IMG/VR virus record: IMGVR_UViG_3300032080_000002
Span: 24,330-88,329 of that record
DNA: 64,000 bases
Strand: one strand, 5' to 3'
Origin: a virus
Shown here: positions 1 through 64,000 of the stretch, piece by piece
Position numbering within the stretch: the stretch's first letter is position 1
Layout: each line of letters starts with the position of its first letter
Translations under genes and position numbers: made by a program
Notes under the pieces: model-generated
The model's input: only the letters and a program-made list of their open reading frames with translations
The model's database searches: none
Told to the model about the DNA's origin: nothing

Positions 1-696
1 AAGACTAAATCCGAAATCGAGTATGCTTTAAAACAACTAGAGTTGAAAGAACAAGATCCAGATTTTGATCCGGAATTCGACGATGACAAAGATAACTTGG
101 AAGAGTTAAAAAAGAAAGGAGATCGAGAGAGGATGATTCAGAATGCTAGAGAATGGCATGAAGACTTCGTTAAAAGTGAATTAAACTTTGACGGTGACAA
201 TCAACCTACTCAGGAGGCTCAGCCTTCAGAAATCCCTTCAATCGAAAAATTCATTGAGGATGCTCAGGTTAAACACCAAGAGTACACACAAAATTATCTG
301 ACTAAAATTTACGAAGCTTTACCCCAATTAGATAAGATTGATTTGGAAATTGACGGCAAAACTATTTCATTTGTTCCGGATGAAAATTTCAAAACGGAAA
401 TGAGAAAAGGTGCTGAGGATATTTCGAAGATCGGAAATGAATATTTCGATGAAACCGGAAACATTAAAGATGCGAAAGGTTTTATTAAAGAGAATGCTTT
501 ATGGGCAAATCCTAAAACTCGCCAACCATTGGTTGATTTTATAAAGGAACAAGCTGTAAATAATTATATAGCTAAAACTGATAAAGCAAGAAGAAATATT
601 ACATTGGATGATGCGACGACAAGATCTGTTCCACAATCTGCAGAAAGAGGGGATGTTGTAGACAAAATATTCAGCAACAAGAGAGGTGGTTTTTAA
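1..696 (+). CDS. Probable capsid scaffolding protein, 5' end outside window
   Basis: The reading frame is open from base 1 with no stop, so the gene begins upstream of the window; the TTG at 43 is only an internal codon. About 231 residues are visible. The protein is acidic near its start (DFDPEFDDDKD), Gln/Pro-rich in the middle and helical and charged after that, ending in a basic Gly-rich tip (NKRGGF). It lies 29 bases upstream of the capsid gene, the usual place of a scaffold. The scaffold role is inferred from position and composition; I recognise no conserved motif. It could instead be a head protease or minor head protein fragment. Confidence 0.6.
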   Translation, partial: KTKSEIEYALKQLELKEQDPDFDPEFDDDKDNLEELKKKGDRERMIQNAREWHEDFVKSELNFDGDNQPTQEAQPSEIPSIEKFIEDAQVKHQEYTQNYLTKIYEALPQLDKIDLEIDGKTISFVPDENFKTEMRKGAEDISKIGNEYFDETGNIKDAKGFIKENALWANPKTRQPLVDFIKEQAVNNYIAKTDKARRNITLDDATTRSVPQSAERGDVVDKIFSNKRGGF

Positions 697-725
697 TTTA
701 ATTTAAAAATTTAAACAAAGAAAAA

Positions 726-2126
726 ATGGCAATAGCAATTACGACTCAACCAGAAAAATATTTCGTTAGTCAAATCGAAGAGGAACAAAGACCTCTAATC
801 TCAGAACTTGAAATCACCGGTTTATGGAAGCCTGAATATCTAGGGAGATATGTGGCAGAGAAAATGGATGATACTTCTTTAATGGCTCAGTTAATGATCC
901 AGGGAAGAGAAATGGCGGTATCTACCGATCAGATCATCTGGAAAGAAGAAGATAATAATTTCTCAGTAAATAGTATTACCGGTAAAGGGCTTATTACAAG
1001 AGCTGCAAACGTGTTCACTTTGAATACTTCTGCTATCCCTGAAGATACTTATGATATTGATTCTAATAGACCTGCGAATGCTCAGATCATCGCAGAGGTT
1101 GGAATGAACTTTATGGTTGTTGACTCTGCCGGCGAAATGAATCACGGAGAGATTACAGCAATCGCTGCCGATCATCAATCATTCACTGCTAAGTGGATTG
1201 GAGAAGGAGCTACAGCATGGACTATTGGAACAACTGATTTAGATATTTTCTTCTACGGTTACAACTTGGATCATTGCGAGTGTGCGCCTTGTATCGGTTA
1301 TAAAACGTATGCACCAACCAGAGAGAACTCGATGTTCAAAGATGGTCAGTGTACAGAATATTGTGATGAAACAATCGCTAATGAAGGAGGTGGAGCATAT
1401 AATCTTTTAGAAGTAGGAAACGGTGATTTCGTTACAGTTGACGAAAGATTACAACAAGCACAAATGTCTTTACTTGAAAGAGCTGAATGGCAGATGGCTT
1501 TCGGAAGAAGATTAACTGCAGCACAAGCTACAGCTTCCGGAAAAGTAGCTAGAGGTTTGAATGGGATCTTCCCAATCCTTGATGAAAGAGCATTAAAGTT
1601 TGAAGGAATGATTGAATCTTTCGCAGACTTGACAGAAATTGCTAAATATCTAAAAAGAGAAGGTATTAAATATGCAACTCTTAGATGTAGTGATGACCAA
1701 ATGGCTAAGATTAATGAGTTGATTCCTAACTTTACTCAGTTGCAATTTGATCCATTCGTAGATCATACAAATCAAATGTTCTACATCGGATTTGGAGGAC
1801 TTAAAGTTAATGGTGTTACATTAATTTTCAAAGAGTGGTCAGCATTAAATTCTCTTTCTGAAAATCTTGCAGCAAGATATCACTATGTAATTATTCCGGA
1901 AGGAAATCTTACAAGAGTAATGAATGGTGTAAAAACTAAAGTAGGTTACTTACAACTAGTTTGGTTTAAAGACTTAAACAATAGACCGTATAAATTCATG
2001 AGAGTTGAAAGCGGAGAACAGTCTTGCGGAAATCATAAGATTGATTATGTAAACAAAATGAGCATCGCCTTATTCCATCCTGAAAAATGGATTATTGGAG
2101 TAAATGTTGCAGAAGTAACACCGTAG
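726..2126 (+). CDS. Major capsid protein (probable)
   Basis: This 466-aa protein probably builds the icosahedral head. It follows the scaffold candidate and is followed by a strong hairpin terminator, an arrangement common for highly expressed capsid genes. The length fits crAss-like and other HK97-fold capsids of Bacteroidota phages. The N-terminus (TTQPEKYFVSQIEEEQ) looks like a capsid N-arm rather than an enzyme. A cluster of five cysteines sits at residues 184, 186, 189, 209 and 213, which is unusual in a cytoplasmically assembled capsid and may bind metal or crosslink. The call rests on position, size and general character, not on a diagnostic motif. Confidence 0.65.
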   Translation: MAIAITTQPEKYFVSQIEEEQRPLISELEITGLWKPEYLGRYVAEKMDDTSLMAQLMIQGREMAVSTDQIIWKEEDNNFSVNSITGKGLITRAANVFTLNTSAIPEDTYDIDSNRPANAQIIAEVGMNFMVVDSAGEMNHGEITAIAADHQSFTAKWIGEGATAWTIGTTDLDIFFYGYNLDHCECAPCIGYKTYAPTRENSMFKDGQCTEYCDETIANEGGGAYNLLEVGNGDFVTVDERLQQAQMSLLERAEWQMAFGRRLTAAQATASGKVARGLNGIFPILDERALKFEGMIESFADLTEIAKYLKREGIKYATLRCSDDQMAKINELIPNFTQLQFDPFVDHTNQMFYIGFGGLKVNGVTLIFKEWSALNSLSENLAARYHYVIIPEGNLTRVMNGVKTKVGYLQLVWFKDLNNRPYKFMRVESGEQSCGNHKIDYVNKMSIALFHPEKWIIGVNVAEVTP

Positions 2127-2142
2127 TCTAGTATTATTTTTT

Positions 2143-2185
2143 GTACCTCTGCGGAATAATATTTCCGTAGGGGTACTTTTATTTT
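2143..2185 (+). terminator. Intrinsic terminator after capsid gene
   Basis: A long stem begins GTACC and closes with GGTAC; its inner arms CTGCGGAA and TTCCGTAG pair with one G-T wobble. A T-rich tract (CTTTTATTTT) follows. It lies 16 bases after the capsid stop, so transcription of the downstream head genes would be reduced relative to capsid. Confidence 0.75.
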
Positions 2186-2204
2186 AACAAATTCATAAAA
2201 CAAA

Positions 2205-3134
2205 ATGGCAAAAGCAAAAAGCGTAATTTATATGTTCGACAAATCATTGGTTAATATGGTTCTTAAACCCGAACATGAAGTAATTGTAGATGATCAAGGT
2301 ACTATGGAAACATGGCGACTTGTCAAAGGTGACTCTACTTTAAATGTAAAAAAACAAAGACCAAATGCAGTAATCAATCGATTCAGAGTTGGTACACAAA
2401 AGATGGTGATTTCAGATGCTACTACTCAAAAGTGGCTTGAATCAAAACCTTACTTCGGAACAAAAATAAAAATATACGATCAGGCTCAAGAAAATAAAAA
2501 AGCTTTAGAAAGTGTTATGGCTAACGTCAACACGGTACTAAAAGTTTCTAATTTAAACAACGAAGAATTATTAGGGTTAGGGTATCAAGTATTTGGTCAG
2601 AAAGCACTGAATATGGTAAAAGATGAAGGAAGCTACGATGGTCTTAAAATGCAGTTGTTAGCTAAAGCTAATAACGAAGCCGATACAATCGAAAAACTTT
2701 TAGATAAAGAGAAAAGCTCTTCTTCTACATGGTGGGCTCTCGCTTTCGCAAAAGGAATTATTAAAGAAGATCAATCTGGAACTAAAGTTTCTTGGGGAGA
2801 CAAGCATGGTGGAGCAGAAATAATCAGTGTTACAGTTGGTATGAAACCTATTGATGCTATCACTGAATATGCAACAACTCAGGAAGGAGCTACTGTAAAA
2901 CAGATGATAGGTCAAAAGATGATTGATAAAGCGACATCGAAAAATTCGAAAGTATTAAATGAAGAAGCAGGAGAAGATAATAATGACGAGGAAGATGTAA
3001 ATGAATATCCAGATAAGCTTGTAGACATGAAAGAGTTTGCAAAACAAAAAGGATACGATGTTGAAGAATATGTAGAAATCAACCGTAAAGAGAAGATGGT
3101 TGAATATCTTGACAGTAAAAAAACAGGTGAGTAA
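2205..3134 (+). CDS. Hypothetical head-region protein
   Basis: A 309-aa protein of unknown function encoded between the capsid gene and a connector-like gene, overlapping the next start by one base. The first 100 residues are mixed alpha/beta (KSVIYMFDKSLVNMVLKPEHEVIVDD). The last third is very acidic and Glu/Asp-rich (EEAGEDNNDEEDVNEYPDK) and ends in a Lys-rich helix. Position suggests a head or head-tail joining role, possibly a decoration or ring protein. No motif supports a specific call. Confidence 0.75.
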   Translation: MAKAKSVIYMFDKSLVNMVLKPEHEVIVDDQGTMETWRLVKGDSTLNVKKQRPNAVINRFRVGTQKMVISDATTQKWLESKPYFGTKIKIYDQAQENKKALESVMANVNTVLKVSNLNNEELLGLGYQVFGQKALNMVKDEGSYDGLKMQLLAKANNEADTIEKLLDKEKSSSSTWWALAFAKGIIKEDQSGTKVSWGDKHGGAEIISVTVGMKPIDAITEYATTQEGATVKQMIGQKMIDKATSKNSKVLNEEAGEDNNDEEDVNEYPDKLVDMKEFAKQKGYDVEEYVEINRKEKMVEYLDSKKTGE

Positions 3135-3814
3135 TGATTAATATACTTTATAACATCATAAACACAGCTTTAAATAAAAATCAGATGGGGAAAATTTCTC
3201 CATCTGAATATAATTCAGCTTTGTTCCAGGCAATGTCTAAAAACTACGCAGAGATTTATGGTAACTTCCGAAAGCTAAGCTACCGTAAAATGCGTTTCCA
3301 AGATTCTGCAGGATATGGTGATGAAGTATTTAATTTGAAGCAGGTTCTTGAATTCTATATAAATGAAAAAGAGTTTGATCTGACTAATGGAATCGGTACA
3401 ATGCCGGAAGAAGTGAATTTGATTGATTCTGTTTTTGATGATGATGTAGAATTCGAGAAAACTGATTTAAAGATTTTCAATATCCTAAAGAGGTCAAATA
3501 AATTTGAGCCCACAATATGCAGTCCTATTTATACTTTAAATGATTCTACACTCAAATTATTGCCGGCTAAAAATAAAGTTGATATTACATACTTCCGAAA
3601 GCTTAAACAGCCGAAATGGACTTATGTAATCGCTAATGGAGTTGAAATGTTTAATCCGGATGCCACCGACTTCCAAGACATTGATATGCATTATTTAATG
3701 CTGCCAAACTTATTTATTGACGTACTCGCTATCTGCGGATTAAATCTCCAAATGGATCAGGTACAAAATTATGTGAATATGTTGAAGCAGGAAGCGATGG
3801 TGAATAAACAATAG
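3134..3814 (+). CDS. Putative head-tail connector or ring protein
   Basis: A 226-aa protein whose start overlaps the previous stop, so the two are probably translationally coupled. It combines a helical N-terminus, a central region with beta character (LKLLPAKNKVDITYFRKLKQPKW) and a C-terminal helix rich in Gln, Asn and Met. Size, position after the capsid gene and this build recall the ring or connector proteins of crAss-like phages. That comparison is from memory and is inference. It is the last gene before a terminator and the convergent packaging module. Confidence 0.6.
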   Translation: MINILYNIINTALNKNQMGKISPSEYNSALFQAMSKNYAEIYGNFRKLSYRKMRFQDSAGYGDEVFNLKQVLEFYINEKEFDLTNGIGTMPEEVNLIDSVFDDDVEFEKTDLKIFNILKRSNKFEPTICSPIYTLNDSTLKLLPAKNKVDITYFRKLKQPKWTYVIANGVEMFNPDATDFQDIDMHYLMLPNLFIDVLAICGLNLQMDQVQNYVNMLKQEAMVNKQ

Positions 3815-3841
3815 TAATTATTTCATATTTAAAAACAGAAT

Positions 3842-3867
3842 CCCCAACATTAGTTGAGGGTTTTTTT
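3842..3867 (+). terminator. Intrinsic terminator between convergent head and packaging modules
   Basis: Stem CCC-CAAC pairs with GTTG-A-GGG around an ATTA loop, with one bulged A, and is followed directly by seven Ts. It ends the rightward head operon. The stop codon of the leftward 40-aa gene begins two bases later, so the site may also slow leftward transcription. Confidence 0.75.
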
Positions 3868-3868
3868 A

Positions 3869-3991
3869 TTATCGCTTACCACAGCTTTTACATCCTTTTT
3901 TAGATTTAGCCACTGCCATCTGCGTTACTTTCTCTTCTATCTTTTGCTTCCAAACTGTTGGTTGCAATGCTTTAATTTTTAAAATATTCAT
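3869..3991 (-). CDS. 40-aa basic protein with CxxC motif
   Basis: A short open frame from ATG at 3991 to a TAA, starting three bases after the portal stop. The peptide is Lys-rich, contains a predicted helix (VWKQKIEEKVTQMAVA) and ends in GCKSCGKR, a single CxxC knuckle. Tight packing against the portal gene and a natural start codon support it as real. Function is unknown; it might bind zinc as a dimer or assist packaging. Confidence 0.5.
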   Translation of the reverse strand: MNILKIKALQPTVWKQKIEEKVTQMAVAKSKKGCKSCGKR

Positions 3992-3994
3992 AAT

Positions 3995-6400
3995 TTATAT
4001 TGTATTTGATAAACTCATTTCAGGAACTTCGGATTCTCTAATATCCGATATTTCCCCTCTACGAAGTTTGATTAGTTTCTCTTGATCGTTTGCGCTTTCG
4101 TTGATTCCTTTGATTCTAATTTCCTCGTCTCTGTCTTTTTTATACTGAGTCTGAGTCGCTTCAAATTCCATTCTCATTTGTTCTAGTCTCGCTTTGAATG
4201 AAGTTCTTTCTTGTTCTGTTTGGAGTTTTAATAATCCCTCGGCTTCCAAAATTTTCATCTGAGAATTAAAATCAATTTCTTTTTGTCTCAGTTTTAAATC
4301 AGCTTCTAATTGGATTGTAATTCTTTTCTCTTCATTAGAAATTCTTGATGCCTGGATATTTCCGTTATTGGCTTCCTGAATTTTTTGCATTTCCAAATCC
4401 TGATTCTCTTTTTTACGCTTATCTATTTTAAGTCTCAAAGTTCTCAGTGCAACTTTCTTGTTTCGGATATTCAGAATTTCTTCACCATCCAAAGGATCTA
4501 TAACTCCCTGAGTAACGTAAGTGTTAATATTCTGAATCAAAGCCATTCTCTCTTGTCTTGTCGGAACGTAGTCTTGGTATATTCCGAAATAATGTGATGA
4601 TCTATTTTTATATTTTTCCAGAATCTCTACATCATCTGTGCCAATCATATCAATATACTTGTCTCTGATATTACTCCATTTGAAAATATCATTAATTCTT
4701 GAACTTACAACTTGGAAAACTAATATTGACCACGTATGTAAAGCATCGCTGTAATCCTTCATTTGAGTGTTGTCCGACAATCTGTAAGGCTCAACATCAA
4801 ACAATGTTTTATTATCTGGCTTAGCCTGATCAAACCCTAAATAACCAAACGATTCATCAAGTAATTTTATATCTTCCACAAACTGAATCATTAATGCTTG
4901 AAGCGCATAAGGAATTCCTGTGGGTATTTCAGATAATGCTCTATTTCCTTGTGTTGGCTCTCCGTCTTCATCCAATGTTTTTCTGAATGCAATATCCAAA
5001 GAAAAGTAAAATGATAACACTTCTTCCGGAGTAAGTTTTTTATTGCCCAACGAAATGTTCGCGATCATATCCGGATCTATTTCAGAAATAATTCCACGTA
5101 GTTTATTTCGTTGGTGTAGGATTCTGTATCTCAACTCCTGAATAGAGTCTACTCTTCCTTTAACTTCTTCTACAATAGAATTGTATCCTTCATCTGTAAT
5201 ACGTGGCGCAAATGGGATGTATGGTGGCAGAATGTTTCCTTTATACTCTGGCATATTATCCATTAATCTATGTCTGATTACTTTTCTTTCGCCACTAAGC
5301 ACCATAATGCCTTCATACCAAACATTCCAATTTGAATCTATTTTTTCTGAAACATCTGATTTGTAATTGGGATCAGGTTTATATTCCTTTGGTGTGCCAA
5401 TGTCACTTGTCCTATCTATAATTTTTACAGCGTTTGTTTTTCTATCAACTTTCTTTTTAAATACAGATTGATGAAATGTTTCAAAGTTATAATAAAGAAC
5501 TCTAATCAAAGTTTTATTATCATCAATATCATCAGCAATAGTTGCGTTTACCATTTTCTGAATATCGTCATCAGTCAAAGTTATTTTAGAAGCTTTTGCA
5601 ATATTTTTTATTTGAGATATTGTAATTAGTCTTTCTTCGCCAAAATAACTACAGTCGCTAAAATATGGATCATTTGTTTTTGAGTGAATAAAGTTTTCAG
5701 GTCTTACCCATCTAATTTTAATTCCTTCGACTTTACATGTCTCAACGGCAGCTACAGCAAGTCCGCATTCTACTGCATCCTTTAAGGCTTTCTTCTGTGT
5801 TGAGTTAAATTTATTTTCATGGGAAACTGATTGTAAAACTAATTCTTCTGCAGTCTCAATTGATAATGGTTGTTCTGTTAATTCTTCAAGTTCAACTTGT
5901 TCTTGTGATTCCGGAATTTGTTCTGCAGGAATGTCTGTAAAGCCTCCATTAATTTGAGCCATCTGTTGAATGAAGTCTTTTGCATAAAACAAATCCATCT
6001 TCTCATTCTTCCTTGCAGACTTTTCTTCTCTAGCTGTTGGATCTAAAGCATAAACAGAAGGTGAAAACTCCTTCATGTCAACACTATTGTAAACCTTTCT
6101 TAAAAGCCTTGGAAGTAGATTTAATTTATCTTCCCAATCTATATGCAGGAATTCGTCGCTAATATATCTACGCTTGATATTTTTCTTACATCTATCAATG
6201 GGTTGTTTACCGACAGCGTACAATCGATTTTCTTTAAATGTCTGTTTGTTTCTGTCAAGTTTATTTGCCCATTCGCTCCAAATAGCTTCGGCATACTTTT
6301 TCCCAAAGTCAAAAGAATCTTTCTCTTCGTTGGAAACTAATTCGTTTGGATAATTGTAACTGTTTATCATGTTATTAATTTGCGACTTTAAATAAATCAA
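3995..6400 (-). CDS. Portal protein
   Basis: An 801-aa protein forming the dodecameric DNA entry port of the head. It has an N-terminal helical region, a stem-type segment (VRPENFIHSKTNDPYFSDCSYFGEE) that resembles the wing region of large portals, and a long charged coiled coil at about residues 650-780. Its start overlaps the end of the TerL gene by 26 bases, the usual pairing of packaging genes. Size and layout match the large portals of crAss-like podoviruses. The Glu/Gln-rich C-terminal coil may be a barrel reaching into the capsid. The family call is made from overall pattern and context, without a search. Confidence 0.8.
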   Translation of the reverse strand: MIYLKSQINNMINSYNYPNELVSNEEKDSFDFGKKYAEAIWSEWANKLDRNKQTFKENRLYAVGKQPIDRCKKNIKRRYISDEFLHIDWEDKLNLLPRLLRKVYNSVDMKEFSPSVYALDPTAREEKSARKNEKMDLFYAKDFIQQMAQINGGFTDIPAEQIPESQEQVELEELTEQPLSIETAEELVLQSVSHENKFNSTQKKALKDAVECGLAVAAVETCKVEGIKIRWVRPENFIHSKTNDPYFSDCSYFGEERLITISQIKNIAKASKITLTDDDIQKMVNATIADDIDDNKTLIRVLYYNFETFHQSVFKKKVDRKTNAVKIIDRTSDIGTPKEYKPDPNYKSDVSEKIDSNWNVWYEGIMVLSGERKVIRHRLMDNMPEYKGNILPPYIPFAPRITDEGYNSIVEEVKGRVDSIQELRYRILHQRNKLRGIISEIDPDMIANISLGNKKLTPEEVLSFYFSLDIAFRKTLDEDGEPTQGNRALSEIPTGIPYALQALMIQFVEDIKLLDESFGYLGFDQAKPDNKTLFDVEPYRLSDNTQMKDYSDALHTWSILVFQVVSSRINDIFKWSNIRDKYIDMIGTDDVEILEKYKNRSSHYFGIYQDYVPTRQERMALIQNINTYVTQGVIDPLDGEEILNIRNKKVALRTLRLKIDKRKKENQDLEMQKIQEANNGNIQASRISNEEKRITIQLEADLKLRQKEIDFNSQMKILEAEGLLKLQTEQERTSFKARLEQMRMEFEATQTQYKKDRDEEIRIKGINESANDQEKLIKLRRGEISDIRESEVPEMSLSNTI

Positions 6401-8636
6401 ATATTTCTATGTTAGTAATTGTCTCTTCTGTTTTAGGCTGTCTCTTTCTATACTTGGTTGTATTGGCTAAGACCGCTAATTGTAAAGCCACGGTACTATC
6501 ACATTTCTTCCTAATATCGCCTGTGTATATTTGGAGTTCTTCTAATAATTTTAGATAAGGAATTTTCATATCATCTTCATCTACATCATCATTAATATTT
6601 TCAAAGATAAAGGTTTTTAATGATTCTTCCTGATAAGGAACAGTTGCCGGTGAAGAATAAATTCCTCCATACTTTTTACCATCATTCGACAATTCTGATT
6701 TAAGTTTGGTCGGATCTTCTAAAACGTAACCTCTATAACCTCTTTTATAAAGCGTAGTCACTAATTTATCTTTGTTAGTTTCGGGTAAAACCGGCATAGA
6801 AAAATAAACCATTGCTTTAATTACATCATCGATTGCTTCTTCAATTGTGTTCGGTCTGTGATTATAGTATAAAAATACTTTATTTCTTTCATTCTCCGCA
6901 AGTAAAAATTCATTATTTTTTGTAACTCCAACGAATCCCTGATTTGAACCGGTTCCATATTTTGCTCTGTCTGATTGATATGGATCGACACCGAATGCTC
7001 CAAGATCAGTATTCACAGGACAACGTCTACCTCCGTCTTTTACGTTAACCTGATTTCTAAATTCAACTAATGGCATCCATGAAGATTGAAATCTACCATT
7101 TTTTGATCTTTTCATTTCTACTCCTTCCGGATTATCTTGAATTCCGTTCTTCCAAAATAAATCAAATCTTGTCACTAATAATTCGTACTTAGGATTCTTT
7201 TCAAAAGTCTTTAGGAAGTTTGCGTGATTGGTAACACCTTCTGTTCCGTACATACTGCTTGCATCTTCATCTAAGAATGCATCGGTGTCTACTCTTGGGT
7301 TGTTACGTTTCTGAGCATTTAGTTTCTTTTGATTGCCGGCACAGGCAGATTCTTTTGAATCTAAATATTGTTTTGCACCAATAGTCACTGTTGTTCCTCT
7401 TTCATTTGCTATTTCTAATCCATCTGGATTATCATAGATTACCCATCCATATTCATCAAAGAAACCTCTTGTTGAATAATCTGCAGGAATAAATATTGCG
7501 TATAATCCGGTACTCGTTTGACCAATATCATTTCTGTTATTTGTCTTTGAGTTTGTATAAAATTCCTCGTAGTTCTTTCCCCCTTTATTTGGTGGATTGG
7601 CTGTTGATCCGCAAATTGCTTTTCCTACAATATCCGAACCTACCTCATGTGTCATTTTGTGAGCTTGTTCCCAATACTCATTAATGTCGAGATTACCTTT
7701 AAATTTTCCAATCTCGTCATTTCCAGATAATGTTACCTCCGATCCATCATAAGCATCGACTGTTGTTGCTAATGGCTCTATATAAGTATCAAGTCCTGTA
7801 TCATCCGTGGAAGATTTATTATTAAGTGTAATTTTCTTCTGAGGGGAGTTGAATTCTAATTTAGATTTTGGTTTAGCTTCACCGGTTCTTTGTGGCTGTA
7901 GATGTTTTGGGAATTTAAGAAATGGTCTTACAATGTGTTTTGTAAATAAATTCTTGGCATCACCATCAGTTTTAGAAACAATTGGATAATAACCTTGTCT
8001 CTTTGTGATTGAACTCCGTAGCATTTCACTTGCCAAAGTAACAGTGAAAGAAGATCTTCTTCCTTTTAGCATGAGACTGCCATAGCATCTATTATCAGCA
8101 TAACAAGCTTCTAGAAATATAAAATAATCTCGTTGTGTAATCCTGAAATCCGGAAATTTACCATCAGTTAAAGTATAGTGTTGAAGGAAGAAATAATATC
8201 CTCCTGGAATATAAATTACTTCACCATCGATATAAATGAATTCACCTTCAAACTTTCTCTTGATATCAGCATCAATAAATGATTTATTATTATTGAATAC
8301 AGAAACAATTATACTATCTTTATTTGATTCGTCGGTATTGTTTTTATCGAAGTTAGCAAGTTGTTTAGGTACATCGTACCGTTTCCATTTCTGAAACTTA
8401 GCTTGTAGATTATATCCTCTTGCTTGTTTAGGTGCTTTAGGAAGTCCTATTTTGAGATTTTCTATTTCTACGATCTGACCTAATGTACCGTCTTTTGAAA
8501 TTATAATTAAATCATATTCTTTATTGTATCCGTATTTCCATGACAATTTTTTATTACCTTCCTCGATTACATCTTCTGAGATATAATCATTTAAAATAGT
8601 ATGTAGACTTCTTCTATATTTTTTTTCAGACTGCAT
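6375..8636 (-). CDS. terL: Terminase large subunit
   Basis: A 753-aa packaging motor and headful nuclease. A degenerate Walker A-like segment KGRRSSFT sits at about residues 191-198, lacking the usual GKT, as in some divergent terminases. A Walker B-like TLSGNDEIG at about 302-310 is followed by the coupling motif GSTAN at 343-347. The nuclease half begins with a beta strand ending in Asp (GAFGVDPYQSDR, D551), as expected for an RNase H-like fold. Neighbours are the portal (overlap 26 bases) and a candidate small subunit (overlap 11). The family call is strong; closeness to crAss-like TerL is inference. Confidence 0.88.
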   Translation of the reverse strand: MQSEKKYRRSLHTILNDYISEDVIEEGNKKLSWKYGYNKEYDLIIISKDGTLGQIVEIENLKIGLPKAPKQARGYNLQAKFQKWKRYDVPKQLANFDKNNTDESNKDSIIVSVFNNNKSFIDADIKRKFEGEFIYIDGEVIYIPGGYYFFLQHYTLTDGKFPDFRITQRDYFIFLEACYADNRCYGSLMLKGRRSSFTVTLASEMLRSSITKRQGYYPIVSKTDGDAKNLFTKHIVRPFLKFPKHLQPQRTGEAKPKSKLEFNSPQKKITLNNKSSTDDTGLDTYIEPLATTVDAYDGSEVTLSGNDEIGKFKGNLDINEYWEQAHKMTHEVGSDIVGKAICGSTANPPNKGGKNYEEFYTNSKTNNRNDIGQTSTGLYAIFIPADYSTRGFFDEYGWVIYDNPDGLEIANERGTTVTIGAKQYLDSKESACAGNQKKLNAQKRNNPRVDTDAFLDEDASSMYGTEGVTNHANFLKTFEKNPKYELLVTRFDLFWKNGIQDNPEGVEMKRSKNGRFQSSWMPLVEFRNQVNVKDGGRRCPVNTDLGAFGVDPYQSDRAKYGTGSNQGFVGVTKNNEFLLAENERNKVFLYYNHRPNTIEEAIDDVIKAMVYFSMPVLPETNKDKLVTTLYKRGYRGYVLEDPTKLKSELSNDGKKYGGIYSSPATVPYQEESLKTFIFENINDDVDEDDMKIPYLKLLEELQIYTGDIRKKCDSTVALQLAVLANTTKYRKRQPKTEETITNIEIFDLFKVAN

Positions 8637-9156
8637 ATCTTTCTATCATTGTTGGTAGTTCATATTTTTCTTGTTTCTCATTATTGACTGATTCGGGATC
8701 ATCAAGCATTGCTATTCTATCTAATATTAATTTCGCTAAATTAGAAGCGATAACTTTTGATTTTGCAATAGATGAAAGATGATCATCAGAAACATCTTCT
8801 GAGTCAAACAAAACAGCTCCTTCTAATTCAGACTCTTCTATTTCTCCAATATCTCTACAGATTATTGTGGTTAATTCATGCCACGTTGTAATCATTCCTT
8901 GAATAATTCTTTTCTTATATTTTGAATCATTACTCTTATCTATATTGATAATATCCATTAATTCAACAATCGAAAGATATATCTGCTCCCTAGACTGTAC
9001 AACTTTCAAAAGTCGAGACTCTACCACCTTGCCTTGTTTCCTTGGATATGTAATCTTAGAATCCAACTTAGTAAGTAAACCATCAATAGCCTGTTTAATA
9101 AAATCAGGCATATCTTTTTTGGCTTGCTTAATAAAGGCTGATTGACTTCCTATCAT
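8626..9156 (-). CDS. Putative terminase small subunit
   Basis: A 176-aa, almost entirely helical protein directly upstream of TerL, its end overlapping the TerL start by 11 bases. The N-terminus is basic (KQAKKDMPDFIKQAIDG) and the middle carries a possible coiled coil (VVQSREQIYLSIVELMDII). The C-terminal third is acidic. Small, helical proteins placed just before TerL are normally the DNA-recognition subunit. No clear helix-turn-helix is visible, so this is a positional inference; the next gene upstream is the alternative candidate. Confidence 0.55.
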   Translation of the reverse strand: MIGSQSAFIKQAKKDMPDFIKQAIDGLLTKLDSKITYPRKQGKVVESRLLKVVQSREQIYLSIVELMDIINIDKSNDSKYKKRIIQGMITTWHELTTIICRDIGEIEESELEGAVLFDSEDVSDDHLSSIAKSKVIASNLAKLILDRIAMLDDPESVNNEKQEKYELPTMIERYAV

Positions 9157-9158
9157 AG

Positions 9159-9545
9159 TTAATCCATTAATAAATCTATTCCGATTCTGCTTTCTAAAAT
9201 GTTTCTAATTGAAACATCTACGTCGCTTTCACCTCTTTTTTTATTCTTCTTAAAATAGCGGATGCTAATTTTTTTATTTAAATATGCACATATCGCCTCT
9301 TCATTTTTATAAGTTTTCCAAAAGAAATTTTTTAATGCTAATCTTTTTTCGTCGCCAAATAAATATTGTGAATGACAACTTCTTTGTACAGCACTTAAAT
9401 TATCTTCTTCACACTCCATTAAAGCTAATAATACAGCATTATAAGCATTGGATGAATACATTTTGTTCGCTGTTATCTCCAAAGCCCCTAAGAGTCTTGA
9501 AGTCTTACTTAATGGTACAGCAAAGCCTGCTTTTGAATTTTGCAT
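9159..9545 (-). CDS. Hypothetical packaging-module protein
   Basis: A 128-aa protein starting at ATG 9545; an earlier TTG at 9563 lies inside the promoter box and is rejected as the start. The body is helical (TSRLLGALEITANKMYSSNAYNAVLLALM) with a basic patch (YFKKNKKRG) and an acidic C-terminus. It is first in the leftward packaging operon, 9 bases past the likely transcription start, giving a very short leader. It could be a small terminase subunit or a DNA-binding packaging factor. I do not recognise the family. Confidence 0.7.
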   Translation of the reverse strand: MQNSKAGFAVPLSKTSRLLGALEITANKMYSSNAYNAVLLALMECEEDNLSAVQRSCHSQYLFGDEKRLALKNFFWKTYKNEEAICAYLNKKISIRYFKKNKKRGESDVDVSIRNILESRIGIDLLMD

Positions 9546-9560
9546 GTCTATATTTGATAA

Positions 9561-9600
9561 CAAATGTAATCTTAAACACGTTAAAGTTGCACTTTGCTAA
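9561..9600 (-). promoter_or_regulatory. Late-type promoter of the packaging operon
   Basis: On the minus strand a perfect -7 box TACATTTG occupies 9568-9561. No TTG lies at the usual -33 position. Instead TTAGC (plus strand GCTAA, 9596-9600) lies exactly 27 bases upstream of the box. The same TTAGC-N27-TAnnTTTG arrangement occurs twice at the divergent tail promoters near 28.8 kb, pointing to a shared phage late activator. Confidence 0.6.
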
Positions 9601-9604
9601 TGTT

Positions 9605-10393
9605 ATGAAGACAACCATCCAAGATATAGTTGAAGAAATTTTTTTAGAATCTCAGTCGGCAGATAGTATATTTAGAAATAAAGAAAGGTATCTAATGTAT
9701 AGATATGCAAAATCGGGATTGAATAAACTGAATCTATCTTTTGCTTCTAATTTAAAGGGAATTAATACAGAAATTCCATTTAGTTGTAAAGTTCAAAAAC
9801 CGGACGACTACTACCAATTTGTTCGCGCATATTTAATTAATTGTGATGGAAGGACTATTGAAATTAATCGTAACCCAAATATTCCTGATAAAATTTTTCA
9901 CTATCTTTTAAATTGTGATGGAACATTGATAGAAACTTGCGATGAAAATTCATTGGTAGACGAATGTTTAACATGTAATCCTTCAAAGGGAAACACGTGT
10001 GATATTAATTGCGGAACTTGTCATGGGGATGGATATTACTTACCAAAAGTAATGAAACAATTATTAGATGACTTGGCTAAATATAAGGATTCTTGGATTA
10101 GTACGGATGGAGATTTTTTCGAGTTTAGTTCTGATTTGGAAGGAATGTCGGTAATAATTGAATACATCGGAAATCAGGCGGGAAGCTTATCTGAATGTCA
10201 GATATTTATTGATGAAGAAATGGCAGATCCTCTTATGTATTATATTCGATGGAAGCTTTTAGAGAATGGTCAGGATACAATGCAGCAGTCTCAATATTTT
10301 AAAAATATGTTTAAGAATGCAAGAAATAAAGTAGCTATAAGTAGAAACGCTTTGAGTGCTGAGGATGTTTATTCCATAATGTTAATGCGATAA
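9605..10393 (+). CDS. Probable tail or connector structural protein
   Basis: A 262-aa protein starting at ATG 9605; the longer open frame upstream is antisense to the packaging gene and is rejected. It contains a cysteine-rich central stretch (CLTCNPSKGNTCDINCGTC, about residues 122-140), which looks like a zinc or disulfide-stabilised knob. It lies two bases before the 1197-aa tail protein gene and is probably cotranscribed with it. A tail-hub or head-completion role is inferred from position only. Its own promoter is unclear; a weak TAAAGTTG box at 9582 is the nearest candidate. Confidence 0.65.
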   Translation: MKTTIQDIVEEIFLESQSADSIFRNKERYLMYRYAKSGLNKLNLSFASNLKGINTEIPFSCKVQKPDDYYQFVRAYLINCDGRTIEINRNPNIPDKIFHYLLNCDGTLIETCDENSLVDECLTCNPSKGNTCDINCGTCHGDGYYLPKVMKQLLDDLAKYKDSWISTDGDFFEFSSDLEGMSVIIEYIGNQAGSLSECQIFIDEEMADPLMYYIRWKLLENGQDTMQQSQYFKNMFKNARNKVAISRNALSAEDVYSIMLMR

Positions 10394-10394
10394 A

Positions 10395-13300
10395 ATGGCA
10401 AAAGTAATAAATAATTTTACATCAGGAAAAATGGATAGTGATACTCATTATTCATTACTTGAAAATAAGGACTATGTACGAAGTGAAAACCTTCGTATTA
10501 TTGGAGAAGGTGACGATGGTTCATTAAAAAATTTACGTGGAAGTTTGGAAGTTTCAAACTATTCTGAAAATAAACAAATGACCGTAATTGGTCATTATGA
10601 AGGATTGAATAATAAATCTTTTTATTTTCTTGCTCAGCCAAACGGAAAATCTAAAATTATTGAATATGATGTAGAGACAAAAGTTTCCAGAGTCATAATT
10701 CAGGACACTACTGTTTTAAGATTTGATTTAATCAGATGGAATCAAGGTCAATTAATTTTTCCATTTAAATTTTTACTTAGCATTAATCAGGTTGGAGACT
10801 TGTTGATATTCTCACATGAGGTATGGAGAAATATTAGATGCGTAAACCTATCAAGACTTCAAGATTACGCTTCCGGATTTACTGAGGAAGATATTATGTT
10901 GGCTAAAAAACCACCATTCCAAGAGCCTAAAATACTTACTCTTTATAATGATCCAAAATTAAATGATGAATCAAGAAAAGACAAGTTTATAAGTTTCGCA
11001 TATCGTTTCAAATATAAAGATGGAGATTATTCTTCATTATCATTTTTCTCCAAAGTAGCTTTTCAAACAAAAGAGGTTAATCAATTTGCTATAAACGCTG
11101 AGCGAGAGAATCTTGCAATGGTAAACAAAACTAATGCTGTAAAGTTATTAGTATATTCAGGAGGTAAGGATGTTACTGATATTGAAGTTTACGCAAGAGA
11201 GCATAATAAAGGTTCTACTTATCTTATTTTTTCATTCAATAAAGCAAACAATAATAATTACGGAAATAATATTTTACTTCCTGAGATTACTTATACATAT
11301 TCTAATAACTACAAAGTATTACCAAAGGATGATGCCAACTTAATTTATAATAATGTACCCACATTCCCTAAAGCACAGGACGTAGCAGGAAATAGAGTCT
11401 TTTTCGGAAACTATAAAGAGGGATATGATTTAGGTGATGCTGCCAAAATCCAAATGGATTTAAAAATAACATTCGAACAGCCAACCGGTAACAATAATGA
11501 ATCAGTAGTTTCTTTATTCTCAAATAAAGTCGGGATAGTATATTATGATGACTATAACGTAAGCACAACTGTTTTAGGAAATCAAAACCAAGAATTAAAT
11601 GAAATACTTGTTCCCTTCGAAAGAAGGTTTACAAAAAATTCTATCAAGGCAAAATTAAGTAATCAACCACCTGCTTGGGCTACCAAATTTAAATTCGTAG
11701 TAAATTCCCAGGAATTAACTTATGAAATTCTTTACATTACACTTGCTAAAAAATTAGGATCAAAGATATATTTATTTCTTTCCGGAGATAATTTAAATAG
11801 AGTAAAAAAAGGAGATATTCTTACAAGAATAGATTCATTAGAAACAACACCAATAGAATATAAGGTTTCAGACGTAAAAGAATATGGAACTAATGATGGT
11901 CTAACTATAAAAGGAACTTATGCATTAATAGAATCAGACACCCCTTTTCCTGTAAGTGGAAACGGAGCATCAAATGTTTCAATGTCTTATAAAATATGGA
12001 ATGGTGATGGTAGTGTTATTGACTCAGTAAATGGGTCTACAGATTCACGAAGATTTGATTCTACAAGCGGATATCAAGGTAACGGAATGAGTGGAGATTA
12101 TTATGAATCTGCGCTAAATAAAACTAGACTTAAGAAAAGCGACTACGGGACAATATTTGAAGGAGATACAGTTCGTGTATCAATAAGATTCCATTATTCA
12201 TTAGATACGAAAGGAAGAGGCGACGGTTCTCATCCTGCAGATATGGGAAGCATTACAGTAGTCAAAGAAATGTACGCTTCAAAAAACTACCCAAGTATTT
12301 ATGAACTTCTCATAGAACAATTTCAATATTCATATTTAAACATTTCTTCAGGATCAAATGATATTTGGATTGGCACAAATAGAGAATATATTGATATAGT
12401 TCAAGCGTCCGGTATTCAAGCTTATACGATAAATCCACATGAAACAAGTTCAGGTAGAAACAGACGATTATTGGTGCAAGTATTCAATGATATTAATGTA
12501 ACTAGAGGAATTAAACCTATAATATTTAGAACAAGAAACTTAGAATTACAAAGCGATTTTTATTTTGAAACCCCAAATACTTTTAGCATACAGAATGGTC
12601 AACATATTGGTGCGGGATCAGATGGCTATTTTGATACAGGATTTCATAATTGTTATTGTTGGGGCAATGGTATCGAAAGTTACAAAATAAAAGACAAGTT
12701 TAATGCTAAAAAATTAAGATATGATTTTAGACCGAATGCAGTAGAAATAAAAGGATATAGACAAGTTCATAGAAAGTTTGATATTACTTATTCAGGAATA
12801 TATAATTATGATCTTGGTATAAATAATCTATCGGAATTCAATGCCACATTAGCGAATTGGATTACGTTACCAATAAATTACGGAGAGATCCAAAGACTGA
12901 TTTCTTTAGGCGGGAATATTACTGCTTGTCTTACAAATAAATTCATTGATGTATTTTATGAAAAGTCCATTATTGCAGATATGCAAGGAATTGAAACAGT
13001 AGCATTGAGCGATAAAGTATTAGGAGGATATAAAGCCTTAGATTACGAATATGGAGTTTCTTACAATCCTGAAAGCGTAGTTAAGTCAGGAAACGCAATT
13101 ATGGCTGTGGATAAAAATAGATCAAGATTCCTACTAAAGCAAGGATTTGAAGTTCAAGAGCTAAATGCAGCAACAACAGGTTTTCATAAAGAAGGAATTG
13201 AATTACTCGAAACATATGATTCTTTCCAGGCAGTTTACGATGATGCCCACGGAGAATATATTGTAAGCTTAAATAATGAAAAATCTATTTCATTCTCATT

Positions 13301-13988
13301 GATGACAAAAGGATTTGTTAATTATTACACATATAAATCTGATTTTTTATTTAGTATGAATGGAAAACCATTTGTTTCTTATAAAGGAATTCTTTACCAA
13401 AATGAAGTAACCGAAAATTATAGCAATTTTGCAGGACAAGGAACACTAAACGTAAAAGTAGTTTATGTAGTAAACCCAGAAATTGATAGTGATAAAGTAT
13501 TCAAGGCAATATTCTTACAAAGTAATACACCCTGGAATACTAAAATTAGAACTAATTATACAGAGAGTGAAATTACAGAAAGTCTTTATGAAAAGAAAGA
13601 AAGTTTCTATTATACAAACTGTTTCAGGAATGTTTCAGGATACAACACTTCTGCAGGACTTGGAATTATAAAATCCATTAATTTAAACCTCGTTGAATTC
13701 GGAAGAAGTTTTGATAATAATGTAAGTGTTGGAGATTTTTTAATGTTAGAAAATTCAACTACAGAATATGAAATTTTAGAGATTAATGGAAATTCACTAA
13801 CTTTATCAAATGTAATAGGTTTAATGGTAGGAAGTTTTGCTTTTGCAATAAAAAAATATGTTGGAGGATATAGACCTGATGGAGATCCAATTCGAGGAAA
13901 ATGGATGGAGATCACATTAGAGAAAATGACGGACGAATCAATTTACATAACTTCAGCATCGACAGAAATAATTAAAAGTTACTTATGA
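10395..13988 (+). CDS. Large tail (muzzle or stabilisation-like) protein
   Basis: A 1197-aa protein of mainly beta character. The opening (FTSGKMDSDTHYSLLENKDYVRSENLRI followed by a short GSLKNLRGSLEV segment) follows the pattern of podovirus tail proteins of the P22 gp10 and crAss muzzle type, which start with a motif about leaving out points and then form a beta propeller. Repeated strands such as NKSFYFLAQPNGKSKIIEYD and TACLTNKFIDVFYEKS suggest propeller blades. It precedes the GNAT-like gene with a 4-base overlap. It probably forms the lower tail barrel. The match to these families is remembered pattern, not a search result. Confidence 0.7.
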   Translation: MAKVINNFTSGKMDSDTHYSLLENKDYVRSENLRIIGEGDDGSLKNLRGSLEVSNYSENKQMTVIGHYEGLNNKSFYFLAQPNGKSKIIEYDVETKVSRVIIQDTTVLRFDLIRWNQGQLIFPFKFLLSINQVGDLLIFSHEVWRNIRCVNLSRLQDYASGFTEEDIMLAKKPPFQEPKILTLYNDPKLNDESRKDKFISFAYRFKYKDGDYSSLSFFSKVAFQTKEVNQFAINAERENLAMVNKTNAVKLLVYSGGKDVTDIEVYAREHNKGSTYLIFSFNKANNNNYGNNILLPEITYTYSNNYKVLPKDDANLIYNNVPTFPKAQDVAGNRVFFGNYKEGYDLGDAAKIQMDLKITFEQPTGNNNESVVSLFSNKVGIVYYDDYNVSTTVLGNQNQELNEILVPFERRFTKNSIKAKLSNQPPAWATKFKFVVNSQELTYEILYITLAKKLGSKIYLFLSGDNLNRVKKGDILTRIDSLETTPIEYKVSDVKEYGTNDGLTIKGTYALIESDTPFPVSGNGASNVSMSYKIWNGDGSVIDSVNGSTDSRRFDSTSGYQGNGMSGDYYESALNKTRLKKSDYGTIFEGDTVRVSIRFHYSLDTKGRGDGSHPADMGSITVVKEMYASKNYPSIYELLIEQFQYSYLNISSGSNDIWIGTNREYIDIVQASGIQAYTINPHETSSGRNRRLLVQVFNDINVTRGIKPIIFRTRNLELQSDFYFETPNTFSIQNGQHIGAGSDGYFDTGFHNCYCWGNGIESYKIKDKFNAKKLRYDFRPNAVEIKGYRQVHRKFDITYSGIYNYDLGINNLSEFNATLANWITLPINYGEIQRLISLGGNITACLTNKFIDVFYEKSIIADMQGIETVALSDKVLGGYKALDYEYGVSYNPESVVKSGNAIMAVDKNRSRFLLKQGFEVQELNAATTGFHKEGIELLETYDSFQAVYDDAHGEYIVSLNNEKSISFSLMTKGFVNYYTYKSDFLFSMNGKPFVSYKGILYQNEVTENYSNFAGQGTLNVKVVYVVNPEIDSDKVFKAIFLQSNTPWNTKIRTNYTESEITESLYEKKESFYYTNCFRNVSGYNTSAGLGIIKSINLNLVEFGRSFDNNVSVGDFLMLENSTTEYEILEINGNSLTLSNVIGLMVGSFAFAIKKYVGGYRPDGDPIRGKWMEITLEKMTDESIYITSASTEIIKSYL

Positions 13989-14395
13989 TACATGATAAAT
14001 TTAGAACGATACTTCCAGAAGATATAACCGAGGTTAATAATTGGCTTCATCATCAAGGTTTAAATAAAATCCCTGAGCCAATGTATCCGGATACAGGAAT
14101 TATTATGCAGGATGAAAATACAGGGGAAGGAATTTATATGGGTTTTGTATGGAAGACTAATAGTAAGCTTTGTCAGGTTGGTTTTATAGCAAGGAATAAA
14201 TCTTATATAAAGACAAATCCTTCGGAGCAAACCCTTAAGATATTTGTACATCAGTTACTTTTGTATGCAAATAGTCTAGGTTTCGATTTTATAGCAACGT
14301 GGTCTCAAGATACTACTTTAGTTAATTGTTTTAAAGAAATTGGATTCACAGAAGCTTCGAATCGAACATCAGAATTAATAATTCAAATTAAATAA
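13985..14395 (+). CDS. GNAT-like acetyltransferase-fold protein in virion cluster
   Basis: A 136-aa protein overlapping the end of the tail gene by 4 bases (ATGA). The pattern of strands, a central helix (LKIFVHQLLLYANSLGFDFIATW) and the C-terminal segment NCFKEIGFTEASNRTSELI match the GNAT fold, whose last part typically reads lfkkxGFxe. The pyrophosphate-binding loop (R/Q-x-x-G-x-G/A) is not obvious, so catalysis is uncertain. Placement among structural genes suggests either a virion component or a modifier of virion or host proteins. Confidence 0.65.
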   Translation: MIHDKFRTILPEDITEVNNWLHHQGLNKIPEPMYPDTGIIMQDENTGEGIYMGFVWKTNSKLCQVGFIARNKSYIKTNPSEQTLKIFVHQLLLYANSLGFDFIATWSQDTTLVNCFKEIGFTEASNRTSELIIQIK

Positions 14396-14397
14396 AT

Positions 14398-15108
14398 ATG
14401 CCAATAGCATTAGTAGCAGTAGCAGCAGTAGGATTAGGACTCAGTGTATATCAAACTGTAGATGCTAAGAAAAAAGAAAAAGAGGCTAAAAAAGCTGCCG
14501 AAGAATACGAAAGACAACAATTGAAGAATCCTTACGAAAATCTTCAAGTCTCTACGTTAGGTGCAGAATTACAACAACAGAATTTAAATAATCAGGTTGG
14601 TACGGCTGTAGACACTTTGAGAGCAGGGGGAACAAGAGCAATTCTTGGTGGATTGCCAACTATCTATGATAGCGTTATACAATCTAACAATCAAATAGCA
14701 GCAGGTTTAGATCAGCAATATAATCAAAACCAACAATTAGCGGCACAAGGTTCGGCAATGGTTCAGAACATGAATGAGCAAAGAGAAAACAATGATCTGT
14801 TAGGAATTGGAAATGCAATTAACACCTACAGACAAGAATATAATCAAGGATTAAATAATACTATAAAATCAGGCGTAAATGTTGCAAATGCTGTATCTAC
14901 ACTTCCAACATCTAATACTACTTCTACAACAAACAATAATTCAAATCCTAATTTTGGAAGAGCAGGTATTTTTGGAACACCTGCAGTAGCAATAAAATCA
15001 ACTAATTTAAATAATAATTTAATTGCACCAACGAATACTTCATCTACGCAAAGTTATCAAGACTTGATTAATAAATACAATAATTCTTTATATAGAATAA
15101 GAGGATAA
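14398..15108 (+). CDS. Internal virion (ejection-type) protein
   Basis: A 236-aa protein that opens with a hydrophobic Ala/Val/Gly helix (ALVAVAAVGLGLSVYQTV), continues with a Lys/Glu/Ala coiled coil and then long Gln/Asn/Thr-rich segments. This is the usual build of podovirus ejection proteins such as P22 gp7 or T7 gp14, which form a channel across the cell envelope. It is followed after one base by a second likely internal protein and then by the 3080-aa protein, so the three form an ejection cassette. Function is inferred from architecture and order. Confidence 0.65.
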   Translation: MPIALVAVAAVGLGLSVYQTVDAKKKEKEAKKAAEEYERQQLKNPYENLQVSTLGAELQQQNLNNQVGTAVDTLRAGGTRAILGGLPTIYDSVIQSNNQIAAGLDQQYNQNQQLAAQGSAMVQNMNEQRENNDLLGIGNAINTYRQEYNQGLNNTIKSGVNVANAVSTLPTSNTTSTTNNNSNPNFGRAGIFGTPAVAIKSTNLNNNLIAPTNTSSTQSYQDLINKYNNSLYRIRG

Positions 15109-15109
15109 T

Positions 15110-16561
15110 ATGGCTACAATTCCCAAAGGCAATGCAATAGCACTTCAAGCTTTACGACCATCTGAATTTAAGGTGGCTGATTTTATTGATGACAAAATTA
15201 CCAACTATATAAAAGATGGCAGAGCTGCCGAAGCTGCAAGAATAAAAAGACTTCAAGACGAAGGTAAACAATTGATGGATATCAATAAGGATATAAAAGT
15301 TGACGCAATCAATACCATTCCAAACCTGCAGAATGAAGCTAATAAACTAGTGAAAGAAGCCATGGAGGATAAGGCTTATGCCGGAAGAATTGCAAACAAT
15401 TATAACCTAACATACGCCGAGAGGGCAGAAGCAAACAGAAAGGCACAAGCTAAAGCTGATAATGTAGTTCTACTAAGTAAACATTTGTCTGATCCAAACT
15501 TTATTAAATCTTACAACGAAAAATTATCAACTGACCCCGCAACAATATTTGAAGGTGATGATACACTTCAATTTATCAATGCCTTAAAAAATGCGGAGAT
15601 AAAAATGAAATTTGATGCTAATGGAAACCCTTTAGTAGCATATCCAAATCAGAATCAAAAACCCGATGATCCTGTAGAATGGAAAGATTTTTCAGATTTA
15701 GCAATGAGATTAGGACAAGGATTTGAAAAAGATTTATCCGGAGATATTGAAGATCTTGCCAAGCAACAAGCTTCTAATATGTATTCAAAATTTGAGGAAA
15801 ACAAATCAGGTAATGTTAAAATATCTGGAACAAAGTTTTTGAAGGATGAAGCTAGCACCAGTTTCGATGCAACATTCGGTGGATATGATATAAATAATAA
15901 AGATCCATACCTAAAACAATTCTCTTATGAGGTACTAGGTAAGAAGTTTATCAGTAATGAAGAAGACTACAAAAAAGTAAAAGATGCTTGGGTTAATAAA
16001 TTAGAATCTTACACACCAAAAGAAAGTTCGTATATTGTTCAAAAGTCTGCTGCAGAATTAGAATTAGAAAGATTAAGGATCGAACAAGCCAAAAAAGATT
16101 TAAGAACAAATCCTTCATCAGCAGCAACACCGCAAAGTAAAGTAAGTATTACTCAAGCCGGTGGAATTATGCAAATAGACGGTACAGGAAAAGGAAGATT
16201 AGTTGAAGGTGGAACACTTTTCAATTTAAATAATAAAGAGTATATTGCAGGATATAAAGTGCCAAATTCAAACAATAAAGGATTCCATACCGAGTACGCA
16301 ATTGTTGGTCGTGACGAACAAGGAAGAATGGCTTTTAAGGAAAAAACAACAAGAGGCGATATCGCGGTAAGGTTAGCAGGGTATAATATTGATCCTATAA
16401 TGGTTGAAAACGCAATCTTATCAGGAACAGCATCTAAAAACAATGCTTGGAAGCCTACAACTTCTAAAAACTTAAAATCATTTAATCAAGCAAGAACTAC
16501 AGACGAAGAAGATGAATCTGTAGGATTAGTCGGAATAGTAAGAAGAACACCTACAAATTAA
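15110..16561 (+). CDS. Internal virion protein, probable ejectosome component
   Basis: A 483-aa, soluble, mainly helical protein rich in Lys, Asn and Ala. The first 150 residues contain long coiled-coil heptads (IKRLQDEGKQLMDINKDIKVD, NRKAQAKADNVVLLSKHL). It lies between a hydrophobic ejection-type protein and the giant polyvalent protein, with spacings of one and eight bases, so expression is tightly linked. A role in the internal core or in DNA ejection is inferred. No enzyme motif is seen. Confidence 0.6.
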   Translation: MATIPKGNAIALQALRPSEFKVADFIDDKITNYIKDGRAAEAARIKRLQDEGKQLMDINKDIKVDAINTIPNLQNEANKLVKEAMEDKAYAGRIANNYNLTYAERAEANRKAQAKADNVVLLSKHLSDPNFIKSYNEKLSTDPATIFEGDDTLQFINALKNAEIKMKFDANGNPLVAYPNQNQKPDDPVEWKDFSDLAMRLGQGFEKDLSGDIEDLAKQQASNMYSKFEENKSGNVKISGTKFLKDEASTSFDATFGGYDINNKDPYLKQFSYEVLGKKFISNEEDYKKVKDAWVNKLESYTPKESSYIVQKSAAELELERLRIEQAKKDLRTNPSSAATPQSKVSITQAGGIMQIDGTGKGRLVEGGTLFNLNNKEYIAGYKVPNSNNKGFHTEYAIVGRDEQGRMAFKEKTTRGDIAVRLAGYNIDPIMVENAILSGTASKNNAWKPTTSKNLKSFNQARTTDEEDESVGLVGIVRRTPTN

Positions 16562-16569
16562 AAATTAAA

Positions 16570-19500
16570 ATGAATCAAGAATTAATTCCATTATTCAACC
16601 AATATAAATCAGTTAATCCAGCTGTTACTGAGGAAATGTTTACTGAAACATATAATAATTTTGGTGAATCATACATTATTACAATCCAAGAGGAAATAAA
16701 AAAAAAAGTAGAGCCGTCAGATTCAGAACAGCCAATAATCCCCGACGTCGTAACCGAACAATTATCAGGTCAACCAACAAACCAGGTGGATCAGAGATTC
16801 GAACAAGCAACGACTCAACCAATTCTACCAAAAGAAAATTCTACGGAATCGGTTTCTATTTCGGCAGCACCTTTATTGGGATCGGATTCTACATCACCAC
16901 TTGACATACCTGTTAATTTAGAGCAAACTAGCGAACCTGTATTAAAACCAATTCAGGTTGCTCCTGTTTTTCCAGGAAGTACACAGCCAAATAATAATTT
17001 AGATTTATTAGCAGGCAAAGATAATACGACAACTGAAACTTCACCATCGGTATTTAAGCCAATGACTGAGGAAGAAACATCTTTGGAATCTGAGGCACAA
17101 ACAGCGAAAGAGGCTGAAACAAATATATTCTTAAAACAATTCTCCGATAAAGATTATTTAAACTCTAAAATACCTCCTGTTGAAAAAGGTATTGAATATA
17201 CAGCATGGGTTACTTCTCCTGAAGAAGTTCAAAAAAGTAATGATAATTTATCTGCATTAGAGAAAAAAGGCGATGTAGTAATCAACGGTATTGATGAAAA
17301 AACAGGAAATTTTAAATATGAAATATTAAGTGACTCTTATGAACAAGATTTTAATCAATACATTACTAATCTAAATTCTGCAGCCGGAGAAGAAAATGTT
17401 GATAGAGCAAGATTTAATCAAGGCAATATTGGCAATACACCACAAGCTTCCGAAAGTGTTGATTACCTAAATGAACTTCAAAAAGAATATGGAGTTTTAT
17501 TTACCGAAGAGCAAGTTCAACAATTAGGAACTCCGGAAACAAGAAGACAATTAGAAATTAACCTTGAAACAGAAAAGAGATTAAAAGAAAATCCTGATCT
17601 TGATTACAATATTGTTTTACAACAAGTAACATCCGAAAAACAAGGCTTATCTGAACAGCAAAAACTAGCAGTTGGAAACAGTTATGTTCGCGACATGTTC
17701 ACAGGAACACCTGACAACTTTAGAGAAGACGAAAAAGACGAGTATAGATTCTACCAACAGTATTTCAACAGTCCTGAAAATATCGCTGAATTTGGTGACT
17801 TCATGCATGATACAGGCAAGGCAATGTTTGATAGTTCTTGGATCAAAAGCAACCAAACTAAGAAAGAGCAAATCCGTAGAAAGGAAATGTTTGAAACATT
17901 CCTAAATTGGAAAGGAAGAAATGATAGATTGGATTTAGAAATTAACCAACGTGCATTTGAAGATTCAGAAGCTAAAGCAAAAAAATATAGAGTAGATAAT
18001 AACATAGAAGCTTATCAGTCTGAGGTTGAAAACATGAATGGATATTTATCAAATTACAATTCAGTCAATGATAAATTACAAGTAAGAAATCAAGAATACC
18101 AATCTATTCAAAATAATTTTTCTAAAGCTTTAAAGACTCAAAAAGAAAGAGACGAGTTTCAATTAAGAGTACAGAATGGAGAGACTTCTGCTAATGTTCA
18201 AAATGTATTAGGAAATGTTTTGCTTGGTGCAGAAACATCTGTACAAAATGCAGTAACCGGAATATTAAGAATTGCATCAGTTCCTTTAGGTGAAGGCAAT
18301 GTTAGTGATGCCATAGATATTCTATCAGAACCTATCTCAGTTGGAAATGTTAACATAGCAAGAATTTCTGATAAAGTCGTAAACTACAAGCAAGGAAATA
18401 AATCTTTCAAAGAAGTAAACGGAACACTATATGGAATAAATAATGACGGAACATTATCCAGAGCAAATAATACTTCAATCAATGATTTACAAAAAGTAAG
18501 CGAAGAATCTGAATATAATGTTTCGGGATTAGCATTTGTTACATCAAAAATGTTAGCTGATATTTTAATTACCCAAAGAGTAGGAGGCGCGATTTCCGGA
18601 ACAACATCAAGATTATCTACAGCCTTAGCAAATTCAAAAAGAATAGCGTCAGTTTTTGGTGAAGAAAGCCAACTCGCAAAACTAGCTTCTAGTTACGCGA
18701 GAATATCAAATTCACCATCAAGCGCAATGGTTAATGGATGGACTGTTCAAATGTATAATGATAATTACATGGCAGCGAAACAAGGTGGTATTCAATCTGA
18801 TCTGAATGCCCATTTATATGCAGCAACAACATCTTATGCATTAGCATTAATCCAAAAGATTAATCCGGACACAAACTTCCTTAAAACAATTAATACAGAA
18901 CAAAAAGCCATCGTATCTGCTTTAATGGAAAACAATACTCAAAAGGCATTATTGGCAATTGAATCATTTTCTAAAAAAGCACTTACAAATACTTCCAAAG
19001 AATTAGTAGAAGAAAATATTCAGCAGTTAACACAAGACTTTATAAACCTTACAATAAACACTGCTAAAAATAAAAACTTGCAGGTTTCAGATGTTCAAGG
19101 CTACAAAGATACATTCGTAGGTACAATCGTTCCTTCAATCATCGCTTCAGGATTAGGAGGGAGAGTAAATTCTGCAGAAGTAGGGGGAAGAAAATTAGAT
19201 ATTACAAATCTTACCAGAAATGAATTGGTAACAGAATTAGCGAGAACACAAGAAGGAATTTCTTTATTAGAAGACTTTAGAGATAATTCATTTTTCACTT
19301 CACAAGAAAATGAAGCTAATAAAATTATTGATGAAGTAAAATTAAGACAGAAATATATCAATAAAATACCTGATGCTGAAAAATATTCAACTCAGACTAT
19401 CAATGAAGTAATTCCTTTATTGCAGGAAATCGATAATAAAAAGCAAAAACAAAGTACAGCCGAAGATACTTTCAAGGAAAGGATTCAGCAAGAAGTACAA

Positions 19501-22500
19501 ACCATTTCAACTGAAGTAAATTCACTATTAGATAACGATCAAAATAATGAACAAACAACACAACCCTCACAGGAATCAGAAACAGTTCAAGAGCAAGCCT
19601 CAATTATCGAAAGTCAACCCGAACAAATTACGACACCAACCGTTGCCGAAAGCAGCATAAATACAACAGAAAATGCGAGCCAAGAAAACAATCAGAACAT
19701 CACCGAACAAACCGTTACAGAAACACCTATTCAATTTGGGAATCAGACCAATGACACCATTGAGAACATTCAGCCAACCCAAAGTCAAGCCAATCAAACT
19801 GCCCAAACTGTTCAGATAGATGAAACGGTTTTTAATGATGATAATGAAAATATAACAGAAGAAAAACTAGACAAGTCTGGGAATGAATTATCTTCTGCAG
19901 TTTCCTTATTTGAATCTTTCAACGCTCCAAGCCAAGAATCAGTTTCAACAGAAATCCAAACCGTAACACCTACTCAAAATTCAAGAGTAAGTACCAATGG
20001 TAAATATAATGTAGTTGAAAGAACCTCAGACAACGGAAGTACATCTTTTGAGCTATTAGACATTAATGATAATCCTGTAAAGCTTACAAATAAACAAAAG
20101 GATGTTTATGTAGCAGAATACATCAATTCAAAAGAGTATCCGGAAACTGAAATTGATTTAGTTGAAGGAATGCAACCTGATGAAGTTGTAAAAGAAACAA
20201 TTGATAAAACTCAAAATCCAAAAGAATTAGCACAGGTAATTGTCTCTACTCCACAGTTTGATTCACAAGCTGTCGTTGGTTCAAAAGATTGGGCAATCGC
20301 ACAAGTAATCGGTGGAAATAATGTAAGCAGACAAAGCTTTATTGAAAATGATGATGCCAATAATATTACAAACGCAATTGGCAGAACTTATTTTGGTAAA
20401 AACAAATCAGGGAAATCCTTAGACAATATCGCTCAGGAAGCTTCGGAACAACTTACCGGTGATTATAGCGGTGAATCAGTTACTCCACAAGATATTGTTT
20501 ATTTCATTAAAGCATATCCAAATGATCCTTCAAAAGCAGAAAGACCAAACAATCCTTTATACGACGAAGCGGTTGCAAAATTCATTTCCTTAACCGGTCA
20601 GAATCCTACCAAGAATCTTTTAGATAAATTAATCCCTGCACAAAGTATTGAGGCTACAAGATTAAATTTACAATCGGCAGAATCAGAATACAATAATTTA
20701 ACGGCAGAGCAACAAAACGCATTAAGCCAAGAATATGATAATTGGTTTAGTGGATTATCAAACGAACAAAAAACAGAAGAATTAAATAAAACATACCCAG
20801 ACTATGAGCAAAGCAACGGACAAAATAATATCGAATCTCCAAACCAATCCACACCTAACGGATCAGGAGAAAGCAATCAGAATGCTAGCAATGAACAAAC
20901 AGCAGAAGCCCAACGTCAACAAGGAAACCAAGATGTAAATACTATTTCTGAATCAGATTTTAACTCATTAATCGAACAGCTTAAAAAGCCATTTAAAAAC
21001 GCTTTTAACAATCTAAACGTTACAACAAATTTAGAGGAAGCTACTCAGCGAGCAAATGAATTAGGAGAAAATACTACTGATTTAGAATTAAATGCAAATG
21101 GAAATATTTATGGATTTAAATTATCGGATGGTACAATTTATATCAATCCGAATAATTTAAACGCTAATACTCCAATTCACGAATTCTCTCACCTTTGGGA
21201 GCAATTGATGCCCAATGCATGGAAAACAGGATTAGCTACTTTTAAAGAAACGGCTACAGGAAAAAGAATATTCAACCAATTAAAATCAGAAGGTAATTAT
21301 TCAAATTTAACTGATGATCAGATTTGGAGCGAAGCACTGAATACGCATATTGGTAATTACGGTGAATGGAGAAACAATAATCCTAAAGGTAAAATGAAAG
21401 AATTTGCAGATTGGATTAAAAGAACATTTGCGAAAATTGGAAATTACTTTGGAATAAAAACTACTCCGGAAACTAATTTAAGAAACTTTACCGAAGGAGT
21501 CCTTGGAGATTTATTAGGAGAAAGAGAAATTAACGCAGAGGTAAGTATTCAAAATGCTATTTCAACAAATAATGAAACTAAAAGAATAAAAGAGGAATCA
21601 ATTCAAAACGGAACATTTTTAAATGCTCCAAATGGAAATAAAAGCAAGCTTAATGAAGACCAATGGCTTTCAGTTAGAACAAAAAACTTTAAAAACTGGT
21701 TTGGCGATTGGGAAAATAATCCAAATGAATCTTCTAAATTATTAGATGAAAACGGAGAACCTAAAGTTTATTATCATGGTAGCCCAACTTTATTTGATAG
21801 TTTTTCTGATAGAACTGATCTATATTTTACAGATGACATACAATATGCTGAAAAATTTTCAAACTATGACAATAGAAATAAAATCCAAAAAGCTATTGGA
21901 GGCAAGGCTACACCAAAAGTATATGAAGTATTTATTAATGCTAGAGAATTAAATAGAGATTATAGATTTGAAAATAGTTTTGGTGAAACAATTATTTTAC
22001 AAAATCCAAATCAAATAAAATCTGCGATTGATAATGTTGGAACTTATTCAAATGGTGATAATAGAATACAATTCTCAAAAGGAAATCTTGATAAAAACGT
22101 TATTCCAAAAAATACATTTGCCAAAGTTGTAAACGCTACAAGTTCACAAGGTAAGCAAGCAGGATTTGATGAATTAACAAATTCATCATGGTTTAATAAT
22201 CTACGAGATTCAGCAAAAGAAGGAATTACCGTTGATAATTTCCATAATTTAATGTTGGATCAGGCAAAATTAATTCAAGATAATGACGCTGTAAGAAGAG
22301 AAAATATCAGAAAGCAAGCATCTGAAAAAACTAAAGAGAAAGTTGCCAAAGTAAAACAGGATGCAAAAGAAAAGATTGCTGATATAATCGACAAGTACAA
22401 AAAGAAAATTGCAGACATAAAAGCCGACGCTAAAAAATCTGCAAGGGATAAATCATTAGAACAAAAGCGTGCATTAAGAACTGCGGTAAAAGATATTAAA

Positions 22501-25500
22501 TCACATTTAGCGAGTAACTTATATATTGGAAGGATTACACCAACTGAAACTAATAGACTAATCAGAAAAGCTTCTGAGATAGGAACTCGTAAAGATATTT
22601 CAGCAGCAGTGAATGAGTTTACAAAACTATACGACGATATCAGAGCAAAAGCCGAAAGCCGATTGAAGCAAAAGGAATTTACTCTTGATGAATATAATGA
22701 ATTGAAACCCATTATTGAAGAAGCTATTGATAATAATAAATCATTAGCAGATATTTATAATGCAATCAGATCACTAGCGTTATCAAATAAAAGAGCAGGA
22801 GTTTTAAACGAAATGTACGAAACACAGATTCAGAATATTTATAATGAAATAAACAACGAAAGACTAACTCCCGAAGAAGCTTACGCACAGATGAAAGCTA
22901 AACAAAATGAAGCTTTAGAATCTATACAGGATAAAAGGACTCGTCAACAGAAAATTAAATCTGCAGTCAGAAGCTTTATTAAATACGTTTCTGACAGACA
23001 ATATTTACCGAAGAAATTACTTCAAGAAATTGGAGCAAATAATACGGTAAATAGAATGATTACAATGGCGGGATCATCATCAAGAGCAAGCGAAATATAT
23101 TCTCAATTAGATAAAAAAATATTCAAAGGATTAAAACTAGAAGATAAAACCGAACTAAATGCAATGATCATTGCAAAACGTATTCTATCTATTGAGAAAA
23201 ACAGATTAGATCGCGGGCTTCCACCAATCAAACATCCTTATGCTAATCCTATAAAGGCATTAGAAGAAATGAAATCTAAATTAGGTGATGCAAAATATTC
23301 TGATTTAGAAAATAGAGCAACCGAATATTTCAAGGCATTTAAAAACATCCTTGGAGATATGCGTGATAATGGATTAATCAGTCAGGATTCATACGATAAC
23401 ATGCTTGATATTGATTATCAGCCAAGAATATTCATTGATAGACTTTTAAATGCCGAAGGAAATCTTGATGAAGATGGAAATTTCCAAAACTTTAGCGGAC
23501 AAAATGGAGGATTGAAATCTGAAATAATTAAAAGCTTAGATGGAGGTAGCGACAGCGCAATCATCGATAATGCAGAATGGTTATTGAAAACAGCTTTATC
23601 AAGTAGATATAAAGCTATGGCAATGAATGAAATCAATCGTAGATTTATGACTGATGAATTTTGGAAAGCAAAAGACAGATTCGACAACATAGATCCTCAA
23701 AACTTTGCCAATAAAGCCGATCAGAAGTTCTATGAATATTTCAAAGAGCTACAACCAAAAATAAAAGATAATCCAATTATAGGAATTACCGAAGCAGGCA
23801 ATCCTAAATATCAATATGATTCTACACCACAAGGATTTAAAAAAGCTTATTACTATGTTGATGGTGTAAGAAATGAATTCTTTTTAGCTGAGGATTTTCA
23901 TCAGGAATGGCACGATGTAAAAGAAGGATTGATATTCGATCCCCAAGCGAAAGGACTTATCAATAAATGGTCAGGAGCAGGATTGATTAAAGCAATGGCA
24001 ACCGGTTACAACCCAACATTTGCATTTACGAATACGCCACGAGATTTCATGCAGACCTTAGTATTTTCTCCGGAGTATAGTAACAATCTTTTAATGGGAA
24101 CATTCCAATTAGGATATGACCAAGTAAAATCTATTACAAGAATGTTTAAATCTGATTTCCAAGGAAAAGAAGATGCTATATTCCAAAAATATATTGAATA
24201 CGGTGGAGGAATGGATTTCTTACACGTACAAGGATTATTAGATAACGAACAGAAAACAAGTAAGGCAATTCAAAAAGTTTTAGATAGCAACATTTTCCAG
24301 GTAGCTACATTAATGAAGCTTTCTAAGTGGAGTGAAATGATGACTAGAATGGCTATTTTTGAAAGGTCAATTCAAAATCAATTAAAAGATTTAGGAGTAA
24401 AATCATTAGATGATATTTCTACTGAAAATCAAAAAGATGATATTTATTATCAAGCTGTAGCTTCCGCAAGAAGTATTATGGATTTCAACCAAGGTGGTAA
24501 GCTTACTAAAGATTTAGATGCGGTTATGCCTTATTTAAATGCTGCGACACAAGGTACAAGAGTTGCGGTTGACGCTTTCAGACGTGATCCATTAAATACT
24601 TCTATAAGAATGTTTCAAGCCGGTGGATTAATGGCAGCAACATCAATTGGAGTTTCTTATGCATTATTGGCTATGGCAAGGCAAATAGGCGACGATGATG
24701 AAGACGATAAAAAATCTATCAATGAAATAATTCTAAATGCTTATGATGGATTAAGCCAATACCAGAGAGCAAATTATATAAATATTGTATTACCTTCCAA
24801 AAATGATAAAGGTGAAAGACACGTATTTAAAATTGCTAAGACTCAATTTGTAGCACCATTATCTTACTTAATGGAAGAAGGATTGTTGGGAGTAATGCGT
24901 AAAATTGAAGGTAAGCCTGAGAAAGATTTCACAAAAGTCATGAAGGAAACAGGATGGGTAGCTAATAAAAATATGACACCAATTGAATTTGCAAAGCCAC
25001 AAAACTTTATTACTTCGGTAGCGACAAAGAACCCATTAATGAAAGCTTCATTAACTTATGTCACCGGTTATGATTTCTTCAAAGATGAAGTAGTAACATT
25101 CGATATTAAGAAAAGTAATTTTCCTAGAGAACTTGAAGGATATAAAGATGACAATGTAGAAGATTTCTACAAAGGAATTGGAGAACTTACAGGCGGATCG
25201 CCGGCGAGAACGAAAGCATTCGTAGAAAGCATTGTAACTACTCCGGAAACCAACCCATTTGTAACAATGATGTATGGTGGAGCAGATTTGACTAATGCAG
25301 TAATTCAAGGGAATTCAAAAACAGAAGTAGCTCAGGAAGTAAAAGAAAATATAGCAAAAGTATTTACAAAAAGACTTATTGGTCAGGCAAGTGATTTCAA
25401 TAGAATGAGACGTGAGCGTGAAGAGGTTGAAAAAGAAGTAAATAAAGCAATTCTAATTGATGAAAAAATTAAAATTGAAACTGATATTCTAGCTAAGAAA

Positions 25501-25812
25501 TATGCAGCAGGAACAATAAACGATCAGGATATTGCTAATAAATTCAATGAAATGAAAGTTCAATATTTAGAGAAAGCTTATAAAAGATTGAACGATAAAA
25601 TTTCAGGCAAGGCTTCCGATACTAGAATTTATGACATTAAATATTCAACCTCAAATTCTAATGTAGCCAAAGCAATTTTGATTAAGCAATATTTTCCTGA
25701 AGTTTATGAAAATTCTATTGAAGGTGATGCGATAAGAACTGAATTAAAACAGTTTAAAATATTTTCAAAAGACGTTCAGCAAGAACTAGTCAATATTGCA
25801 GAAAATGAATAA
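16570..25812 (+). CDS. 3080-aa polyvalent internal protein: zincin-like, ART-like, LPD38-like
   Basis: The largest gene here, probably packaged in the head and injected. Visible layout: disordered Pro/Thr/Gln region (45-190); long helical region; Gln/Asn/Thr linker (about 990-1090); zinc-protease motif HEFSH at 1537-1541 (HExxH type); an ADP-ribosyltransferase-like polyvalent domain beginning with the marker FKNWFGDWENNP near 1707 and carrying YYHGS near 1734-1738; Lys/Ala coiled coil (1911-1985); and a C-terminal part with DAVMPYLNAATQGTRVAVDAF near 2650, resembling large polyvalent domain 38, followed by a hydrophobic helix (about 2679-2702). Such polyvalent proteins carry effectors into hosts. 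Domain names are recalled patterns. No RNA polymerase DxDGD motif was found. Confidence 0.8.
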   Translation: MNQELIPLFNQYKSVNPAVTEEMFTETYNNFGESYIITIQEEIKKKVEPSDSEQPIIPDVVTEQLSGQPTNQVDQRFEQATTQPILPKENSTESVSISAAPLLGSDSTSPLDIPVNLEQTSEPVLKPIQVAPVFPGSTQPNNNLDLLAGKDNTTTETSPSVFKPMTEEETSLESEAQTAKEAETNIFLKQFSDKDYLNSKIPPVEKGIEYTAWVTSPEEVQKSNDNLSALEKKGDVVINGIDEKTGNFKYEILSDSYEQDFNQYITNLNSAAGEENVDRARFNQGNIGNTPQASESVDYLNELQKEYGVLFTEEQVQQLGTPETRRQLEINLETEKRLKENPDLDYNIVLQQVTSEKQGLSEQQKLAVGNSYVRDMFTGTPDNFREDEKDEYRFYQQYFNSPENIAEFGDFMHDTGKAMFDSSWIKSNQTKKEQIRRKEMFETFLNWKGRNDRLDLEINQRAFEDSEAKAKKYRVDNNIEAYQSEVENMNGYLSNYNSVNDKLQVRNQEYQSIQNNFSKALKTQKERDEFQLRVQNGETSANVQNVLGNVLLGAETSVQNAVTGILRIASVPLGEGNVSDAIDILSEPISVGNVNIARISDKVVNYKQGNKSFKEVNGTLYGINNDGTLSRANNTSINDLQKVSEESEYNVSGLAFVTSKMLADILITQRVGGAISGTTSRLSTALANSKRIASVFGEESQLAKLASSYARISNSPSSAMVNGWTVQMYNDNYMAAKQGGIQSDLNAHLYAATTSYALALIQKINPDTNFLKTINTEQKAIVSALMENNTQKALLAIESFSKKALTNTSKELVEENIQQLTQDFINLTINTAKNKNLQVSDVQGYKDTFVGTIVPSIIASGLGGRVNSAEVGGRKLDITNLTRNELVTELARTQEGISLLEDFRDNSFFTSQENEANKIIDEVKLRQKYINKIPDAEKYSTQTINEVIPLLQEIDNKKQKQSTAEDTFKERIQQEVQTISTEVNSLLDNDQNNEQTTQPSQESETVQEQASIIESQPEQITTPTVAESSINTTENASQENNQNITEQTVTETPIQFGNQTNDTIENIQPTQSQANQTAQTVQIDETVFNDDNENITEEKLDKSGNELSSAVSLFESFNAPSQESVSTEIQTVTPTQNSRVSTNGKYNVVERTSDNGSTSFELLDINDNPVKLTNKQKDVYVAEYINSKEYPETEIDLVEGMQPDEVVKETIDKTQNPKELAQVIVSTPQFDSQAVVGSKDWAIAQVIGGNNVSRQSFIENDDANNITNAIGRTYFGKNKSGKSLDNIAQEASEQLTGDYSGESVTPQDIVYFIKAYPNDPSKAERPNNPLYDEAVAKFISLTGQNPTKNLLDKLIPAQSIEATRLNLQSAESEYNNLTAEQQNALSQEYDNWFSGLSNEQKTEELNKTYPDYEQSNGQNNIESPNQSTPNGSGESNQNASNEQTAEAQRQQGNQDVNTISESDFNSLIEQLKKPFKNAFNNLNVTTNLEEATQRANELGENTTDLELNANGNIYGFKLSDGTIYINPNNLNANTPIHEFSHLWEQLMPNAWKTGLATFKETATGKRIFNQLKSEGNYSNLTDDQIWSEALNTHIGNYGEWRNNNPKGKMKEFADWIKRTFAKIGNYFGIKTTPETNLRNFTEGVLGDLLGEREINAEVSIQNAISTNNETKRIKEESIQNGTFLNAPNGNKSKLNEDQWLSVRTKNFKNWFGDWENNPNESSKLLDENGEPKVYYHGSPTLFDSFSDRTDLYFTDDIQYAEKFSNYDNRNKIQKAIGGKATPKVYEVFINARELNRDYRFENSFGETIILQNPNQIKSAIDNVGTYSNGDNRIQFSKGNLDKNVIPKNTFAKVVNATSSQGKQAGFDELTNSSWFNNLRDSAKEGITVDNFHNLMLDQAKLIQDNDAVRRENIRKQASEKTKEKVAKVKQDAKEKIADIIDKYKKKIADIKADAKKSARDKSLEQKRALRTAVKDIKSHLASNLYIGRITPTETNRLIRKASEIGTRKDISAAVNEFTKLYDDIRAKAESRLKQKEFTLDEYNELKPIIEEAIDNNKSLADIYNAIRSLALSNKRAGVLNEMYETQIQNIYNEINNERLTPEEAYAQMKAKQNEALESIQDKRTRQQKIKSAVRSFIKYVSDRQYLPKKLLQEIGANNTVNRMITMAGSSSRASEIYSQLDKKIFKGLKLEDKTELNAMIIAKRILSIEKNRLDRGLPPIKHPYANPIKALEEMKSKLGDAKYSDLENRATEYFKAFKNILGDMRDNGLISQDSYDNMLDIDYQPRIFIDRLLNAEGNLDEDGNFQNFSGQNGGLKSEIIKSLDGGSDSAIIDNAEWLLKTALSSRYKAMAMNEINRRFMTDEFWKAKDRFDNIDPQNFANKADQKFYEYFKELQPKIKDNPIIGITEAGNPKYQYDSTPQGFKKAYYYVDGVRNEFFLAEDFHQEWHDVKEGLIFDPQAKGLINKWSGAGLIKAMATGYNPTFAFTNTPRDFMQTLVFSPEYSNNLLMGTFQLGYDQVKSITRMFKSDFQGKEDAIFQKYIEYGGGMDFLHVQGLLDNEQKTSKAIQKVLDSNIFQVATLMKLSKWSEMMTRMAIFERSIQNQLKDLGVKSLDDISTENQKDDIYYQAVASARSIMDFNQGGKLTKDLDAVMPYLNAATQGTRVAVDAFRRDPLNTSIRMFQAGGLMAATSIGVSYALLAMARQIGDDDEDDKKSINEIILNAYDGLSQYQRANYINIVLPSKNDKGERHVFKIAKTQFVAPLSYLMEEGLLGVMRKIEGKPEKDFTKVMKETGWVANKNMTPIEFAKPQNFITSVATKNPLMKASLTYVTGYDFFKDEVVTFDIKKSNFPRELEGYKDDNVEDFYKGIGELTGGSPARTKAFVESIVTTPETNPFVTMMYGGADLTNAVIQGNSKTEVAQEVKENIAKVFTKRLIGQASDFNRMRREREEVEKEVNKAILIDEKIKIETDILAKKYAAGTINDQDIANKFNEMKVQYLEKAYKRLNDKISGKASDTRIYDIKYSTSNSNVAKAILIKQYFPEVYENSIEGDAIRTELKQFKIFSKDVQQELVNIAENE

Positions 25813-25819
25813 TAAGAAA

Positions 25820-25850
25820 ATCCCCGCTTTAATCAGTGGGGATATTTTTT
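25820..25850. terminator. Bidirectional terminator between convergent genes
   Basis: Stem ATCCCCGC pairs with GTGGGGAT (one wobble) around an AT-rich loop. On the plus strand it is followed by ATTTTTT, on the minus strand by TTTTCTTATT. It separates the giant virion gene from the leftward tail operon and includes the stop codon of the last leftward gene. Confidence 0.75.
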
Positions 25851-26251
25851 AATCTTTCTAAATTATGAATCATCTTCAATCTATTTTCGTAGCTTCCATT
25901 GAAAGTGTATTTCAAAGTTTTCTCACGGAGCTCAATCATGGATTCTATTGTCTGACATTTAAATCCATTAACCATAATAAACTTTGGCTTTACAACATCA
26001 ATAAAAATATCTATCAACACACTCTTTAAAGGAATCAAAGCACGGTCTCCGGAAAGCCCATAGAATGAGTTATCAAAACTAGTGTGTACGTAACCAAATT
26101 CTTTTAAAGGATTAATATTTGTGATTGAAATATCAATATCATTTAATTCATTTTTATAACCTTGAATGTATTCAGATGCGCCACCAACAAATATTACGTC
26201 ATCAATTTCAGATAGCTTTTTTAAAGCCTCTTTTTTTGAAATATTAAGCAT
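25829..26251 (-). CDS. Nucleotidyltransferase-fold protein
   Basis: A 140-aa protein starting at ATG 26251, overlapping the previous gene by 8 bases; a longer upstream start would intrude further. FVGGASEYIQGYKNELNDID carries the polymerase-beta-type pattern hG(G)xS followed by DxD, and a third acidic strand follows (SVLIDIFIDVV). This is the core of minimal nucleotidyltransferases such as MNT antitoxins and AbiEii. No HEPN or AbiEi partner lies nearby. Being last in a tail-fibre operon, it may modify a tail or host component, or be a passenger gene. Fold call fairly sure, role unknown. Confidence 0.65.
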   Translation of the reverse strand: MLNISKKEALKKLSEIDDVIFVGGASEYIQGYKNELNDIDISITNINPLKEFGYVHTSFDNSFYGLSGDRALIPLKSVLIDIFIDVVKPKFIMVNGFKCQTIESMIELREKTLKYTFNGSYENRLKMIHNLERLKNIPTD

Positions 26252-27083
26252 TGTCAACTTGTAAACTAAAATAAACCCAATTATCAATTCCGTTCAAACT
26301 AAATTGAAAAACATAATAAGCAGGAACAGGTTGGGAAGGATATCCGTATGGATAAGCTGCAGGATCTGAAATTCCAGAAGCAGATAAAGTAGCAGTTAAA
26401 TCAGTATTTACATCCATAATCTCCATTAAAATTAATGCGCCTGAGTTTTGTTTTGACAAACCAATCTCAGGGCTACCACCATCAGTCGTCATTCTTACAT
26501 AACCGATATTAGTATTTAATACCTGTGCAAAACTGAAACTAACTTCACCAGTACAATAAACATCATAATTAGTTGGTGAATTTCCTGTATTACTACAAGT
26601 CTGAGGAATATATAAATCATATTTTTCTCCAATAGAAACCTGGGCATCAACCATATTTAACTTTACTGATGCTATAATATTATTTGAAACTAATCCACAG
26701 AATCTTTCTATTCGAAATTCTGTTAAATAATTTCCGGAAAATTGATTGTTAAAATCACCTTCTGCATTAAATTTCAATACTTTATTATCAGTTAAATCTC
26801 TCACCAAAATCATTTGACCGACAAACACATTTGAATATATCGGATTTCCTGCATTTGGATTAGTTAAATAAAACAACCTTCCTTTGTCTGGAAGAGATAA
26901 TATTTTTATTTTATCATTTTGCCATATCCCACAAGTTACCTGGTAACAATAATCACTGAAAGGATTACTGTCAACATTTAAATAACCATCATCTTTAAAT
27001 TGACTATAATTTGTCAGCGAATTATAATTACGACTTATAATTAATTCTTTAAAACCTTTATTTCTAATTATAAACTCTCCCAT
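26244..27083 (-). CDS. Probable tail-fibre or baseplate-type protein
   Basis: A 279-aa beta-rich protein. It opens with strands (GEFIIRNKGFKELIISRNY) resembling the starts of the neighbouring tail proteins, and contains four cysteines that could form disulfides or a metal site (YCYQVTC, PQTCSNTG, VYCTGEV). A Pro/Tyr-rich turn (AAYPYGYPSQPVPAYY) precedes the last strands. It is encoded two bases after the next gene upstream in the leftward tail operon. Receptor binding or fibre assembly is inferred from context. Confidence 0.65.
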   Translation of the reverse strand: MGEFIIRNKGFKELIISRNYNSLTNYSQFKDDGYLNVDSNPFSDYCYQVTCGIWQNDKIKILSLPDKGRLFYLTNPNAGNPIYSNVFVGQMILVRDLTDNKVLKFNAEGDFNNQFSGNYLTEFRIERFCGLVSNNIIASVKLNMVDAQVSIGEKYDLYIPQTCSNTGNSPTNYDVYCTGEVSFSFAQVLNTNIGYVRMTTDGGSPEIGLSKQNSGALILMEIMDVNTDLTATLSASGISDPAAYPYGYPSQPVPAYYVFQFSLNGIDNWVYFSLQVDNA

Positions 27084-27085
27084 TA

Positions 27086-27427
27086 TTATATTGTTGAATT
27101 AATTGTAAAATTAATATCATAATTTGCCGCACCTGTTATTGTGAAATTTGTTGTTCCCGATGCAGAGACACCATGAAGATATTCCACAACAATAATTCCA
27201 TTATTAATATCATCGATATTAAACTGATCTCCTATATTCATATCTACTCCGGATTTTCTATAAATAACTGCAGGATCAAAAGAGTTTATAGTCCATAAAT
27301 TAACCGAAAAACCATCAATTATTCCCGAAAATAGATTGTCTAACGTTGAATCTACAATATGAGTTTCCCACGATGCACCAATATTTATCTCTTTGTATCC
27401 TGTAATTTTTAGTATTAAATCTGGCAT
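27086..27427 (-). CDS. Small beta-rich tail-operon protein
   Basis: A 113-aa protein made of short strands with no Cys and few charged runs (LILKITGYKEINIGASWETHIV), which looks like a single beta-sandwich domain. Its opening resembles that of the following gene (strand - GYKE/GFKE - LxI), so the two may share an attachment module. Spacing to its neighbours is 2 and 6 bases. Function unknown; a tail-fibre subunit is likely from the operon. Confidence 0.6.
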   Translation of the reverse strand: MPDLILKITGYKEINIGASWETHIVDSTLDNLFSGIIDGFSVNLWTINSFDPAVIYRKSGVDMNIGDQFNIDDINNGIIVVEYLHGVSASGTTNFTITGAANYDINFTINSTI

Positions 27428-27433
27428 AATTAT

Positions 27434-28072
27434 TTAATTTGAAATATTACCATTTATATCTTTCGCTTTCCATGTATTATCTTTTTCATAATAAGCATCC
27501 TGATCAACACTTACATATTTCAGGTTTCCAGAACTTACATCACTCATATTTATCCACGTCCCTTCTATATAAGGCGATCCATTAAATTCATATCCAGTAA
27601 CAACTCCAAATATTGCCACTTCAGATAAAGAGTCTAAATCAAAATCTTCGTAAGCATCTGTAAAATCAGTATTTAAAAATGTATAAATTGACCTGTTTTC
27701 TATATCTTTTATTATATCTTCTGCAATTGGCTTAGAATTATAACTCACCCCAATTATTATAGGACTTGAATCAAAATCAAAATTTATATTTTGATCACCT
27801 TGTGTAGCTGAAACCGTATGAGTCAAGTTTACATCAAGAACTCCTGATCCTGATAAAGTCTGATTTGATGCTGCTGTAATTTGTATATATCCATCAACAC
27901 CAGGGCTTAAATGCGTATAAAGCACATCTCCAAAAAGAACTTGTTGACCAGAACCATTTGTATAAGGAATTGATAGAATTTTTGTAGTAGTAGTACCTCT
28001 TATAAATTCTATAAATGTATTTGAAAAAACTAAATCTTCTCTCGCTGCTATCCTAAATCGTAATATACCCAT
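27434..28072 (-). CDS. Tail protein with repeated C-terminal beta domain
   Basis: A 212-aa protein. The first half is a beta domain (LRFRIAAREDLVFSNTFIEF). From about residue 118 a second domain begins SKPIAEDIIKDIENRSIY and ends TWKAKDINGNISN. This second domain is shared with the proteins encoded at 28085-28768 (minus) and 28887-29384 (plus): PxxEDI, NR, an acidic D-D turn, YxLNG-type turn, and a final Asp-rich strand. It looks cadherin- or Ig-like and is likely used in adhesion or fibre stacking. Confidence 0.65.
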   Translation of the reverse strand: MGILRFRIAAREDLVFSNTFIEFIRGTTTTKILSIPYTNGSGQQVLFGDVLYTHLSPGVDGYIQITAASNQTLSGSGVLDVNLTHTVSATQGDQNINFDFDSSPIIIGVSYNSKPIAEDIIKDIENRSIYTFLNTDFTDAYEDFDLDSLSEVAIFGVVTGYEFNGSPYIEGTWINMSDVSSGNLKYVSVDQDAYYEKDNTWKAKDINGNISN

Positions 28073-28084
28073 TTTTTATTTTTT

Positions 28085-28768
28085 TTATATTGAGATACTT
28101 CCTGCTGAATCTACAGCTTTCCATATAGTTGCATCTTCATTGTAATTATCTGTGTCCGGTGCAGTAAATATTAGTTGATTGCTTTCTATTGCTGATCTTG
28201 GTATTTGCGTTCCACTAATTATTGGAAGTCCATTCAATGTGTAATTTGAAGTGTTGCCCTCAATTATTACCGCCGCAAGAGTGTCACCATCAATATCACT
28301 GAAATGATTCAGAAACATATTTATATCCAAAACTTTATCTTCTCTATTATTTAGATCTACAATAATATCTTCTGCGACCGGAGGATTATTAATTTGTGGA
28401 ACAGAAACTATTAATGAATAAATCGCATAATTCGCATTTATAGATATTTGATAATTAGGTGATAGGTTTGTTCCTAGATAGATTCCATCATAATAAACAG
28501 GAATATTTAAAGTTTGATTTGCACCAATTGAAAAATCTTTAATACTCGCAATAAAATTACTTCCATTTGTCGTATCTGAGAATAATTCCATTCCTAAAAT
28601 ATTGAAAGGAACACTACAAATATTTATTACAGATATAGTAATTTGATCTATATCTTGGTAATCAAAACCCTGAATAATACCATCACTGTAATTTACATTA
28701 GCACTTAGCTTAACGCAATCTATAGCAGTCATAGTCTTAGCTGAAACGAACGCTCTGATCTTATTCAT
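28085..28768 (-). CDS. Tail protein with repeated C-terminal beta domain
   Basis: A 227-aa protein. ATG 28768 is chosen because a good -7 box lies just upstream, giving a 14-base leader; an earlier ATG at 28810 would lie upstream of the expected transcript start. The N-terminal half is Ig-like (DCVKLSANVNYSDGIIQGF). The C-terminal 100 residues (NNPPVAEDIIVDLNNRED to WKAVDSAGSISI) with an acidic FSDIDGDT turn match the repeated domain of its neighbours. First gene of the leftward tail operon. Confidence 0.65.
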   Translation of the reverse strand: MNKIRAFVSAKTMTAIDCVKLSANVNYSDGIIQGFDYQDIDQITISVINICSVPFNILGMELFSDTTNGSNFIASIKDFSIGANQTLNIPVYYDGIYLGTNLSPNYQISINANYAIYSLIVSVPQINNPPVAEDIIVDLNNREDKVLDINMFLNHFSDIDGDTLAAVIIEGNTSNYTLNGLPIISGTQIPRSAIESNQLIFTAPDTDNYNEDATIWKAVDSAGSISI

Positions 28769-28788
28769 AATTATCAATATATAATACA

Positions 28789-28870
28789 CAAATATATCTG
28801 AATTATTCATTTTTATGCAACTTGCTAACATTAGCAAACCTATTAATTTTTACACATAGTATTATTTTTG
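28789..28870. promoter_or_regulatory. Divergent late promoters around a palindromic activator-like site
   Basis: The dyad TTGCTAACATTAGCAA (28822-28837) sits between two outward -7 boxes: TATATTTG on the minus strand (28796-28789) and TATTTTTG on the plus strand (28863-28870). Each TTAGC half-site is exactly 27 bases from its box. A TTG at 28820-28818 (spacer 21) may help the leftward promoter, while the rightward one has no -33 element. A transcription factor bound to the dyad could drive both tail operons. Confidence 0.65.
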
Positions 28871-28886
28871 AAACAAATAAAAGAAT

Positions 28887-29384
28887 ATGGCAACGCCGAT
28901 CACTGATTATGTAAATTTAGATGACTATGTAATGATATTTCAAGATGGATGTATTAAAAATATTCGTTTTGAAGATTTTATTAGTGGTATTTCATTAGGT
29001 GGATTTAGCGTTTGTCAAGCTTGGCTTAATTGCGTAGGTGGTATTGGAGTATTTCCAGGAGAAGTTCCAGTTAATGAGCCACCAACAATGGAGGATTTGT
29101 TTATTCCTTTGCAAAATAGAGAGCAAAATAGAATATTCACATCTGATGATTTTTTAAGTAGATATTATGATGCTGAAGGCGATGCTTTTGGTAAAATAAT
29201 AATTACAGGTGGAGACGTTACTGGTTATAGCTTAAATGGAGTCGCGGTTTACATAGGAATGCTTATTCCTGTAAATCAATTAACAAGTCTACAATTTGAT
29301 GCTAAAAATCAAGATGCTTCTTATACGCAAGATTTATTTTTTGAAGCCTATGATATTAATAATGTAAAAGCAATAAGCATATAA
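28887..29384 (+). CDS. Tail protein with repeated C-terminal beta domain
   Basis: A 165-aa protein with a short N-terminal module (TPITDYVNLDDYVMIFQDG) that may attach to the tail, then the repeated beta domain (NEPPTMEDLFIPLQNRE, YYDAEGDAFG, GYSLNGVAV, AYDINNVKAISI). It is divergent from its two relatives across the palindromic promoter. Its stop overlaps the next start by one base. Role in host recognition is inferred. Confidence 0.65.
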   Translation: MATPITDYVNLDDYVMIFQDGCIKNIRFEDFISGISLGGFSVCQAWLNCVGGIGVFPGEVPVNEPPTMEDLFIPLQNREQNRIFTSDDFLSRYYDAEGDAFGKIIITGGDVTGYSLNGVAVYIGMLIPVNQLTSLQFDAKNQDASYTQDLFFEAYDINNVKAISI

Positions 29385-29788
29385 TGGAATTACAAGAATT
29401 CTTAGAGGAAAACTCTGAATTAAAACTTTTAAAATGGGTTGAAATAATAGCACAAGAAAATCTTGCTGTAAAGTCAGATTCCATGTATATAATACCAACT
29501 GATACTACTTATTGTGACGTGGTTTTCATAGATTCAAATGGCGGTAAAAGAAAGATTGGAGGCACTTCTTATGAGCAAGTTCTAGAAAAATTTGCATTAT
29601 TAGATGGTTCTAATTTTACAGAAGAGGATATTGAGGCTTTTAAAGAAAAATTAAATATACAAAACGGAGAACTTTCAGTATTAAATTTCAATGTAAATGA
29701 TGATATGCATTTAATAATGAATTTAGAAACTAATACAGATTTAAATTTCGAAATAGACAATAACGGACACTTAATACTTACAAATTAA
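29384..29788 (+). CDS. Hypothetical fibre-associated protein
   Basis: A 134-aa acidic protein coupled by a one-base overlap to the preceding tail gene and one base from the SGNH fibre gene. The N-terminal half is helical (MELQEFLEENSELKLLKWVEII), followed by strands and a helix (TEEDIEAFKEKLNI), then repetitive strands (LSVLNFNVNDDMHLIMNLETN) like a short fibre shaft. Possibly a fibre adaptor or chaperone. Family not recognised. Confidence 0.6.
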   Translation: MELQEFLEENSELKLLKWVEIIAQENLAVKSDSMYIIPTDTTYCDVVFIDSNGGKRKIGGTSYEQVLEKFALLDGSNFTEEDIEAFKEKLNIQNGELSVLNFNVNDDMHLIMNLETNTDLNFEIDNNGHLILTN

Positions 29789-29789
29789 T

Positions 29790-31358
29790 ATGGCAACAGA
29801 TTTAGGGAAAATAGCAATAACATTAGAAGGTTCTTTTGATCCTGATCAAATATATAATAAACTAGACCAAGTAACTAATAACGGTAGTTCTTATACGTCT
29901 AAAATAGATAATAATGATCAACCTTTATCCAATCCAAATGCTTGGCAAATCTCTGCCGAAAAAGGCATAGATGGAATCGACGGTGTTGATGGAACAAACG
30001 CACAGTCTTTTAATTATAAAAATAATGTTGACAGCTATTCAAATTTACCTGCTAGTGGTAATCTTATAAATGATGCTTATTATAACTTAGAAGATAATTT
30101 ATTATATGTTTATAACGGAACATCTTTCCCAATTGAGGGCAGCGGTATAAATTTAAAAGGAGTAAACGGAACAGCAGAAATACCTGTTTGGATAGCGCAA
30201 CCTTATTTACAAAATGCATTAGTACAAAATAATGGAGTTTATCAAGCATTGGAAGATACATTATCGACAGACGTACCAGGAATATCTTTAAAATGGACAG
30301 CTTTAAAAATAAAACCTGAGAGTATAGGGGCAATTGAAGTTTTTGAGGAAATAAATGTAAGTCTTACATTTACAGATAATGCGTATATTGACGAGGATGG
30401 AGTTTTACAAACACTATCTTCTTACGAAGTTTCTGATTTTATAGAATTACCTTTAGGAGAAAATGAGATAGAAGTTGATTATGGTTCTATGTTAACTATA
30501 GCTGAATTTAGTTCTAACAGTATGGATTCTTTTATAAGAAACGTTGGCACAGGTGGATTCCCAAATCCTGATGAGATTCCGTTTAACTACACACCAACCG
30601 ATTCAGAGGTAAAGTTTGTCAGATATAGTCATTATAAATTAAATGGTACTGCTTATTTTAAAATTACAAATAATAGATATGAATTACCGTGGCTAAAAAC
30701 AAACACGAATGAAGTAGATGAATTCCCTAAAATCTGTAAGATAGGAGATGTTAAATTACTAGATTTCAATGATTATACCCTTACAGGTAATGTTATAATA
30801 TCAGGAGACAGCACAATTGCTTCCTATTTAGGAGGTTCGGCATTAGCTTCAATAATTGAAAACACGGGTGTAATGACAGACATTTCAGAGCCAGGTGAAA
30901 ATATTGAAGAACAAGTTGACCGATGGAATGCTTTATCATCACAAGTTAAATCAGCAGCTAATTTTGTTTTCGTCCAAATCGGTTTGAATAATATTAATAT
31001 TCCAGCAACACCAACCACTACAATTATAGCCGAATTAAATTCCTATATTCAGACGATTAATACTGAATCTCCAAACGCATTCATTGTTGTTGGTCAGATG
31101 TTACCTTGTAAAGCTCGTTGGATTGCATCTTTTGGTGAAACGAATGGAAATTTAGCCCATAAACAATGGGAAGAGATAAATAAAGAAATGTTGTCAATAT
31201 CAAATGTAAATAGTTTTGCAACAGTCCACACTTGGCTCTTAAATGATGGGAAGGGCAACCTAAGAGCTGAATTTGAAACATCAGCTAATGATCATATACA
31301 TGACAATACTAACGGTAGGAAAATGAATGCTTATAGTTGGTTAATAAGTGTTTATTGA
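29790..31358 (+). CDS. Tail fibre with collagen-like stretch and SGNH hydrolase domain
   Basis: A 522-aa fibre. After an N-terminal anchor comes a short Gly-X-Y-like run (KGIDGIDGVDGTN, about residues 58-70) and a YNLEDNLLYVYNGTSFP module typical of fibres. The C-terminal third is an SGNH/GDSL hydrolase: nucleophile motif GDS at 339-341, block with the oxyanion Asn in VQIGLNN, and a terminal D-x-x-H (DHIH). It probably deacetylates or de-esterifies surface polysaccharide during adsorption. The closing segment NAYSWLIS fits the last helix of such domains. No intramolecular chaperone is visible. Confidence 0.8.
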   Translation: MATDLGKIAITLEGSFDPDQIYNKLDQVTNNGSSYTSKIDNNDQPLSNPNAWQISAEKGIDGIDGVDGTNAQSFNYKNNVDSYSNLPASGNLINDAYYNLEDNLLYVYNGTSFPIEGSGINLKGVNGTAEIPVWIAQPYLQNALVQNNGVYQALEDTLSTDVPGISLKWTALKIKPESIGAIEVFEEINVSLTFTDNAYIDEDGVLQTLSSYEVSDFIELPLGENEIEVDYGSMLTIAEFSSNSMDSFIRNVGTGGFPNPDEIPFNYTPTDSEVKFVRYSHYKLNGTAYFKITNNRYELPWLKTNTNEVDEFPKICKIGDVKLLDFNDYTLTGNVIISGDSTIASYLGGSALASIIENTGVMTDISEPGENIEEQVDRWNALSSQVKSAANFVFVQIGLNNINIPATPTTTIIAELNSYIQTINTESPNAFIVVGQMLPCKARWIASFGETNGNLAHKQWEEINKEMLSISNVNSFATVHTWLLNDGKGNLRAEFETSANDHIHDNTNGRKMNAYSWLISVY

Positions 31359-31417
31359 AATGCAAAAACATAACCCTATACAGAAACTCACCTCTTTTCA
31401 ATTTAGAAGATTGATTT

Positions 31418-31446
31418 TAAACCGTCATTAATTTGGCGGTTATTTA
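31418..31446 (+). terminator. Weak terminator-like hairpin after fibre gene
   Basis: AACCG (31420-31424) pairs with CGGTT (31437-31441) around a 12-base loop, followed by ATTT. The stem is short, so it may only partly separate the tail genes from the lysis genes. The rest of the 98-base gap holds no open frame I trust. Confidence 0.35.
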
Positions 31447-31456
31447 AAAATAAATT

Positions 31457-31933
31457 ATGAATTATACTTCCCCACCAAAAGAATCAATATGTAAAAAACT
31501 GATTAATGCTATCAGAATTAATTTTGAAGACAATAAACGTTGTTTAGATTTTATGATGGCATCTGTAATATTTATTGTCACAATATTAGAGTTTATAAGT
31601 TGGAGGCTTTCTATTGGAGAGCCTGCAACTATTACTGATAGAGGAAATGGATATTTGGTTTTTTATTACCCACTAATGACTTCTATTACACAATTGGTGT
31701 TTTCTTTGTTCTTTCTAGTGAAGATATTCAGATATAAAGCCTGTGTTTATACGGAATTAATAACTTTAGTTTATTTTTTAATCCAAGTATTTAATTTATC
31801 AGCATATATCATTCAGTTCGGAGGTGAATTTTATGATAAATATATTTTACCTACTTTCATATTTACGATTATAGGAATAACAATAATTAAAATAATTAGA
31901 TGGTTGTCAAAATTGCCAAAGCAGCAGTATTAA
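31457..31933 (+). CDS. Four-helix membrane protein of lysis cassette
   Basis: A 158-aa protein with four hydrophobic segments (around VIFIVTILEFISW, LMTSITQLVFSLFFLV, LITLVYFLIQVFNLSAYII and FIFTIIGITIIKII). It overlaps the holin-like gene by 34 bases. It resembles accessory membrane proteins found before holins in Bacteroidota phages and could be a second holin, an antiholin or a pinholin regulator. No motif decides between these. Confidence 0.65.
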   Translation: MNYTSPPKESICKKLINAIRINFEDNKRCLDFMMASVIFIVTILEFISWRLSIGEPATITDRGNGYLVFYYPLMTSITQLVFSLFFLVKIFRYKACVYTELITLVYFLIQVFNLSAYIIQFGGEFYDKYILPTFIFTIIGITIIKIIRWLSKLPKQQY

Positions 31934-32559
31934 AACTAATATTCTATAAGAATGGAGCTTTGTTTTTAGTGAATGGAAGCTTCTCTGCAGGAATAGTTTT
32001 TTATTTTAACGAATTATTAAAAGGTACTGATACTAAAAATTTAGTCCTTCCAATATTTATTTATATCCTAGGATTCTTTATATATCATGCCTTTTCTTTG
32101 ATAGATTTAATAACCGGATTAATGAATGCAAAATATCAAAATTCAATACTTGCTGATCCAAAGAAAAGTTATATCCAAAATTACAAACTATGGTTCAGTA
32201 TTTGGAAGAACTTAGGTATTACAGCTTTTGCTTTTATGGTAATGTGTATCTGTTTGCTTACTGAAGTAATTAAAGGTGACAGCGATGGCTTTGTAGGATA
32301 TTCTATGTACACAATATCAATTTGGGTTTTAGTTACCACCTGGTTAATGGCTTCTGCATTTGAATTTCACTCAATTGGAGAAAATATAGAACGTAGAACA
32401 GGATCTAAACCTAGATTCTTTATTCTCGGAGACAAAATTATAAATATTGCAGAAAAAAAGATTATACTGAAAGCAAAAAAATCTGTTGAAATGATGGAGA
32501 AAACGCCAGAAGAAGTAGATTCAGAAATAAATACAGACAATAATGAGAAAGTTAATTAA
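31900..32559 (+). CDS. Holin-like membrane protein
   Basis: A 219-aa protein with four membrane segments and a charged C-terminal tail (KAKKSVEMMEKTPEEVDSE) expected in the cytoplasm. The segment HAFSLIDLITGLMNAKYQNS matches the class of phage holins that have an Asp within or next to the second helix before a Gly-Asn/Ala turn (phage_holin_4-type). It overlaps its neighbours on both sides and is followed by spanin-like and endolysin genes. It should permit endolysin release at lysis. Confidence 0.7.
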   Translation: MVVKIAKAAVLKLIFYKNGALFLVNGSFSAGIVFYFNELLKGTDTKNLVLPIFIYILGFFIYHAFSLIDLITGLMNAKYQNSILADPKKSYIQNYKLWFSIWKNLGITAFAFMVMCICLLTEVIKGDSDGFVGYSMYTISIWVLVTTWLMASAFEFHSIGENIERRTGSKPRFFILGDKIINIAEKKIILKAKKSVEMMEKTPEEVDSEINTDNNEKVN

Positions 32560-33241
32560 TTTTTTAAAAGGATTATCACCATTCGTGGTTCTATTAATAA
32601 TAATGGTTTTGGCAATAGTAATAGTTTATTTCATGTCGAAATATGTAGACAATCCAAGCGATCCAATTACTAAATCTATATCTAATAAAATAGATGTATA
32701 TAAAGATGAATTAGGAAAAGAGACAGCTCGGATTGAAACTAATAAACAACCTACCCTACAAGGCATTGACCCTTCTGTTTATGCAAGAGCATTGGCAGCA
32801 TTGGATATTAAAGATAGCCAAATCCAGTCCCTAACCGATTTACAGGCTAAATATTCAGATAGTTTTCAATTGGCTAAAATCACCATTGACGAGCAAAACA
32901 ATAAAAGATGGGAGTGGGAAAAAACATACGAATCCGGCAGTGTAGTAAAATCAATAATGTCAGAAAAAGATAGTGTTCTACATTCGGATATTGATATTAA
33001 ATTACAGACCACAGATTACATTGATAAGCGTGGGATTTTTAAAAAAGACATTCTATACACGGATATTTATAGTCCTGATCAGAATATCAAAGTAAATGGC
33101 GTTAAAACGTTTCGTAGGGAGACTATAATAAGACCAAAAAGGATTGGATTAGGTTTTACTGTCTCTTATGGTATTGGCGCAGACTTCAAGCCTCAGCCTT
33201 TTTTGGGTGTGGGCATTTCGTATAATTTCATTAATTTATAA
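32543..33241 (+). CDS. Membrane-anchored spanin-like protein
   Basis: A 232-aa protein with one N-terminal transmembrane helix (FVVLLIIMVLAIVIVYFM) and a large periplasmic domain. After a helical region (ALAALDIKDSQIQSLTDLQ) the C-terminus turns to amphipathic strands (LGFTVSYGIGADF, LGVGISYNF) ending in Phe-Ile-Asn-Leu, like an outer-membrane beta signal. Placement between holin and muramidase suggests it disrupts or bridges the outer membrane at the last lysis step. No separate Rz/Rz1 pair is present. Confidence 0.6.
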   Translation: MRKLINFLKGLSPFVVLLIIMVLAIVIVYFMSKYVDNPSDPITKSISNKIDVYKDELGKETARIETNKQPTLQGIDPSVYARALAALDIKDSQIQSLTDLQAKYSDSFQLAKITIDEQNNKRWEWEKTYESGSVVKSIMSEKDSVLHSDIDIKLQTTDYIDKRGIFKKDILYTDIYSPDQNIKVNGVKTFRRETIIRPKRIGLGFTVSYGIGADFKPQPFLGVGISYNFINL

Positions 33242-33262
33242 ACTTTTAATTAAATTCGTATT

Positions 33263-33814
33263 ATGAAAGGATTGACAGAACAAGATTATATCGACGCAGC
33301 AAATAAGCTACAATGTGAAATTGCTTGCATAAAAGCTGTGTCTGAAGTTGAAAGTAATGGTGGGGGATTCTTACCTAGTGGCGAACCTAAAATATTATTT
33401 GAAGGTCATGTTTTCTATCGATTGACAAAAGGCAAATTTGGAGTATCAAATGTATCTTATCCTAAATGGATTTCTAAATACTATAACGAGAATCAACATG
33501 ATCGATTAGCTAAAGCCGTTGCGCTAGATAGAAATGCAGCACTTCAGTCTGCTTCTTGGGGGCGATTCCAGGTTATGGGTGAAAATTGGAAATCATTAGG
33601 GTACTCTTCTCTACAGCAATTTATTACAGCAATGTATAAAGACGAAGGTGAGCATCTTGATTCTTTCGTGAGATTTGTAAAAGCTAATAAACTAGATGAT
33701 GAGTTAAGAAGAAAAGATTGGGCAGGATTTGCAAGAGGTTATAATGGTTCTGGCTACGCTAAGAATAAATATGATATTAAGATGGCAAATGCATATAAAA
33801 AATACAGTAAATAA
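33263..33814 (+). CDS. Endolysin, N-acetylmuramidase family (DUF3380-type)
   Basis: A 183-aa soluble muramidase that cleaves peptidoglycan glycan strands. The family hallmarks are clear: a catalytic Glu in SEVESNGGGF (about residues 27-36), EPKILFEGHVFYRLT, SASWGRFQVMGENW, and the closing FARGYNGSGYAKNKYD. No signal peptide is seen, so release depends on the holin. It follows the spanin-like gene by 21 bases. Length is normal for the single-domain form. Confidence 0.92.
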   Translation: MKGLTEQDYIDAANKLQCEIACIKAVSEVESNGGGFLPSGEPKILFEGHVFYRLTKGKFGVSNVSYPKWISKYYNENQHDRLAKAVALDRNAALQSASWGRFQVMGENWKSLGYSSLQQFITAMYKDEGEHLDSFVRFVKANKLDDELRRKDWAGFARGYNGSGYAKNKYDIKMANAYKKYSK

Positions 33815-33834
33815 AACAATAAACAATTTATATT

Positions 33835-34068
33835 ATGAGCTTAGAAACCGCACCGCCTCGTGAATCAATTTCAGGAACACGACCAAAACAAATCGAAGCA
33901 ATGGAAAGAGGAATCGAAATCTATGCTAGATTATTAGAATTAGATGAAGAAGTAAATTCTACTGATTATGCAGCTTACAGTCAGGATGAAAAAGATCTTG
34001 TAGATGCAGAATTCTCTACAGCACTTGCTTATTATGACAAAAATCAGTCAAGAGTAGCAACCTACTAA
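33835..34068 (+). CDS. Hypothetical 77-aa protein, last of rightward late genes
   Basis: A small acidic helical protein (MSLETAPPRESISGTRPKQI start, then ARLLELDEEVNSTDYAAYSQ). It follows the endolysin by 20 bases and ends seven bases before a strong hairpin. Function unknown; it might be a minor virion or lysis-timing protein. Confidence 0.65.
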   Translation: MSLETAPPRESISGTRPKQIEAMERGIEIYARLLELDEEVNSTDYAAYSQDEKDLVDAEFSTALAYYDKNQSRVATY

Positions 34069-34074
34069 TGATAA

Positions 34075-34104
34075 AAACAGATACTCAACTATGAATATCT
34101 GTTT
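34075..34104. terminator. Bidirectional terminator at end of late and early regions
   Basis: A perfect 9-bp stem, AAACAGATA with TATCTGTTT, around a 12-base loop. AT-rich tracts lie on both sides. It separates the rightward lysis genes from the end of the leftward early region. A second stem, GCGCAA with TTGCGC, lies further on (34145-34170), just after the early region's last stop. Confidence 0.7.
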
Positions 34105-34173
34105 ATTAGTTTTAATTAAAATAAAAAATGAGTACTATCTGTCTGCGCAATTCACTAAAGGTTTTGCGCTTTC

Positions 34174-35046
34174 TTATTTTGGTAATCTGTACATAATCCC
34201 AAGCCTCAGGGATGTTCCTTCTTTGTCTTCAATCAATCTTCCTTGTGCGACCAATTCCCTGCATTTTTTATTTCTGGTTGGCGTAGTTAGATTACTTTTC
34301 ATTCGGCAGTTAGCTTGATTTATCCAGGTGGAATAACAATAATTTACTTGATTTAATTTTGAAACTCGCTTTATAGCGGCAAGAATTTCTTTGTATTCAG
34401 ATTCTACTTGTTCAGAAGATTTAGTATTATTAATCATCCTTAAATGGTAAGATACAGTATTTGATTCAATATTTAAAGCTTCAGCCATTTTTGATACTGT
34501 ATAGCCTTTGTTTTGCAAATCGATAATCTTTTCTCTAGTTTTATCTTTTGGTTCATAAATTCCTAGTTGATTTTGTCTGACATAAATATTTGTCGAAACA
34601 ATTCTTTTTTCATATCCGACGATTTTACTTATTTCCTCATTTGTTTTCCCTTCTAAATGAAGACTATATATTTCGCTGATTAATGTATTCTGTGGAAACT
34701 CTTCCGGTTTACTTGGTTTATTAGTTATTGGTTTAGGCGGTTTTATTATCTGTGGTTTAGGTTGTTTTATTTTTACCTCTTTAATTGGTTTTTCTTTGAT
34801 TGTTTTTACCTTAACCGGTTTTATTTTTTTAGGCTGTCTACTGCTTATATTTTTTTCTTTCCGTGATATTTTTACAAATTCTTTTACAAACTTTCCGGCA
34901 TTAGGATCTACGGATATTTTATTATAGTAACGGCATTTACTTACCGGATCATACTTGGCTAAAACTTCAACTGTTTCTGCATTGTATTTATTGTATCCGG
35001 CAACAACTTCTCTAGCTTTTACCGTGTCTTCATTTATCGAATTCAT
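34174..35046 (-). CDS. Double helix-turn-helix protein with Lys/Pro linker
   Basis: A 290-aa protein. Residues 60-115 are a basic Lys/Pro/Ile spacer (KIKPVKVKTIKEKP, repeated XKPPKPITNKP). Two HTH motifs follow: TNEEISKIVGYEKRIVSTNI and TVSKMAEALNIESNTVSYHL, both of the resolvase/sigma-4 type. A third C-terminal region (TPTRNKKCRELVAQGRLIED) could be a winged helix. It is the last gene of the early region, after the helicase loader. Either an origin-binding protein or a late regulator is plausible; the late promoters described here need such an activator. Confidence 0.7.
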   Translation of the reverse strand: MNSINEDTVKAREVVAGYNKYNAETVEVLAKYDPVSKCRYYNKISVDPNAGKFVKEFVKISRKEKNISSRQPKKIKPVKVKTIKEKPIKEVKIKQPKPQIIKPPKPITNKPSKPEEFPQNTLISEIYSLHLEGKTNEEISKIVGYEKRIVSTNIYVRQNQLGIYEPKDKTREKIIDLQNKGYTVSKMAEALNIESNTVSYHLRMINNTKSSEQVESEYKEILAAIKRVSKLNQVNYCYSTWINQANCRMKSNLTTPTRNKKCRELVAQGRLIEDKEGTSLRLGIMYRLPK

Positions 35047-35048
35047 AG

Positions 35049-36041
35049 TTATTTTCTTAGGCTTTTTCCTTTTAGTTCTATAATATTAAACATTTCAAAT
35101 AAGCGGTCATAAACACGACTTCCGTATCTCGACTCAATTGCATCTAGGGTTGTATTGACATCGCAATTATATATTGACTCATTAGTAATTGGGTCGATTA
35201 CATTCTTTCCAATATAATTCAAGGAAGCTATTAAAGGACAGACTCTATTATATTTAGTTTCCAAAATTTCGGTAAATAATTCATCTTTTCCAAAAGCTTT
35301 TTTCTCAGTCATTAAATCATCATAATAAGATAGTCCGGCTCTATGTTTTTTCCAGAATATTTCTTCGTGCTCCTTATTTTTTTCTCTTGCTGATGCATGG
35401 TAGTCCTGAACAACTTCATGGCAATTAAAAAATTTGAATCCTAATTTATATCGATTTAAATACTGATCAGTATGTTTTACATCTTTTACTAAGATAGGAT
35501 TCGTTGAAGAATATAAAAACATATCGTAGAAAGTCTTTATGATAGATGTTTTACCTGTTCCCATTTCTCCAATGATAAGAATTCCCTTGCCCAAATTGGG
35601 TTCGTTAATTTCTTTATTTAATAATGGACTCTTATAAAAACTTTTGCTTTTCAATAGATACGAGCAAATGGTTCTAGCAAAAACACCACCTTCACCATAT
35701 TCCCAACCTTCTTTTTTATTTAGATGTTCATTAAACTCTATTCCTCTGAAAACCGAATAAGCTTCTTTAAATGATTGGTATAGACTTTCTTTATCTAAAG
35801 TAAACAATTCAGGTAATTCTTCTTGTACTTTTTTACTCTCAACAATCTGATTTATGTAATTGTTAAAATTAATATCATACTTTTCTTTGGCTTCGAGATA
35901 AGCTTTGGCTAAAGGATGCTCAGGATTTGATTTAAGCAATATTGATATTGCAGATGTTCTACGTGGTGGAAAGAAGTTTTTATTACCTGTTTCGCCTTGG
36001 TTGAGCGATTGGCTGCTGTTGTTGTCCTGTTGTAAACTCAT
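35049..36041 (-). CDS. DnaC-like AAA+ helicase loader
   Basis: A 330-aa ATPase that should load the host DnaB helicase. Walker A is GEMGTGKTS (about residues 158-166), Walker B is LSYYDDLMTEKK, sensor 1 is PLIASLNY, and the arginine-finger region is ESRYGSRVYDRLFEM. All fit the DnaC/IstB family. The N-terminal 130 residues are a helicase-interaction type extension. It overlaps the next upstream gene, a probable O/DnaD-like adaptor, by 59 bases. No phage DNA polymerase or helicase was found, so replication likely relies on host enzymes. Confidence 0.88.
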   Translation of the reverse strand: MSLQQDNNSSQSLNQGETGNKNFFPPRRTSAISILLKSNPEHPLAKAYLEAKEKYDINFNNYINQIVESKKVQEELPELFTLDKESLYQSFKEAYSVFRGIEFNEHLNKKEGWEYGEGGVFARTICSYLLKSKSFYKSPLLNKEINEPNLGKGILIIGEMGTGKTSIIKTFYDMFLYSSTNPILVKDVKHTDQYLNRYKLGFKFFNCHEVVQDYHASAREKNKEHEEIFWKKHRAGLSYYDDLMTEKKAFGKDELFTEILETKYNRVCPLIASLNYIGKNVIDPITNESIYNCDVNTTLDAIESRYGSRVYDRLFEMFNIIELKGKSLRK

Positions 36042-36426
36042 TTACTTTGTTTTTATAATTTCCTTCAAGTATTTTTATGAAGTTGGCGGGCTTAATAATC
36101 CAATCTAAACTTGCCTTCCATGACTGAGGATTGTAGCCATTCATAAACTGTGATCGGGATGATAGCAAAATTACTTCTTTTACCTTATCTATACCAAATT
36201 CTTTTACTCTTTTCTTTATGGCAGATTGCCTTGTTGCGCTTAATAATTCAGCTTTTGGCATTTGCCCTTTATTCTGATTGTAGTAATCGAATATCTCTTG
36301 AATTACTAATTTATCGGATTTAGCATCTGATTTTTCTTGGGCAACCAAATCAATAATTTCCTGCAGTTCTTTTTCTGAAAGTGATAATTGATATTTTTCA
36401 AAAAAGTGTTTGAATAGATTATTCAT
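35983..36426 (-). CDS. Replisome adaptor, O/DnaD/DnaT-like C-terminal domain
   Basis: A 147-aa protein. The C-terminal half shows the primosome-type signature: KKRVKEFGIDKVKEVILL, then SSRSQFMNGYNPQSWKASLDWIIKPANFIKILEGNY, matching the WkaslDWiikPxNfxkilEGxY pattern of phage replication initiators. It usually carries helicase loader to the origin. The N-terminal half is helical and lacks a full winged helix, so the origin-binding part may be on another gene. Ends in a Gln-rich basic tail. Confidence 0.75.
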   Translation of the reverse strand: MNNLFKHFFEKYQLSLSEKELQEIIDLVAQEKSDAKSDKLVIQEIFDYYNQNKGQMPKAELLSATRQSAIKKRVKEFGIDKVKEVILLSSRSQFMNGYNPQSWKASLDWIIKPANFIKILEGNYKNKVNEFTTGQQQQPIAQPRRNR

Positions 36427-36787
36427 TATCGTCTTTTTTTAAATTATCAGACATTGAATAATTAATCTCATTCCTGGCAACAGATTCTTCTACTAATTTT
36501 TGAAAGCCTTCTTTACCTACACTTTTATTGAAGTACAAAAGTAAAGTAGAGACTAATCCGATTGTAGATTCTTTACTTAGTAGCATCAATTGTTTTGGAG
36601 CTCTACCGGATGACTCTGGATTTTCAATAGAAAGTATAAAATTTTCATTTTCTAATTTAACAACTGAAATCAGTCTGTTATCAATAAAATCTGCTTTTAT
36701 AAATTCTACAATATCTAATTTATGTTCATTGGGAGTTCCGTATCCCAAAGTAGCTTGTCCGTAATCTTTTTTTTCTTCTGTTTTCAT
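36419..36787 (-). CDS. Hypothetical early protein in replication cluster
   Basis: A 122-aa protein overlapping the adaptor gene by 8 bases. It has a beta-rich centre (VEFIKADFIDNRLISVVKLENENFILSIEN) and a helical C-terminus (STIGLVSTLLLYFNKSVG). The acidic tail (KKDDNE) recalls single-strand-binding proteins, but no OB-fold motif is convincing. Neighbours suggest a DNA-replication role. Confidence 0.65.
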   Translation of the reverse strand: MKTEEKKDYGQATLGYGTPNEHKLDIVEFIKADFIDNRLISVVKLENENFILSIENPESSGRAPKQLMLLSKESTIGLVSTLLLYFNKSVGKEGFQKLVEESVARNEINYSMSDNLKKDDNE

Positions 36788-36797
36788 AATTTATTAT

Positions 36798-37022
36798 TTA
36801 AGGTTTAAATATTAATTGTCCGTTGCTTTCTTTTAAATCCATATTGAGTACCCGCAAGTCAAACTGTTTGTCGCCAACTTCCTTATTTGCAAATACTACT
36901 TTCTCAACTAAGCCGACTCCTTTGATTCGTACTTTGTTTATTCCTCTGTATTCATGGAGTCTGCCGTTTATTTCTATCTGATCTTGCAGTTTTAGATCTT
37001 TAATTTTCTTGTGTGGGTTCAT
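36798..37022 (-). CDS. Small beta-barrel-like hypothetical protein
   Basis: A 74-aa protein with strands typical of a KOW/Tudor-like barrel (LQDQIEINGRLHEYRGINKV, GVGLVEKVVFANKEVG). Its start lies inside the end of the methylase gene (23-base overlap), indicating coupled translation. Function unknown; possibly an accessory factor for the methylase or replication genes. Confidence 0.65.
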   Translation of the reverse strand: MNPHKKIKDLKLQDQIEINGRLHEYRGINKVRIKGVGLVEKVVFANKEVGDKQFDLRVLNMDLKESNGQLIFKP

Positions 37023-38358
37023 ATTTTAGTAGGTTTTTTAGTATAGCTTTCATTACTGTTACTGAAATTGTATTTCCTGCTTGTTTGTAAAGTTGAGTAT
37101 CTGAATTTACTTTCTGGCAATTATGAAAAAATGAATCTGAATATCCTTGTAAACGAAAACATTCTAAAGGTGTTAATTTTCTAATAGAAAAATCATTATA
37201 AATAAATGGTTGTCTATTTCCTCCTTGCATAGTATTCAGTGTTGGAGAAATTCCTTCTGCATCATAAATTCTATCATTTGAGTGTGTTGGATTGTTTATT
37301 TGGATTATAATATCACTTTTTTCTCTCATTAATGCGGGCGAAATACCGTTTGAGTCATAAATTCTATTCTGTTGGTACGGTTGTTTCCCTCCTGATTCTT
37401 TAGAATTGTTCAGTTGGATTACTGCATTATTTGGATTTGTTTTTAATGTAAAAGCTAAGTTCTTATTAACTCTACCCCTTCTTGTTTGGCTTTCAGGGTA
37501 TTCAATATTTATTATATTATTGTCAAAAGTTTCCTCATATCTTTTTTTAGTGGCAGATTTAATTTTTAAATATCCATTAGCATATCCATGTGTTCCTGCT
37601 GATAACGTATGGAAAATTGATTCATCACTAAATACTTGACTTGCTTGTGTGTTTTGATTGATATAACCAATATTATTTTCATTGCTTTTAAAAACAATAC
37701 CTTTGACCATATTTTCAGATAAATAATATTTTATATGAACATTTTGTTCTAATATGTTTTTTAAACGTATTTTTAAAGGTTTTTTAGCAGGAAAAACAAA
37801 ATCATTAGGCAAGTCATTTCTAATACCTACTAAAAAAACTCTTTCTCTATTTTGCGGAAGCTCATAATCCTTAGTGTTTAAAACTTCCCAATGTAGATTG
37901 TAAAGTAAAGAATCTTCATGAGGGAAAAAATATGGAGTTCCATTTTCGCTACAGCCTAATAAATCTTTCCAATTTCTAAAGGTTTTACCATCGTTATCTG
38001 AAATAAGACCTTTTACATTTTCAATAATGAAATATTTTGGTTGTTGTTCTTTTACATATCGATAAAAATCATAAAATAATAAACCTCTTGGATCTAGTTC
38101 ACCAAGTCTTTTACCTGCTAAACTGAATGATTGACAAGGAATTCCACCAACATAGAGGTCTGATTTAAATTCATTTCCTATCCAAGATTCTTTTGTCATA
38201 TCTTCTAACATTAATTCTGGATTGAAATTCTCTAAATACGATTTTCTAGCGTATTTATCTTTCTCACATGCAAATTTAATCTTATGCGGAATTCCTAACT
38301 CTTTTAAAGCTTGCTCTGGCGATCCTATTCCTGTACATACAGTTCCTATTTCAATCAT
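37000..38358 (-). CDS. DNA (cytosine-5) methyltransferase
   Basis: A 452-aa C5 methylase. Motif I GTVCTGIGSPEQ (residues 6-16), motif IV GGIPCQSFSLAG with catalytic Cys75, motif VI ENV (113-115), motif VIII QNRERVFLVGIR, then a target-recognition region of about 200 residues, motif IX RKLTPLECFRLQGY and motif X AGNTISVTVMKAI. All ten core motifs appear intact. No restriction enzyme is next to it, so it probably protects phage DNA or alters expression. It overlaps the HAD-like gene upstream by 4 bases. Confidence 0.95.
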   Translation of the reverse strand: MIEIGTVCTGIGSPEQALKELGIPHKIKFACEKDKYARKSYLENFNPELMLEDMTKESWIGNEFKSDLYVGGIPCQSFSLAGKRLGELDPRGLLFYDFYRYVKEQQPKYFIIENVKGLISDNDGKTFRNWKDLLGCSENGTPYFFPHEDSLLYNLHWEVLNTKDYELPQNRERVFLVGIRNDLPNDFVFPAKKPLKIRLKNILEQNVHIKYYLSENMVKGIVFKSNENNIGYINQNTQASQVFSDESIFHTLSAGTHGYANGYLKIKSATKKRYEETFDNNIINIEYPESQTRRGRVNKNLAFTLKTNPNNAVIQLNNSKESGGKQPYQQNRIYDSNGISPALMREKSDIIIQINNPTHSNDRIYDAEGISPTLNTMQGGNRQPFIYNDFSIRKLTPLECFRLQGYSDSFFHNCQKVNSDTQLYKQAGNTISVTVMKAILKNLLKYEPTQEN

Positions 38359-38756
38359 TTTAAAATATTTTTCTCTACAAGTAATTCACGCATTTTATCC
38401 CAATCAACGAATGGCCTTGATGATATGTTCAGATCGGTTTTAAGCGGTGTTCCGATTGCTGCATCGTCGATAATCACTTGACCATACGCCTTCGGAGAAT
38501 TCGTCCAAGTATGTTGCGTAGGATTTTTCTGGATGCCGTAAAGTGAAATGTTATTTTCTTCGAACCAGTTTACCGCCTCTGTTAAATAATTACCTCTGAA
38601 TGAATCTGAACGCATTGTAAATAATATCAGTCTATGTCCTGAATCTGTTAATTCCTTTAATACTTCTACTGCGCCAATATCATTTCCAATATTCGGAAAT
38701 TCGTGGCTCATAACAGTTCCGTCGCAGTCGACAATTATATCTAGTGGTTTAATCAT
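38355..38756 (-). CDS. HAD-superfamily hydrolase-like protein
   Basis: A 133-aa protein with HAD motif I in IIVDCDGTVMSHE (DxDGT), motif II-type Thr in LILFTMRSD and an acidic motif IV in AYGQVIIDDAAIGTPL. Short cap-less HAD proteins of this kind are common in Bacteroidota phages and may be nucleotide or polynucleotide phosphatases. The substrate is unknown. Its end overlaps the methylase start by 4 bases. Confidence 0.82.
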   Translation of the reverse strand: MIKPLDIIVDCDGTVMSHEFPNIGNDIGAVEVLKELTDSGHRLILFTMRSDSFRGNYLTEAVNWFEENNISLYGIQKNPTQHTWTNSPKAYGQVIIDDAAIGTPLKTDLNISSRPFVDWDKMRELLVEKNILK

Positions 38757-38758
38757 AA

Positions 38759-39073
38759 TTAGAAAATGGGATTTTGATGCGTTATTTTTACTTCTGGTTT
38801 ATTTTTTAATTTTTTCTCCGGAATCAAATGCTTTGGCAGGAAATCTTGGAACTCGAAAATCATATTGCGTTTGGCTAATCCGGATTGTATTCTAAAGCTT
38901 TGTAATTGAAATGTATCATACAAAATATTCCAAGCGACGCCAATCGTAATTCCTTTATTTATCCTCGAAACTTTCGTCCAATCTTTAATTCCCACTTTTG
39001 CATTCTCAAACATTTCAGTTATTTCTGCTTCGGTTATTTTGTCGGCTAATTCTCGGGCTTGGTATTTGTTCAT
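38759..39073 (-). CDS. Hypothetical 104-aa early protein
   Basis: A basic protein with an N-terminal helical half (ARELADKITEAEITEMFENAK) and a C-terminal part (LIPEKKLKNKPEVKIT) rich in Lys. No motif recognised. It lies two bases before the HAD-like gene in the leftward operon. Confidence 0.65.
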   Translation of the reverse strand: MNKYQARELADKITEAEITEMFENAKVGIKDWTKVSRINKGITIGVAWNILYDTFQLQSFRIQSGLAKRNMIFEFQDFLPKHLIPEKKLKNKPEVKITHQNPIF

Positions 39074-39076
39074 GTC

Positions 39077-39331
39077 CTATTGTTTAAATTCCGGAAGTGT
39101 TCCTAAATACCAAAACTTATTATCATCTTCTATAAATGTGAGATAGTAATATGTTCCTGCAATTTCATATGATGATTCTCCTACTTGTAATATTCCTGCA
39201 TCTAAATACCTAGGCTGAACTACATCCATAAAATAATTATACATTTCTTCATCAATCTCACAAGGAAATTTACCTAAATACTGATCTAATTCTTGGGATA
39301 AATTCATTTCCCAATCGATAAATTTTTTCAT
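39077..39331 (-). CDS. Hypothetical 84-aa acidic early protein
   Basis: An acidic protein, helical then beta (EIAGTYYYLTFIEDDNKFWYL). It directly precedes, in transcription order follows, the nuclease-FtsK gene with a 2-base gap, so it could regulate or cap that enzyme. It is negatively charged like DNA mimics, but this is only a compositional hint. Confidence 0.65.
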   Translation of the reverse strand: MKKFIDWEMNLSQELDQYLGKFPCEIDEEMYNYFMDVVQPRYLDAGILQVGESSYEIAGTYYYLTFIEDDNKFWYLGTLPEFKQ

Positions 39332-39333
39332 AA

Positions 39334-41331
39334 TTAATCAGGCTTATAAAATGATTGAAATCTTTGAATTCCCAAGTAGTCGGCTGAACTAAACAAACAA
39401 TCGCCACTTCCTGCTAATAACTCTGCTCCGTCTTCACCCAACATTACTTTACTGTCTACGGCTTTCGGAACTCTCAAGCATGTAATAACACTTAGATTTA
39501 CTTTCATGTCACCCTCTATCACTTTGACAGATGCTCTTTGTGTCGCTGCTAAAACTCTGAATCCAGAAGAACGCCCTTTTTGTAGTATTCTTTTTAGATT
39601 GTTTGAAAGCTCACTTTTTTTACCTGCTGATGCTACTGCATCTGCGAATTCGTCAAATACAATGAGGACTTTTGAATTGTTTTTTGACTTAACTTTCTGT
39701 TCCATTTTTTCAACTAACATTTCCATCATTACCTCAATATCTTCAATGTCATTTAAAACTTCAACACCATGATCTCTCATTCCTTCAAATTCCAGTTTTG
39801 GATCAAAGCAATAAATTTCTTTTACTCCCGCTTCGATAGCATAATGCATAATACTATTGATATAAACCGATTTTCCTGCCCCTGATGCGCCTCCAACTAA
39901 ATGATGTACTGCAGAATTTGATTCCAAATCCCAATAAAGCGTAGTTCCCATATTATCTTTTCCTAGAGGAATTTTAAATCCATTTAGTTCGGCTTTATCC
40001 CATAGTAAATCTTTGGTTCTTTTCTTAGAGGTTTCGATCTGTAAGTATGATTTTCCTTCGTAAACTGTAAGGTTGTTTGGGATTCTTACATTGGCTACAT
40101 TCAACTGATTGGCAATATCTAACTTAAATTTTTGTACAGCACCAACCTTTACTCCTGCGCCAATTTCTAAAAGATAAGTGTCTGAACTGAAGCCATCAAA
40201 AATTTTAGCTACGGAAACTTGCATTCCAAAAGATCTTAGTACATGCTCTATTTTCTGTTCTGGGGTTTTATCTGACATGTCGTATTGTATAAATTTACTT
40301 GCGTTTTTAATGAATGTTTTAATTACTGTCGGGTTTATTGCTGTAGCCGATGCATCTTTAATTTTCTTGGTTCTCTTTTCAATTAAGTCAAGCTTAGTGT
40401 CTTCGATATTAAATTCGGCATCAATCTCTCCAAGCCTCGTCTTGGCATCAAAAGCATAAATCTCAGCTATGTCTACGAAATTATCAGCATCATTGATCAG
40501 GTAATCGTAATCGGGGTCACTCACTGCCTTTAATAGAGCTTTCAATGGAGTGTATAAATATGCTTCGTATAATTTTAAAACATCTTTGGTAATCTCAATC
40601 TTTGAAATTTGTATCTGCGGAGACTTATCTTTGTTTGTTGAATGTTTATTTTCAGCAAACCAAAATTCATCTAGCAGGACTCCTTTCATTGATTCGTAGG
40701 CTTTAACATATATGCAACTCTGTTTTCCGGAAGTCAACACCAATTCTTTTTCGTCGGTGTATGTCGCTTTTGATTTATGGTCAATCCCGACAATCTTTCC
40801 TGTTTTAGTTTTTACGATTAAGTCAATCTTTCCATTAAATTTTATAGGCACGTCAACGCCGTTTATTGTCAGGAATTCGCTAAAGAAAAGTTCAACTTCA
40901 ATAATCTCGTCAATTTCATCCAGGTAAACACCGATTTCTCTAAAGAAGTTTCCGATCAGTTTTATACTTACATCATTTGCTTTTAATTTGCATTCCTCAA
41001 TAGTTGGCGTAGTCTTTTGGATTTTCCATTCACTTGCCGGCTGTTCGTCGATATAATTGAAAGCTAAAGTTTCCAAATCAACTATGGATAATTCTGTTCC
41101 TTCTTTTTTATTCTTGAAGTACATTTCCAAAGCGTAGTGATAAGCTTGTCCTGCTACGGTTGTAGAAGAGTTTTTCTGTCTATAACCGTACACGTATAGC
41201 ATTTCAAAGGCTTTTTGATTTCTTGAATATTGTGAAATCTTCGAATAACTCAGTGCTGAGATTAAAAAAAGCGAATCAATTAACTGTAACTCTTCGGGAG
41301 TTTTTAATTTGTATTCGTGTATATGGCTCAT
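39334..41331 (-). CDS. PD-(D/E)XK nuclease fused to FtsK-type DNA translocase
   Basis: A 665-aa two-part enzyme. Residues 28-225 form a RecB/Cas4-like PD-(D/E)XK nuclease: GQAYHYALE (61-69), D170 in GKIDLIV, D184-x-K186 in VGIDHKS, and Q204. Residues about 345-445 match the FtsK alpha/beta domain (GAGVKVGAVQKFKLDIANQL). Residues 470-665 are an FtsK motor: Walker A GGASGAGKS (480-488), PKLEFEG (511-517), Walker B VLIVFDEFAD (555-564), ATQRASVKVI (596-605). No gamma DNA-reading domain is present. It likely moves along duplex DNA while cutting. The upstream neighbour but one is a probable annealing protein, suggesting recombination or genome maturation. Confidence 0.9.
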   Translation of the reverse strand: MSHIHEYKLKTPEELQLIDSLFLISALSYSKISQYSRNQKAFEMLYVYGYRQKNSSTTVAGQAYHYALEMYFKNKKEGTELSIVDLETLAFNYIDEQPASEWKIQKTTPTIEECKLKANDVSIKLIGNFFREIGVYLDEIDEIIEVELFFSEFLTINGVDVPIKFNGKIDLIVKTKTGKIVGIDHKSKATYTDEKELVLTSGKQSCIYVKAYESMKGVLLDEFWFAENKHSTNKDKSPQIQISKIEITKDVLKLYEAYLYTPLKALLKAVSDPDYDYLINDADNFVDIAEIYAFDAKTRLGEIDAEFNIEDTKLDLIEKRTKKIKDASATAINPTVIKTFIKNASKFIQYDMSDKTPEQKIEHVLRSFGMQVSVAKIFDGFSSDTYLLEIGAGVKVGAVQKFKLDIANQLNVANVRIPNNLTVYEGKSYLQIETSKKRTKDLLWDKAELNGFKIPLGKDNMGTTLYWDLESNSAVHHLVGGASGAGKSVYINSIMHYAIEAGVKEIYCFDPKLEFEGMRDHGVEVLNDIEDIEVMMEMLVEKMEQKVKSKNNSKVLIVFDEFADAVASAGKKSELSNNLKRILQKGRSSGFRVLAATQRASVKVIEGDMKVNLSVITCLRVPKAVDSKVMLGEDGAELLAGSGDCLFSSADYLGIQRFQSFYKPD

Positions 41332-41498
41332 TTATCTTCTGATTTATAAGAAATAAATAAAAATATAACACTGATACAAAAGAAAAATATGCTTAAAAAT
41401 CTAAATCCTTTATCTGGGCTGTAAAGATATGCTTCTAAAACCATAAATCCTGAAAATAATGAACACATTAAAAATAATGTTGGATAAAAGTATTTCAT
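41328..41498 (-). CDS. 56-aa two-helix membrane microprotein
   Basis: Runs from ATG 41498 to a TGA that overlaps the nuclease-FtsK start (ATGA). Two hydrophobic segments (YPTLFLMCSLFSGFMVLEAY and FLSIFFFCISVIFLFIS) flank a short charged loop. Coupled overlap with a major gene supports it as real. Function unknown; inner-membrane protein. Confidence 0.6.
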   Translation of the reverse strand: MKYFYPTLFLMCSLFSGFMVLEAYLYSPDKGFRFLSIFFFCISVIFLFISYKSEDK

Positions 41499-41499
41499 A

Positions 41500-42345
41500 T
41501 TACGGCATTTTATCTGTTGGATTTACTTTTTCTACTTCTGGGTTAATGGCATCTTTATTCGCTTTCATTTCTGCTTTCTTATTTTCGGTTGCAGTCTCAT
41601 TTGGGCTAAACATTTCTTCAACTGTACTTTCGTTATTTTTTAGTGCAGTAGCCATTGTTCTCAAAGTAAACAATTTCTCCAAGTCAATATCTTCCACTCT
41701 TTTAATCTCTAAAATGTCACATATTTGCTTGTCTTTAACGCCTTTTCCTTTGAAGAATTCAAGTGCTTCTTGTCTTTTTACCGGAAGAGATTTTTCATCA
41801 CCTTTGATAAGTTTTTTGGCTGCATCATAAATTGGGCTTACTAATGCCGCAGGAACAACTTTAAGTACTGCATTTCTGTAGGCAATTGCACATGCTGCAT
41901 TTCCTGCTACTACTTGCATGTCTTCATTGAAAGTTCTTCCGTTTCTGTCTGTAATTTTTCTCTTTACTTCAACGGTAATCGAGTTATTGGTTTCCAGGTC
42001 ATGGCAAATCCCCTGAGCGGTAATTGTTTTTCCATCATTTGCAATGACTCTCGCTCCTGATCTGATGTTTCCATAGCTTGCAGTTACAATTTCCGCTAAT
42101 CTTACTGATGCGCCTTCCAGATTCTTGCCGCCTCTTGGCAATGAATATATGCATGATTCAGCAATTCCTTCGCTTAATGTAACCATTGAGGTTGCTTTGT
42201 CAATAAAGTTCTTTAAACTCCTTGGGAACGCCTTCGCTGTAGAAATCTGCATATCAATTTCCGCTTTGGTAATAAGTGATAAAGCATCCTGTCCTACAAC
42301 TTGTACTTCTGTAACTTGAGTTTCTGTATTTTGAATTTCGTTCAT
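41500..42345 (-). CDS. Probable single-strand annealing (recombination) protein
   Basis: A 281-aa protein. The core ASVRLAEIVTASYGNIRSGARVI, GKTITAQGICHDLETN, VEVKRKITDRNGRTF and VVAGNAACAIAYRNAVLKVVP matches a family widely found in phages beside recombination nucleases, in the position taken by RecT/Erf-type annealases. The last 70 residues are a charged tail. Located beside the PD-(D/E)XK-FtsK gene (one microprotein between), it could form a two-part recombination system. The family role is inferred from context and remembered pattern; a direct RecT or Erf signature was not confirmed. Confidence 0.65.
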   Translation of the reverse strand: MNEIQNTETQVTEVQVVGQDALSLITKAEIDMQISTAKAFPRSLKNFIDKATSMVTLSEGIAESCIYSLPRGGKNLEGASVRLAEIVTASYGNIRSGARVIANDGKTITAQGICHDLETNNSITVEVKRKITDRNGRTFNEDMQVVAGNAACAIAYRNAVLKVVPAALVSPIYDAAKKLIKGDEKSLPVKRQEALEFFKGKGVKDKQICDILEIKRVEDIDLEKLFTLRTMATALKNNESTVEEMFSPNETATENKKAEMKANKDAINPEVEKVNPTDKMP

Positions 42346-42347
42346 TT

Positions 42348-42563
42348 CTATTTTTTTGTATTTAACTTTTTTATTATTGCGCTGTCAATCGATTCAAATT
42401 TCTGCCGATTGTTTATTACAACTGCTTTTTTCGCTGAATCAAGATACGGATTTATATCTTTATGTTCACGAATTTGGCTGAGTAATTTACCTATTTTATC
42501 CGCTAATTCTTTGTCTGATTTAGCATTTACTGAAATTGATATGGTGGTCAAATAATACGCCAT
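42348..42563 (-). CDS. Hypothetical 71-aa early protein
   Basis: A basic, helical protein (KSDKELADKIGKLLSQIREH) with a short beta start (YYLTTISISVN). Two bases separate it from each neighbour. Possibly a DNA-binding accessory to the annealing protein; not recognised. Confidence 0.6.
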   Translation of the reverse strand: MAYYLTTISISVNAKSDKELADKIGKLLSQIREHKDINPYLDSAKKAVVINNRQKFESIDSAIIKKLNTKK

Positions 42564-42565
42564 TT

Positions 42566-42721
42566 CTAATCAATTACTACGAGTCCCCAGATAAATCCAT
42601 TAGGAAATGCTTCTGTAAATTTTGCATAAAGTTCTGATATGTCGTCGGCTTTTATGTGGCACGATTTATTAAACGTATCAGGATTTGTTTTGTGATTCCA
42701 GGTTATATTGTATAGATGCAT
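42566..42721 (-). CDS. 51-aa hypothetical protein
   Basis: ATG 42721 to TAG 42566, two bases before the next gene. The peptide mixes aromatic and charged residues (MHLYNITWNHKTNPDTF, FPNGFIWGLVVID) with a central helix (KADDISELYAKFTEAF), like a small ferredoxin-like fold. Supported by spacing in the operon only. Confidence 0.5.
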   Translation of the reverse strand: MHLYNITWNHKTNPDTFNKSCHIKADDISELYAKFTEAFPNGFIWGLVVID

Positions 42722-42732
42722 GATATTTTTTA

Positions 42733-43347
42733 TTAACGACGGCCGCTTGGTGAAGAGCTTCTGTAAGTGTTGCTGCTAGAGCTTGGCGATGAACTACGAT
42801 AGCTTGATGATGACGATGATGAACTTTTATAAGAAGATCCTGAAGAGCTACTATTGTATGATGATCTACTAGGCGATGATGATTTATAGCTGCTAGTGCT
42901 TGTAGAGTTATATCGACTTGGTGAAGATGTAGAATAAGAATTGCTCTTACTTCTAATAGTCGGCGATGATTTTTTATAAGACTCGGTATTTCTTACCGGT
43001 GTCGATGTTTTATAATTTGAAGGTGAAGAATAAAATTGTTTAGGATTTTGTGGTTGAGTATATCTTTTTGTATAATTACCATAATTCCTGTCTAAACTTG
43101 ACCTATGTTCACTATAATAATTGTTTACTGCTCCATATCCTCCACGGTTAAATAAATTATTGAATATAGTGTAATACATATAGTATTCGAGTAAATTCCC
43201 ATTATTATCATAGGATTGAACTTTTACAATACTGTCATTACCTGATTCGTTCCAGGCTAATTCATGGCTTGTTTCGTTGTTTTTCTTACAAGATGCTGCA
43301 GTTAAAAAAATAAACGAAGCTAATAATAATTTTAGAATGTTTTTCAT
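42733..43347 (-). CDS. Ser-rich lipoprotein
   Basis: A 204-aa exported protein. Signal peptide KNILKLLLASFIFLTAASC ends in a lipobox-like AASC, so Cys19 or so should be lipidated. After a short folded part (LAWNESGNDSIVKVQSYDNNG, YYMYYTIFNNLFNRGGYG) the last 90 residues are a Ser/Tyr/Lys/Pro low-complexity tail (SSPSRYNSTSTSSYKSSS type repeats) ending in GRR. Early phage lipoproteins often block superinfection by related phages; that role is possible here but unproven. Confidence 0.75.
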   Translation of the reverse strand: MKNILKLLLASFIFLTAASCKKNNETSHELAWNESGNDSIVKVQSYDNNGNLLEYYMYYTIFNNLFNRGGYGAVNNYYSEHRSSLDRNYGNYTKRYTQPQNPKQFYSSPSNYKTSTPVRNTESYKKSSPTIRSKSNSYSTSSPSRYNSTSTSSYKSSSPSRSSYNSSSSGSSYKSSSSSSSSYRSSSPSSSSNTYRSSSPSGRR

Positions 43348-43358
43348 GATTTTTAATT

Positions 43359-43562
43359 TTAAATAATTTGTACTTTTTGTTGTAATAATGTTGCTAATGT
43401 GATTCCTACCATGTCTTTCATGTTGGCTAAATCTCCTTCTTCTGTTCCTAGAAGTTCTCTTGTAATGGTTTGTTGTTTTTTACCATTCAATTCTTTCACT
43501 TGCTCTTGAAGCCATTGAATCCACTGATCCTTGGTTTCGTCTGTAATTGGTTCGTAATACAT
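43359..43562 (-). CDS. Hypothetical 67-aa early protein
   Basis: An acidic helical protein (DQWIQWLQEQVKELNGKKQ then GDLANMKDMVGITLATLLQQ). The paired Trp residues and amphipathic helices suggest a small helical bundle. Lies three bases before the RHH-like gene in the operon. Not recognised. Confidence 0.6.
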   Translation of the reverse strand: MYYEPITDETKDQWIQWLQEQVKELNGKKQQTITRELLGTEEGDLANMKDMVGITLATLLQQKVQII

Positions 43563-43565
43563 AAT

Positions 43566-43718
43566 TTACTTCTTATTTTTAGTAATTTCAGTTGCTTTGT
43601 CTTCTAGTACCTGCTCAATAAAAGCTTTCCGGCTTTTACCTTGATTAACACCTTCTATTGCTAATGTTTTCAGCGTCGCAGGTGGCATATCGATTATTAA
43701 TCTTTTTTTCTCTTTCAT
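43566..43718 (-). CDS. 50-aa ribbon-helix-helix-like regulator
   Basis: ATG 43718 to TAA 43566. The pattern strand KRLIIDMPPA, helix TLKTLAIEGV, helix SRKAFIEQVLEDKA, with a Gly turn, fits the Arc/CopG/ParG ribbon-helix-helix fold. An AT-rich near-promoter lies upstream (TTG-N18-TATACTTT at 43753-43725). It may be a local repressor of the leftward operon. Three bases separate it from the following gene. Confidence 0.55.
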   Translation of the reverse strand: MKEKKRLIIDMPPATLKTLAIEGVNQGKSRKAFIEQVLEDKATEITKNKK

Positions 43719-43765
43719 GATGCTAAAGTATATATAATATATTTAACACGCAAGTTTTTGGGGGA

Positions 43766-44212
43766 TTATTTTAGTAATTGTTTTGCATATTCTGAGAATT
43801 CTAATTCAACTCCCACAAGTTCGCACATTCTATAAAAATCATAAATTGTACTTTGTGGAGGAATTGACGATCCTTTTTCATTGTTGTATATGCCAATGTG
43901 ATCTTCGTCTACTTCTATTTCGTGACGTTTTTCTCCATTCATAACTATAATTTCATAAACCCAATCACTACAATTACACCATCCTTCACAGTCGCATGAA
44001 TCATAATGAACAGAAACGTTTGTAAATAAAACTTTAGAATCTTTTTGAATCGCTTCTAATGTCAATCTTTCTACTTCTTCTTTAGCCATGTATTTTGCAT
44101 CAAACTCAGGATCAGGATACCAACCTGTATTTGTTAAATTTGATCCTTCAATATCCAATGGAATTTGATTTAATACTTCAAATAGTTTTTGTGCTGTGTA
44201 TTTATTTTTCAT
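43766..44212 (-). CDS. Hypothetical protein with Cys-rich insert
   Basis: A 148-aa acidic protein. The central segment SVHYDSCDCEGWCNCSDWVYE has four Cys, probably a zinc-knuckle or metal site. Flanking parts are alpha/beta (FTNVSVHY, YEIIVMNGEK). Function unknown; member of a long series of early hypothetical genes. The 47-base gap before the next gene carries AT-rich sequence. Confidence 0.6.
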   Translation of the reverse strand: MKNKYTAQKLFEVLNQIPLDIEGSNLTNTGWYPDPEFDAKYMAKEEVERLTLEAIQKDSKVLFTNVSVHYDSCDCEGWCNCSDWVYEIIVMNGEKRHEIEVDEDHIGIYNNEKGSSIPPQSTIYDFYRMCELVGVELEFSEYAKQLLK

Positions 44213-44215
44213 ATT

Positions 44216-44479
44216 TTAAAATGGTAAATTTTCTTGTTGTTCCAAATCTTCAACTACAGATTCAATACTCCTTATATGGTCTGCTAAATGTAGTATAAAA
44301 TCAACAGATAGATTTATTTCAGTTTTGGATGATCCGAAACCGTTATAGTATCTCATGCTTACTATTTCTTGCTTATGTGGAGTGATTACACCATCTGTTT
44401 CTTGTTGTTTTACAGGTGTCATTTTTGTGTCAATAATCACCTCGTATTTCTCGTTAAAATATTTTTTTGAATAACTCAT
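44216..44479 (-). CDS. Hypothetical 87-aa protein
   Basis: Strand-rich N-terminal half (EVIIDTKMTPV, EIVSMRYYNGFGS) and a helical acidic C-terminus (HLADHIRSIESVVEDLEQQ). No recognised family. Followed after 3 bases by the Cys-rich gene. Confidence 0.6.
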   Translation of the reverse strand: MSYSKKYFNEKYEVIIDTKMTPVKQQETDGVITPHKQEIVSMRYYNGFGSSKTEINLSVDFILHLADHIRSIESVVEDLEQQENLPF

Positions 44480-44491
44480 TTTGTTTATTTT

Positions 44492-44677
44492 TTAGTGTTT
44501 TAAATTATTAATCATTTCTTCAACCGTTACCCAATCTTCAGTTACATAAAAGTTTGTTCCGGACAACATTTCTATCCAAGTACCAAATCCTGATCCTCGG
44601 TATCTTCGAATGTCTGGTGCAAATATTTCTATTTCGCCACCATCTAACTCATGCAACTTGATCTTCATTTTTTTCAA
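44492..44677 (-). CDS. FlbD-like 61-aa beta protein, paralogue of 48167-48361
   Basis: KIKLHELDGGEIEIFAPDI, then IEMLSGTNFYVTEDWVTVEEMINNL follows the strand-turn-strand and helix pattern of the FlbD/YlzI family (IxLhxLnGexixlnpdxIxxi..txlxnGxxxxVxexxeev). A second copy of the same design lies at 48167-48361. An internal ATG at 44668 is a possible alternative start, as the first codons overlap the previous gene by 29 bases. Role in phages unknown. Confidence 0.6.
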   Translation of the reverse strand: MKKMKIKLHELDGGEIEIFAPDIRRYRGSGFGTWIEMLSGTNFYVTEDWVTVEEMINNLKH

Positions 44678-45056
44678 TTTTATATTTCTTTTGTGCGAAT
44701 TTCAAAATATGTTCTAAATTGTAAAAATATTTTCCGTTCTCTTTTTTAAATTCCACTAATCCTTCCTTTCTTTTTGCTTGGATAGAAAATTGTGATAGTC
44801 CATAAAATTCAACTGCATCTTTTGCGCTTATTAATCCGTCTTCTCTGAGTTGCATTTGTTTTGGCTCAGCATTCATTATCCTGTCTCTTTCCCTTGAAAA
44901 ATCACATTCATTGGGATTTGCTTTACGAACTGATCTTGGTATTGATTTGGCTATTTCTAGCATTTCCTTAGCTTTCTCTAGGTGTGAGTTTTTGTATGCT
45001 ATTGAGTTTGGTACGAAACTTTCGGCAAGGGCGTTTTTATCGGTCGCTTTTCTCAT
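44649..45056 (-). CDS. Excisionase/MerR-type HTH protein
   Basis: A 135-aa protein with a long charged N-terminal helix region and a C-terminal winged-helix-like domain: GLISAKDAVEFYGLSQFSIQAKRKEGLVEFKKENGKYFYNLEHILKFA. This is the helix-turn-helix plus wing layout of HTH_17 excisionase-like proteins. It could act with the integrase far upstream or as a gene regulator. Function is inferred from fold only. Confidence 0.6.
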   Translation of the reverse strand: MRKATDKNALAESFVPNSIAYKNSHLEKAKEMLEIAKSIPRSVRKANPNECDFSRERDRIMNAEPKQMQLREDGLISAKDAVEFYGLSQFSIQAKRKEGLVEFKKENGKYFYNLEHILKFAQKKYKIEKNEDQVA

Positions 45057-45065
45057 TATAGTATT

Positions 45066-45236
45066 TTATAGTTGGATTATAAAAAAGCAGATTATTGAAA
45101 TGGTAAAAACAATAATACCATTTATTGATGTTTTTTCGTTTGTTTTTTCATGGCTAACTTCTATACTTATAACATTTGTTAAAAGTAGAATTAATATAAT
45201 TCCTAGAATAGTTAGGCTAATGGCTTTTAATATCAT
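45066..45236 (-). CDS. 56-aa two-helix membrane microprotein
   Basis: ATG 45236 to TAA 45066. Helices at AISLTILGIILILLLTNVISI and GIIVFTISIICFFIIQL separated by a charged loop (EVSHEKTNEKTS). It begins just before the stop of the next gene upstream. Function unknown; one of several membrane microproteins of this operon. Confidence 0.5.
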   Translation of the reverse strand: MILKAISLTILGIILILLLTNVISIEVSHEKTNEKTSINGIIVFTISIICFFIIQL

Positions 45237-45237
45237 T

Positions 45238-45405
45238 TTATATAAATTTTATTTCGTTTTCTCGGCGGTAATATGTTCCGAATTCAGTTTGGATTTGATA
45301 AAGTTTTGGCATATTGTTTTTAGCCATAATTTTAGTTATTATTCCTTCTGATTCTTTCATTTTGAATCGTGTTTCAAAAACTTGGAGTTGTACTTTATTT
45401 CCCAT
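45238..45405 (-). CDS. 55-aa hypothetical protein
   Basis: ATG 45405 to TAA 45238; its start overlaps the end of the next gene by 11 bases. Mixed beta/alpha sequence (NKVQLQVFETRFKMKESE, LYQIQTEFGTYYRREN), perhaps a small barrel. Basic overall. Supported by spacing and start codon only. Confidence 0.45.
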   Translation of the reverse strand: MGNKVQLQVFETRFKMKESEGIITKIMAKNNMPKLYQIQTEFGTYYRRENEIKFI

Positions 45406-45643
45406 CGTATGCTTTTTTAAATTCTTCGTATGAATCGAATGTATTATCTTCCTCAGTATTGAATTTGAATAGACTTAAAAAGCTTTCTCCTTCGCCTTTG
45501 GTTAGGTATAGTGTCTCCGGTATTCCTTCCTGGATGATCATTTCATTCCAGTAATGGTCTTCTTCATATCCTAGTTTCTTCATCTTAGACATTGTTTGCC
45601 GGTAGTCGGGGATGTTTGTTATTTTTATTGCAAAACTTGTCAT
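45395..45643 (-). CDS. Hypothetical 82-aa protein
   Basis: A compact alpha/beta protein with an N-terminal strand (FAIKITNIPDYRQTM), aromatic turn (YEEDHYWNEMIIQEG) and acidic C-terminus ending in YDGK. Overlaps the Cys-rich gene by 4 bases (ATGA), indicating coupling. Not recognised. Confidence 0.6.
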   Translation of the reverse strand: MTSFAIKITNIPDYRQTMSKMKKLGYEEDHYWNEMIIQEGIPETLYLTKGEGESFLSLFKFNTEEDNTFDSYEEFKKAYDGK

Positions 45644-46095
45644 AGCTTTTGTTTTTTTCTATGTTCAAAGCATTTATTTCCTGTGCTTGTATTAGGGTAA
45701 GCTTTTGTTGGTTTATTGTATTTTAAGCAATCCCCTTTATATATTCCTTTGCCTATTTCTTTTTCCCTTTTAAAGTGTATACAATCATTGCAGTCTGCGT
45801 CTAAATTTTGGCATTCATAAGTTTCCGATGAAAGATATTCTTTTGTGCAATTTTTATGGCATGGTTTCCATGAGTTAGGAACCCAATAAGAACTTATATA
45901 TGCAAAATGATAATTTTCTATCTCTGAATTACAGTGACCACATATTTTAGTTAATTTTGTATTTCTTTCAATAAAAAATGTAGCTTGATTTAATTTCTCA
46001 CTTTTACCATAAATTCTTAAAGCACGCAAATATACTTTAGGTCTAGTATGGTAACAACATATTTTGAATAAATCTTTTATATTTATATCTTTCAT
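45640..46095 (-). CDS. Cys-rich probable zinc-binding protein
   Basis: A 151-aa protein with about twelve cysteines arranged as CGHC (near residue 52), CHKNC (near 78), then CQNLDADCNDCIHF, a single C in KGDCLKY and a final KCFEHR. Two treble-clef or zinc-ribbon sites are likely. Such proteins can be transcription or host-takeover factors. Family not recognised. Confidence 0.6.
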   Translation of the reverse strand: MKDINIKDLFKICCYHTRPKVYLRALRIYGKSEKLNQATFFIERNTKLTKICGHCNSEIENYHFAYISSYWVPNSWKPCHKNCTKEYLSSETYECQNLDADCNDCIHFKREKEIGKGIYKGDCLKYNKPTKAYPNTSTGNKCFEHRKKQKL

Positions 46096-46217
46096 AGCTT
46101 TTGTTTTTTAAACATTACTTGTGACTGAATCTGTCTGTTCTTTCGTGTGTCGTAGGTTTTTTCTTTTTCCTTGCGATTTTCTTTGTAGATTTGTTTGAAG
46201 GCTTGTATGGGTGTCAT
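46092..46217 (-). CDS. 41-aa basic peptide
   Basis: ATG 46217 to TGA 46092. Both ends overlap neighbours by four bases (ATGA), a strong sign of coupled translation. The peptide is almost all Lys, Glu, Gln and Arg (FKQIYKENRKEKEKTY, FKKQKL), a charged helix that may bind nucleic acid or protein. Confidence 0.55.
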   Translation of the reverse strand: MTPIQAFKQIYKENRKEKEKTYDTRKNRQIQSQVMFKKQKL

Positions 46218-46648
46218 AGCAATTCTGGATTTTCATTGATGTTGCCAATTACTTCAATTTTATTTGGTCTTTGTGAATAATAAAGAGGAACAAAATTTCT
46301 ATCGTCTTCGATTATTTGTTCTGGTGGGCACTTTTTAGACATTAGTGCAAATCCTCCATCTACAAATACAACTCTTTGGATTAACTTAGTATCAGGGGTT
46401 GAGTGATTATAATATGTAACCATGCAAATATCTCCTTCGTAAATAGGACAATTTTTATTATCTAAAAGAGTTGTAAATATCTCCCATTTCATTCCTTCCG
46501 ACCTATGATCCCATTCGGCTACAAATCCTCTATCCGGCATTGTACCATCAAATTTATGTTGCTGCTTCAAGCATTCAAAAACATTTTCTATGTCGTATAA
46601 ATAGCTTTGGGATGCAGTATTCCACATTCTTAGTTTAAATTGTTCCAT
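46214..46648 (-). CDS. YopX-family protein
   Basis: A 144-aa phage protein of the YopX family. Typical hallmarks: an N-terminal FKLRMWNTASQSYLYD strand-turn, IYEGDICMV, and the closing KIEVIGNINENPELL. YopX proteins form ring-like beta assemblies of unknown function in many phages. A second member is encoded at 55575-56030 in the same operon. Confidence 0.8.
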   Translation of the reverse strand: MEQFKLRMWNTASQSYLYDIENVFECLKQQHKFDGTMPDRGFVAEWDHRSEGMKWEIFTTLLDNKNCPIYEGDICMVTYYNHSTPDTKLIQRVVFVDGGFALMSKKCPPEQIIEDDRNFVPLYYSQRPNKIEVIGNINENPELL

Positions 46649-46650
46649 GG

Positions 46651-47088
46651 TTAAAATATTTTGTAAATGAAAACGTGTTCTAATTTGAATGTTTTTGATT
46701 CAGCTTTTTGCCACGTATTAATTAAATTTGACATATCCATAGCATATCCATATTTAGGATATTTATCAATTTTGATTGGATTTTCATCCCAATAATAACC
46801 TTGCGCTTCTATCGCTGAAATGAAAGATAAACTTGGAGTGTCGAACGCACTATTTTCATCTTGAGAATTATAATTTTTATAGACATGACAATCATATTCA
46901 TTACTAAATCTTTTTTCAACCAATTCTTTCGCTATCTCTTCCGTTAATTCAGATCCTTTGCAGATTAATTTTAAATTTGATACTTTTGAAGTATTATCTA
47001 AAAGTTTATTATTTTTATTGATTTATAGAAGATCTTCTGGCTTATGAAATTCTACAATAAAAAGTTTTTCCTTTAATTGTAATTCCAT
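46651..47088 (-). pseudogene. Gene split by in-frame TAA, relative of 52751-53236
   Basis: Reading from ATG 47088, the frame gives MELQLKEKLFIVEFHKPEDLL, then TAA (47025-47023), then continues open for 123 codons to its end at 46651. Both parts resemble the intact paralogue at 52751-53236: start (MKTLQLNLAKKLLIVDY), middle (KLICKGSELTEE like LLKGTFMTQE) and end (WQKAESKTFKLEHVFIYKI like WKHAESRTLRFPIIFEI). The stop therefore breaks a once complete gene. The distal part could still be made from an internal TTG at 46923. A sequencing error is an alternative. Confidence 0.65.
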
Positions 47089-47122
47089 ATGTTTTTTTAA
47101 TGGTATTTCGTTTTGTTTAATT

Positions 47123-47314
47123 TTAAATTGTTCCATTTTTTACTTCTTTTAGTGTTCTAAATTTTACAGCGCAGGGAATGTTTGTTTTTTCACATACTAA
47201 AATAGCATGATCATGCGGTGAATAAAATTCAATTAATCTTCCTATCACTTTCTCTCCATCAGTCGTTCCTATATAGCCGATTCCTTCGTATGTTTTTCCG
47301 ATTGTTACTTTCAT
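47123..47314 (-). CDS. Hypothetical 63-aa beta-rich protein
   Basis: Strand-rich small protein (KVTIGKTYEGIGYIGTTDG, HAILVCEKTNIPCAVKF) that looks like a small barrel. ATG 47314 overlaps the stop of the membrane microprotein gene by four bases. A few Gly turns and two cysteines, no known motif. Confidence 0.55.
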   Translation of the reverse strand: MKVTIGKTYEGIGYIGTTDGEKVIGRLIEFYSPHDHAILVCEKTNIPCAVKFRTLKEVKNGTI

Positions 47315-47487
47315 TTTATATAGTTATTTGTGATTAAAAAGTAAAGTATTATAAGGAATATTGTGTAAAGTCCTATTGAAATTCCGGCAGTAATCAAAAC
47401 CATTTTAACTGCAGAATAGTTTTTGAATTTTGGAACAGTTATCATTATCAAAGAAACTAAAGCTAATATTGGTATTAATGTGATCAT
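47311..47487 (-). CDS. 58-aa two-helix membrane microprotein
   Basis: ATG 47487 to TGA 47311 with 4-base overlaps at both ends (ATGA). Helices ITLIPILALVSLIMITV and MVLITAGISIGLYTIFLIILYFLI separated by KFKNYS. Coupling on both sides makes it credible. Function unknown. Confidence 0.6.
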   Translation of the reverse strand: MITLIPILALVSLIMITVPKFKNYSAVKMVLITAGISIGLYTIFLIILYFLITNNYIK

Positions 47488-47717
47488 ACTTTATATTCTT
47501 CTGGTTTTACATTGTCTTCTAAAAAATCTTCTAACAGCATTTCAAAGTATGCTTTCATATTTAGGGATACTGCGCCGGCTGAATACAAATAAACGCCATG
47601 TTCGTTCTTAATAAATGTGTCTGGCTCGTGACCATCAATCCAATTTTGCACGTATTCTTTGATCTCTTTTTGTATTTCTTCTTTTGTTTTCATAGTGGGT
47701 TTGTTTTTTACATCCAA
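47484..47717 (-). CDS. Hypothetical 77-aa protein
   Basis: Acidic helical protein (KTKEEIQKEIKEYVQNWIDG then MKAYFEMLLEDFLEDNVKPEE) with a central Gly-Ala turn. Overlaps the next upstream gene by ten bases; the ATG at MKTKEE (47693) is an alternative start that would remove the overlap. Not recognised. Confidence 0.55.
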   Translation of the reverse strand: MDVKNKPTMKTKEEIQKEIKEYVQNWIDGHEPDTFIKNEHGVYLYSAGAVSLNMKAYFEMLLEDFLEDNVKPEEYKV

Positions 47718-47932
47718 TCCGATGTAGAGAAAATTGTTTTAAGGTTTTCATAGTCTGCACAATCAGCCATTATACTCCATTTATCTGCCCAAACTTCTTT
47801 TACTGCAATTCTTTCAAGGTTGTCAACTCTGTCCTCTATTGCTCTTATTAATAGGTGTTTTTCATCAGGAGTAAAAAGTTTTTTTATCAGCCATAGACGA
47901 ATATTGTTTAGATGTATTTTAACTGTTTTCAT
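47708..47932 (-). CDS. Hypothetical 74-aa protein
   Basis: Helical protein with a basic N-terminus (VKIHLNNIRLWLIKKLF) and an acidic C-terminus (MADCADYENLKTIFSTSDWM). The motif HLLIRAIEDRVDNLERIA is a likely dimer helix. Unknown function in the early operon. Confidence 0.55.
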   Translation of the reverse strand: MKTVKIHLNNIRLWLIKKLFTPDEKHLLIRAIEDRVDNLERIAVKEVWADKWSIMADCADYENLKTIFSTSDWM

Positions 47933-47963
47933 AGTGGTTTGTTTTGAATTGGCAAATTAATTA

Positions 47964-48143
47964 TTAAAATACTTGAATATTTGTTATAGTGTGGTTTATT
48001 GGAAATTCTTTGACTATTTCAGCTATCTTTCTGCCAATAGCTAAAGATTTAGAATTCCAAATCCAATATCTAATAGTTTTCATTCTATAACCTTCATTGT
48101 CGTTTGATTTATAATATACAATTACTTGTTTTTTCACTTTCAT
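47964..48143 (-). CDS. 59-aa basic hypothetical protein
   Basis: ATG 48143 to TAA 47964. Strand-rich basic start (KVKKQVIVYYKSN) then RYWIWNSKSLAIGRKIAEIVKEFP, which may be a small ferredoxin-like fold. A 31-base gap separates it from the next gene. Supported by codon pattern and spacing; not recognised. Confidence 0.5.
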   Translation of the reverse strand: MKVKKQVIVYYKSNDNEGYRMKTIRYWIWNSKSLAIGRKIAEIVKEFPINHTITNIQVF

Positions 48144-48166
48144 AACGTTGTTTATTTTTAAGTTTT

Positions 48167-48361
48167 TTAGAGATGGTTTTTATTTTGTTCTACTAAGATA
48201 TCGACAGTATCAAAATCATCCGAAACTCTAATTTCAGATTCGTCTGTAAAAACAATTAAAGTGCAGTCTTTTTTAGGATAATCAGATCCCCAATAATTTT
48301 TAATATCATCGGCTTCAATTTCTATTGAATTACCGTTAAAATCATTTAAGTATATTTTCAT
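48167..48361 (-). CDS. FlbD-like 64-aa protein, paralogue of 44492-44677
   Basis: KIYLNDFNGNSIEIEADDI, then TLIVFTDESEIRVSDDFDTVDILV match the strand pattern of the paralogue and of FlbD/YlzI-like proteins. The two differ at most positions, so the duplication is old. Function unknown. Confidence 0.6.
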   Translation of the reverse strand: MKIYLNDFNGNSIEIEADDIKNYWGSDYPKKDCTLIVFTDESEIRVSDDFDTVDILVEQNKNHL

Positions 48362-48366
48362 AATAT

Positions 48367-48579
48367 TTATTGTTTATTAAAGAAAAAATCCATTTCCATT
48401 CCAATCCATTTTACACATAAATAAAACGTTTCTAAGTCCGGAATTATTTGTTGGTTGTTTAGTCGAGATAATGTACTCGCTGAGATCCCTATCTCTTTTG
48501 CAGCTTTCCTCACTGATAATTTTCCGTCCTTTTGCCATAATAACAAATATTCTGCGAAAAGTTCTTTGTTGAAATTCAT
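48367..48579 (-). CDS. XRE-type HTH regulator
   Basis: A 70-aa single-domain regulator. LSVRKAAKEIGISASTLSRLNN contains the classical HTH (KAAKEIGIS as first helix, turn at GIS, recognition helix STLSRL). The rest (IIPDLETFYLCVKWIG) is the closing helix of Cro/CI-like folds. It sits within the early operon, perhaps to tune it. Confidence 0.72.
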   Translation of the reverse strand: MNFNKELFAEYLLLWQKDGKLSVRKAAKEIGISASTLSRLNNQQIIPDLETFYLCVKWIGMEMDFFFNKQ

Positions 48580-48589
48580 GTTTATTTAA

Positions 48590-48904
48590 TTAAGTCCAAT
48601 GTGGTAACGATATTAATTTAATTTCTGGGATTGTTATACTTGGATAAAGCTTAGTAAATAAATCAATTATCTCTTGTTTATTATAGTTTAAATTTAATTC
48701 AACTGTTTTATCAGAATCTAATTCTTTTATGAATCCAAAATAAGTATATTCACCATTCATTCCATCAGTTAAAAATCTTACTTCATTTTCTTTTCTTGAA
48801 TAGCTGTCATATTTATCATAGTTTTCACTTTCCCAAAATTCCTCTGTAAATTCCGAATCTAATTTAAATCCATAAATTAAATAATTTGTTATTCTTGTTG
48901 ACAT
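48590..48904 (-). CDS. Hypothetical 104-aa protein
   Basis: Acidic alpha/beta protein with aromatic-rich strands (YLIYGFKLDSEFTEEFWE, YTYFGFIKELD) and a C-terminal helix and strand (IIDLFTKLYPSITIPEIKLISLP). It probably folds as a small alpha/beta sandwich. Family not recognised. Confidence 0.6.
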   Translation of the reverse strand: MSTRITNYLIYGFKLDSEFTEEFWESENYDKYDSYSRKENEVRFLTDGMNGEYTYFGFIKELDSDKTVELNLNYNKQEIIDLFTKLYPSITIPEIKLISLPHWT

Positions 48905-48916
48905 TTTATTATTGTT

Positions 48917-49123
48917 TTAAGTTAATATTTGTAATTTATTTTCATCTTCCATATAATGTAATTCTATTTGTGGATTATTTACAACAGCCTCAACGAATTC
49001 TAACAGAGAATCTCGGTCTTCTAAACTCTCTTGTAAATATTGCCCCAATCCATAAGGATAACTTTGTTGCATATTTTCTGGATTCGATTTCCATATTTCA
49101 ATCATTTCAATTAGTTCTTTCAT
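48917..49123 (-). CDS. Hypothetical 68-aa protein, first after internal promoter
   Basis: Acidic helical protein (MKELIEMIEIWKSNPENMQ, YLQESLEDRDSLLEFVEAVV). It is the first gene after the promoter at 49156-49186 and so opens a sub-operon. Unknown function. Confidence 0.6.
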   Translation of the reverse strand: MKELIEMIEIWKSNPENMQQSYPYGLGQYLQESLEDRDSLLEFVEAVVNNPQIELHYMEDENKLQILT

Positions 49124-49155
49124 AATGACGTGTTTGATTTCCTATTTTGTTTCGC

Positions 49156-49186
49156 CAAAGATACGAACAATATTTAGTTGTGCAAA
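49156..49186 (-). promoter_or_regulatory. Internal early promoter
   Basis: Minus-strand TTTG (49186-49183), 19-base spacer, TATCTTTG (49163-49156): a full match to the Bacteroidota consensus. It starts right after the HNH gene stop and should start transcripts near 49149, giving the leftward genes from 49123 their own supply. Confidence 0.72.
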
Positions 49187-49187
49187 T

Positions 49188-49628
49188 TTATTTTGGGTTA
49201 TTTTTCCTAAACTCGTCAATTTTCCATTGCGGAACTACTAATCTATTTCTTTTCTGTTGAAGAGTTTCTGGTTTATTTGGATCTTTAATCTTTTTAGGCT
49301 TAAAGTATTTTGTTTTCTTTTTAGAGGCGGGATTTATTTTTACCGTTGACTTAATAAAATTCAAAGTAAGTCTTACTATTTCTCTGGTCTTCAAATCACC
49401 TTTAATGACTAATAGACTGCCTTTGTGTTTCAAATGGAATCTTCTGTGACATTTATGGCAGAGTGTATAATATGAGTTCATTGGATATTCCCAAAGCTCC
49501 TTTCCTGGAAGATAGTATGAATGATGGCATTGTAAGAATTGTTTTGATCCGCAAGCTCTGCACTTATTTTTATCACGAATAAAAACCTCTGATCTTTTAC
49601 TTATCCATCTTCTATCTTTGTAGTTCAT
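49188..49628 (-). CDS. HNH endonuclease
   Basis: A 146-aa protein with a full beta-beta-alpha-metal HNH site: zinc pairs CRAC and CHKC, the His pair in QCHHSYYLPGKE, the central Asn in PMNSYYTLC and the final H in CHRRFHLKH. A basic C-terminal tail (KKKTKYFKPKKIKDPNKPE) aids DNA binding. In phages such genes serve in packaging, homing or host DNA breakdown; away from TerL, homing or host DNA degradation is more likely. Confidence 0.85.
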   Translation of the reverse strand: MNYKDRRWISKRSEVFIRDKNKCRACGSKQFLQCHHSYYLPGKELWEYPMNSYYTLCHKCHRRFHLKHKGSLLVIKGDLKTREIVRLTLNFIKSTVKINPASKKKTKYFKPKKIKDPNKPETLQQKRNRLVVPQWKIDEFRKNNPK

Positions 49629-49655
49629 TTATTTTATCATTTAATTGATATATTA

Positions 49656-50456
49656 CTATAGAGTGGGGAGCGACCTGTATCCAATCTGAATATTAGAAGG
49701 AGTACAATGATAAACCATACCTCTATAGAAATAACTTCTATTATCTATTACATTATATTTTTTAAGTTCAATAAACTGATTGAAAGAAATTTTGTGGTTG
49801 AGTAATTTTACTTTCTCGTTGAACACTTTTATAATTCCTTTTTCTTTAAGAAACTTTTTATATTTTGTAATTGTATTTTTATTAGTCCTTTCGATTAGTT
49901 CTCCCATCTTTGAAACTGATAGCTGGATATTACTGTTAAATTTCATCTTTCCACCGTTCTTTTCATATCTGTCAAGACTTTTATATCCTTTAACTTTTAT
50001 GTTTCCGGAAGCCTTCTTAGATTGCTCTTTCTGGTAATTGTAGTGCTGAATTCTTTTAACAGCTTTTTCTTGGCTAACAATATTCGATAAGATCGGAATA
50101 GTCTGCAGAAAAAACTTAATTTCTTTGAATGAATTTATATTTGCGGGAACGAAGACTCTCTTTTTTTTAATCCTGAATAATTCGGAATTTTTAGCGAGCT
50201 TCATTTCGTATTTACTGAATGATAAAAGACCGTTTTCTTTTAACGTCTTAATATGCTTCATAAATGCTGTCAAACTGATTTTATGTGCATCAGCTAGGTT
50301 CTTGAGCATTTTAGTCTTAGCATTGGCTTTAAAGTAGTAAGCCTTGCCGGAATGTGATTTACAAAGGAAAACATAAAGACCTAGTGAATTTAGCCATCCT
50401 TCTTGAAAGGCTTTGGCGTAAATTTTACCAGGTATTCTTACTATAATGTTCTCCAT
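49656..50456 (-). CDS. HTH replication- or regulation-type protein with structured leader
   Basis: A 266-aa basic protein. ATG 50456 is preferred over the TTG at 50504, which lies inside a leader stem. An N-terminal winged-helix region (LADAHKISLTAFMKHIKTLKENGLLSF) and a second HTH (SVSKMGELIERTNKNTITKYKKFLKEKGIIKV) are visible. Two HTH units on a basic protein recall plasmid or phage replication initiators and transcription factors. Its mRNA has a 100-base leader able to form a pseudoknot and its own promoter, so it is specially controlled. Not assigned to a named family. Confidence 0.7.
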   Translation of the reverse strand: MENIIVRIPGKIYAKAFQEGWLNSLGLYVFLCKSHSGKAYYFKANAKTKMLKNLADAHKISLTAFMKHIKTLKENGLLSFSKYEMKLAKNSELFRIKKKRVFVPANINSFKEIKFFLQTIPILSNIVSQEKAVKRIQHYNYQKEQSKKASGNIKVKGYKSLDRYEKNGGKMKFNSNIQLSVSKMGELIERTNKNTITKYKKFLKEKGIIKVFNEKVKLLNHKISFNQFIELKKYNVIDNRSYFYRGMVYHCTPSNIQIGYRSLPTL

Positions 50457-50469
50457 TACAAAACACAAT

Positions 50470-50571
50470 AAACCCGAAGCTTGAAAAGTAAAAATTTGCA
50501 ACAATCCTACAATCAGGGGGCTTCGGGTTTGAATTTTGTTTTCACCTAATTGTTGTAATTAGGATTGTTGC
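50470..50571 (-). promoter_or_regulatory. Pseudoknot-like RNA leader of HTH gene
   Basis: Two perfect inverted repeats interlock: GCAACAATCCTA (50498-50509) with TAGGATTGTTGC (50560-50571), 12 bp, and AAACCCGAAGC (50470-50480) with GCTTCGGGTTT (50520-50530), 11 bp. The order A-B-A'-B' is that of an H-type pseudoknot. The predicted transcript starts almost at the first base of B'. A competing hairpin CCTAATT/AATTAGG (50545-50563) shares four bases with B'. The last stem ends 13 bases before ATG 50456, so folding could govern translation. Confidence 0.65.
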
Positions 50572-50575
50572 GTGG

Positions 50576-50606
50576 TAAAGATATGAATTATTTCCATACC
50601 ACCAAA
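50576..50606 (-). promoter_or_regulatory. Promoter for pseudoknot-led HTH gene
   Basis: Minus-strand TTTG (50606-50603), 19-base spacer, TATCTTTA (50583-50576), one mismatch from TAnnTTTG. The expected start near 50569-50571 coincides with the 5' end of the interlocked leader stems. Confidence 0.6.
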
Positions 50607-50617
50607 CATTTTTGTGA

Positions 50618-50890
50618 TTATTTTTTGATTATTTCATATTTTCTAACTTGAGACGCGATTATTAAACTATGTATTCTGTCATTGTATCTTAAATCACCTT
50701 TGTATAAAGTTATAAAAGATGGTGGGGCAGTTATTGTGTCTTTGTCTCCGTTTGAATAGGTTAGTTCTATGATCTCCTTTGTTGTGTCTACGTGCGTTTC
50801 TTTGTAAATTGATACAGATAGGTAAAATAGTCCTATAATTCCTAGAGAGGCGTATATGAATATTTTCAGTATTTTTTTCAATAGTTTCAT
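50618..50890 (-). CDS. Membrane-anchored 90-aa protein
   Basis: An N-terminal helix (LKIFIYASLGIIGLFYLSVSIY) after a Lys-rich start makes it an inner-membrane protein with a small outside domain (DTTKEIIELTYSNGDKDTI) ending in a charged KYEIIKK. It ends just before the promoter of the HTH gene. Function unknown. Confidence 0.6.
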   Translation of the reverse strand: MKLLKKILKIFIYASLGIIGLFYLSVSIYKETHVDTTKEIIELTYSNGDKDTITAPPSFITLYKGDLRYNDRIHSLIIASQVRKYEIIKK

Positions 50891-50905
50891 GTGATTATTT
50901 TTTGA

Positions 50906-51196
50906 TTATTTTAAAATGCTTACTAATTTATTGTAATTGGATAGGATATCAGCACGTAATTTCTCTAGATCTTTTTGCTGCTGTATAACGAAATCTAGCT
51001 TTTCGTCAATATAATTCATTGAGGCTTTAAAAAGATCACCTTCTTTATATGTATTTTGGTTGGCATAATTCAATGTCCTTTTAATGTGTGAAAGATCATT
51101 ATTTATCGTTAACTGAGAATAATATTCGGTTTGTAGCTGAATATTAATTAGTTTCTCTAAATGTCTCTCGTTGGTTTTATTTCGGAATATTCTCAT
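50906..51196 (-). CDS. Hypothetical 96-aa coiled-coil protein
   Basis: Long helical protein with two predicted coils (TEYYSQLTINNDLSHIKRTL, KLDFVIQQQKDLEKLRADIL). ATG 51196 overlaps the end of the broken gene by four bases. Possibly a small adaptor. Unknown. Confidence 0.6.
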   Translation of the reverse strand: MRIFRNKTNERHLEKLINIQLQTEYYSQLTINNDLSHIKRTLNYANQNTYKEGDLFKASMNYIDEKLDFVIQQQKDLEKLRADILSNYNKLVSILK

Positions 51197-51585
51197 TTCA
51201 AATTAATTTCAAGTTCTTCGTTATAGATCGAGTGGAAAAGATTCTGTAGCTGATTTAAGAATTTACATTCGATATCTTGTCTGGAAACGGATGTGCCATT
51301 GTCGTGTTCTATTTCGATGTATTCAGGCATGGAAGAATACCAATTAAAGCTTTCTTTATACAAGTGTGATTCTTTGCTATTTTTAACTTTTTTAAACCCC
51401 GCCATCAAAATAATTTCTTCGGTGAGTGGGATTGGGTTTACTTCGGCGTATGTAAAGTCTACGTTTCCTTTTCCTCATGTTGCGGTGACTATAAAAGATT
51501 CAATTGCTTTCACTGTGAATATTTTCCCTTGGGCTTCGATTAAGTTACCGTATCGCAGGTCTTGTGGTTTTAGTTGGTTATTCAT
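51193..51585 (-). pseudogene. Gene interrupted by in-frame TGA
   Basis: From ATG 51585 the frame gives MNNQLKPQDLRYGNLIEAQG and so on for 36 codons, meets TGA at 51477-51475, and then stays open to 51193 (GKGNVDFTYAEVNPIPLTEEII onwards). The pattern N-terminal LRxGNyv, central PIPLTEE, then an acidic C-terminus is that of a widespread Bacteroidota phage family, so both halves belong to one gene. An ATG at 51408 could restart the second half. The stop is either a mutation or a sequencing error. Confidence 0.65.
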
Positions 51586-51928
51586 CATCCAATAATTTAG
51601 GTGCGTTATTTTTAATTTCCCAGATAATATTCTGAGCGTTCATTATAAAGTTTGCAAGTGTTTCAAATTGATGATCTTCCCATTTTGTGTCATCTAAATA
51701 ATCAATTGATTCTTGCAGGAGATCAGTTAGTTCTTCTTCTCTGTTTTCGTAAGGTTCAAGCCAATATTTAAAAAAGTAAATCATATCATCTTTACAATGA
51801 AGTGAGTCAAAATATGAGTATTTTTCAAAATCTGCATCTTCTTTACGTTGAACATATATTTCAGTAAAATCTTCCGGAAGTCTCTCACTCGTCAATATCT
51901 TTCGGTAGTTGAATTTCTCGTTGCTCAT
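51578..51928 (-). CDS. SERLP-type acidic protein, relative of 51885-52226
   Basis: A 116-aa acidic protein. Near the N-terminus RKILTSERLPEDFTEIYVQ resembles the start of DUF551-like proteins (xxSERLPxxgtxVxv). The following WLEPYENREEELTDLLQES is similar to the matching place in the neighbouring gene (WLREVPDIEEELKETLKST), so the two are tandem paralogues. Function unknown. Confidence 0.65.
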   Translation of the reverse strand: MSNEKFNYRKILTSERLPEDFTEIYVQRKEDADFEKYSYFDSLHCKDDMIYFFKYWLEPYENREEELTDLLQESIDYLDDTKWEDHQFETLANFIMNAQNIIWEIKNNAPKLLDDE

Positions 51929-52226
51929 TTCTTAAATTGTTAATTGTTTGTTGGTAATATTCTATTTTTTCCTTTGCTGCAGTTAATGCGGTGATGGCGT
52001 TTTCTAAGTCTAAATGAGTACTTTTTAACGTCTCTTTTAGTTCTTCCTCTATATCGGGTACTTCACGCAACCAAAACTTATAATTGCCTAACCACCATTC
52101 GTCAGTAGAGAACCTTTCGTGGAATCTAGCTGTTAGTATTAATCCGTTTTTATCTATGACGACTCGTGTTCCTGGGTCTGGAAGCCTTTCGGATGTGGCA
52201 ATACGAATAAATTTACTCTTTGCCAT
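51885..52226 (-). CDS. DUF551-like protein, tandem relative
   Basis: A 113-aa protein: RIATSERLPDPGTRVVIDKNG, aromatic-rich WWLGNYKFWLREVP, then a helical coil (ENAITALTAAKEKIEYYQQ). The N-terminal half matches DUF551-like phage proteins. It overlaps both neighbours (44 and 14 bases). Confidence 0.65.
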   Translation of the reverse strand: MAKSKFIRIATSERLPDPGTRVVIDKNGLILTARFHERFSTDEWWLGNYKFWLREVPDIEEELKETLKSTHLDLENAITALTAAKEKIEYYQQTINNLRNEQREIQLPKDIDE

Positions 52227-52503
52227 CTTCTTTTAGTTTTTGAATTGCCCTCATAGATAAGTTCATTGCCATTACTGCATCGTCTTTAATTTCATTTAAT
52301 CTGTATTTGGTGGCGATTTTCTCTGCTAATTGTAATTTTTTGGCACGAAGGCATTTAATGTAAATTCTATTGGCTTTTCTTTGTATAAATTCTGGTCTAT
52401 TTCCGTAGCCAAGTAATTCATTAATTAAATTAGGAAATGGGATGTCAGAACGTTTAGAATTTAGCCATGATTCTACGTATTCTATGTTTCTTGATTTAGC
52501 CAT
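52213..52503 (-). CDS. Hypothetical 96-aa basic protein
   Basis: Lys/Arg-rich helical protein (SKRSDIPFPNLINELLGYG, KANRIYIKCLRAKKLQLAEKIATKY) with a closing helix (AMNLSMRAIQKLKEDG). May bind nucleic acid. One-base overlap with the gene upstream. Not recognised. Confidence 0.6.
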   Translation of the reverse strand: MAKSRNIEYVESWLNSKRSDIPFPNLINELLGYGNRPEFIQRKANRIYIKCLRAKKLQLAEKIATKYRLNEIKDDAVMAMNLSMRAIQKLKEDGKE

Positions 52504-52751
52504 TATTTATTTTTTATAAATTGTTTACCGTGGTATTTTTTAAAGTAATCCAAAAATTTATCTCTGGCGTATTCGTATTCTCCGGAATATTCAATTGTAG
52601 AATCTTCTTTCTGTAAATCGAATATTAATGCAGATCCTCGGATGCTAAATTTAATAATATCGCCTACATCGGATTTTTCTACTGCGTCTCCGTAATCGTT
52701 CTCGTTGAACCATCCTTTGGTTAAATTGTGGTAGTAGACTGATTGGCTCAT
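52503..52751 (-). CDS. Hypothetical 82-aa protein
   Basis: Acidic alpha/beta protein (YYHNLTKGWFNENDYGD, IKFSIRGSALIFDLQKED) ending in a basic helix. One-base overlaps on both sides. Not recognised. Confidence 0.6.
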   Translation of the reverse strand: MSQSVYYHNLTKGWFNENDYGDAVEKSDVGDIIKFSIRGSALIFDLQKEDSTIEYSGEYEYARDKFLDYFKKYHGKQFIKNK

Positions 52752-53236
52752 TACTTTAGTATTTCAAAAATTATAGGGAATCTTAACGTGCGGGATTCGG
52801 CATGTTTCCATTCTTTCAATGCCTTATAATATTTTTCTTCTCCCTCTTCGTACATCCATCCGCTTTCCTCTTCTTGAGAATTTGCAGAATACCATCCATA
52901 TTTTTCCATTGTTGGCTCTTCAATTGGATTCTCCAACCAATGAAAGCCTTCTTTCTCAATTAAATCTTTAAATGCGTTTTCAAATCGGGAGTAGGATATT
53001 AAGTATGCTTTAGGAAATTTACTAATTGAATATTGATCATCTAATGGGAGTAATGATTTGTAATTTTCCTGAGTCATAAATGTTCCTTTTAATAAGGCTT
53101 TTGTAGGTGTGCCGTCAAACATTGTCGTAGGTTTTCCAAATGCCTTGTAATAATCCCATGCTTCATCCAATTTTTCTTTATTTTCGTAATCTACAATGAG
53201 TAATTTCTTTGCGAGGTTTAGTTGTAGTGTTTTCAT
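52751..53236 (-). CDS. Hypothetical protein, intact paralogue of broken gene at 46651
   Basis: A 161-aa protein with strand-rich start (KTLQLNLAKKLLIVDYENK), TPTKALLKGTFMTQENY, an aromatic central part (FHWLENPIEEPTMEKYGWY) and final KHAESRTLRFPIIFEILK. It matches the split gene at 46651-47088 along its length, so it shows what the complete form looks like. Function unknown. Confidence 0.65.
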   Translation of the reverse strand: MKTLQLNLAKKLLIVDYENKEKLDEAWDYYKAFGKPTTMFDGTPTKALLKGTFMTQENYKSLLPLDDQYSISKFPKAYLISYSRFENAFKDLIEKEGFHWLENPIEEPTMEKYGWYSANSQEEESGWMYEEGEEKYYKALKEWKHAESRTLRFPIIFEILK

Positions 53237-53239
53237 GAT

Positions 53240-54106
53240 TTAGTCTTTGTTTATTCCGTGGAATTGTGAAAATTTATGTGCTTTTAGAAACTCTTTTTTA
53301 TCAATGAATTTATTTAAAACTCTTTCGATTTGATTTTGATCTGCAGGTTTTCTTCTTGGTAGATCCTGTGAGTAATCAAATAAATCAAAACAAGCAATAT
53401 TGGTAAATTTATTGTTCATTATCATCCACCACATGTTATTGATATTATGTACTGCTATTCCAGAGAATAATCTTTTTGTTTGTCTGTCGTAAAAATATTT
53501 TCTTTCTCCGGTGATGATCTTTTTCTTGTTTTTGTCTAATTGGTTATAAAGCGGCATATCTTTAGTTTCCATGTAAATTCTAATTTCTTCAATTGATTGT
53601 GCACCTCCATGGATGTGAGTATTATTCTTTTCTTTATCGAAAATAAATTCTAAAGCATTTTTACTGTCATCATCGTTAGATTTTATGTTTTCTGTATGTT
53701 TTAAAAAGAATTCCGTTACTCTTTTAATCTCTAATTCTACAGCTTTATCTTCAAGATATTCTAATTTAGTGTATTTATCGTGCCATTTATCCCAGAATGA
53801 TTGACCCATATCATGCCAAAAGTTCTTAGTGTGACCAATATTAACTTCTATTCCTCTTGCGCTTATTTCTAGTAGAATTATAATATCTTTTCGCTTGGCA
53901 ATTTTATGATATTTACTTAAACATTTATAGTGTTCTTTGTAATGCTCGTTAACGCCTACTTGATATCCTCTTTTTCTTAGAAATGCTATTAATTGATTCC
54001 AGATATTTATATGGGGTTGTTTTAGTGAAAAACTATCTCCCATAATATCATGTTGATAATTTACGTGATTTCTGTATGTTATTATTTCTCTTTTTGTGGT
54101 TGTCAT
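53240..54106 (-). CDS. Hypothetical 288-aa early protein
   Basis: The largest unidentified gene between the HNH and integrase genes. Mixed alpha/beta, basic, with many His, Trp and Tyr residues (TKNFWHDMGQSFWDKWHDKY, INNMWWMIMNNKF). An alpha/beta core (YQVGVNEHYKEHYKCLSKYH, DIIILLEISARGIEVNIGH) may be a nuclease or ligase fold, but no motif is convincing. It ends in QFHGINKD. Unknown. Confidence 0.65.
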   Translation of the reverse strand: MTTTKREIITYRNHVNYQHDIMGDSFSLKQPHINIWNQLIAFLRKRGYQVGVNEHYKEHYKCLSKYHKIAKRKDIIILLEISARGIEVNIGHTKNFWHDMGQSFWDKWHDKYTKLEYLEDKAVELEIKRVTEFFLKHTENIKSNDDDSKNALEFIFDKEKNNTHIHGGAQSIEEIRIYMETKDMPLYNQLDKNKKKIITGERKYFYDRQTKRLFSGIAVHNINNMWWMIMNNKFTNIACFDLFDYSQDLPRRKPADQNQIERVLNKFIDKKEFLKAHKFSQFHGINKD

Positions 54107-54110
54107 GATG

Positions 54111-54314
54111 TTAGTCTTTATTTATTGATATGTAGCCTGTCTCGAATATGTCTTCTATTTTTGATGCCAAACGTCTTAATTCTTGCTCCATCTGTTGGTG
54201 AAAGATAATGTCGAGAACTAGATTTTTTTCTCTACACCAAATCGTTCTTTGATAATGATGATCCTCACGCTTCCGGATTTCCTTGATGGATTCTATTGCT
54301 TTGTTTTTTTCCAT
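54111..54314 (-). CDS. Hypothetical 67-aa protein
   Basis: Charged helical protein (KNKAIESIKEIRKREDHHYQ) with a Cys and hydrophobic centre (WCREKNLVLDIIFHQQMEQE). Ends in GYISINKD, like the end of the previous entry's protein (GINKD), which may be chance. Unknown. Confidence 0.55.
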   Translation of the reverse strand: MEKNKAIESIKEIRKREDHHYQRTIWCREKNLVLDIIFHQQMEQELRRLASKIEDIFETGYISINKD

Positions 54315-54317
54315 GAT

Positions 54318-54575
54318 TTAAAATGTTGGTTTATTTTTAGAATATTTTTGAAGGAAATTTCCCCATTTTTCTTTCTGTATTTCAAAGTAAGATTTACCTC
54401 TGAATTTTGTCGGTACGTAATCTGAATTTTTAGAACTTAAATGCCATAAATTACAATCCGGACATTGGTAAACTGAAATTTCATTTCTTTCGGGATGTTT
54501 TTTTGAAGTGCCTATAATTTTACCTAAAGCTTTTTTTGCTTCCCATGCTGATCTGTATTTTTTCTTTTTGCACAT
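54318..54575 (-). CDS. Zinc-knuckle protein, 85 aa
   Basis: A basic protein with ISVYQCPDCNLWHLSS, the CxxCxxWHLxs pattern of a small phage zinc-binding family, flanked by Lys-rich helices (KKKKYRSAWEAKKALGK). The family is often found in mobile elements with HNH or recombination genes. It lies two bases after the integrase gene's end. Confidence 0.72.
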   Translation of the reverse strand: MCKKKKYRSAWEAKKALGKIIGTSKKHPERNEISVYQCPDCNLWHLSSKNSDYVPTKFRGKSYFEIQKEKWGNFLQKYSKNKPTF

Positions 54576-54577
54576 GA

Positions 54578-55573
54578 TTAAATTGTTAGGTTAAAAAATT
54601 GGTTGTCGAAAATATTGTTTACTCTTTCGAGTCCTGTAGATCGTATGTAGGTCGAGAGCTGAATCTCAGATTTATGCCCCGACATAGCCATTATTGCTTG
54701 ATTGTCTACGATGTAATTCTTTGCTAAGGTACAAAAAGTTCTGCGACCACAATGACTTTTTATTAGCTCCCATTTCTTTTTTATTACTGTTTCCGTGACA
54801 GAATTTCGTGTAACTTGTATTGCTATTGGATTATCTATGCCCGACTTTTTCCCGATGGTTTTTAATACTCTGTTGAAATATTCTTCACTCGGAACTTTAA
54901 AAGTAAATGAGTATTTGTTTAATATCTCAAAGATAATTTTTGATAATGGAATGATTGAAGTTTCATTTGTCTTCTTCGATACAATATCAATATATGTTTT
55001 TTCTCCGTTTTGTTTTAAATATGCTGCAGGATTTTCTAGGAATGTTTTCAAGGTGCTATAGCGAAGTCCGCATGTACATTGTATAAGAAATATATCTAAA
55101 ACTACTTTTTCTGATTCTGTCAACGTCTGGCAGTTTCTCATTGCTGAAAGTTCTATTTCTGATAAATACACCTGAGTCGTGATTTTCTTCGGGGTGTCAA
55201 ATTTGAGTGGCTTCATAACTACGTCGGTATCATACAAAATATTCCCCAACGCCTTGATTTTAGATATGTATAAGTAGACAGAATTAAAAAGTAGTCCACT
55301 ATTGTACAAATGCTTTTCAAAAGTCTCTAATAATCGTTTATTGATTTCGTGGATGCGAATCTTACTGCTTAGTTTCTCCTGGAAAGATTCAAAATGCGCA
55401 ATCGAAACATTGTACTGCCGGATCGTATCTTTTGAAAACCTAACTTTCTTTTTTGTCAGGATTTCTCCGGCTTCAATTTTTGTGACAAAATTCTTTGCAA
55501 AATCAACGAAATATTCAAATTCTATCTCTGGATTTAAAAGTTCTGTTTTGTTTATAGTGGTTAAGTTGTTCAT
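54578..55573 (-). CDS. Tyrosine recombinase (integrase)
   Basis: A 331-aa site-specific recombinase. The N-terminal SAM-like core-binding domain spans about residues 20-125. Catalytic residues are visible: R171 (CGLRYSTL), K200 or K201 in the beta hairpin, H274-x-x-R277 (SHCGRRTF), H300 (MSGHKS) and Y309 (STYIRS). All six are intact. It lies inside the early operon, with no directly adjacent attachment site or excisionase. It implies a temperate or once-temperate life cycle, or a role in resolving genome multimers. Confidence 0.88.
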   Translation of the reverse strand: MNNLTTINKTELLNPEIEFEYFVDFAKNFVTKIEAGEILTKKKVRFSKDTIRQYNVSIAHFESFQEKLSSKIRIHEINKRLLETFEKHLYNSGLLFNSVYLYISKIKALGNILYDTDVVMKPLKFDTPKKITTQVYLSEIELSAMRNCQTLTESEKVVLDIFLIQCTCGLRYSTLKTFLENPAAYLKQNGEKTYIDIVSKKTNETSIIPLSKIIFEILNKYSFTFKVPSEEYFNRVLKTIGKKSGIDNPIAIQVTRNSVTETVIKKKWELIKSHCGRRTFCTLAKNYIVDNQAIMAMSGHKSEIQLSTYIRSTGLERVNNIFDNQFFNLTI

Positions 55574-55574
55574 T

Positions 55575-56030
55575 TTATTTTGCTTTTAATAGTTTTATGT
55601 TATCATGAATATTTCCTAAAACTTCATAATCCTGAGTAATCATTCCATTTTGATCTAAATAATCATTTATACCATCTGAAATTCCACTCTTGTCAGCATT
55701 CACACATTTTAAAACTGTTTGCCAAGCTCCAAAAATCCATTCTACCATTGCTATGTAATTTTGTTTATCATCATCATCTAAATATGGATATTCGTCTCTA
55801 GTCAGAATATCGCCTTGAAATATTTTTTGATTATTATAGCTGTAATATCCTGTAAATTCTCCAATGGTTTTAGGATCAACATCAGCAACTAAGCTGTCTC
55901 CATCTTTATCAAAAACAATTCTGTGAATATCTATTTTATCTCCTGTATTGGCTCTGGTTGCATAATAATAACCATATATCCATTCGTTATTATCTTTTCT
56001 CTTTCCTCTAAATTCAGTTGGTTTTTTCAT
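55575..56030 (-). CDS. YopX-family protein
   Basis: A 151-aa protein of the YopX family: FRGKRKDNNEWIYGYYY start, GEFTGYYSYNNQKIFQGDIL core and the closing YEVLGNIHDNIKLL. It is a second member along with 46214-46648. One base separates it from the integrase gene. Function unknown. Confidence 0.8.
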   Translation of the reverse strand: MKKPTEFRGKRKDNNEWIYGYYYATRANTGDKIDIHRIVFDKDGDSLVADVDPKTIGEFTGYYSYNNQKIFQGDILTRDEYPYLDDDDKQNYIAMVEWIFGAWQTVLKCVNADKSGISDGINDYLDQNGMITQDYEVLGNIHDNIKLLKAK

Positions 56031-56182
56031 GGTAATTTTTCTAAAAGGTTTTCTGCTCTGATAATTAAATCACATTTATTTGTTCCCTGAGCTAATCTTT
56101 TATATTCTGAAAACTCTGAAACTATTTCTTCTAAAACTCTTCTTATTTCCAAAACGTTAATTTTTTTTGATTTTACTCTCAT
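56027..56182 (-). CDS. 51-aa basic helical protein
   Basis: ATG 56182 to TGA 56027 with 4-base ATGA overlaps at both ends. Basic N-terminus (RVKSKKINVLEIRRVLEEI) and amphipathic helix (LIIRAENLLEKLP). The double coupling supports it. Unknown function. Confidence 0.55.
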   Translation of the reverse strand: MRVKSKKINVLEIRRVLEEIVSEFSEYKRLAQGTNKCDLIIRAENLLEKLP

Positions 56183-56490
56183 GATTTTTTATTTAGTATT
56201 TCAAGTAGTTTTTTATGCTTAAAAATAGTTTCCATAGAGTCTTTACAATAACTACTGATTCCACTTAGTTTTTGTTCTTTTAGATATCTGATTTTAGATT
56301 GTATTTCAATCATATCCTCATGATTTAGAACCCATGTATCGGGTTCTTTACCTTTTGTTCTTTTTTTGAAAATACCTTCTAATTCTGTAGCTGCTGAATT
56401 TACTGAAAAAGTAATCTTACCATATTCCGATTCAATTTCTTGATATAAATTTAACTGAGCTTCTAAATTATTTTGTTCCATTTGAGTCAT
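56179..56490 (-). CDS. Hypothetical 103-aa protein
   Basis: Helical, charged protein with a coil (NNLEAQLNLYQEIESEY) and a basic middle (GIFKKRTKGKEPDTW) then a helix (IQSKIRYLKEQK). Not recognised. Confidence 0.6.
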   Translation of the reverse strand: MTQMEQNNLEAQLNLYQEIESEYGKITFSVNSAATELEGIFKKRTKGKEPDTWVLNHEDMIEIQSKIRYLKEQKLSGISSYCKDSMETIFKHKKLLEILNKKS

Positions 56491-56508
56491 GTCTGTATTA
56501 TTTATTTG

Positions 56509-56787
56509 TTAAAATTTATTCCAAGAGTTTGAAAATGTTCTGGCTAATGAAGATGATTCACAATATTTAGTAACTTTTTGAAAATATATCTTTTCAGCTT
56601 CTGAGAAATTCTTGTCTTTTAATCTCTCTTCTTTGTATTGATCCCATTGTAATTCTTTAAACTCATTTCCTGTGCGTTCAAGGATTTTCATTATATTTTG
56701 GGCGACTACTTCACTTTCTGTTTTTTGTAGCACTGAATCCCAAGGAAAATTTGTAAAATCTGATGGTTTAAATGTTTCTGTTTTCAT
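56509..56787 (-). CDS. Hypothetical 92-aa protein
   Basis: Acidic helical protein rich in Lys, Glu, Phe and Trp (NFPWDSVLQKTESEVVAQNIM, FSEAEKIYFQKVTKYCESSS). Eight bases separate it from the lipoprotein nuclease gene that follows. Unknown. Confidence 0.6.
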   Translation of the reverse strand: MKTETFKPSDFTNFPWDSVLQKTESEVVAQNIMKILERTGNEFKELQWDQYKEERLKDKNFSEAEKIYFQKVTKYCESSSLARTFSNSWNKF

Positions 56788-56795
56788 TTTGAATA

Positions 56796-57260
56796 TTATT
56801 TATTTAGTTTTCGATATTGGTAAGGATTAACCGGATTATATTTCCATAATCCCTTTTTATTTTGTCTGGCAGATTTCTCTAAGTTCCTGAGTTTTGAATT
56901 GTCGCTATACCTTTCGTAAAACCACGCAAAACCATTTTTAACCATGCTTTCTGATACGTGATTTTTTCCGGCGTATACTTTTACTATTTTACGATTGTAG
57001 CGGTCTGTTGATACTGTTTTGACGTTTACTCTTTTGTGAAGGATTAAACTCTGAAGGAATAATTTGCTTTCGTTCCCAAATTGTTGGCTGATTTCTGGAG
57101 CGTCGATTTCTGCTATGCGGTATCGCTGTCCGTTCGATTCAAATGTGTCTCCATCTAAAACTCTGGAAACGTAAATTAGCGTACCTGATTGGCTTGTTTT
57201 ATCACCGCAAGCTACAAAGAAAAATAGAATTGACAAAAGGAAAATGTGTTTTATTTTCAT
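56796..57260 (-). CDS. Staphylococcal-nuclease-like lipoprotein
   Basis: A 154-aa exported nuclease. The signal peptide IKHIFLLSILFFFVACGDK ends in a lipobox with Cys18, so it should be anchored to a membrane. The SNase core shows VLDGDTF (D38), YRIAEIDAPE (R48, D53, E56) and DRYNRKIVKV (R90), which are the expected calcium and catalytic positions. It hydrolyses DNA and RNA phosphodiester bonds. Being on the cell surface of an infected or lysogenic host, it could degrade incoming DNA. Confidence 0.85.
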   Translation of the reverse strand: MKIKHIFLLSILFFFVACGDKTSQSGTLIYVSRVLDGDTFESNGQRYRIAEIDAPEISQQFGNESKLFLQSLILHKRVNVKTVSTDRYNRKIVKVYAGKNHVSESMVKNGFAWFYERYSDNSKLRNLEKSARQNKKGLWKYNPVNPYQYRKLNK

Positions 57261-57270
57261 TTTTATTTAT

Positions 57271-57789
57271 TTAAATTTTCTTTTTAATATATTCTGATTC
57301 ATCTAAGCCGAAAACGTTAAAGTGCCATGAAATTAATCTCTGAACAACCTCATAGGGCAAAAACTGAACATCATGATAAGAGTTGTGTTTTGATATGGAT
57401 TCTAAATCTTTAATTAGCCCGATATTGCCGTGATCATATTCAATACCCGAATCATCGTCACCAATTTCAAATTTATCAACAGGAATAAACCTTTCGCCTT
57501 TATGCTCTATTGGTTTTGTGAGCATATCCATTGAGTAAAGGATAGGTTTTACGTTTTTAATTTGAATATAACCGTCCGCCTCGCCATCATTTCGAGTGTA
57601 TAAAATACATTCAGGCATATATGATGTTTCTTTTGTAATTCCTGCTAAAACTGCATTTCCTGGCATTATTGAATCCATTTCGCCTAAAAACATTGTATAG
57701 TCGGTTTCAACTTCATTTTCAATATTTAATCCCAACTCATACGGCAATAAAACTGAATATATTTTTAAAAGTTCTTCTTTTGTTTTCAT
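57271..57789 (-). CDS. Hypothetical 172-aa protein
   Basis: A conserved-looking alpha/beta protein with strands (LGLNIENEVETDYTMFLG, GYIQIKNVKPILYSMDML) and a final helix motif LPYEVVQRLISWHFNVFGL. It resembles a phage family of unknown function common in Bacteroidota. Eleven bases lie before the next gene. Confidence 0.65.
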   Translation of the reverse strand: MKTKEELLKIYSVLLPYELGLNIENEVETDYTMFLGEMDSIMPGNAVLAGITKETSYMPECILYTRNDGEADGYIQIKNVKPILYSMDMLTKPIEHKGERFIPVDKFEIGDDDSGIEYDHGNIGLIKDLESISKHNSYHDVQFLPYEVVQRLISWHFNVFGLDESEYIKKKI

Positions 57790-57800
57790 AATTTTTAATT

Positions 57801-58004
57801 TTATAGATTTAATTCAATAGTTTGATTTGCGTTTACACATTTAAACTTCCATTTATCTCTCCAATATTTCCACGTACTACCAGATCCTTTAATAAAGTCT
57901 TGAATACATTGTCTCTTAGAAAGTCTATAAGTAAATGACATTATTCTTTGATTATCCTTTGTGTCTATAATAACATATCCTTGTGTTGATTCTTTTGTTT
58001 TCAT
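57801..58004 (-). CDS. Hypothetical 67-aa protein
   Basis: Basic protein (STQGYVIIDTKDNQRIMSF then QDFIKGSGSTWKYWRDKWKF) with strong Trp/Lys content, which may bind nucleic acid. Overlaps its upstream neighbour by four bases. Confidence 0.55.
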   Translation of the reverse strand: MKTKESTQGYVIIDTKDNQRIMSFTYRLSKRQCIQDFIKGSGSTWKYWRDKWKFKCVNANQTIELNL

Positions 58005-58228
58005 AACATCTTGTTTAATTCGTTTTTTACTTCCTTGTATTCGTTTAATAAATCAAGTAATTCGTACATTGAGTTTGCAACTTTCAAAGCTTCTATTGTA
58101 TTATCAACATCTATTTTAGCGCATTCAACAGCTTCATCATGATAAAGAAATTTATTATTTTTATCATCAACAATGTTTAATAGATATTTCCCTACTAAAT
58201 CTTCAGCTTTTAATTTCGGTGTTTTCAT
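58001..58228 (-). CDS. Hypothetical 75-aa protein
   Basis: Acidic helical protein (LKAEDLVGKYLLNIVDDKN and TIEALKVANSMYELLDLLNE). Overlaps the next gene by 26 bases at its start. Unknown. Confidence 0.55.
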   Translation of the reverse strand: MKTPKLKAEDLVGKYLLNIVDDKNNKFLYHDEAVECAKIDVDNTIEALKVANSMYELLDLLNEYKEVKNELNKML

Positions 58229-58415
58229 TTTTTATATATTTAACGTATGTGGAACAGTAATTTTTATAAATCTTCATTTCTTTGGCAGAATGTTTTCCTG
58301 AAAAGGTTTTCATTTTATCAAAATTATCAAAAGTCTTTTCAAAATATGGTTTTTCAGATAAATAATCATCTTCTCTTTTATATGCTTTAAATATCCATTT
58401 CTCTACTTGATTCAT
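58203..58415 (-). CDS. Hypothetical 70-aa protein
   Basis: Charged, Tyr- and Lys-rich protein (VEKWIFKAYKREDDYLSEK, MKTFSGKHSAKEMKIYKNY). Coupled by overlap on both sides, which supports translation. Unknown. Confidence 0.55.
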   Translation of the reverse strand: MNQVEKWIFKAYKREDDYLSEKPYFEKTFDNFDKMKTFSGKHSAKEMKIYKNYCSTYVKYIKNENTEIKS

Positions 58416-58654
58416 AGTTGTTTAGTTAATTGTTTTCTAATTTTAAATAAAAAAGCGAAAATGACTATCACTGCTATCGATTGAAATCCAAATGAATCTA
58501 TCGGAGCAGGGTTTGATGGATTTGAAGGGTTTGGAGGTTCAGTTTCTCCACAGTGCCAACAATTACCGTTTCCATTTCCATTGCCGTTATATGGATTTCC
58601 GTTTCCAGGATTGCCATTTGTCACATAAATGTTTTCTTTATTAGTTTCTTCCAT
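58412..58654 (-). CDS. Asn/Gly-repeat single-pass membrane protein
   Basis: An 80-aa protein. After a short start it has a low-complexity region of Gly-Asn-Pro repeats (NGNPGNGNPYNGNGNGNG), a CWHC pair, then Asn-Pro-Ser repeats (PPNPSNPSNP), and ends in a transmembrane helix (FGFQSIAVIVIFAFLFKI) with a basic tail. It looks like a C-terminally anchored protein with a flexible, possibly metal-binding domain. Function unknown. Confidence 0.6.
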   Translation of the reverse strand: MEETNKENIYVTNGNPGNGNPYNGNGNGNGNCWHCGETEPPNPSNPSNPAPIDSFGFQSIAVIVIFAFLFKIRKQLTKQL

Positions 58655-58656
58655 AG

Positions 58657-58749
58657 TTATTTTATTTTTATTAAGTCAAATACTTCATAGTGTTTTCTCT
58701 TTTTACTCTTACTGAATAATTTTTTCAGCTTTCTAATTAGTCTTTTCAT
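58657..58749 (-). CDS. 30-aa highly basic peptide (tentative)
   Basis: ATG 58749 to TAA 58657. The peptide KRLIRKLKKLFSKSKKRKH is amphipathic and Lys/Arg-rich, then VFDLIKIK. It starts inside the end of the gene upstream (17-base overlap). It fills a gap that otherwise holds nothing. The call rests on the start codon and operon spacing only. Confidence 0.4.
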   Translation of the reverse strand: MKRLIRKLKKLFSKSKKRKHYEVFDLIKIK

Positions 58750-58987
58750 TTTTCAATTGTTTTATTTTTTGTTTGAATTCTTCGTATAGTTCTATTGAAG
58801 TCTCAAATTTAAATCTATCATTTTTTGTAGATCCCCATTTAATAACTGTTTCAATCATTCCCAAGGCTTTATGTTTATCCCTGTTTAAATCTGTTTTCTC
58901 CTCAATTAAGATTTCGATAATGGATTCTAATTGATTTACGCTGTGTTCTCCTTTTCCTTTATATTTCATAATATTATAAATTGTCAT
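58733..58987 (-). CDS. Hypothetical 84-aa protein
   Basis: Acidic to neutral helical protein (VNQLESIIEILIEEKTDLNRD, LYEEFKQKIKQLKNEK) with probable coiled-coil. Overlaps the membrane protein gene by 14 bases at its start. Unknown. Confidence 0.6.
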   Translation of the reverse strand: MTIYNIMKYKGKGEHSVNQLESIIEILIEEKTDLNRDKHKALGMIETVIKWGSTKNDRFKFETSIELYEEFKQKIKQLKNEKTN

Positions 58988-59204
58988 TTATTATTGCGGT
59001 CTGCAGATTGGTTGGTGCTTCAAAGTTAAACTTTTCAACGTAAATAGTGTCTCCTTTTTTGTTTAAAAGATAAAAGTAGTCCGATTCGTCTATGTTTAGA
59101 AAATAATCGGTTTTTAGCGTTGTTTTGCAGGCATAGCATAGTGTAACTACTATTCCTATAATACAAATTGCTAAAAAGCTGAATAAAAAAATTGTTGTTT
59201 TCAT
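58974..59204 (-). CDS. Membrane-anchored 76-aa protein
   Basis: N-terminal helix (IFLFSFLAICIIGIVVTLCYA) followed by a soluble acidic domain (DESDYFYLLNKKGDTIYVE). Anchored in the inner membrane. Unknown role. Confidence 0.6.
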   Translation of the reverse strand: MKTTIFLFSFLAICIIGIVVTLCYACKTTLKTDYFLNIDESDYFYLLNKKGDTIYVEKFNFEAPTNLQTAIINDNL

Positions 59205-59215
59205 AATGTTATTTT

Positions 59216-59389
59216 TTAATGATAAAGAATTCTTGAATGGCTCGGTAAATCAAATCCGAATACCGTTTTAAATAATTTGTTTGGGCTGATATAAAGTCTG
59301 TTATTTTCGTATCTACCATTGACTAAGCCTTTGAAAGAAAACCATCCATTTGGAGTGTCAAAGCTGATTGAAATTAAATGTGATTTCAT
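59216..59389 (-). CDS. 57-aa hypothetical protein
   Basis: ATG 59389 is used; the TTG nine codons upstream is less likely. Beta-rich sequence (HLISISFDTPNGWFSFKGL then NRLYISPNKLFKTVFGFDL), perhaps a small sandwich. The leader upstream has GCCGAAACGCCAAAC, similar to leaders of 59420-59830 and 60444-60731. Unknown function. Confidence 0.55.
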   Translation of the reverse strand: MKSHLISISFDTPNGWFSFKGLVNGRYENNRLYISPNKLFKTVFGFDLPSHSRILYH

Positions 59390-59419
59390 AATTGTTATTG
59401 TTTGGCGTTTCGGCAATAG

Positions 59420-59830
59420 TTAGTTTATTAAATTGAGTTCTCTGGCTTTACTTTCCAGAATGTTGATGGAAATTAATTTATCTTTCTGTGGGTTCGGATT
59501 TTCGTAAGCTGTCAGATCCTTAAATCCTAATCGGTCTAAAATATCGCAAAACTGATCATCGTTAATATTTTCGCTGTCTACCTTTGCAAGTTCCTGGATT
59601 AAGTCTGTAAACAATCCTAATGCGCTCCATCCGTCATCGAATACCTGTAATTGTGGGCAAGCGATGTCTCTACCAACTTCTACCCATGTCATGTTCATTT
59701 CTCCTGATGTTCCACCTTCTGGATGAAACATGCCGAAATTTACAACTGTTTCTTCTCTTACTAATGCTTTTGCGTAATATGCCTTGTTTGATCTGTGGTA
59801 TCCTCGGATACATCCTTCGTGATCTCTCAT
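59420..59830 (-). CDS. Hypothetical 136-aa conserved early protein
   Basis: An acidic alpha/beta protein (VNFGMFHPEGGTSGEMNMTW, QLQVFDDGWSALGLFTDLI, FCDILDRLGFKDL) of a type common in Bacteroidota phages, without an assigned role. The conserved pattern of Gly and Trp suggests a folded core with strands. Nearby leader sequence CGAAACGACAAA precedes its start. Confidence 0.65.
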   Translation of the reverse strand: MRDHEGCIRGYHRSNKAYYAKALVREETVVNFGMFHPEGGTSGEMNMTWVEVGRDIACPQLQVFDDGWSALGLFTDLIQELAKVDSENINDDQFCDILDRLGFKDLTAYENPNPQKDKLISINILESKARELNLIN

Positions 59831-59859
59831 AATTTAATTTTTTGTCGTTTCGTAATTAT

Positions 59860-60150
59860 TTATAAATTTTTATCAGATTTTAAGCTTTTCCATTCATCTA
59901 ATCCTATTCCAAAAAACCTTTTATATATTTCTTCGTTGTGGTCAAATGCTCCCTTGCATCTGTTGTTGGCTTTCCTGTTTGCTCCTTCTGTGCCGTGGCA
60001 TATCTGCTGCCCTTTAAAAAGCGTTCTATTTATAACAGTGTTGGCTAATTCTTGATCCTGCAATCGTCCGGAATTATCAGGTTTGAAAGGGCATGATTTA
60101 CAAAACCCTTTCATAACCGGAAGATTACCTACATTATTTTTTAATTTCAT
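59860..60150 (-). CDS. DUF6283-like Cys-rich protein
   Basis: A 96-aa protein with KSCPFKPD, CHGTEG and CKGAFDHN, the three-Cys cluster pattern of the DUF6283 family, plus a fourth Cys upstream (GFCKSC). Probably binds a metal or iron-sulfur cluster. Function unknown. Overlaps the gene upstream by 17 bases. Confidence 0.75.
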   Translation of the reverse strand: MKLKNNVGNLPVMKGFCKSCPFKPDNSGRLQDQELANTVINRTLFKGQQICHGTEGANRKANNRCKGAFDHNEEIYKRFFGIGLDEWKSLKSDKNL

Positions 60151-60403
60151 ACACCCCTATTTTGGTAAAAGTCATTTTCCCATCGATGATGTCGTAGCAT
60201 TTGATAATTGACTGCTCCGGACGTAAATCAAAATAATCGCAGGGAGTCCATTTATTACCCCTGATCTCATGTAGCTTGATTCCTTTGTTCCAAAGTTTTT
60301 GATAGTCGGAAACGCTACGGCTTTTTTTGTACATGTCGAATAAATCTTCTGCAGGCGTATCGTTATTGGTTATCTCTGATGAATCAATTTTTAGGTTTTG
60401 CAT
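60134..60403 (-). CDS. Hypothetical 89-aa protein
   Basis: Basic alpha/beta protein (PAEDLFDMYKKSRSVSDYQK, RPEQSIIKCYDIIDGKMTF). It lies downstream of a perfect 14-bp palindrome (60429-60442). Unknown. Confidence 0.55.
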   Translation of the reverse strand: MQNLKIDSSEITNNDTPAEDLFDMYKKSRSVSDYQKLWNKGIKLHEIRGNKWTPCDYFDLRPEQSIIKCYDIIDGKMTFTKIGVYEIKK

Positions 60404-60428
60404 GATTTTTATTTTTGAAAGTTAAAAC

Positions 60429-60442
60429 ATACCGATCGGTAT
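60429..60442. repeat. Perfect 14-bp palindrome ATACCGATCGGTAT
   Basis: A dyad with no spacer and a central GATC, in the 40-base gap between two leftward genes. It may be an operator or a short RNA hairpin; the T-tract on the minus strand is weak, so a terminator is less likely. Confidence 0.5.
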
Positions 60443-60443
60443 T

Positions 60444-60731
60444 TTATTTTATTAATCTGATTAATTCAGAAACTAAAAATTCTCGTGATAAAATTCTGTT
60501 TGGGTAATGATTCCATCTTTCATAAAATGTAAATTCATTATTGCGGTAAACTCTAAATGCATACATTTTCATAAAACCTTTTTTAATGAAAATTTCTGTG
60601 TCATTATTTGAGTTTGTTCCTAATCTTAATTCGTATTCTATTTTCCCGTTATCATTAAAATTTGCCTTTTCTCTGGCTTCGTGCCAAATCGAATTTAGAA
60701 TTTTATATTGTTCAATTTCTGAAAGTCTCAT
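60444..60731 (-). CDS. Hypothetical 95-aa protein with stem-loop leader
   Basis: Strand-rich centre (KIEYELRLGTNSNNDTEIFI) between helical ends (MRLSEIEQYKILNSIWHE, REFLVSELIRLIK). Its start is preceded by a 7-bp covarying stem-loop (60752-60796) with conserved loop motifs. Unknown function. Confidence 0.6.
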   Translation of the reverse strand: MRLSEIEQYKILNSIWHEAREKANFNDNGKIEYELRLGTNSNNDTEIFIKKGFMKMYAFRVYRNNEFTFYERWNHYPNRILSREFLVSELIRLIK

Positions 60732-60751
60732 AATATTAAATTTTAGTTTGT

Positions 60752-60796
60752 CGCCTTTCGGGTAATGAATCCGGAACTACTACAAGTTAAAAGGCG
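60752..60796 (-). promoter_or_regulatory. Structured leader element, copy 1
   Basis: On the plus strand: CGCCTTT (60752-60758), four bases, TAATGAAT, nine bases, CTACAAGTT, one base, then AAAGGCG (60790-60796). The 7-bp stem has different sequence but the same layout as the copy at 61690-61734. The stem ends 20 bases before the start codon of 60731. Confidence 0.6.
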
Positions 60797-60803
60797 GTTT
60801 AAA

Positions 60804-60902
60804 TTAGTGAATGCTACAATAAATTACAATAGCTATAAATAAAAGTATTGCGCCCTGTAATGATGTGAATTTGTCTGCGTGGGGTTTTTGTTGGGTTTTC
60901 AT
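60804..60902 (-). CDS. 32-aa single-helix membrane peptide
   Basis: ATG 60902 to TAA 60804. One hydrophobic helix (GAILLFIAIVIYCSIH) after a basic start (KTQQKPHADKF). Two bases from the next gene. Small phage membrane peptides often regulate host or phage proteins; no evidence for a specific role. Confidence 0.5.
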   Translation of the reverse strand: MKTQQKPHADKFTSLQGAILLFIAIVIYCSIH

Positions 60903-60904
60903 GG

Positions 60905-61129
60905 TTAAAAATATTTTTCAGATAATTGTATAGCTTTATTTAATAAATCATTTCTCAAAATTAAATCCGTTGCTCTGTCTGATTCTTGTAGAAAAGGAAT
61001 AGTTAACATTGGATTAATTTTATCATGTTTTAAAAATTTTTCTGCTTCTTCTTTGTAAGAAATTTTAAATCCTAATTCTAAAGCGATTAAGATTTGTATT
61101 GCAGCTTTTTGTCCGGTTGATATTTTCAT
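60905..61129 (-). CDS. Hypothetical 74-aa protein
   Basis: Helical protein (AIQILIALELGFKISYKEEAE) with an acidic to basic gradient and a final coil (NDLLNKAIQLSEKY). Two bases from the next upstream gene. Unknown. Confidence 0.55.
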   Translation of the reverse strand: MKISTGQKAAIQILIALELGFKISYKEEAEKFLKHDKINPMLTIPFLQESDRATDLILRNDLLNKAIQLSEKYF

Positions 61130-61131
61130 TA

Positions 61132-61377
61132 TTAAGCGTTTTTTAGTTCTTTTCTTCTTATTACTCTGGTAGGGTAGCCTAAAGTTTTATACTCCTTTAA
61201 ATCGTGTGCTAATAAAGTTTGTTTTCCTGTCTGCTTCCATTCTCCGGATGCCCATTTTTCGGAAAGTTTTTCTTTTGGTGCTCCGGTGCTGTCGGTCTCG
61301 TATTCGCTTACGTCTTCCCAACCTTGCCCGCATGACTGCTGTATAACTTTTAGATAAGTATATTTATTTGTTCTCAT
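61132..61377 (-). CDS. Hypothetical 81-aa basic protein
   Basis: Mixed sequence with strands (TYLKVIQQSCGQGWEDVSEY) and a basic tail (RRKELKNA). Contains KEYKTLGYPTRVIRRKE. This type is found in many Bacteroidota phages. Unknown. Confidence 0.6.
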   Translation of the reverse strand: MRTNKYTYLKVIQQSCGQGWEDVSEYETDSTGAPKEKLSEKWASGEWKQTGKQTLLAHDLKEYKTLGYPTRVIRRKELKNA

Positions 61378-61381
61378 GATA

Positions 61382-61663
61382 TTAGTTTTTATCAGTTAGT
61401 AATTCGTTGCATTGTTTTGCTAATGTGGGCAGATTGTGAGATTGAAAAACAATACCGCCGCCGTATTTTTTAGTATTATATTTCTTCCCTCCAATTGTTT
61501 TGGCTTTTTTTAAAGCTTTGTTATACTCTTCGGTTATAGTTTTGGATTCTTCAGATTCTTCATCCGTTAGGATATCCAAAAAATGAATTACATATCTAGG
61601 GTTGCCGTTTACATCGTTGTTAACTCTTGTAAATGATTCTGGAGTAATAGTGTTTGTTTGCAT
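61382..61663 (-). CDS. Hypothetical 93-aa protein with stem-loop leader
   Basis: Acidic N-terminus (PESFTRVNNDVNGNPRYVIH), central helix (TEEYNKALKKAKTIGGKKY) and basic C-terminus. Its start lies 26 bases after the covarying stem-loop at 61690-61734. Unknown. Confidence 0.6.
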   Translation of the reverse strand: MQTNTITPESFTRVNNDVNGNPRYVIHFLDILTDEESEESKTITEEYNKALKKAKTIGGKKYNTKKYGGGIVFQSHNLPTLAKQCNELLTDKN

Positions 61664-61689
61664 TGTTTTATTTTTTAGTGTTAATTTGT

Positions 61690-61734
61690 ACCGCTGTAAA
61701 TAATGAATTTAATAATCTCTACAGATTCAGCGGT
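61690..61734 (-). promoter_or_regulatory. Structured leader element, copy 2
   Basis: On the plus strand: ACCGCTG (61690-61696), four bases, TAATGAAT, ten bases, CTACAGATT, then CAGCGGT (61728-61734). It repeats the layout of copy 1 with fully changed stem bases that still pair. An inner pairing CTGTA with TACAG is possible. It lies between two leftward genes. Confidence 0.6.
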
Positions 61735-61746
61735 GAGTTTTTTATT

Positions 61747-62115
61747 TTACTTTTTTAATTCTCTGAAAATTAAATATGTGTATAATTGCCAAACTTTGTT
61801 GGAATCATATTTTTTACCTTCCGGATTGATTCCTAAACCATTTAAAAATTCTTCAATTTTATAGGTCTCAAATTCAAACCAAAAAGGAATACCTCCCATA
61901 TAGTCCGCGAATCTTTCTTGCTCGTTCGGAAACTTCTTTAAATTGTAAGGGTGTCCGGCTGCTCTTTCAAACTCTGAAATTAAACGGCTTTTTGCTTCTT
62001 CAAAAGTTTTATAAGTATTTTCTGATTCATCATAAACACATTCTAAAATATGTTGTTTGATTGCAGTTTTTACTTCTTTTGAGTTTGTGCTGATTTTTTT
62101 AGTAGTTGTAGACAT
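61747..62115 (-). CDS. Hypothetical 122-aa conserved early protein
   Basis: First gene of the main early operon, after promoter 62174-62204. Lys-rich disordered start (TTKKISTNSKEVKT), then a helical, acidic fold (EAKSRLISEFERAAGHPYNL, ADYMGGIPFWFEFETYKIEEFL) ending in QLYTYLIFRELKK. The type is known in Flavobacteriia phages without function. Expected to act early in infection. Confidence 0.65.
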   Translation of the reverse strand: MSTTTKKISTNSKEVKTAIKQHILECVYDESENTYKTFEEAKSRLISEFERAAGHPYNLKKFPNEQERFADYMGGIPFWFEFETYKIEEFLNGLGINPEGKKYDSNKVWQLYTYLIFRELKK

Positions 62116-62173
62116 AAGTTTTATTTTAGTAGTTAATTTTTATCAGTTCTGTTTTGTTCTCTGATTTCTTTTA

Positions 62174-62204
62174 CAAATATATAACGAATATATTTAATAC
62201 ACAA
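62174..62204 (-). promoter_or_regulatory. Early promoter of main leftward operon
   Basis: Minus-strand TTG (62204-62202), 20-base spacer, TATATTTG (62181-62174). A perfect -7 box with the expected spacing. It restarts transcription after the antirepressor terminator and drives the operon from 62115. Predicted start near 62167. Confidence 0.75.
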
Positions 62205-62280
62205 TAGAGTAAGCTAATTATTTTAATATATTTTTTGATTTAATATTTAAGTTGTTGAAAATAAGTGTTTTATAGAAATA

Positions 62281-62340
62281 AAAAAGCCTAAAATATTTTA
62301 TTAAATTAGGCTTTGTTTTTAATTACCCTAAAATTAGGGT
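62281..62340. terminator. Terminator and dyad after antirepressor gene
   Basis: AAAGCCTAA (62283-62291) pairs with TTAGGCTTT (62306-62314) in a 9-bp stem; on the minus strand it is followed by a run of Ts. A second dyad, ACCCTAA-AA-TTAGGGT, lies at 62325-62340 just after the antirepressor stop. Together they should end the leftward antirepressor transcript. Confidence 0.72.
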
Positions 62341-62343
62341 GTT

Positions 62344-63069
62344 TTAATCAATCATTCTAACAGTATTAATCGGCTGAATGATCACGCCCAGGAACTTTGC
62401 TATATATCCCAAACCTTTTTGTGTGAAGTACGTTTGTATTCTTACTTTGTCTTTTATTAAAACTTCTTTCATCCGGAAATATCCCTTATCTACAAATAAC
62501 TGTTTTGGCTCGTTCCTGTTTTTGAAAAATAAACCTTTCTCTCTTAAATTTTTGTACAGTGTTTTGTTTCCGTAAGAAAGATTTAAAAGTTTGCAGACCT
62601 GCGCACCGGTTAAAAGTTCATCAGAATTAAACACAACATCTACAAACTTTGTTCGGGTTTCTAATCTCTCAATTGTTATTTGCTGCTCATAGGCAAGTTT
62701 TAAAGCTTCTGCAAATGTTTGGGGGATTTGTATTTGTGGCTCTGGATTAACATTTTTAATTCTTCTTAATTCCTTCACAACCTCAATTAAATAATCTCTA
62801 TATCTTTCACCTTCTTTGGTTTTTGAAACCATACATAATTTCATTGCAAATTCTATATCTAATGCAAAATCAATGGTGTTGTTACCCTCGACATTTATGT
62901 CGAACCTTTGATAATCTTTATTTTCAATTGCAAAATCATTATCTAAGATGTTTTTTTTGTACCATCTTGAATACTGGCTTTTTTCGTAACCTAATTTAAA
63001 ATAAAGATCACGAGCAGAAACGGCTTCTTGTCCGTCATTGTTTTGAATTAGTTGGAGTAAATTTTCCAT
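62344..63069 (-). CDS. AntA/AntB-KilAC antirepressor
   Basis: A 241-aa antirepressor. The N-terminal AntA/AntB-type part (VSARDLYFKLGYEKSQYSRWYKK, DFALDIEFAMKLCMVSKTKEGERYRDYLIEV) precedes a linker and a KilAC-like C-terminal domain (LLTGAQVCKLLNLSYGNKTLYKNLREKGLFF, TYFTQKGLGYIAKFLG). Such proteins bind and inactivate phage repressors to allow lytic growth. It is monocistronic, with its own promoters, an attenuator-like leader and a terminator. Its likely target is the XRE-type regulator across the divergent region. Confidence 0.85.
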   Translation of the reverse strand: MENLLQLIQNNDGQEAVSARDLYFKLGYEKSQYSRWYKKNILDNDFAIENKDYQRFDINVEGNNTIDFALDIEFAMKLCMVSKTKEGERYRDYLIEVVKELRRIKNVNPEPQIQIPQTFAEALKLAYEQQITIERLETRTKFVDVVFNSDELLTGAQVCKLLNLSYGNKTLYKNLREKGLFFKNRNEPKQLFVDKGYFRMKEVLIKDKVRIQTYFTQKGLGYIAKFLGVIIQPINTVRMID

Positions 63070-63098
63070 AACTTATATATTATTTATTGTTTAAACAT

Positions 63099-63188
63099 AA
63101 AAAAACACCAAAGGGTGTGTAAATCTAATTGCAGTAAGACATATTTAACAAAGATTAATTTGAGAAATATTACACACGCCTGAGGCGT
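63099..63188 (-). promoter_or_regulatory. Attenuator-like leader of antirepressor mRNA
   Basis: In the leftward transcript, hairpin 1 (ACGCC/GGCGT, 63188-63176) comes first, then hairpin 2 (ACACC/GGTGT, 63118-63105) followed by six Us, a short intrinsic terminator 30 bases before the start codon. GTGTGTAA (63177-63170) can pair instead with TTACACAC (63122-63115), disturbing both hairpins. The two hairpin regions resemble each other as inverted copies. This arrangement fits transcription attenuation. Confidence 0.55.
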
Positions 63189-63250
63189 TTTAAAATAATA
63201 TATATAATGAAAAATTTAACCGAAATGATTAAATATGTATTACTGCATCA

Positions 63251-63328
63251 CAAATATAGCATATTTTTTAATACAAACAATAATTATTTAATAGCACAAA
63301 CATACATTATATATATGATATAAACAAA
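63251..63328 (-). promoter_or_regulatory. Tandem early promoters for antirepressor
   Basis: Two minus-strand promoters. P1: TTG (63280-63278), 19-base spacer, TATATTTG (63258-63251). P2: TTTG (63328-63325), 20-base spacer, TATGTTTG (63304-63297). Both face the antirepressor. TTACTGCA at 63240-63247, just downstream of P1, and TGCAGTAA at 63130-63137 form an 8-bp inverted pair about 100 bases apart, possible repressor sites. Confidence 0.65.
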
Positions 63329-63361
63329 TTAAAAATAATTCAATATTTTATTAATACTTTA

Positions 63362-63392
63362 TTGTGTAATTAAAATATAGTTTATATATTTG
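63362..63392 (+). promoter_or_regulatory. Promoter of rightward regulator unit
   Basis: Plus-strand TTG (63362-63364), 20-base spacer, TATATTTG (63385-63392). The start near 63400 leaves about 24 bases before ATG 63424. It faces away from the antirepressor promoters, with about 34 bases between. Confidence 0.7.
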
Positions 63393-63423
63393 CGGTATAA
63401 TTAACAATCAAAATTTAAACATT

Positions 63424-63597
63424 ATGTATCAAATACAATCAAAATTCAAATACGACCTACAACCAAAATTTAAAACTGACCAATTTTACACAGGTGGAAA
63501 GGTGTTTTTAACCTATAAAGAAGCGCAAGAAACCAAAAAAAAACTTTCTTTAATGAATGATTCATCAATATTTAAAGTAATAAAATTAGATAAATAA
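63424..63597 (+). CDS. 57-aa small basic protein upstream of regulator
   Basis: ATG 63424 to TAA 63597, directly adjoining the XRE gene start (63598). Basic sequence with an opening repeat (YQIQSKFKYDLQPKFKTDQF), then TGGKVFLTYKEAQETKKKL and a strand IFKVIKLDK. It looks like a small alpha/beta domain. It may be a partner of the regulator. Not recognised. Confidence 0.6.
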   Translation: MYQIQSKFKYDLQPKFKTDQFYTGGKVFLTYKEAQETKKKLSLMNDSSIFKVIKLDK

Positions 63598-63801
63598 ATG
63601 AAAAAGCAAAACAGCCAACCCAATCCGGAAGTAGTTAAATTGATAGCAATAGCGGGAGAGAGCCAAAAGAATTTAGCGGAGAAGTTGGGAACGAGTCCGA
63701 CGAGAATAAGCGAGTATAAGAACGGTTACAAGACAATAACGGTACAGACTTTAAAATCATGGTGCGAGATCCTGAAAATTGACATTAAAAAATTATTCTA
63801 A
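63598..63801 (+). CDS. XRE-family regulator, probable repressor or Cro
   Basis: A 67-aa single-domain HTH protein: SQKNLAEKLGTSPTRISEYKNG has helix 2 (QKNLAEKLG), turn GTS and recognition helix PTRISEYKN. Lacking a C-terminal dimer or protease domain, it is more Cro-like than CI-like. Divergent from the antirepressor, it likely controls the early promoters. The stop overlaps the next start by one base. Confidence 0.78.
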   Translation: MKKQNSQPNPEVVKLIAIAGESQKNLAEKLGTSPTRISEYKNGYKTITVQTLKSWCEILKIDIKKLF

Positions 63802-63983
63802 TGGAGATTAAAATTGAAATTACAGAGTTAGAGCTGCAAACGTTAGAATCTACCATTGAGGAACATGAAGACACGTTGGGAATGATGAGTGAAGACGAAG
63901 ATATAAAACAACGTAAAAAAGAGGTTAAAATACTTAAAGGACTATTCAAAAAGATAAAGAATAATTTAAACAGCCAAAAATAA
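63801..63983 (+). CDS. 60-aa acidic coiled-coil protein
   Basis: Almost entirely Glu/Lys helix (ITELELQTLESTIEEHEDTL then DIKQRKKEVKILKGLFKKI). Coupled to the regulator by a TAATG overlap. Possibly an accessory partner of the regulator. Unknown. Confidence 0.6.
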   Translation: MEIKIEITELELQTLESTIEEHEDTLGMMSEDEDIKQRKKEVKILKGLFKKIKNNLNSQK

Positions 63984-63987
63984 AAAT

Positions 63988-64000
63988 ATGAAATCAAGAC
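63988..64000 (+). CDS. Start of a further gene, cut by window end
   Basis: ATG 63988 with four codons visible (MKSR) four bases after the preceding stop. It suggests that the rightward unit continues, but too little is seen for any product call. Confidence 0.35.

Follow-up and report, generated by a model that had tools for sequence, protein, structure and literature searches.

The window analysed here, a stretch of 64,000 nucleotides that forms part of an 88,329-base IMG/VR virus record, contains a locus that probably encodes a Red/RecET-type phage recombinase of two components. In this reading, a RecB-type nuclease joined in one chain to an FtsK double-stranded DNA translocase (P0001) stands in the slot of the exonuclease, and the annealase (P0002) would be docked on this fusion by its C-terminal tail. 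The fusion itself, its invariant catalytic sites, its co-location with an annealase gene, the swapping of that partner and the association of the tail with the fusion can be read directly from the sequences of the window and its relatives. In the literature, of which our survey covered a part, we found no report of such a nuclease-FtsK fusion or of a tail shared among annealases.

Results

A RecB/Cas4-type nuclease domain and an FtsK motor in one chain

P0001 is encoded in a single unbroken minus-strand frame (Table 1), which the original prediction had read as a nuclease core followed by an FtsK motor with alpha and beta domains but no gamma domain. Profile searches of each half, structure prediction and a comparison with relatives all bear this reading out. 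PDDEXK_1 (residues 27-228, E 9.5e-13) matches the N-terminal half, and FtsK_alpha and FtsK_SpoIIIE (from residue 451, E 3.2e-14) match the C-terminal half, all three above the Pfam cut-off; a Pfam search for the gamma winged-helix domain gave no match at E ≤ 1, and the chain ends right behind the motor. PHROGs splits the protein into two families, exonuclease (phrog_1218, phrog_69) and FtsK-like (phrog_1358), and no single model in Pfam, PHROGs or NCBIfam covers both halves. Among the Pfam and PHROGs exonuclease profiles, those of the YqaJ/lambda-Exo and RecE types do not recognise P0001, which matches only PDDEXK_1 and phrog_1218/69. Pfam likewise gave no match to NurA, and HerA (DUF87) scores under its cut-off (16.6 versus 23.2 bits); in the fusions of two other loci (L003 and L017) HerA lies above the cut-off, with FtsK_alpha present there too.

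Table 1. Features of the nuclease-motor fusion and its annealase neighbour, in window coordinates
Feature	Position	Strand	Evidence
PD-(D/E)XK nuclease-FtsK motor fusion, P0001, 665 aa	39334..41331	(-)	frame, profiles, predicted fold, invariant sites
RecB/Cas4-type PD-(D/E)XK nuclease domain (predicted activity), residues 27-228	40648..41253	(-)	PF12705 (PDDEXK_1), phrog_1218 exonuclease, Foldseek Dna2/Cas4/AdnAB
Putative catalytic core D170, D184-x-K186, Q204; QxxxY reaching Y208 just downstream	40720..40824	(-)	conservation
Flexible linker between nuclease and motor, residues 331-350	40282..40341	(-)	low-confidence part of AlphaFold2 model
FtsK alpha domain, residues 355-433	40033..40269	(-)	PF17854, E 3.2e-8
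FtsK RecA-like motor (beta) domain, residues 451-665	39337..39981	(-)	PF01580, fold, conservation
P0001 Walker A; Walker B	about 39868-39894; about 39649-39654	(-)	within motor domain
Annealase (single-strand annealing protein), P0002, 281 aa, phrog_3657 family	41500..42345	(-)	phrog_3657 (E 4e-50), context, predicted fold
Rad52-superfamily-like core, P0002 residues 44-163	41857..42216	(-)	helix, beta-hairpin, helix, three strands, long helix in model
Shared C-terminal tail NPTDKMP-COOH of P0002	41503..41523	(-)	partner comparison

The AlphaFold2 model of P0001 (mean pLDDT 86.7) consists of two confident halves separated by the low-confidence linker, in agreement with the predicted join. Foldseek comparison of the model with the PDB relates the motor half to FtsK motors (E 1e-23) and the nuclease half to Dna2 (6e-10), Cas4-family proteins (1.3e-7) and AdnAB (1.5e-7); no iron-sulfur cysteine cluster was seen in P0001 by eye. 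The residues singled out in the original prediction do not vary: all 62 of the 62 aligned fusions have D170, D184, K186 and Q204. Y208 is present in 61 of the 62, and the ATPase residues G484, G486 and K487 (Walker A), E561 (Walker B), R587 and Q598/R599 are kept wherever the alignment column is filled. Judged from sequence and predicted fold, P0001 is a RecB/Cas4-type PD-(D/E)XK nuclease, with nuclease activity predicted, followed by the alpha and motor domains of a gamma-less FtsK.

A family carried by phages

Beyond the window, the fusion is present in about 60 viral contigs, of phages or prophages, and in one Chitinophagaceae MAG, the one named genome on which the host assignment rests. 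When four aligned members served as the query, 61 viral contigs were recovered, nearly all of which have the whole fusion, and the presence of an identical join in about 60 homologs rules out a frame or assembly artefact. These relatives are 44-55% identical to P0001, the exception being L002 at 85%. When P0001 is compared with L002 along its length, identity is 93% over the nuclease and alpha domains and 73% over the motor, and this switch near residue 434 (window 39334-40030) suggests a domain exchange inside the gene. No annotated phage in INPHARED covers 80% of P0001, the matches there spanning about half of it or less, and no plasmid record in PLSDB does so, the matches there being to the motor half only. 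Among 395 sampled Bacteroidota genomes the fusion was found in one, already known, as expected for a phage gene.

One fusion gene (L071:3784-6687) carries an intein-like insert of ~270 aa exactly inside Walker A, which begins with Cys, contains an HNH-like stretch and has a VHN end ahead of SGKS; a P-loop intein at this position fits an essential motor site.

The phage of the window encodes a separate terminase (6378-8636; phrog_6681, E 4.6e-105) and a portal, which rule out P0001 as the packaging motor. We also rejected a role in anti-phage defence or in host attack, the PADLOC matches being to generic motor ATPases and the fusion loci showing no recurrent defence neighbours. The acidic gene at 39077-39331, put forward in the original prediction as a possible regulator, exists as an ORF and has no homolog near the fusion in other loci; we therefore do not count it as part of the module.

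P0002 as a candidate annealase of the phrog_3657 family

The protein encoded beside the fusion, P0002, had been guessed to be an annealase with no known family to place it in. Pfam gives no match above chance, the RecT, ERF and Sak4 profiles included, and the only profile match is to phrog_3657, a function-unknown family in PHROGs. An annealase is nonetheless indicated by what surrounds its relatives and by its predicted fold. Relatives in phrog_3657 without the fusion mostly have a YqaJ/RecE-type exonuclease gene after them, and in L002, the locus with the closest fusion, the slot of P0002 is held by a RecT (E 1.9e-39), to which P0002 is unrelated in sequence by BLAST. The Rad52 annealase superfamily fold runs helix, beta-hairpin, helix, three-stranded sheet, helix (PMC9870868), and the P0002 model (pLDDT 83.8) has its elements in the same order. 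Against the viral protein structures of BFVD the model matches ERF (4.1e-5), Rad52/59/22 (1.5e-3) and Bet (1.2e-2), all with low TM-scores, and nearly all named matches are ERF, Rad52/59/22, Bet or single-strand annealing proteins; against PDB folds the model gave nothing significant, and the family profile had no match in the PDB. The annealase guess for P0002 is well supported, and the predicted fold of this annealase-like family resembles Rad52 and ERF. Directly upstream of P0002 lies a 71-aa gene (window 42348-42563) that is kept at the same place in L002 (L002:6708-6923).

Unrelated annealases alternate in the gene before the fusion

Co-occurrence with the P0002 family, which the original prediction proposed to survey, holds in part: of 63 loci, 21 have a phrog_3657 gene ahead of the fusion, and elsewhere this place is taken by unrelated annealases, namely RecT in 16, Sak4-like proteins matching AAA_24/phrog_1366 in 10, ERF in 6 and a divergent RecT (phrog_561) in 2. 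The collections were searched with short exact patterns, and these are at least the partner classes that occur. A recognised annealase class is thus found upstream of the fusion in 55/63 loci. The remaining eight comprise five members of an unclassified cluster and two singletons, seven proteins with the same kind of tail (see below), and L061, in which no partner is recognisable; several of these unclassified partners are called annealases by position and tail alone. Other genes lie between annealase and fusion in L064 and L034, the intervening gene in L034 being HNH endonuclease-like, and the other neighbour families of the fusion each recur in 10 of 59 loci at most.

An annealase gene beside a nuclease gene is kept across genomes, as in Red/RecET-type modules. 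Away from the fusion, the same annealase families often precede a YqaJ/RecE-type exonuclease gene (profile-tested at three loci, judged by eye elsewhere), so that the fusion occupies the exonuclease slot. On a quick tree of the fusions, the class of annealase has switched no fewer than 26 times by parsimony. The fusions of L044 and L040 share about 98% DNA identity and have matching flanks, yet one of these loci holds a divergent RecT and the other a phrog_3657 protein. The annealase partner of the fusion is interchangeable, five recognised groups and three unclassified ones having been swapped repeatedly. Upstream of the annealase gene, L044 contains tandem repeats with a 24-bp period (L044:2606-3429), which are shorter in L040.

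A C-terminal tail that accompanies the fusion

The partners share a C-terminal end, [L/M]P-COOH. With near-duplicates removed and later loci added, 51 of 64 partners end in [L/M]P and 62 of 64 have Leu or Met at position -2; in the first partner set, Leu or Met stood at -2 in 60/62 and Pro at -1 in 49/62. The same end is found in 7 of 1189 other ORFs of the same loci and in 0/170 members of the same families that lack the fusion: none of 13 phrog_3657 proteins, 7 RecT proteins, 55 Sak4-like proteins, 21 RecT and ERF proteins from Bacteroidota genomes (one row, L099, is probably a wrong-frame ORF) or 74 members of the unclassified cluster, three of which end in LL. Fisher's test gives p 1e-39 for the association of tail and fusion, with the rows related rather than independent. 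Counted as independent contrasts on supported branches, with the trees of the large control sets made by fast methods, the association recurs twice in phrog_3657, about twice in RecT, once in Sak4 and four to five times in the unclassified cluster, and there is no contrast in the opposite direction. P0002 offers the clearest single case of the tail tracking the fusion: it carries the tail, although its body is nested (support 99) within a group of YqaJ-linked relatives from which the tail is absent.

The tail has the character of a peptide feature, since it is retained where the two genes are separated by 47, 168, 196, 214, 523 and 1589 bp and is written with varied codons (all six Leu codons and ATG at -2, four Pro codons at the end). 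Two of the 64 partners lack Leu or Met at -2: L076, which ends in DLPS, and L037. The RecT gene of L037 (L037:7156-8003) contains one in-frame TAG stop, and the frame beyond it leads to KKELMRSNENKGEEMP, an end like that of the other partners, so that a tail EEMP lies hidden behind a stop that may be a mutation, a sequencing error or a recoding event. In L115, a Sak4-like protein ends in NLEMA and the available stretch stops 170 bp further on; the tail predicts a fusion gene past that point.

Other Bacteroidota annealases, which lack the fusion, have SSB-like ends of the DLPF or EMPF kind, as in the ERF proteins of L089, L091 and L093-L096 (YNDLPF, DEMPF, DDLPF), and SSB-like proteins encoded in the fusion loci end in DDLPF with the Phe kept. 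The partner tail looks like an SSB tail minus its last Phe, and may be an SSB-tail derivative that was released from SSB partners through loss of this residue. From its correlation with the fusion we infer that the tail docks the annealase on the nuclease-motor.

Discussion

Proposed mechanism

FtsK motors pump duplex DNA and do not by themselves separate strands, so resection by P0001 would need a nuclease that acts on duplex. The FtsK part is envisaged to assemble as a hexamer on duplex at a phage DNA end and to reel the DNA in, while the tethered nuclease would remove one strand and leave a long single-stranded tail. The annealase, kept at the exit point by its [D/E][L/M]P tail docked on the fusion, would be loaded on the emerging strand and pair it with a complementary strand, leading to recombination and concatemer formation; catalytic activity, polarity, the hexamer and physical docking are the parts of this scheme that we infer. 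Of the roles named in the original prediction, phage recombination with a HerA-NurA-like logic is the most plausible; the phage's own terminase and portal speak against maturation of the genome as the principal task. Docking would depend on a short tail whatever the fold of the annealase, so that a single nuclease-motor could serve several unrelated annealases. We are evenly divided on the wider reading of the locus as a plug-in platform, in which one nuclease-translocase captures unrelated annealases by a [D/E][L/M]P-COOH tag and phages swap the annealase while keeping the resection engine.

Alternative explanations

The recombination module could be the same and the tail could bind some other protein, such as a phage or host SSB partner, a helicase or a clamp, as its likeness to an SSB tail minus Phe, the SSB-like ends of fusion-free Bacteroidota annealases and the DDLPF ends of SSB-like proteins in the fusion loci would allow. 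We consider this unlikely, given that the tail without Phe goes with the fusion wherever a family allowed the comparison and is absent from the fusion-free controls, that the SSBs of the same phages retain their Phe and that known SSB partners require it. A further proposal, that the tail does nothing as a peptide, its codons being dictated by the start of the next gene through translational coupling or DNA homology, draws on the many annealase/fusion pairs that overlap as CCATGA or CCATAATG and on the near-identical DNA of L044 and L040, which starts just ahead of the last two annealase codons. Persistence of the tail across the wide gene gaps and varied codons described above, together with its absence from fusion-free annealases that overlap or abut an exonuclease gene, makes this proposal very unlikely.

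As regards the fusion, its FtsK part might only clamp or pair DNA ends, with no translocation during resection, and the nuclease might then behave as an ordinary exonuclease of the RecB family. The missing gamma domain and the resemblance of the nuclease domain alone to stand-alone phage exonucleases (phrog_1218) would suit such an arrangement, which nevertheless seems quite unlikely in view of Walker A, Walker B and sensor residues that are invariant in about 60 relatives and of the P-loop intein in L071. It is very unlikely that the fusion instead processes or degrades host DNA, or matures phage genomes, beside an annealase that is there by coincidence: a nuclease with a motor would suit these tasks, and in profile comparisons the motor weakly resembles defence ATPases and a terminase family, but an annealase adjoins the fusion in nearly all loci, a terminase and a portal are encoded separately by the phage, and defence systems do not recur among the neighbours.

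Relation to known systems

A tail-docked annealase working with a nuclease-translocase would be closest to lambda Red (Exo/Bet) and RecE/RecT, in which a nuclease gene likewise lies next to an annealase gene in the phage early region and whose annealase families overlap with the partners found here (RecT, ERF, Sak4-like, phrog_3657). The C-terminal domain of Red-beta binds lambda exonuclease, presumably loading the annealase on the new overhang (PMC8303780), and the C-terminal part of the annealase is the likely coupling element here too. In contrast to these systems, the nuclease of the fusion is of the RecB/Cas4 type rather than YqaJ/lambda-Exo or RecE, an FtsK motor is added, and the coupling seems to reside in a short C-terminal peptide of unrelated annealases rather than in a folded domain. 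Different annealase families of Firmicutes also have a C-terminal element in common, exchanged by domain shuffling (PMC8093625); there it is a folded HTH-like domain, whereas here it is a terminal peptide that tracks one nuclease-motor.

By analogy, the fusion may work like HerA-NurA, which also combines a double-stranded DNA translocase of the FtsK-HerA superfamily with a nuclease and produces 3' tails through translocation-coupled end resection (PMC9960219), single-stranded tails being the product expected here as well. It differs from HerA-NurA in being one chain, in having a RecB-type nuclease and not NurA, in having FtsK (alpha and beta) and not HerA, in being phage-borne and in having an annealase partner. 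RecB, AddAB, AdnAB and Dna2 belong to the same nuclease clade and likewise carry a DNA motor in the same chain, but their motor is an SF1 helicase and that of the fusion a duplex-pumping FtsK ATPase. With FtsK/SpoIIIE and the phage FtsK-like proteins (phrog_1358) the fusion has in common the alpha and motor domains, the Walker motifs and ATQR; unlike them, it has an N-terminal nuclease and neither a membrane part nor a gamma DNA-reading domain.

Implications

If the proposed mechanism is true, the locus would represent a new way of preparing DNA ends for annealing, in which a single chain combining duplex pump and nuclease takes the place of lambda Exo or RecBCD. Partner swapping provides a natural experiment on the coupling of annealase and nuclease, which limits the portability of recombineering. 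Were a handful of C-terminal residues enough, an annealase of any kind could be given the tag and combined with a processive resection engine for use in Bacteroidota, for which few tools exist. In addition, phrog_3657 is assigned a role as an annealase family, and the same role is suggested for the L056-type cluster. This widespread annealase-like family (L056:7321-8001 and L179-L258) has no Pfam or PHROG match, and its genes, judged by eye, often lie directly before YqaJ-like or metallo-beta-lactamase-like nuclease genes.
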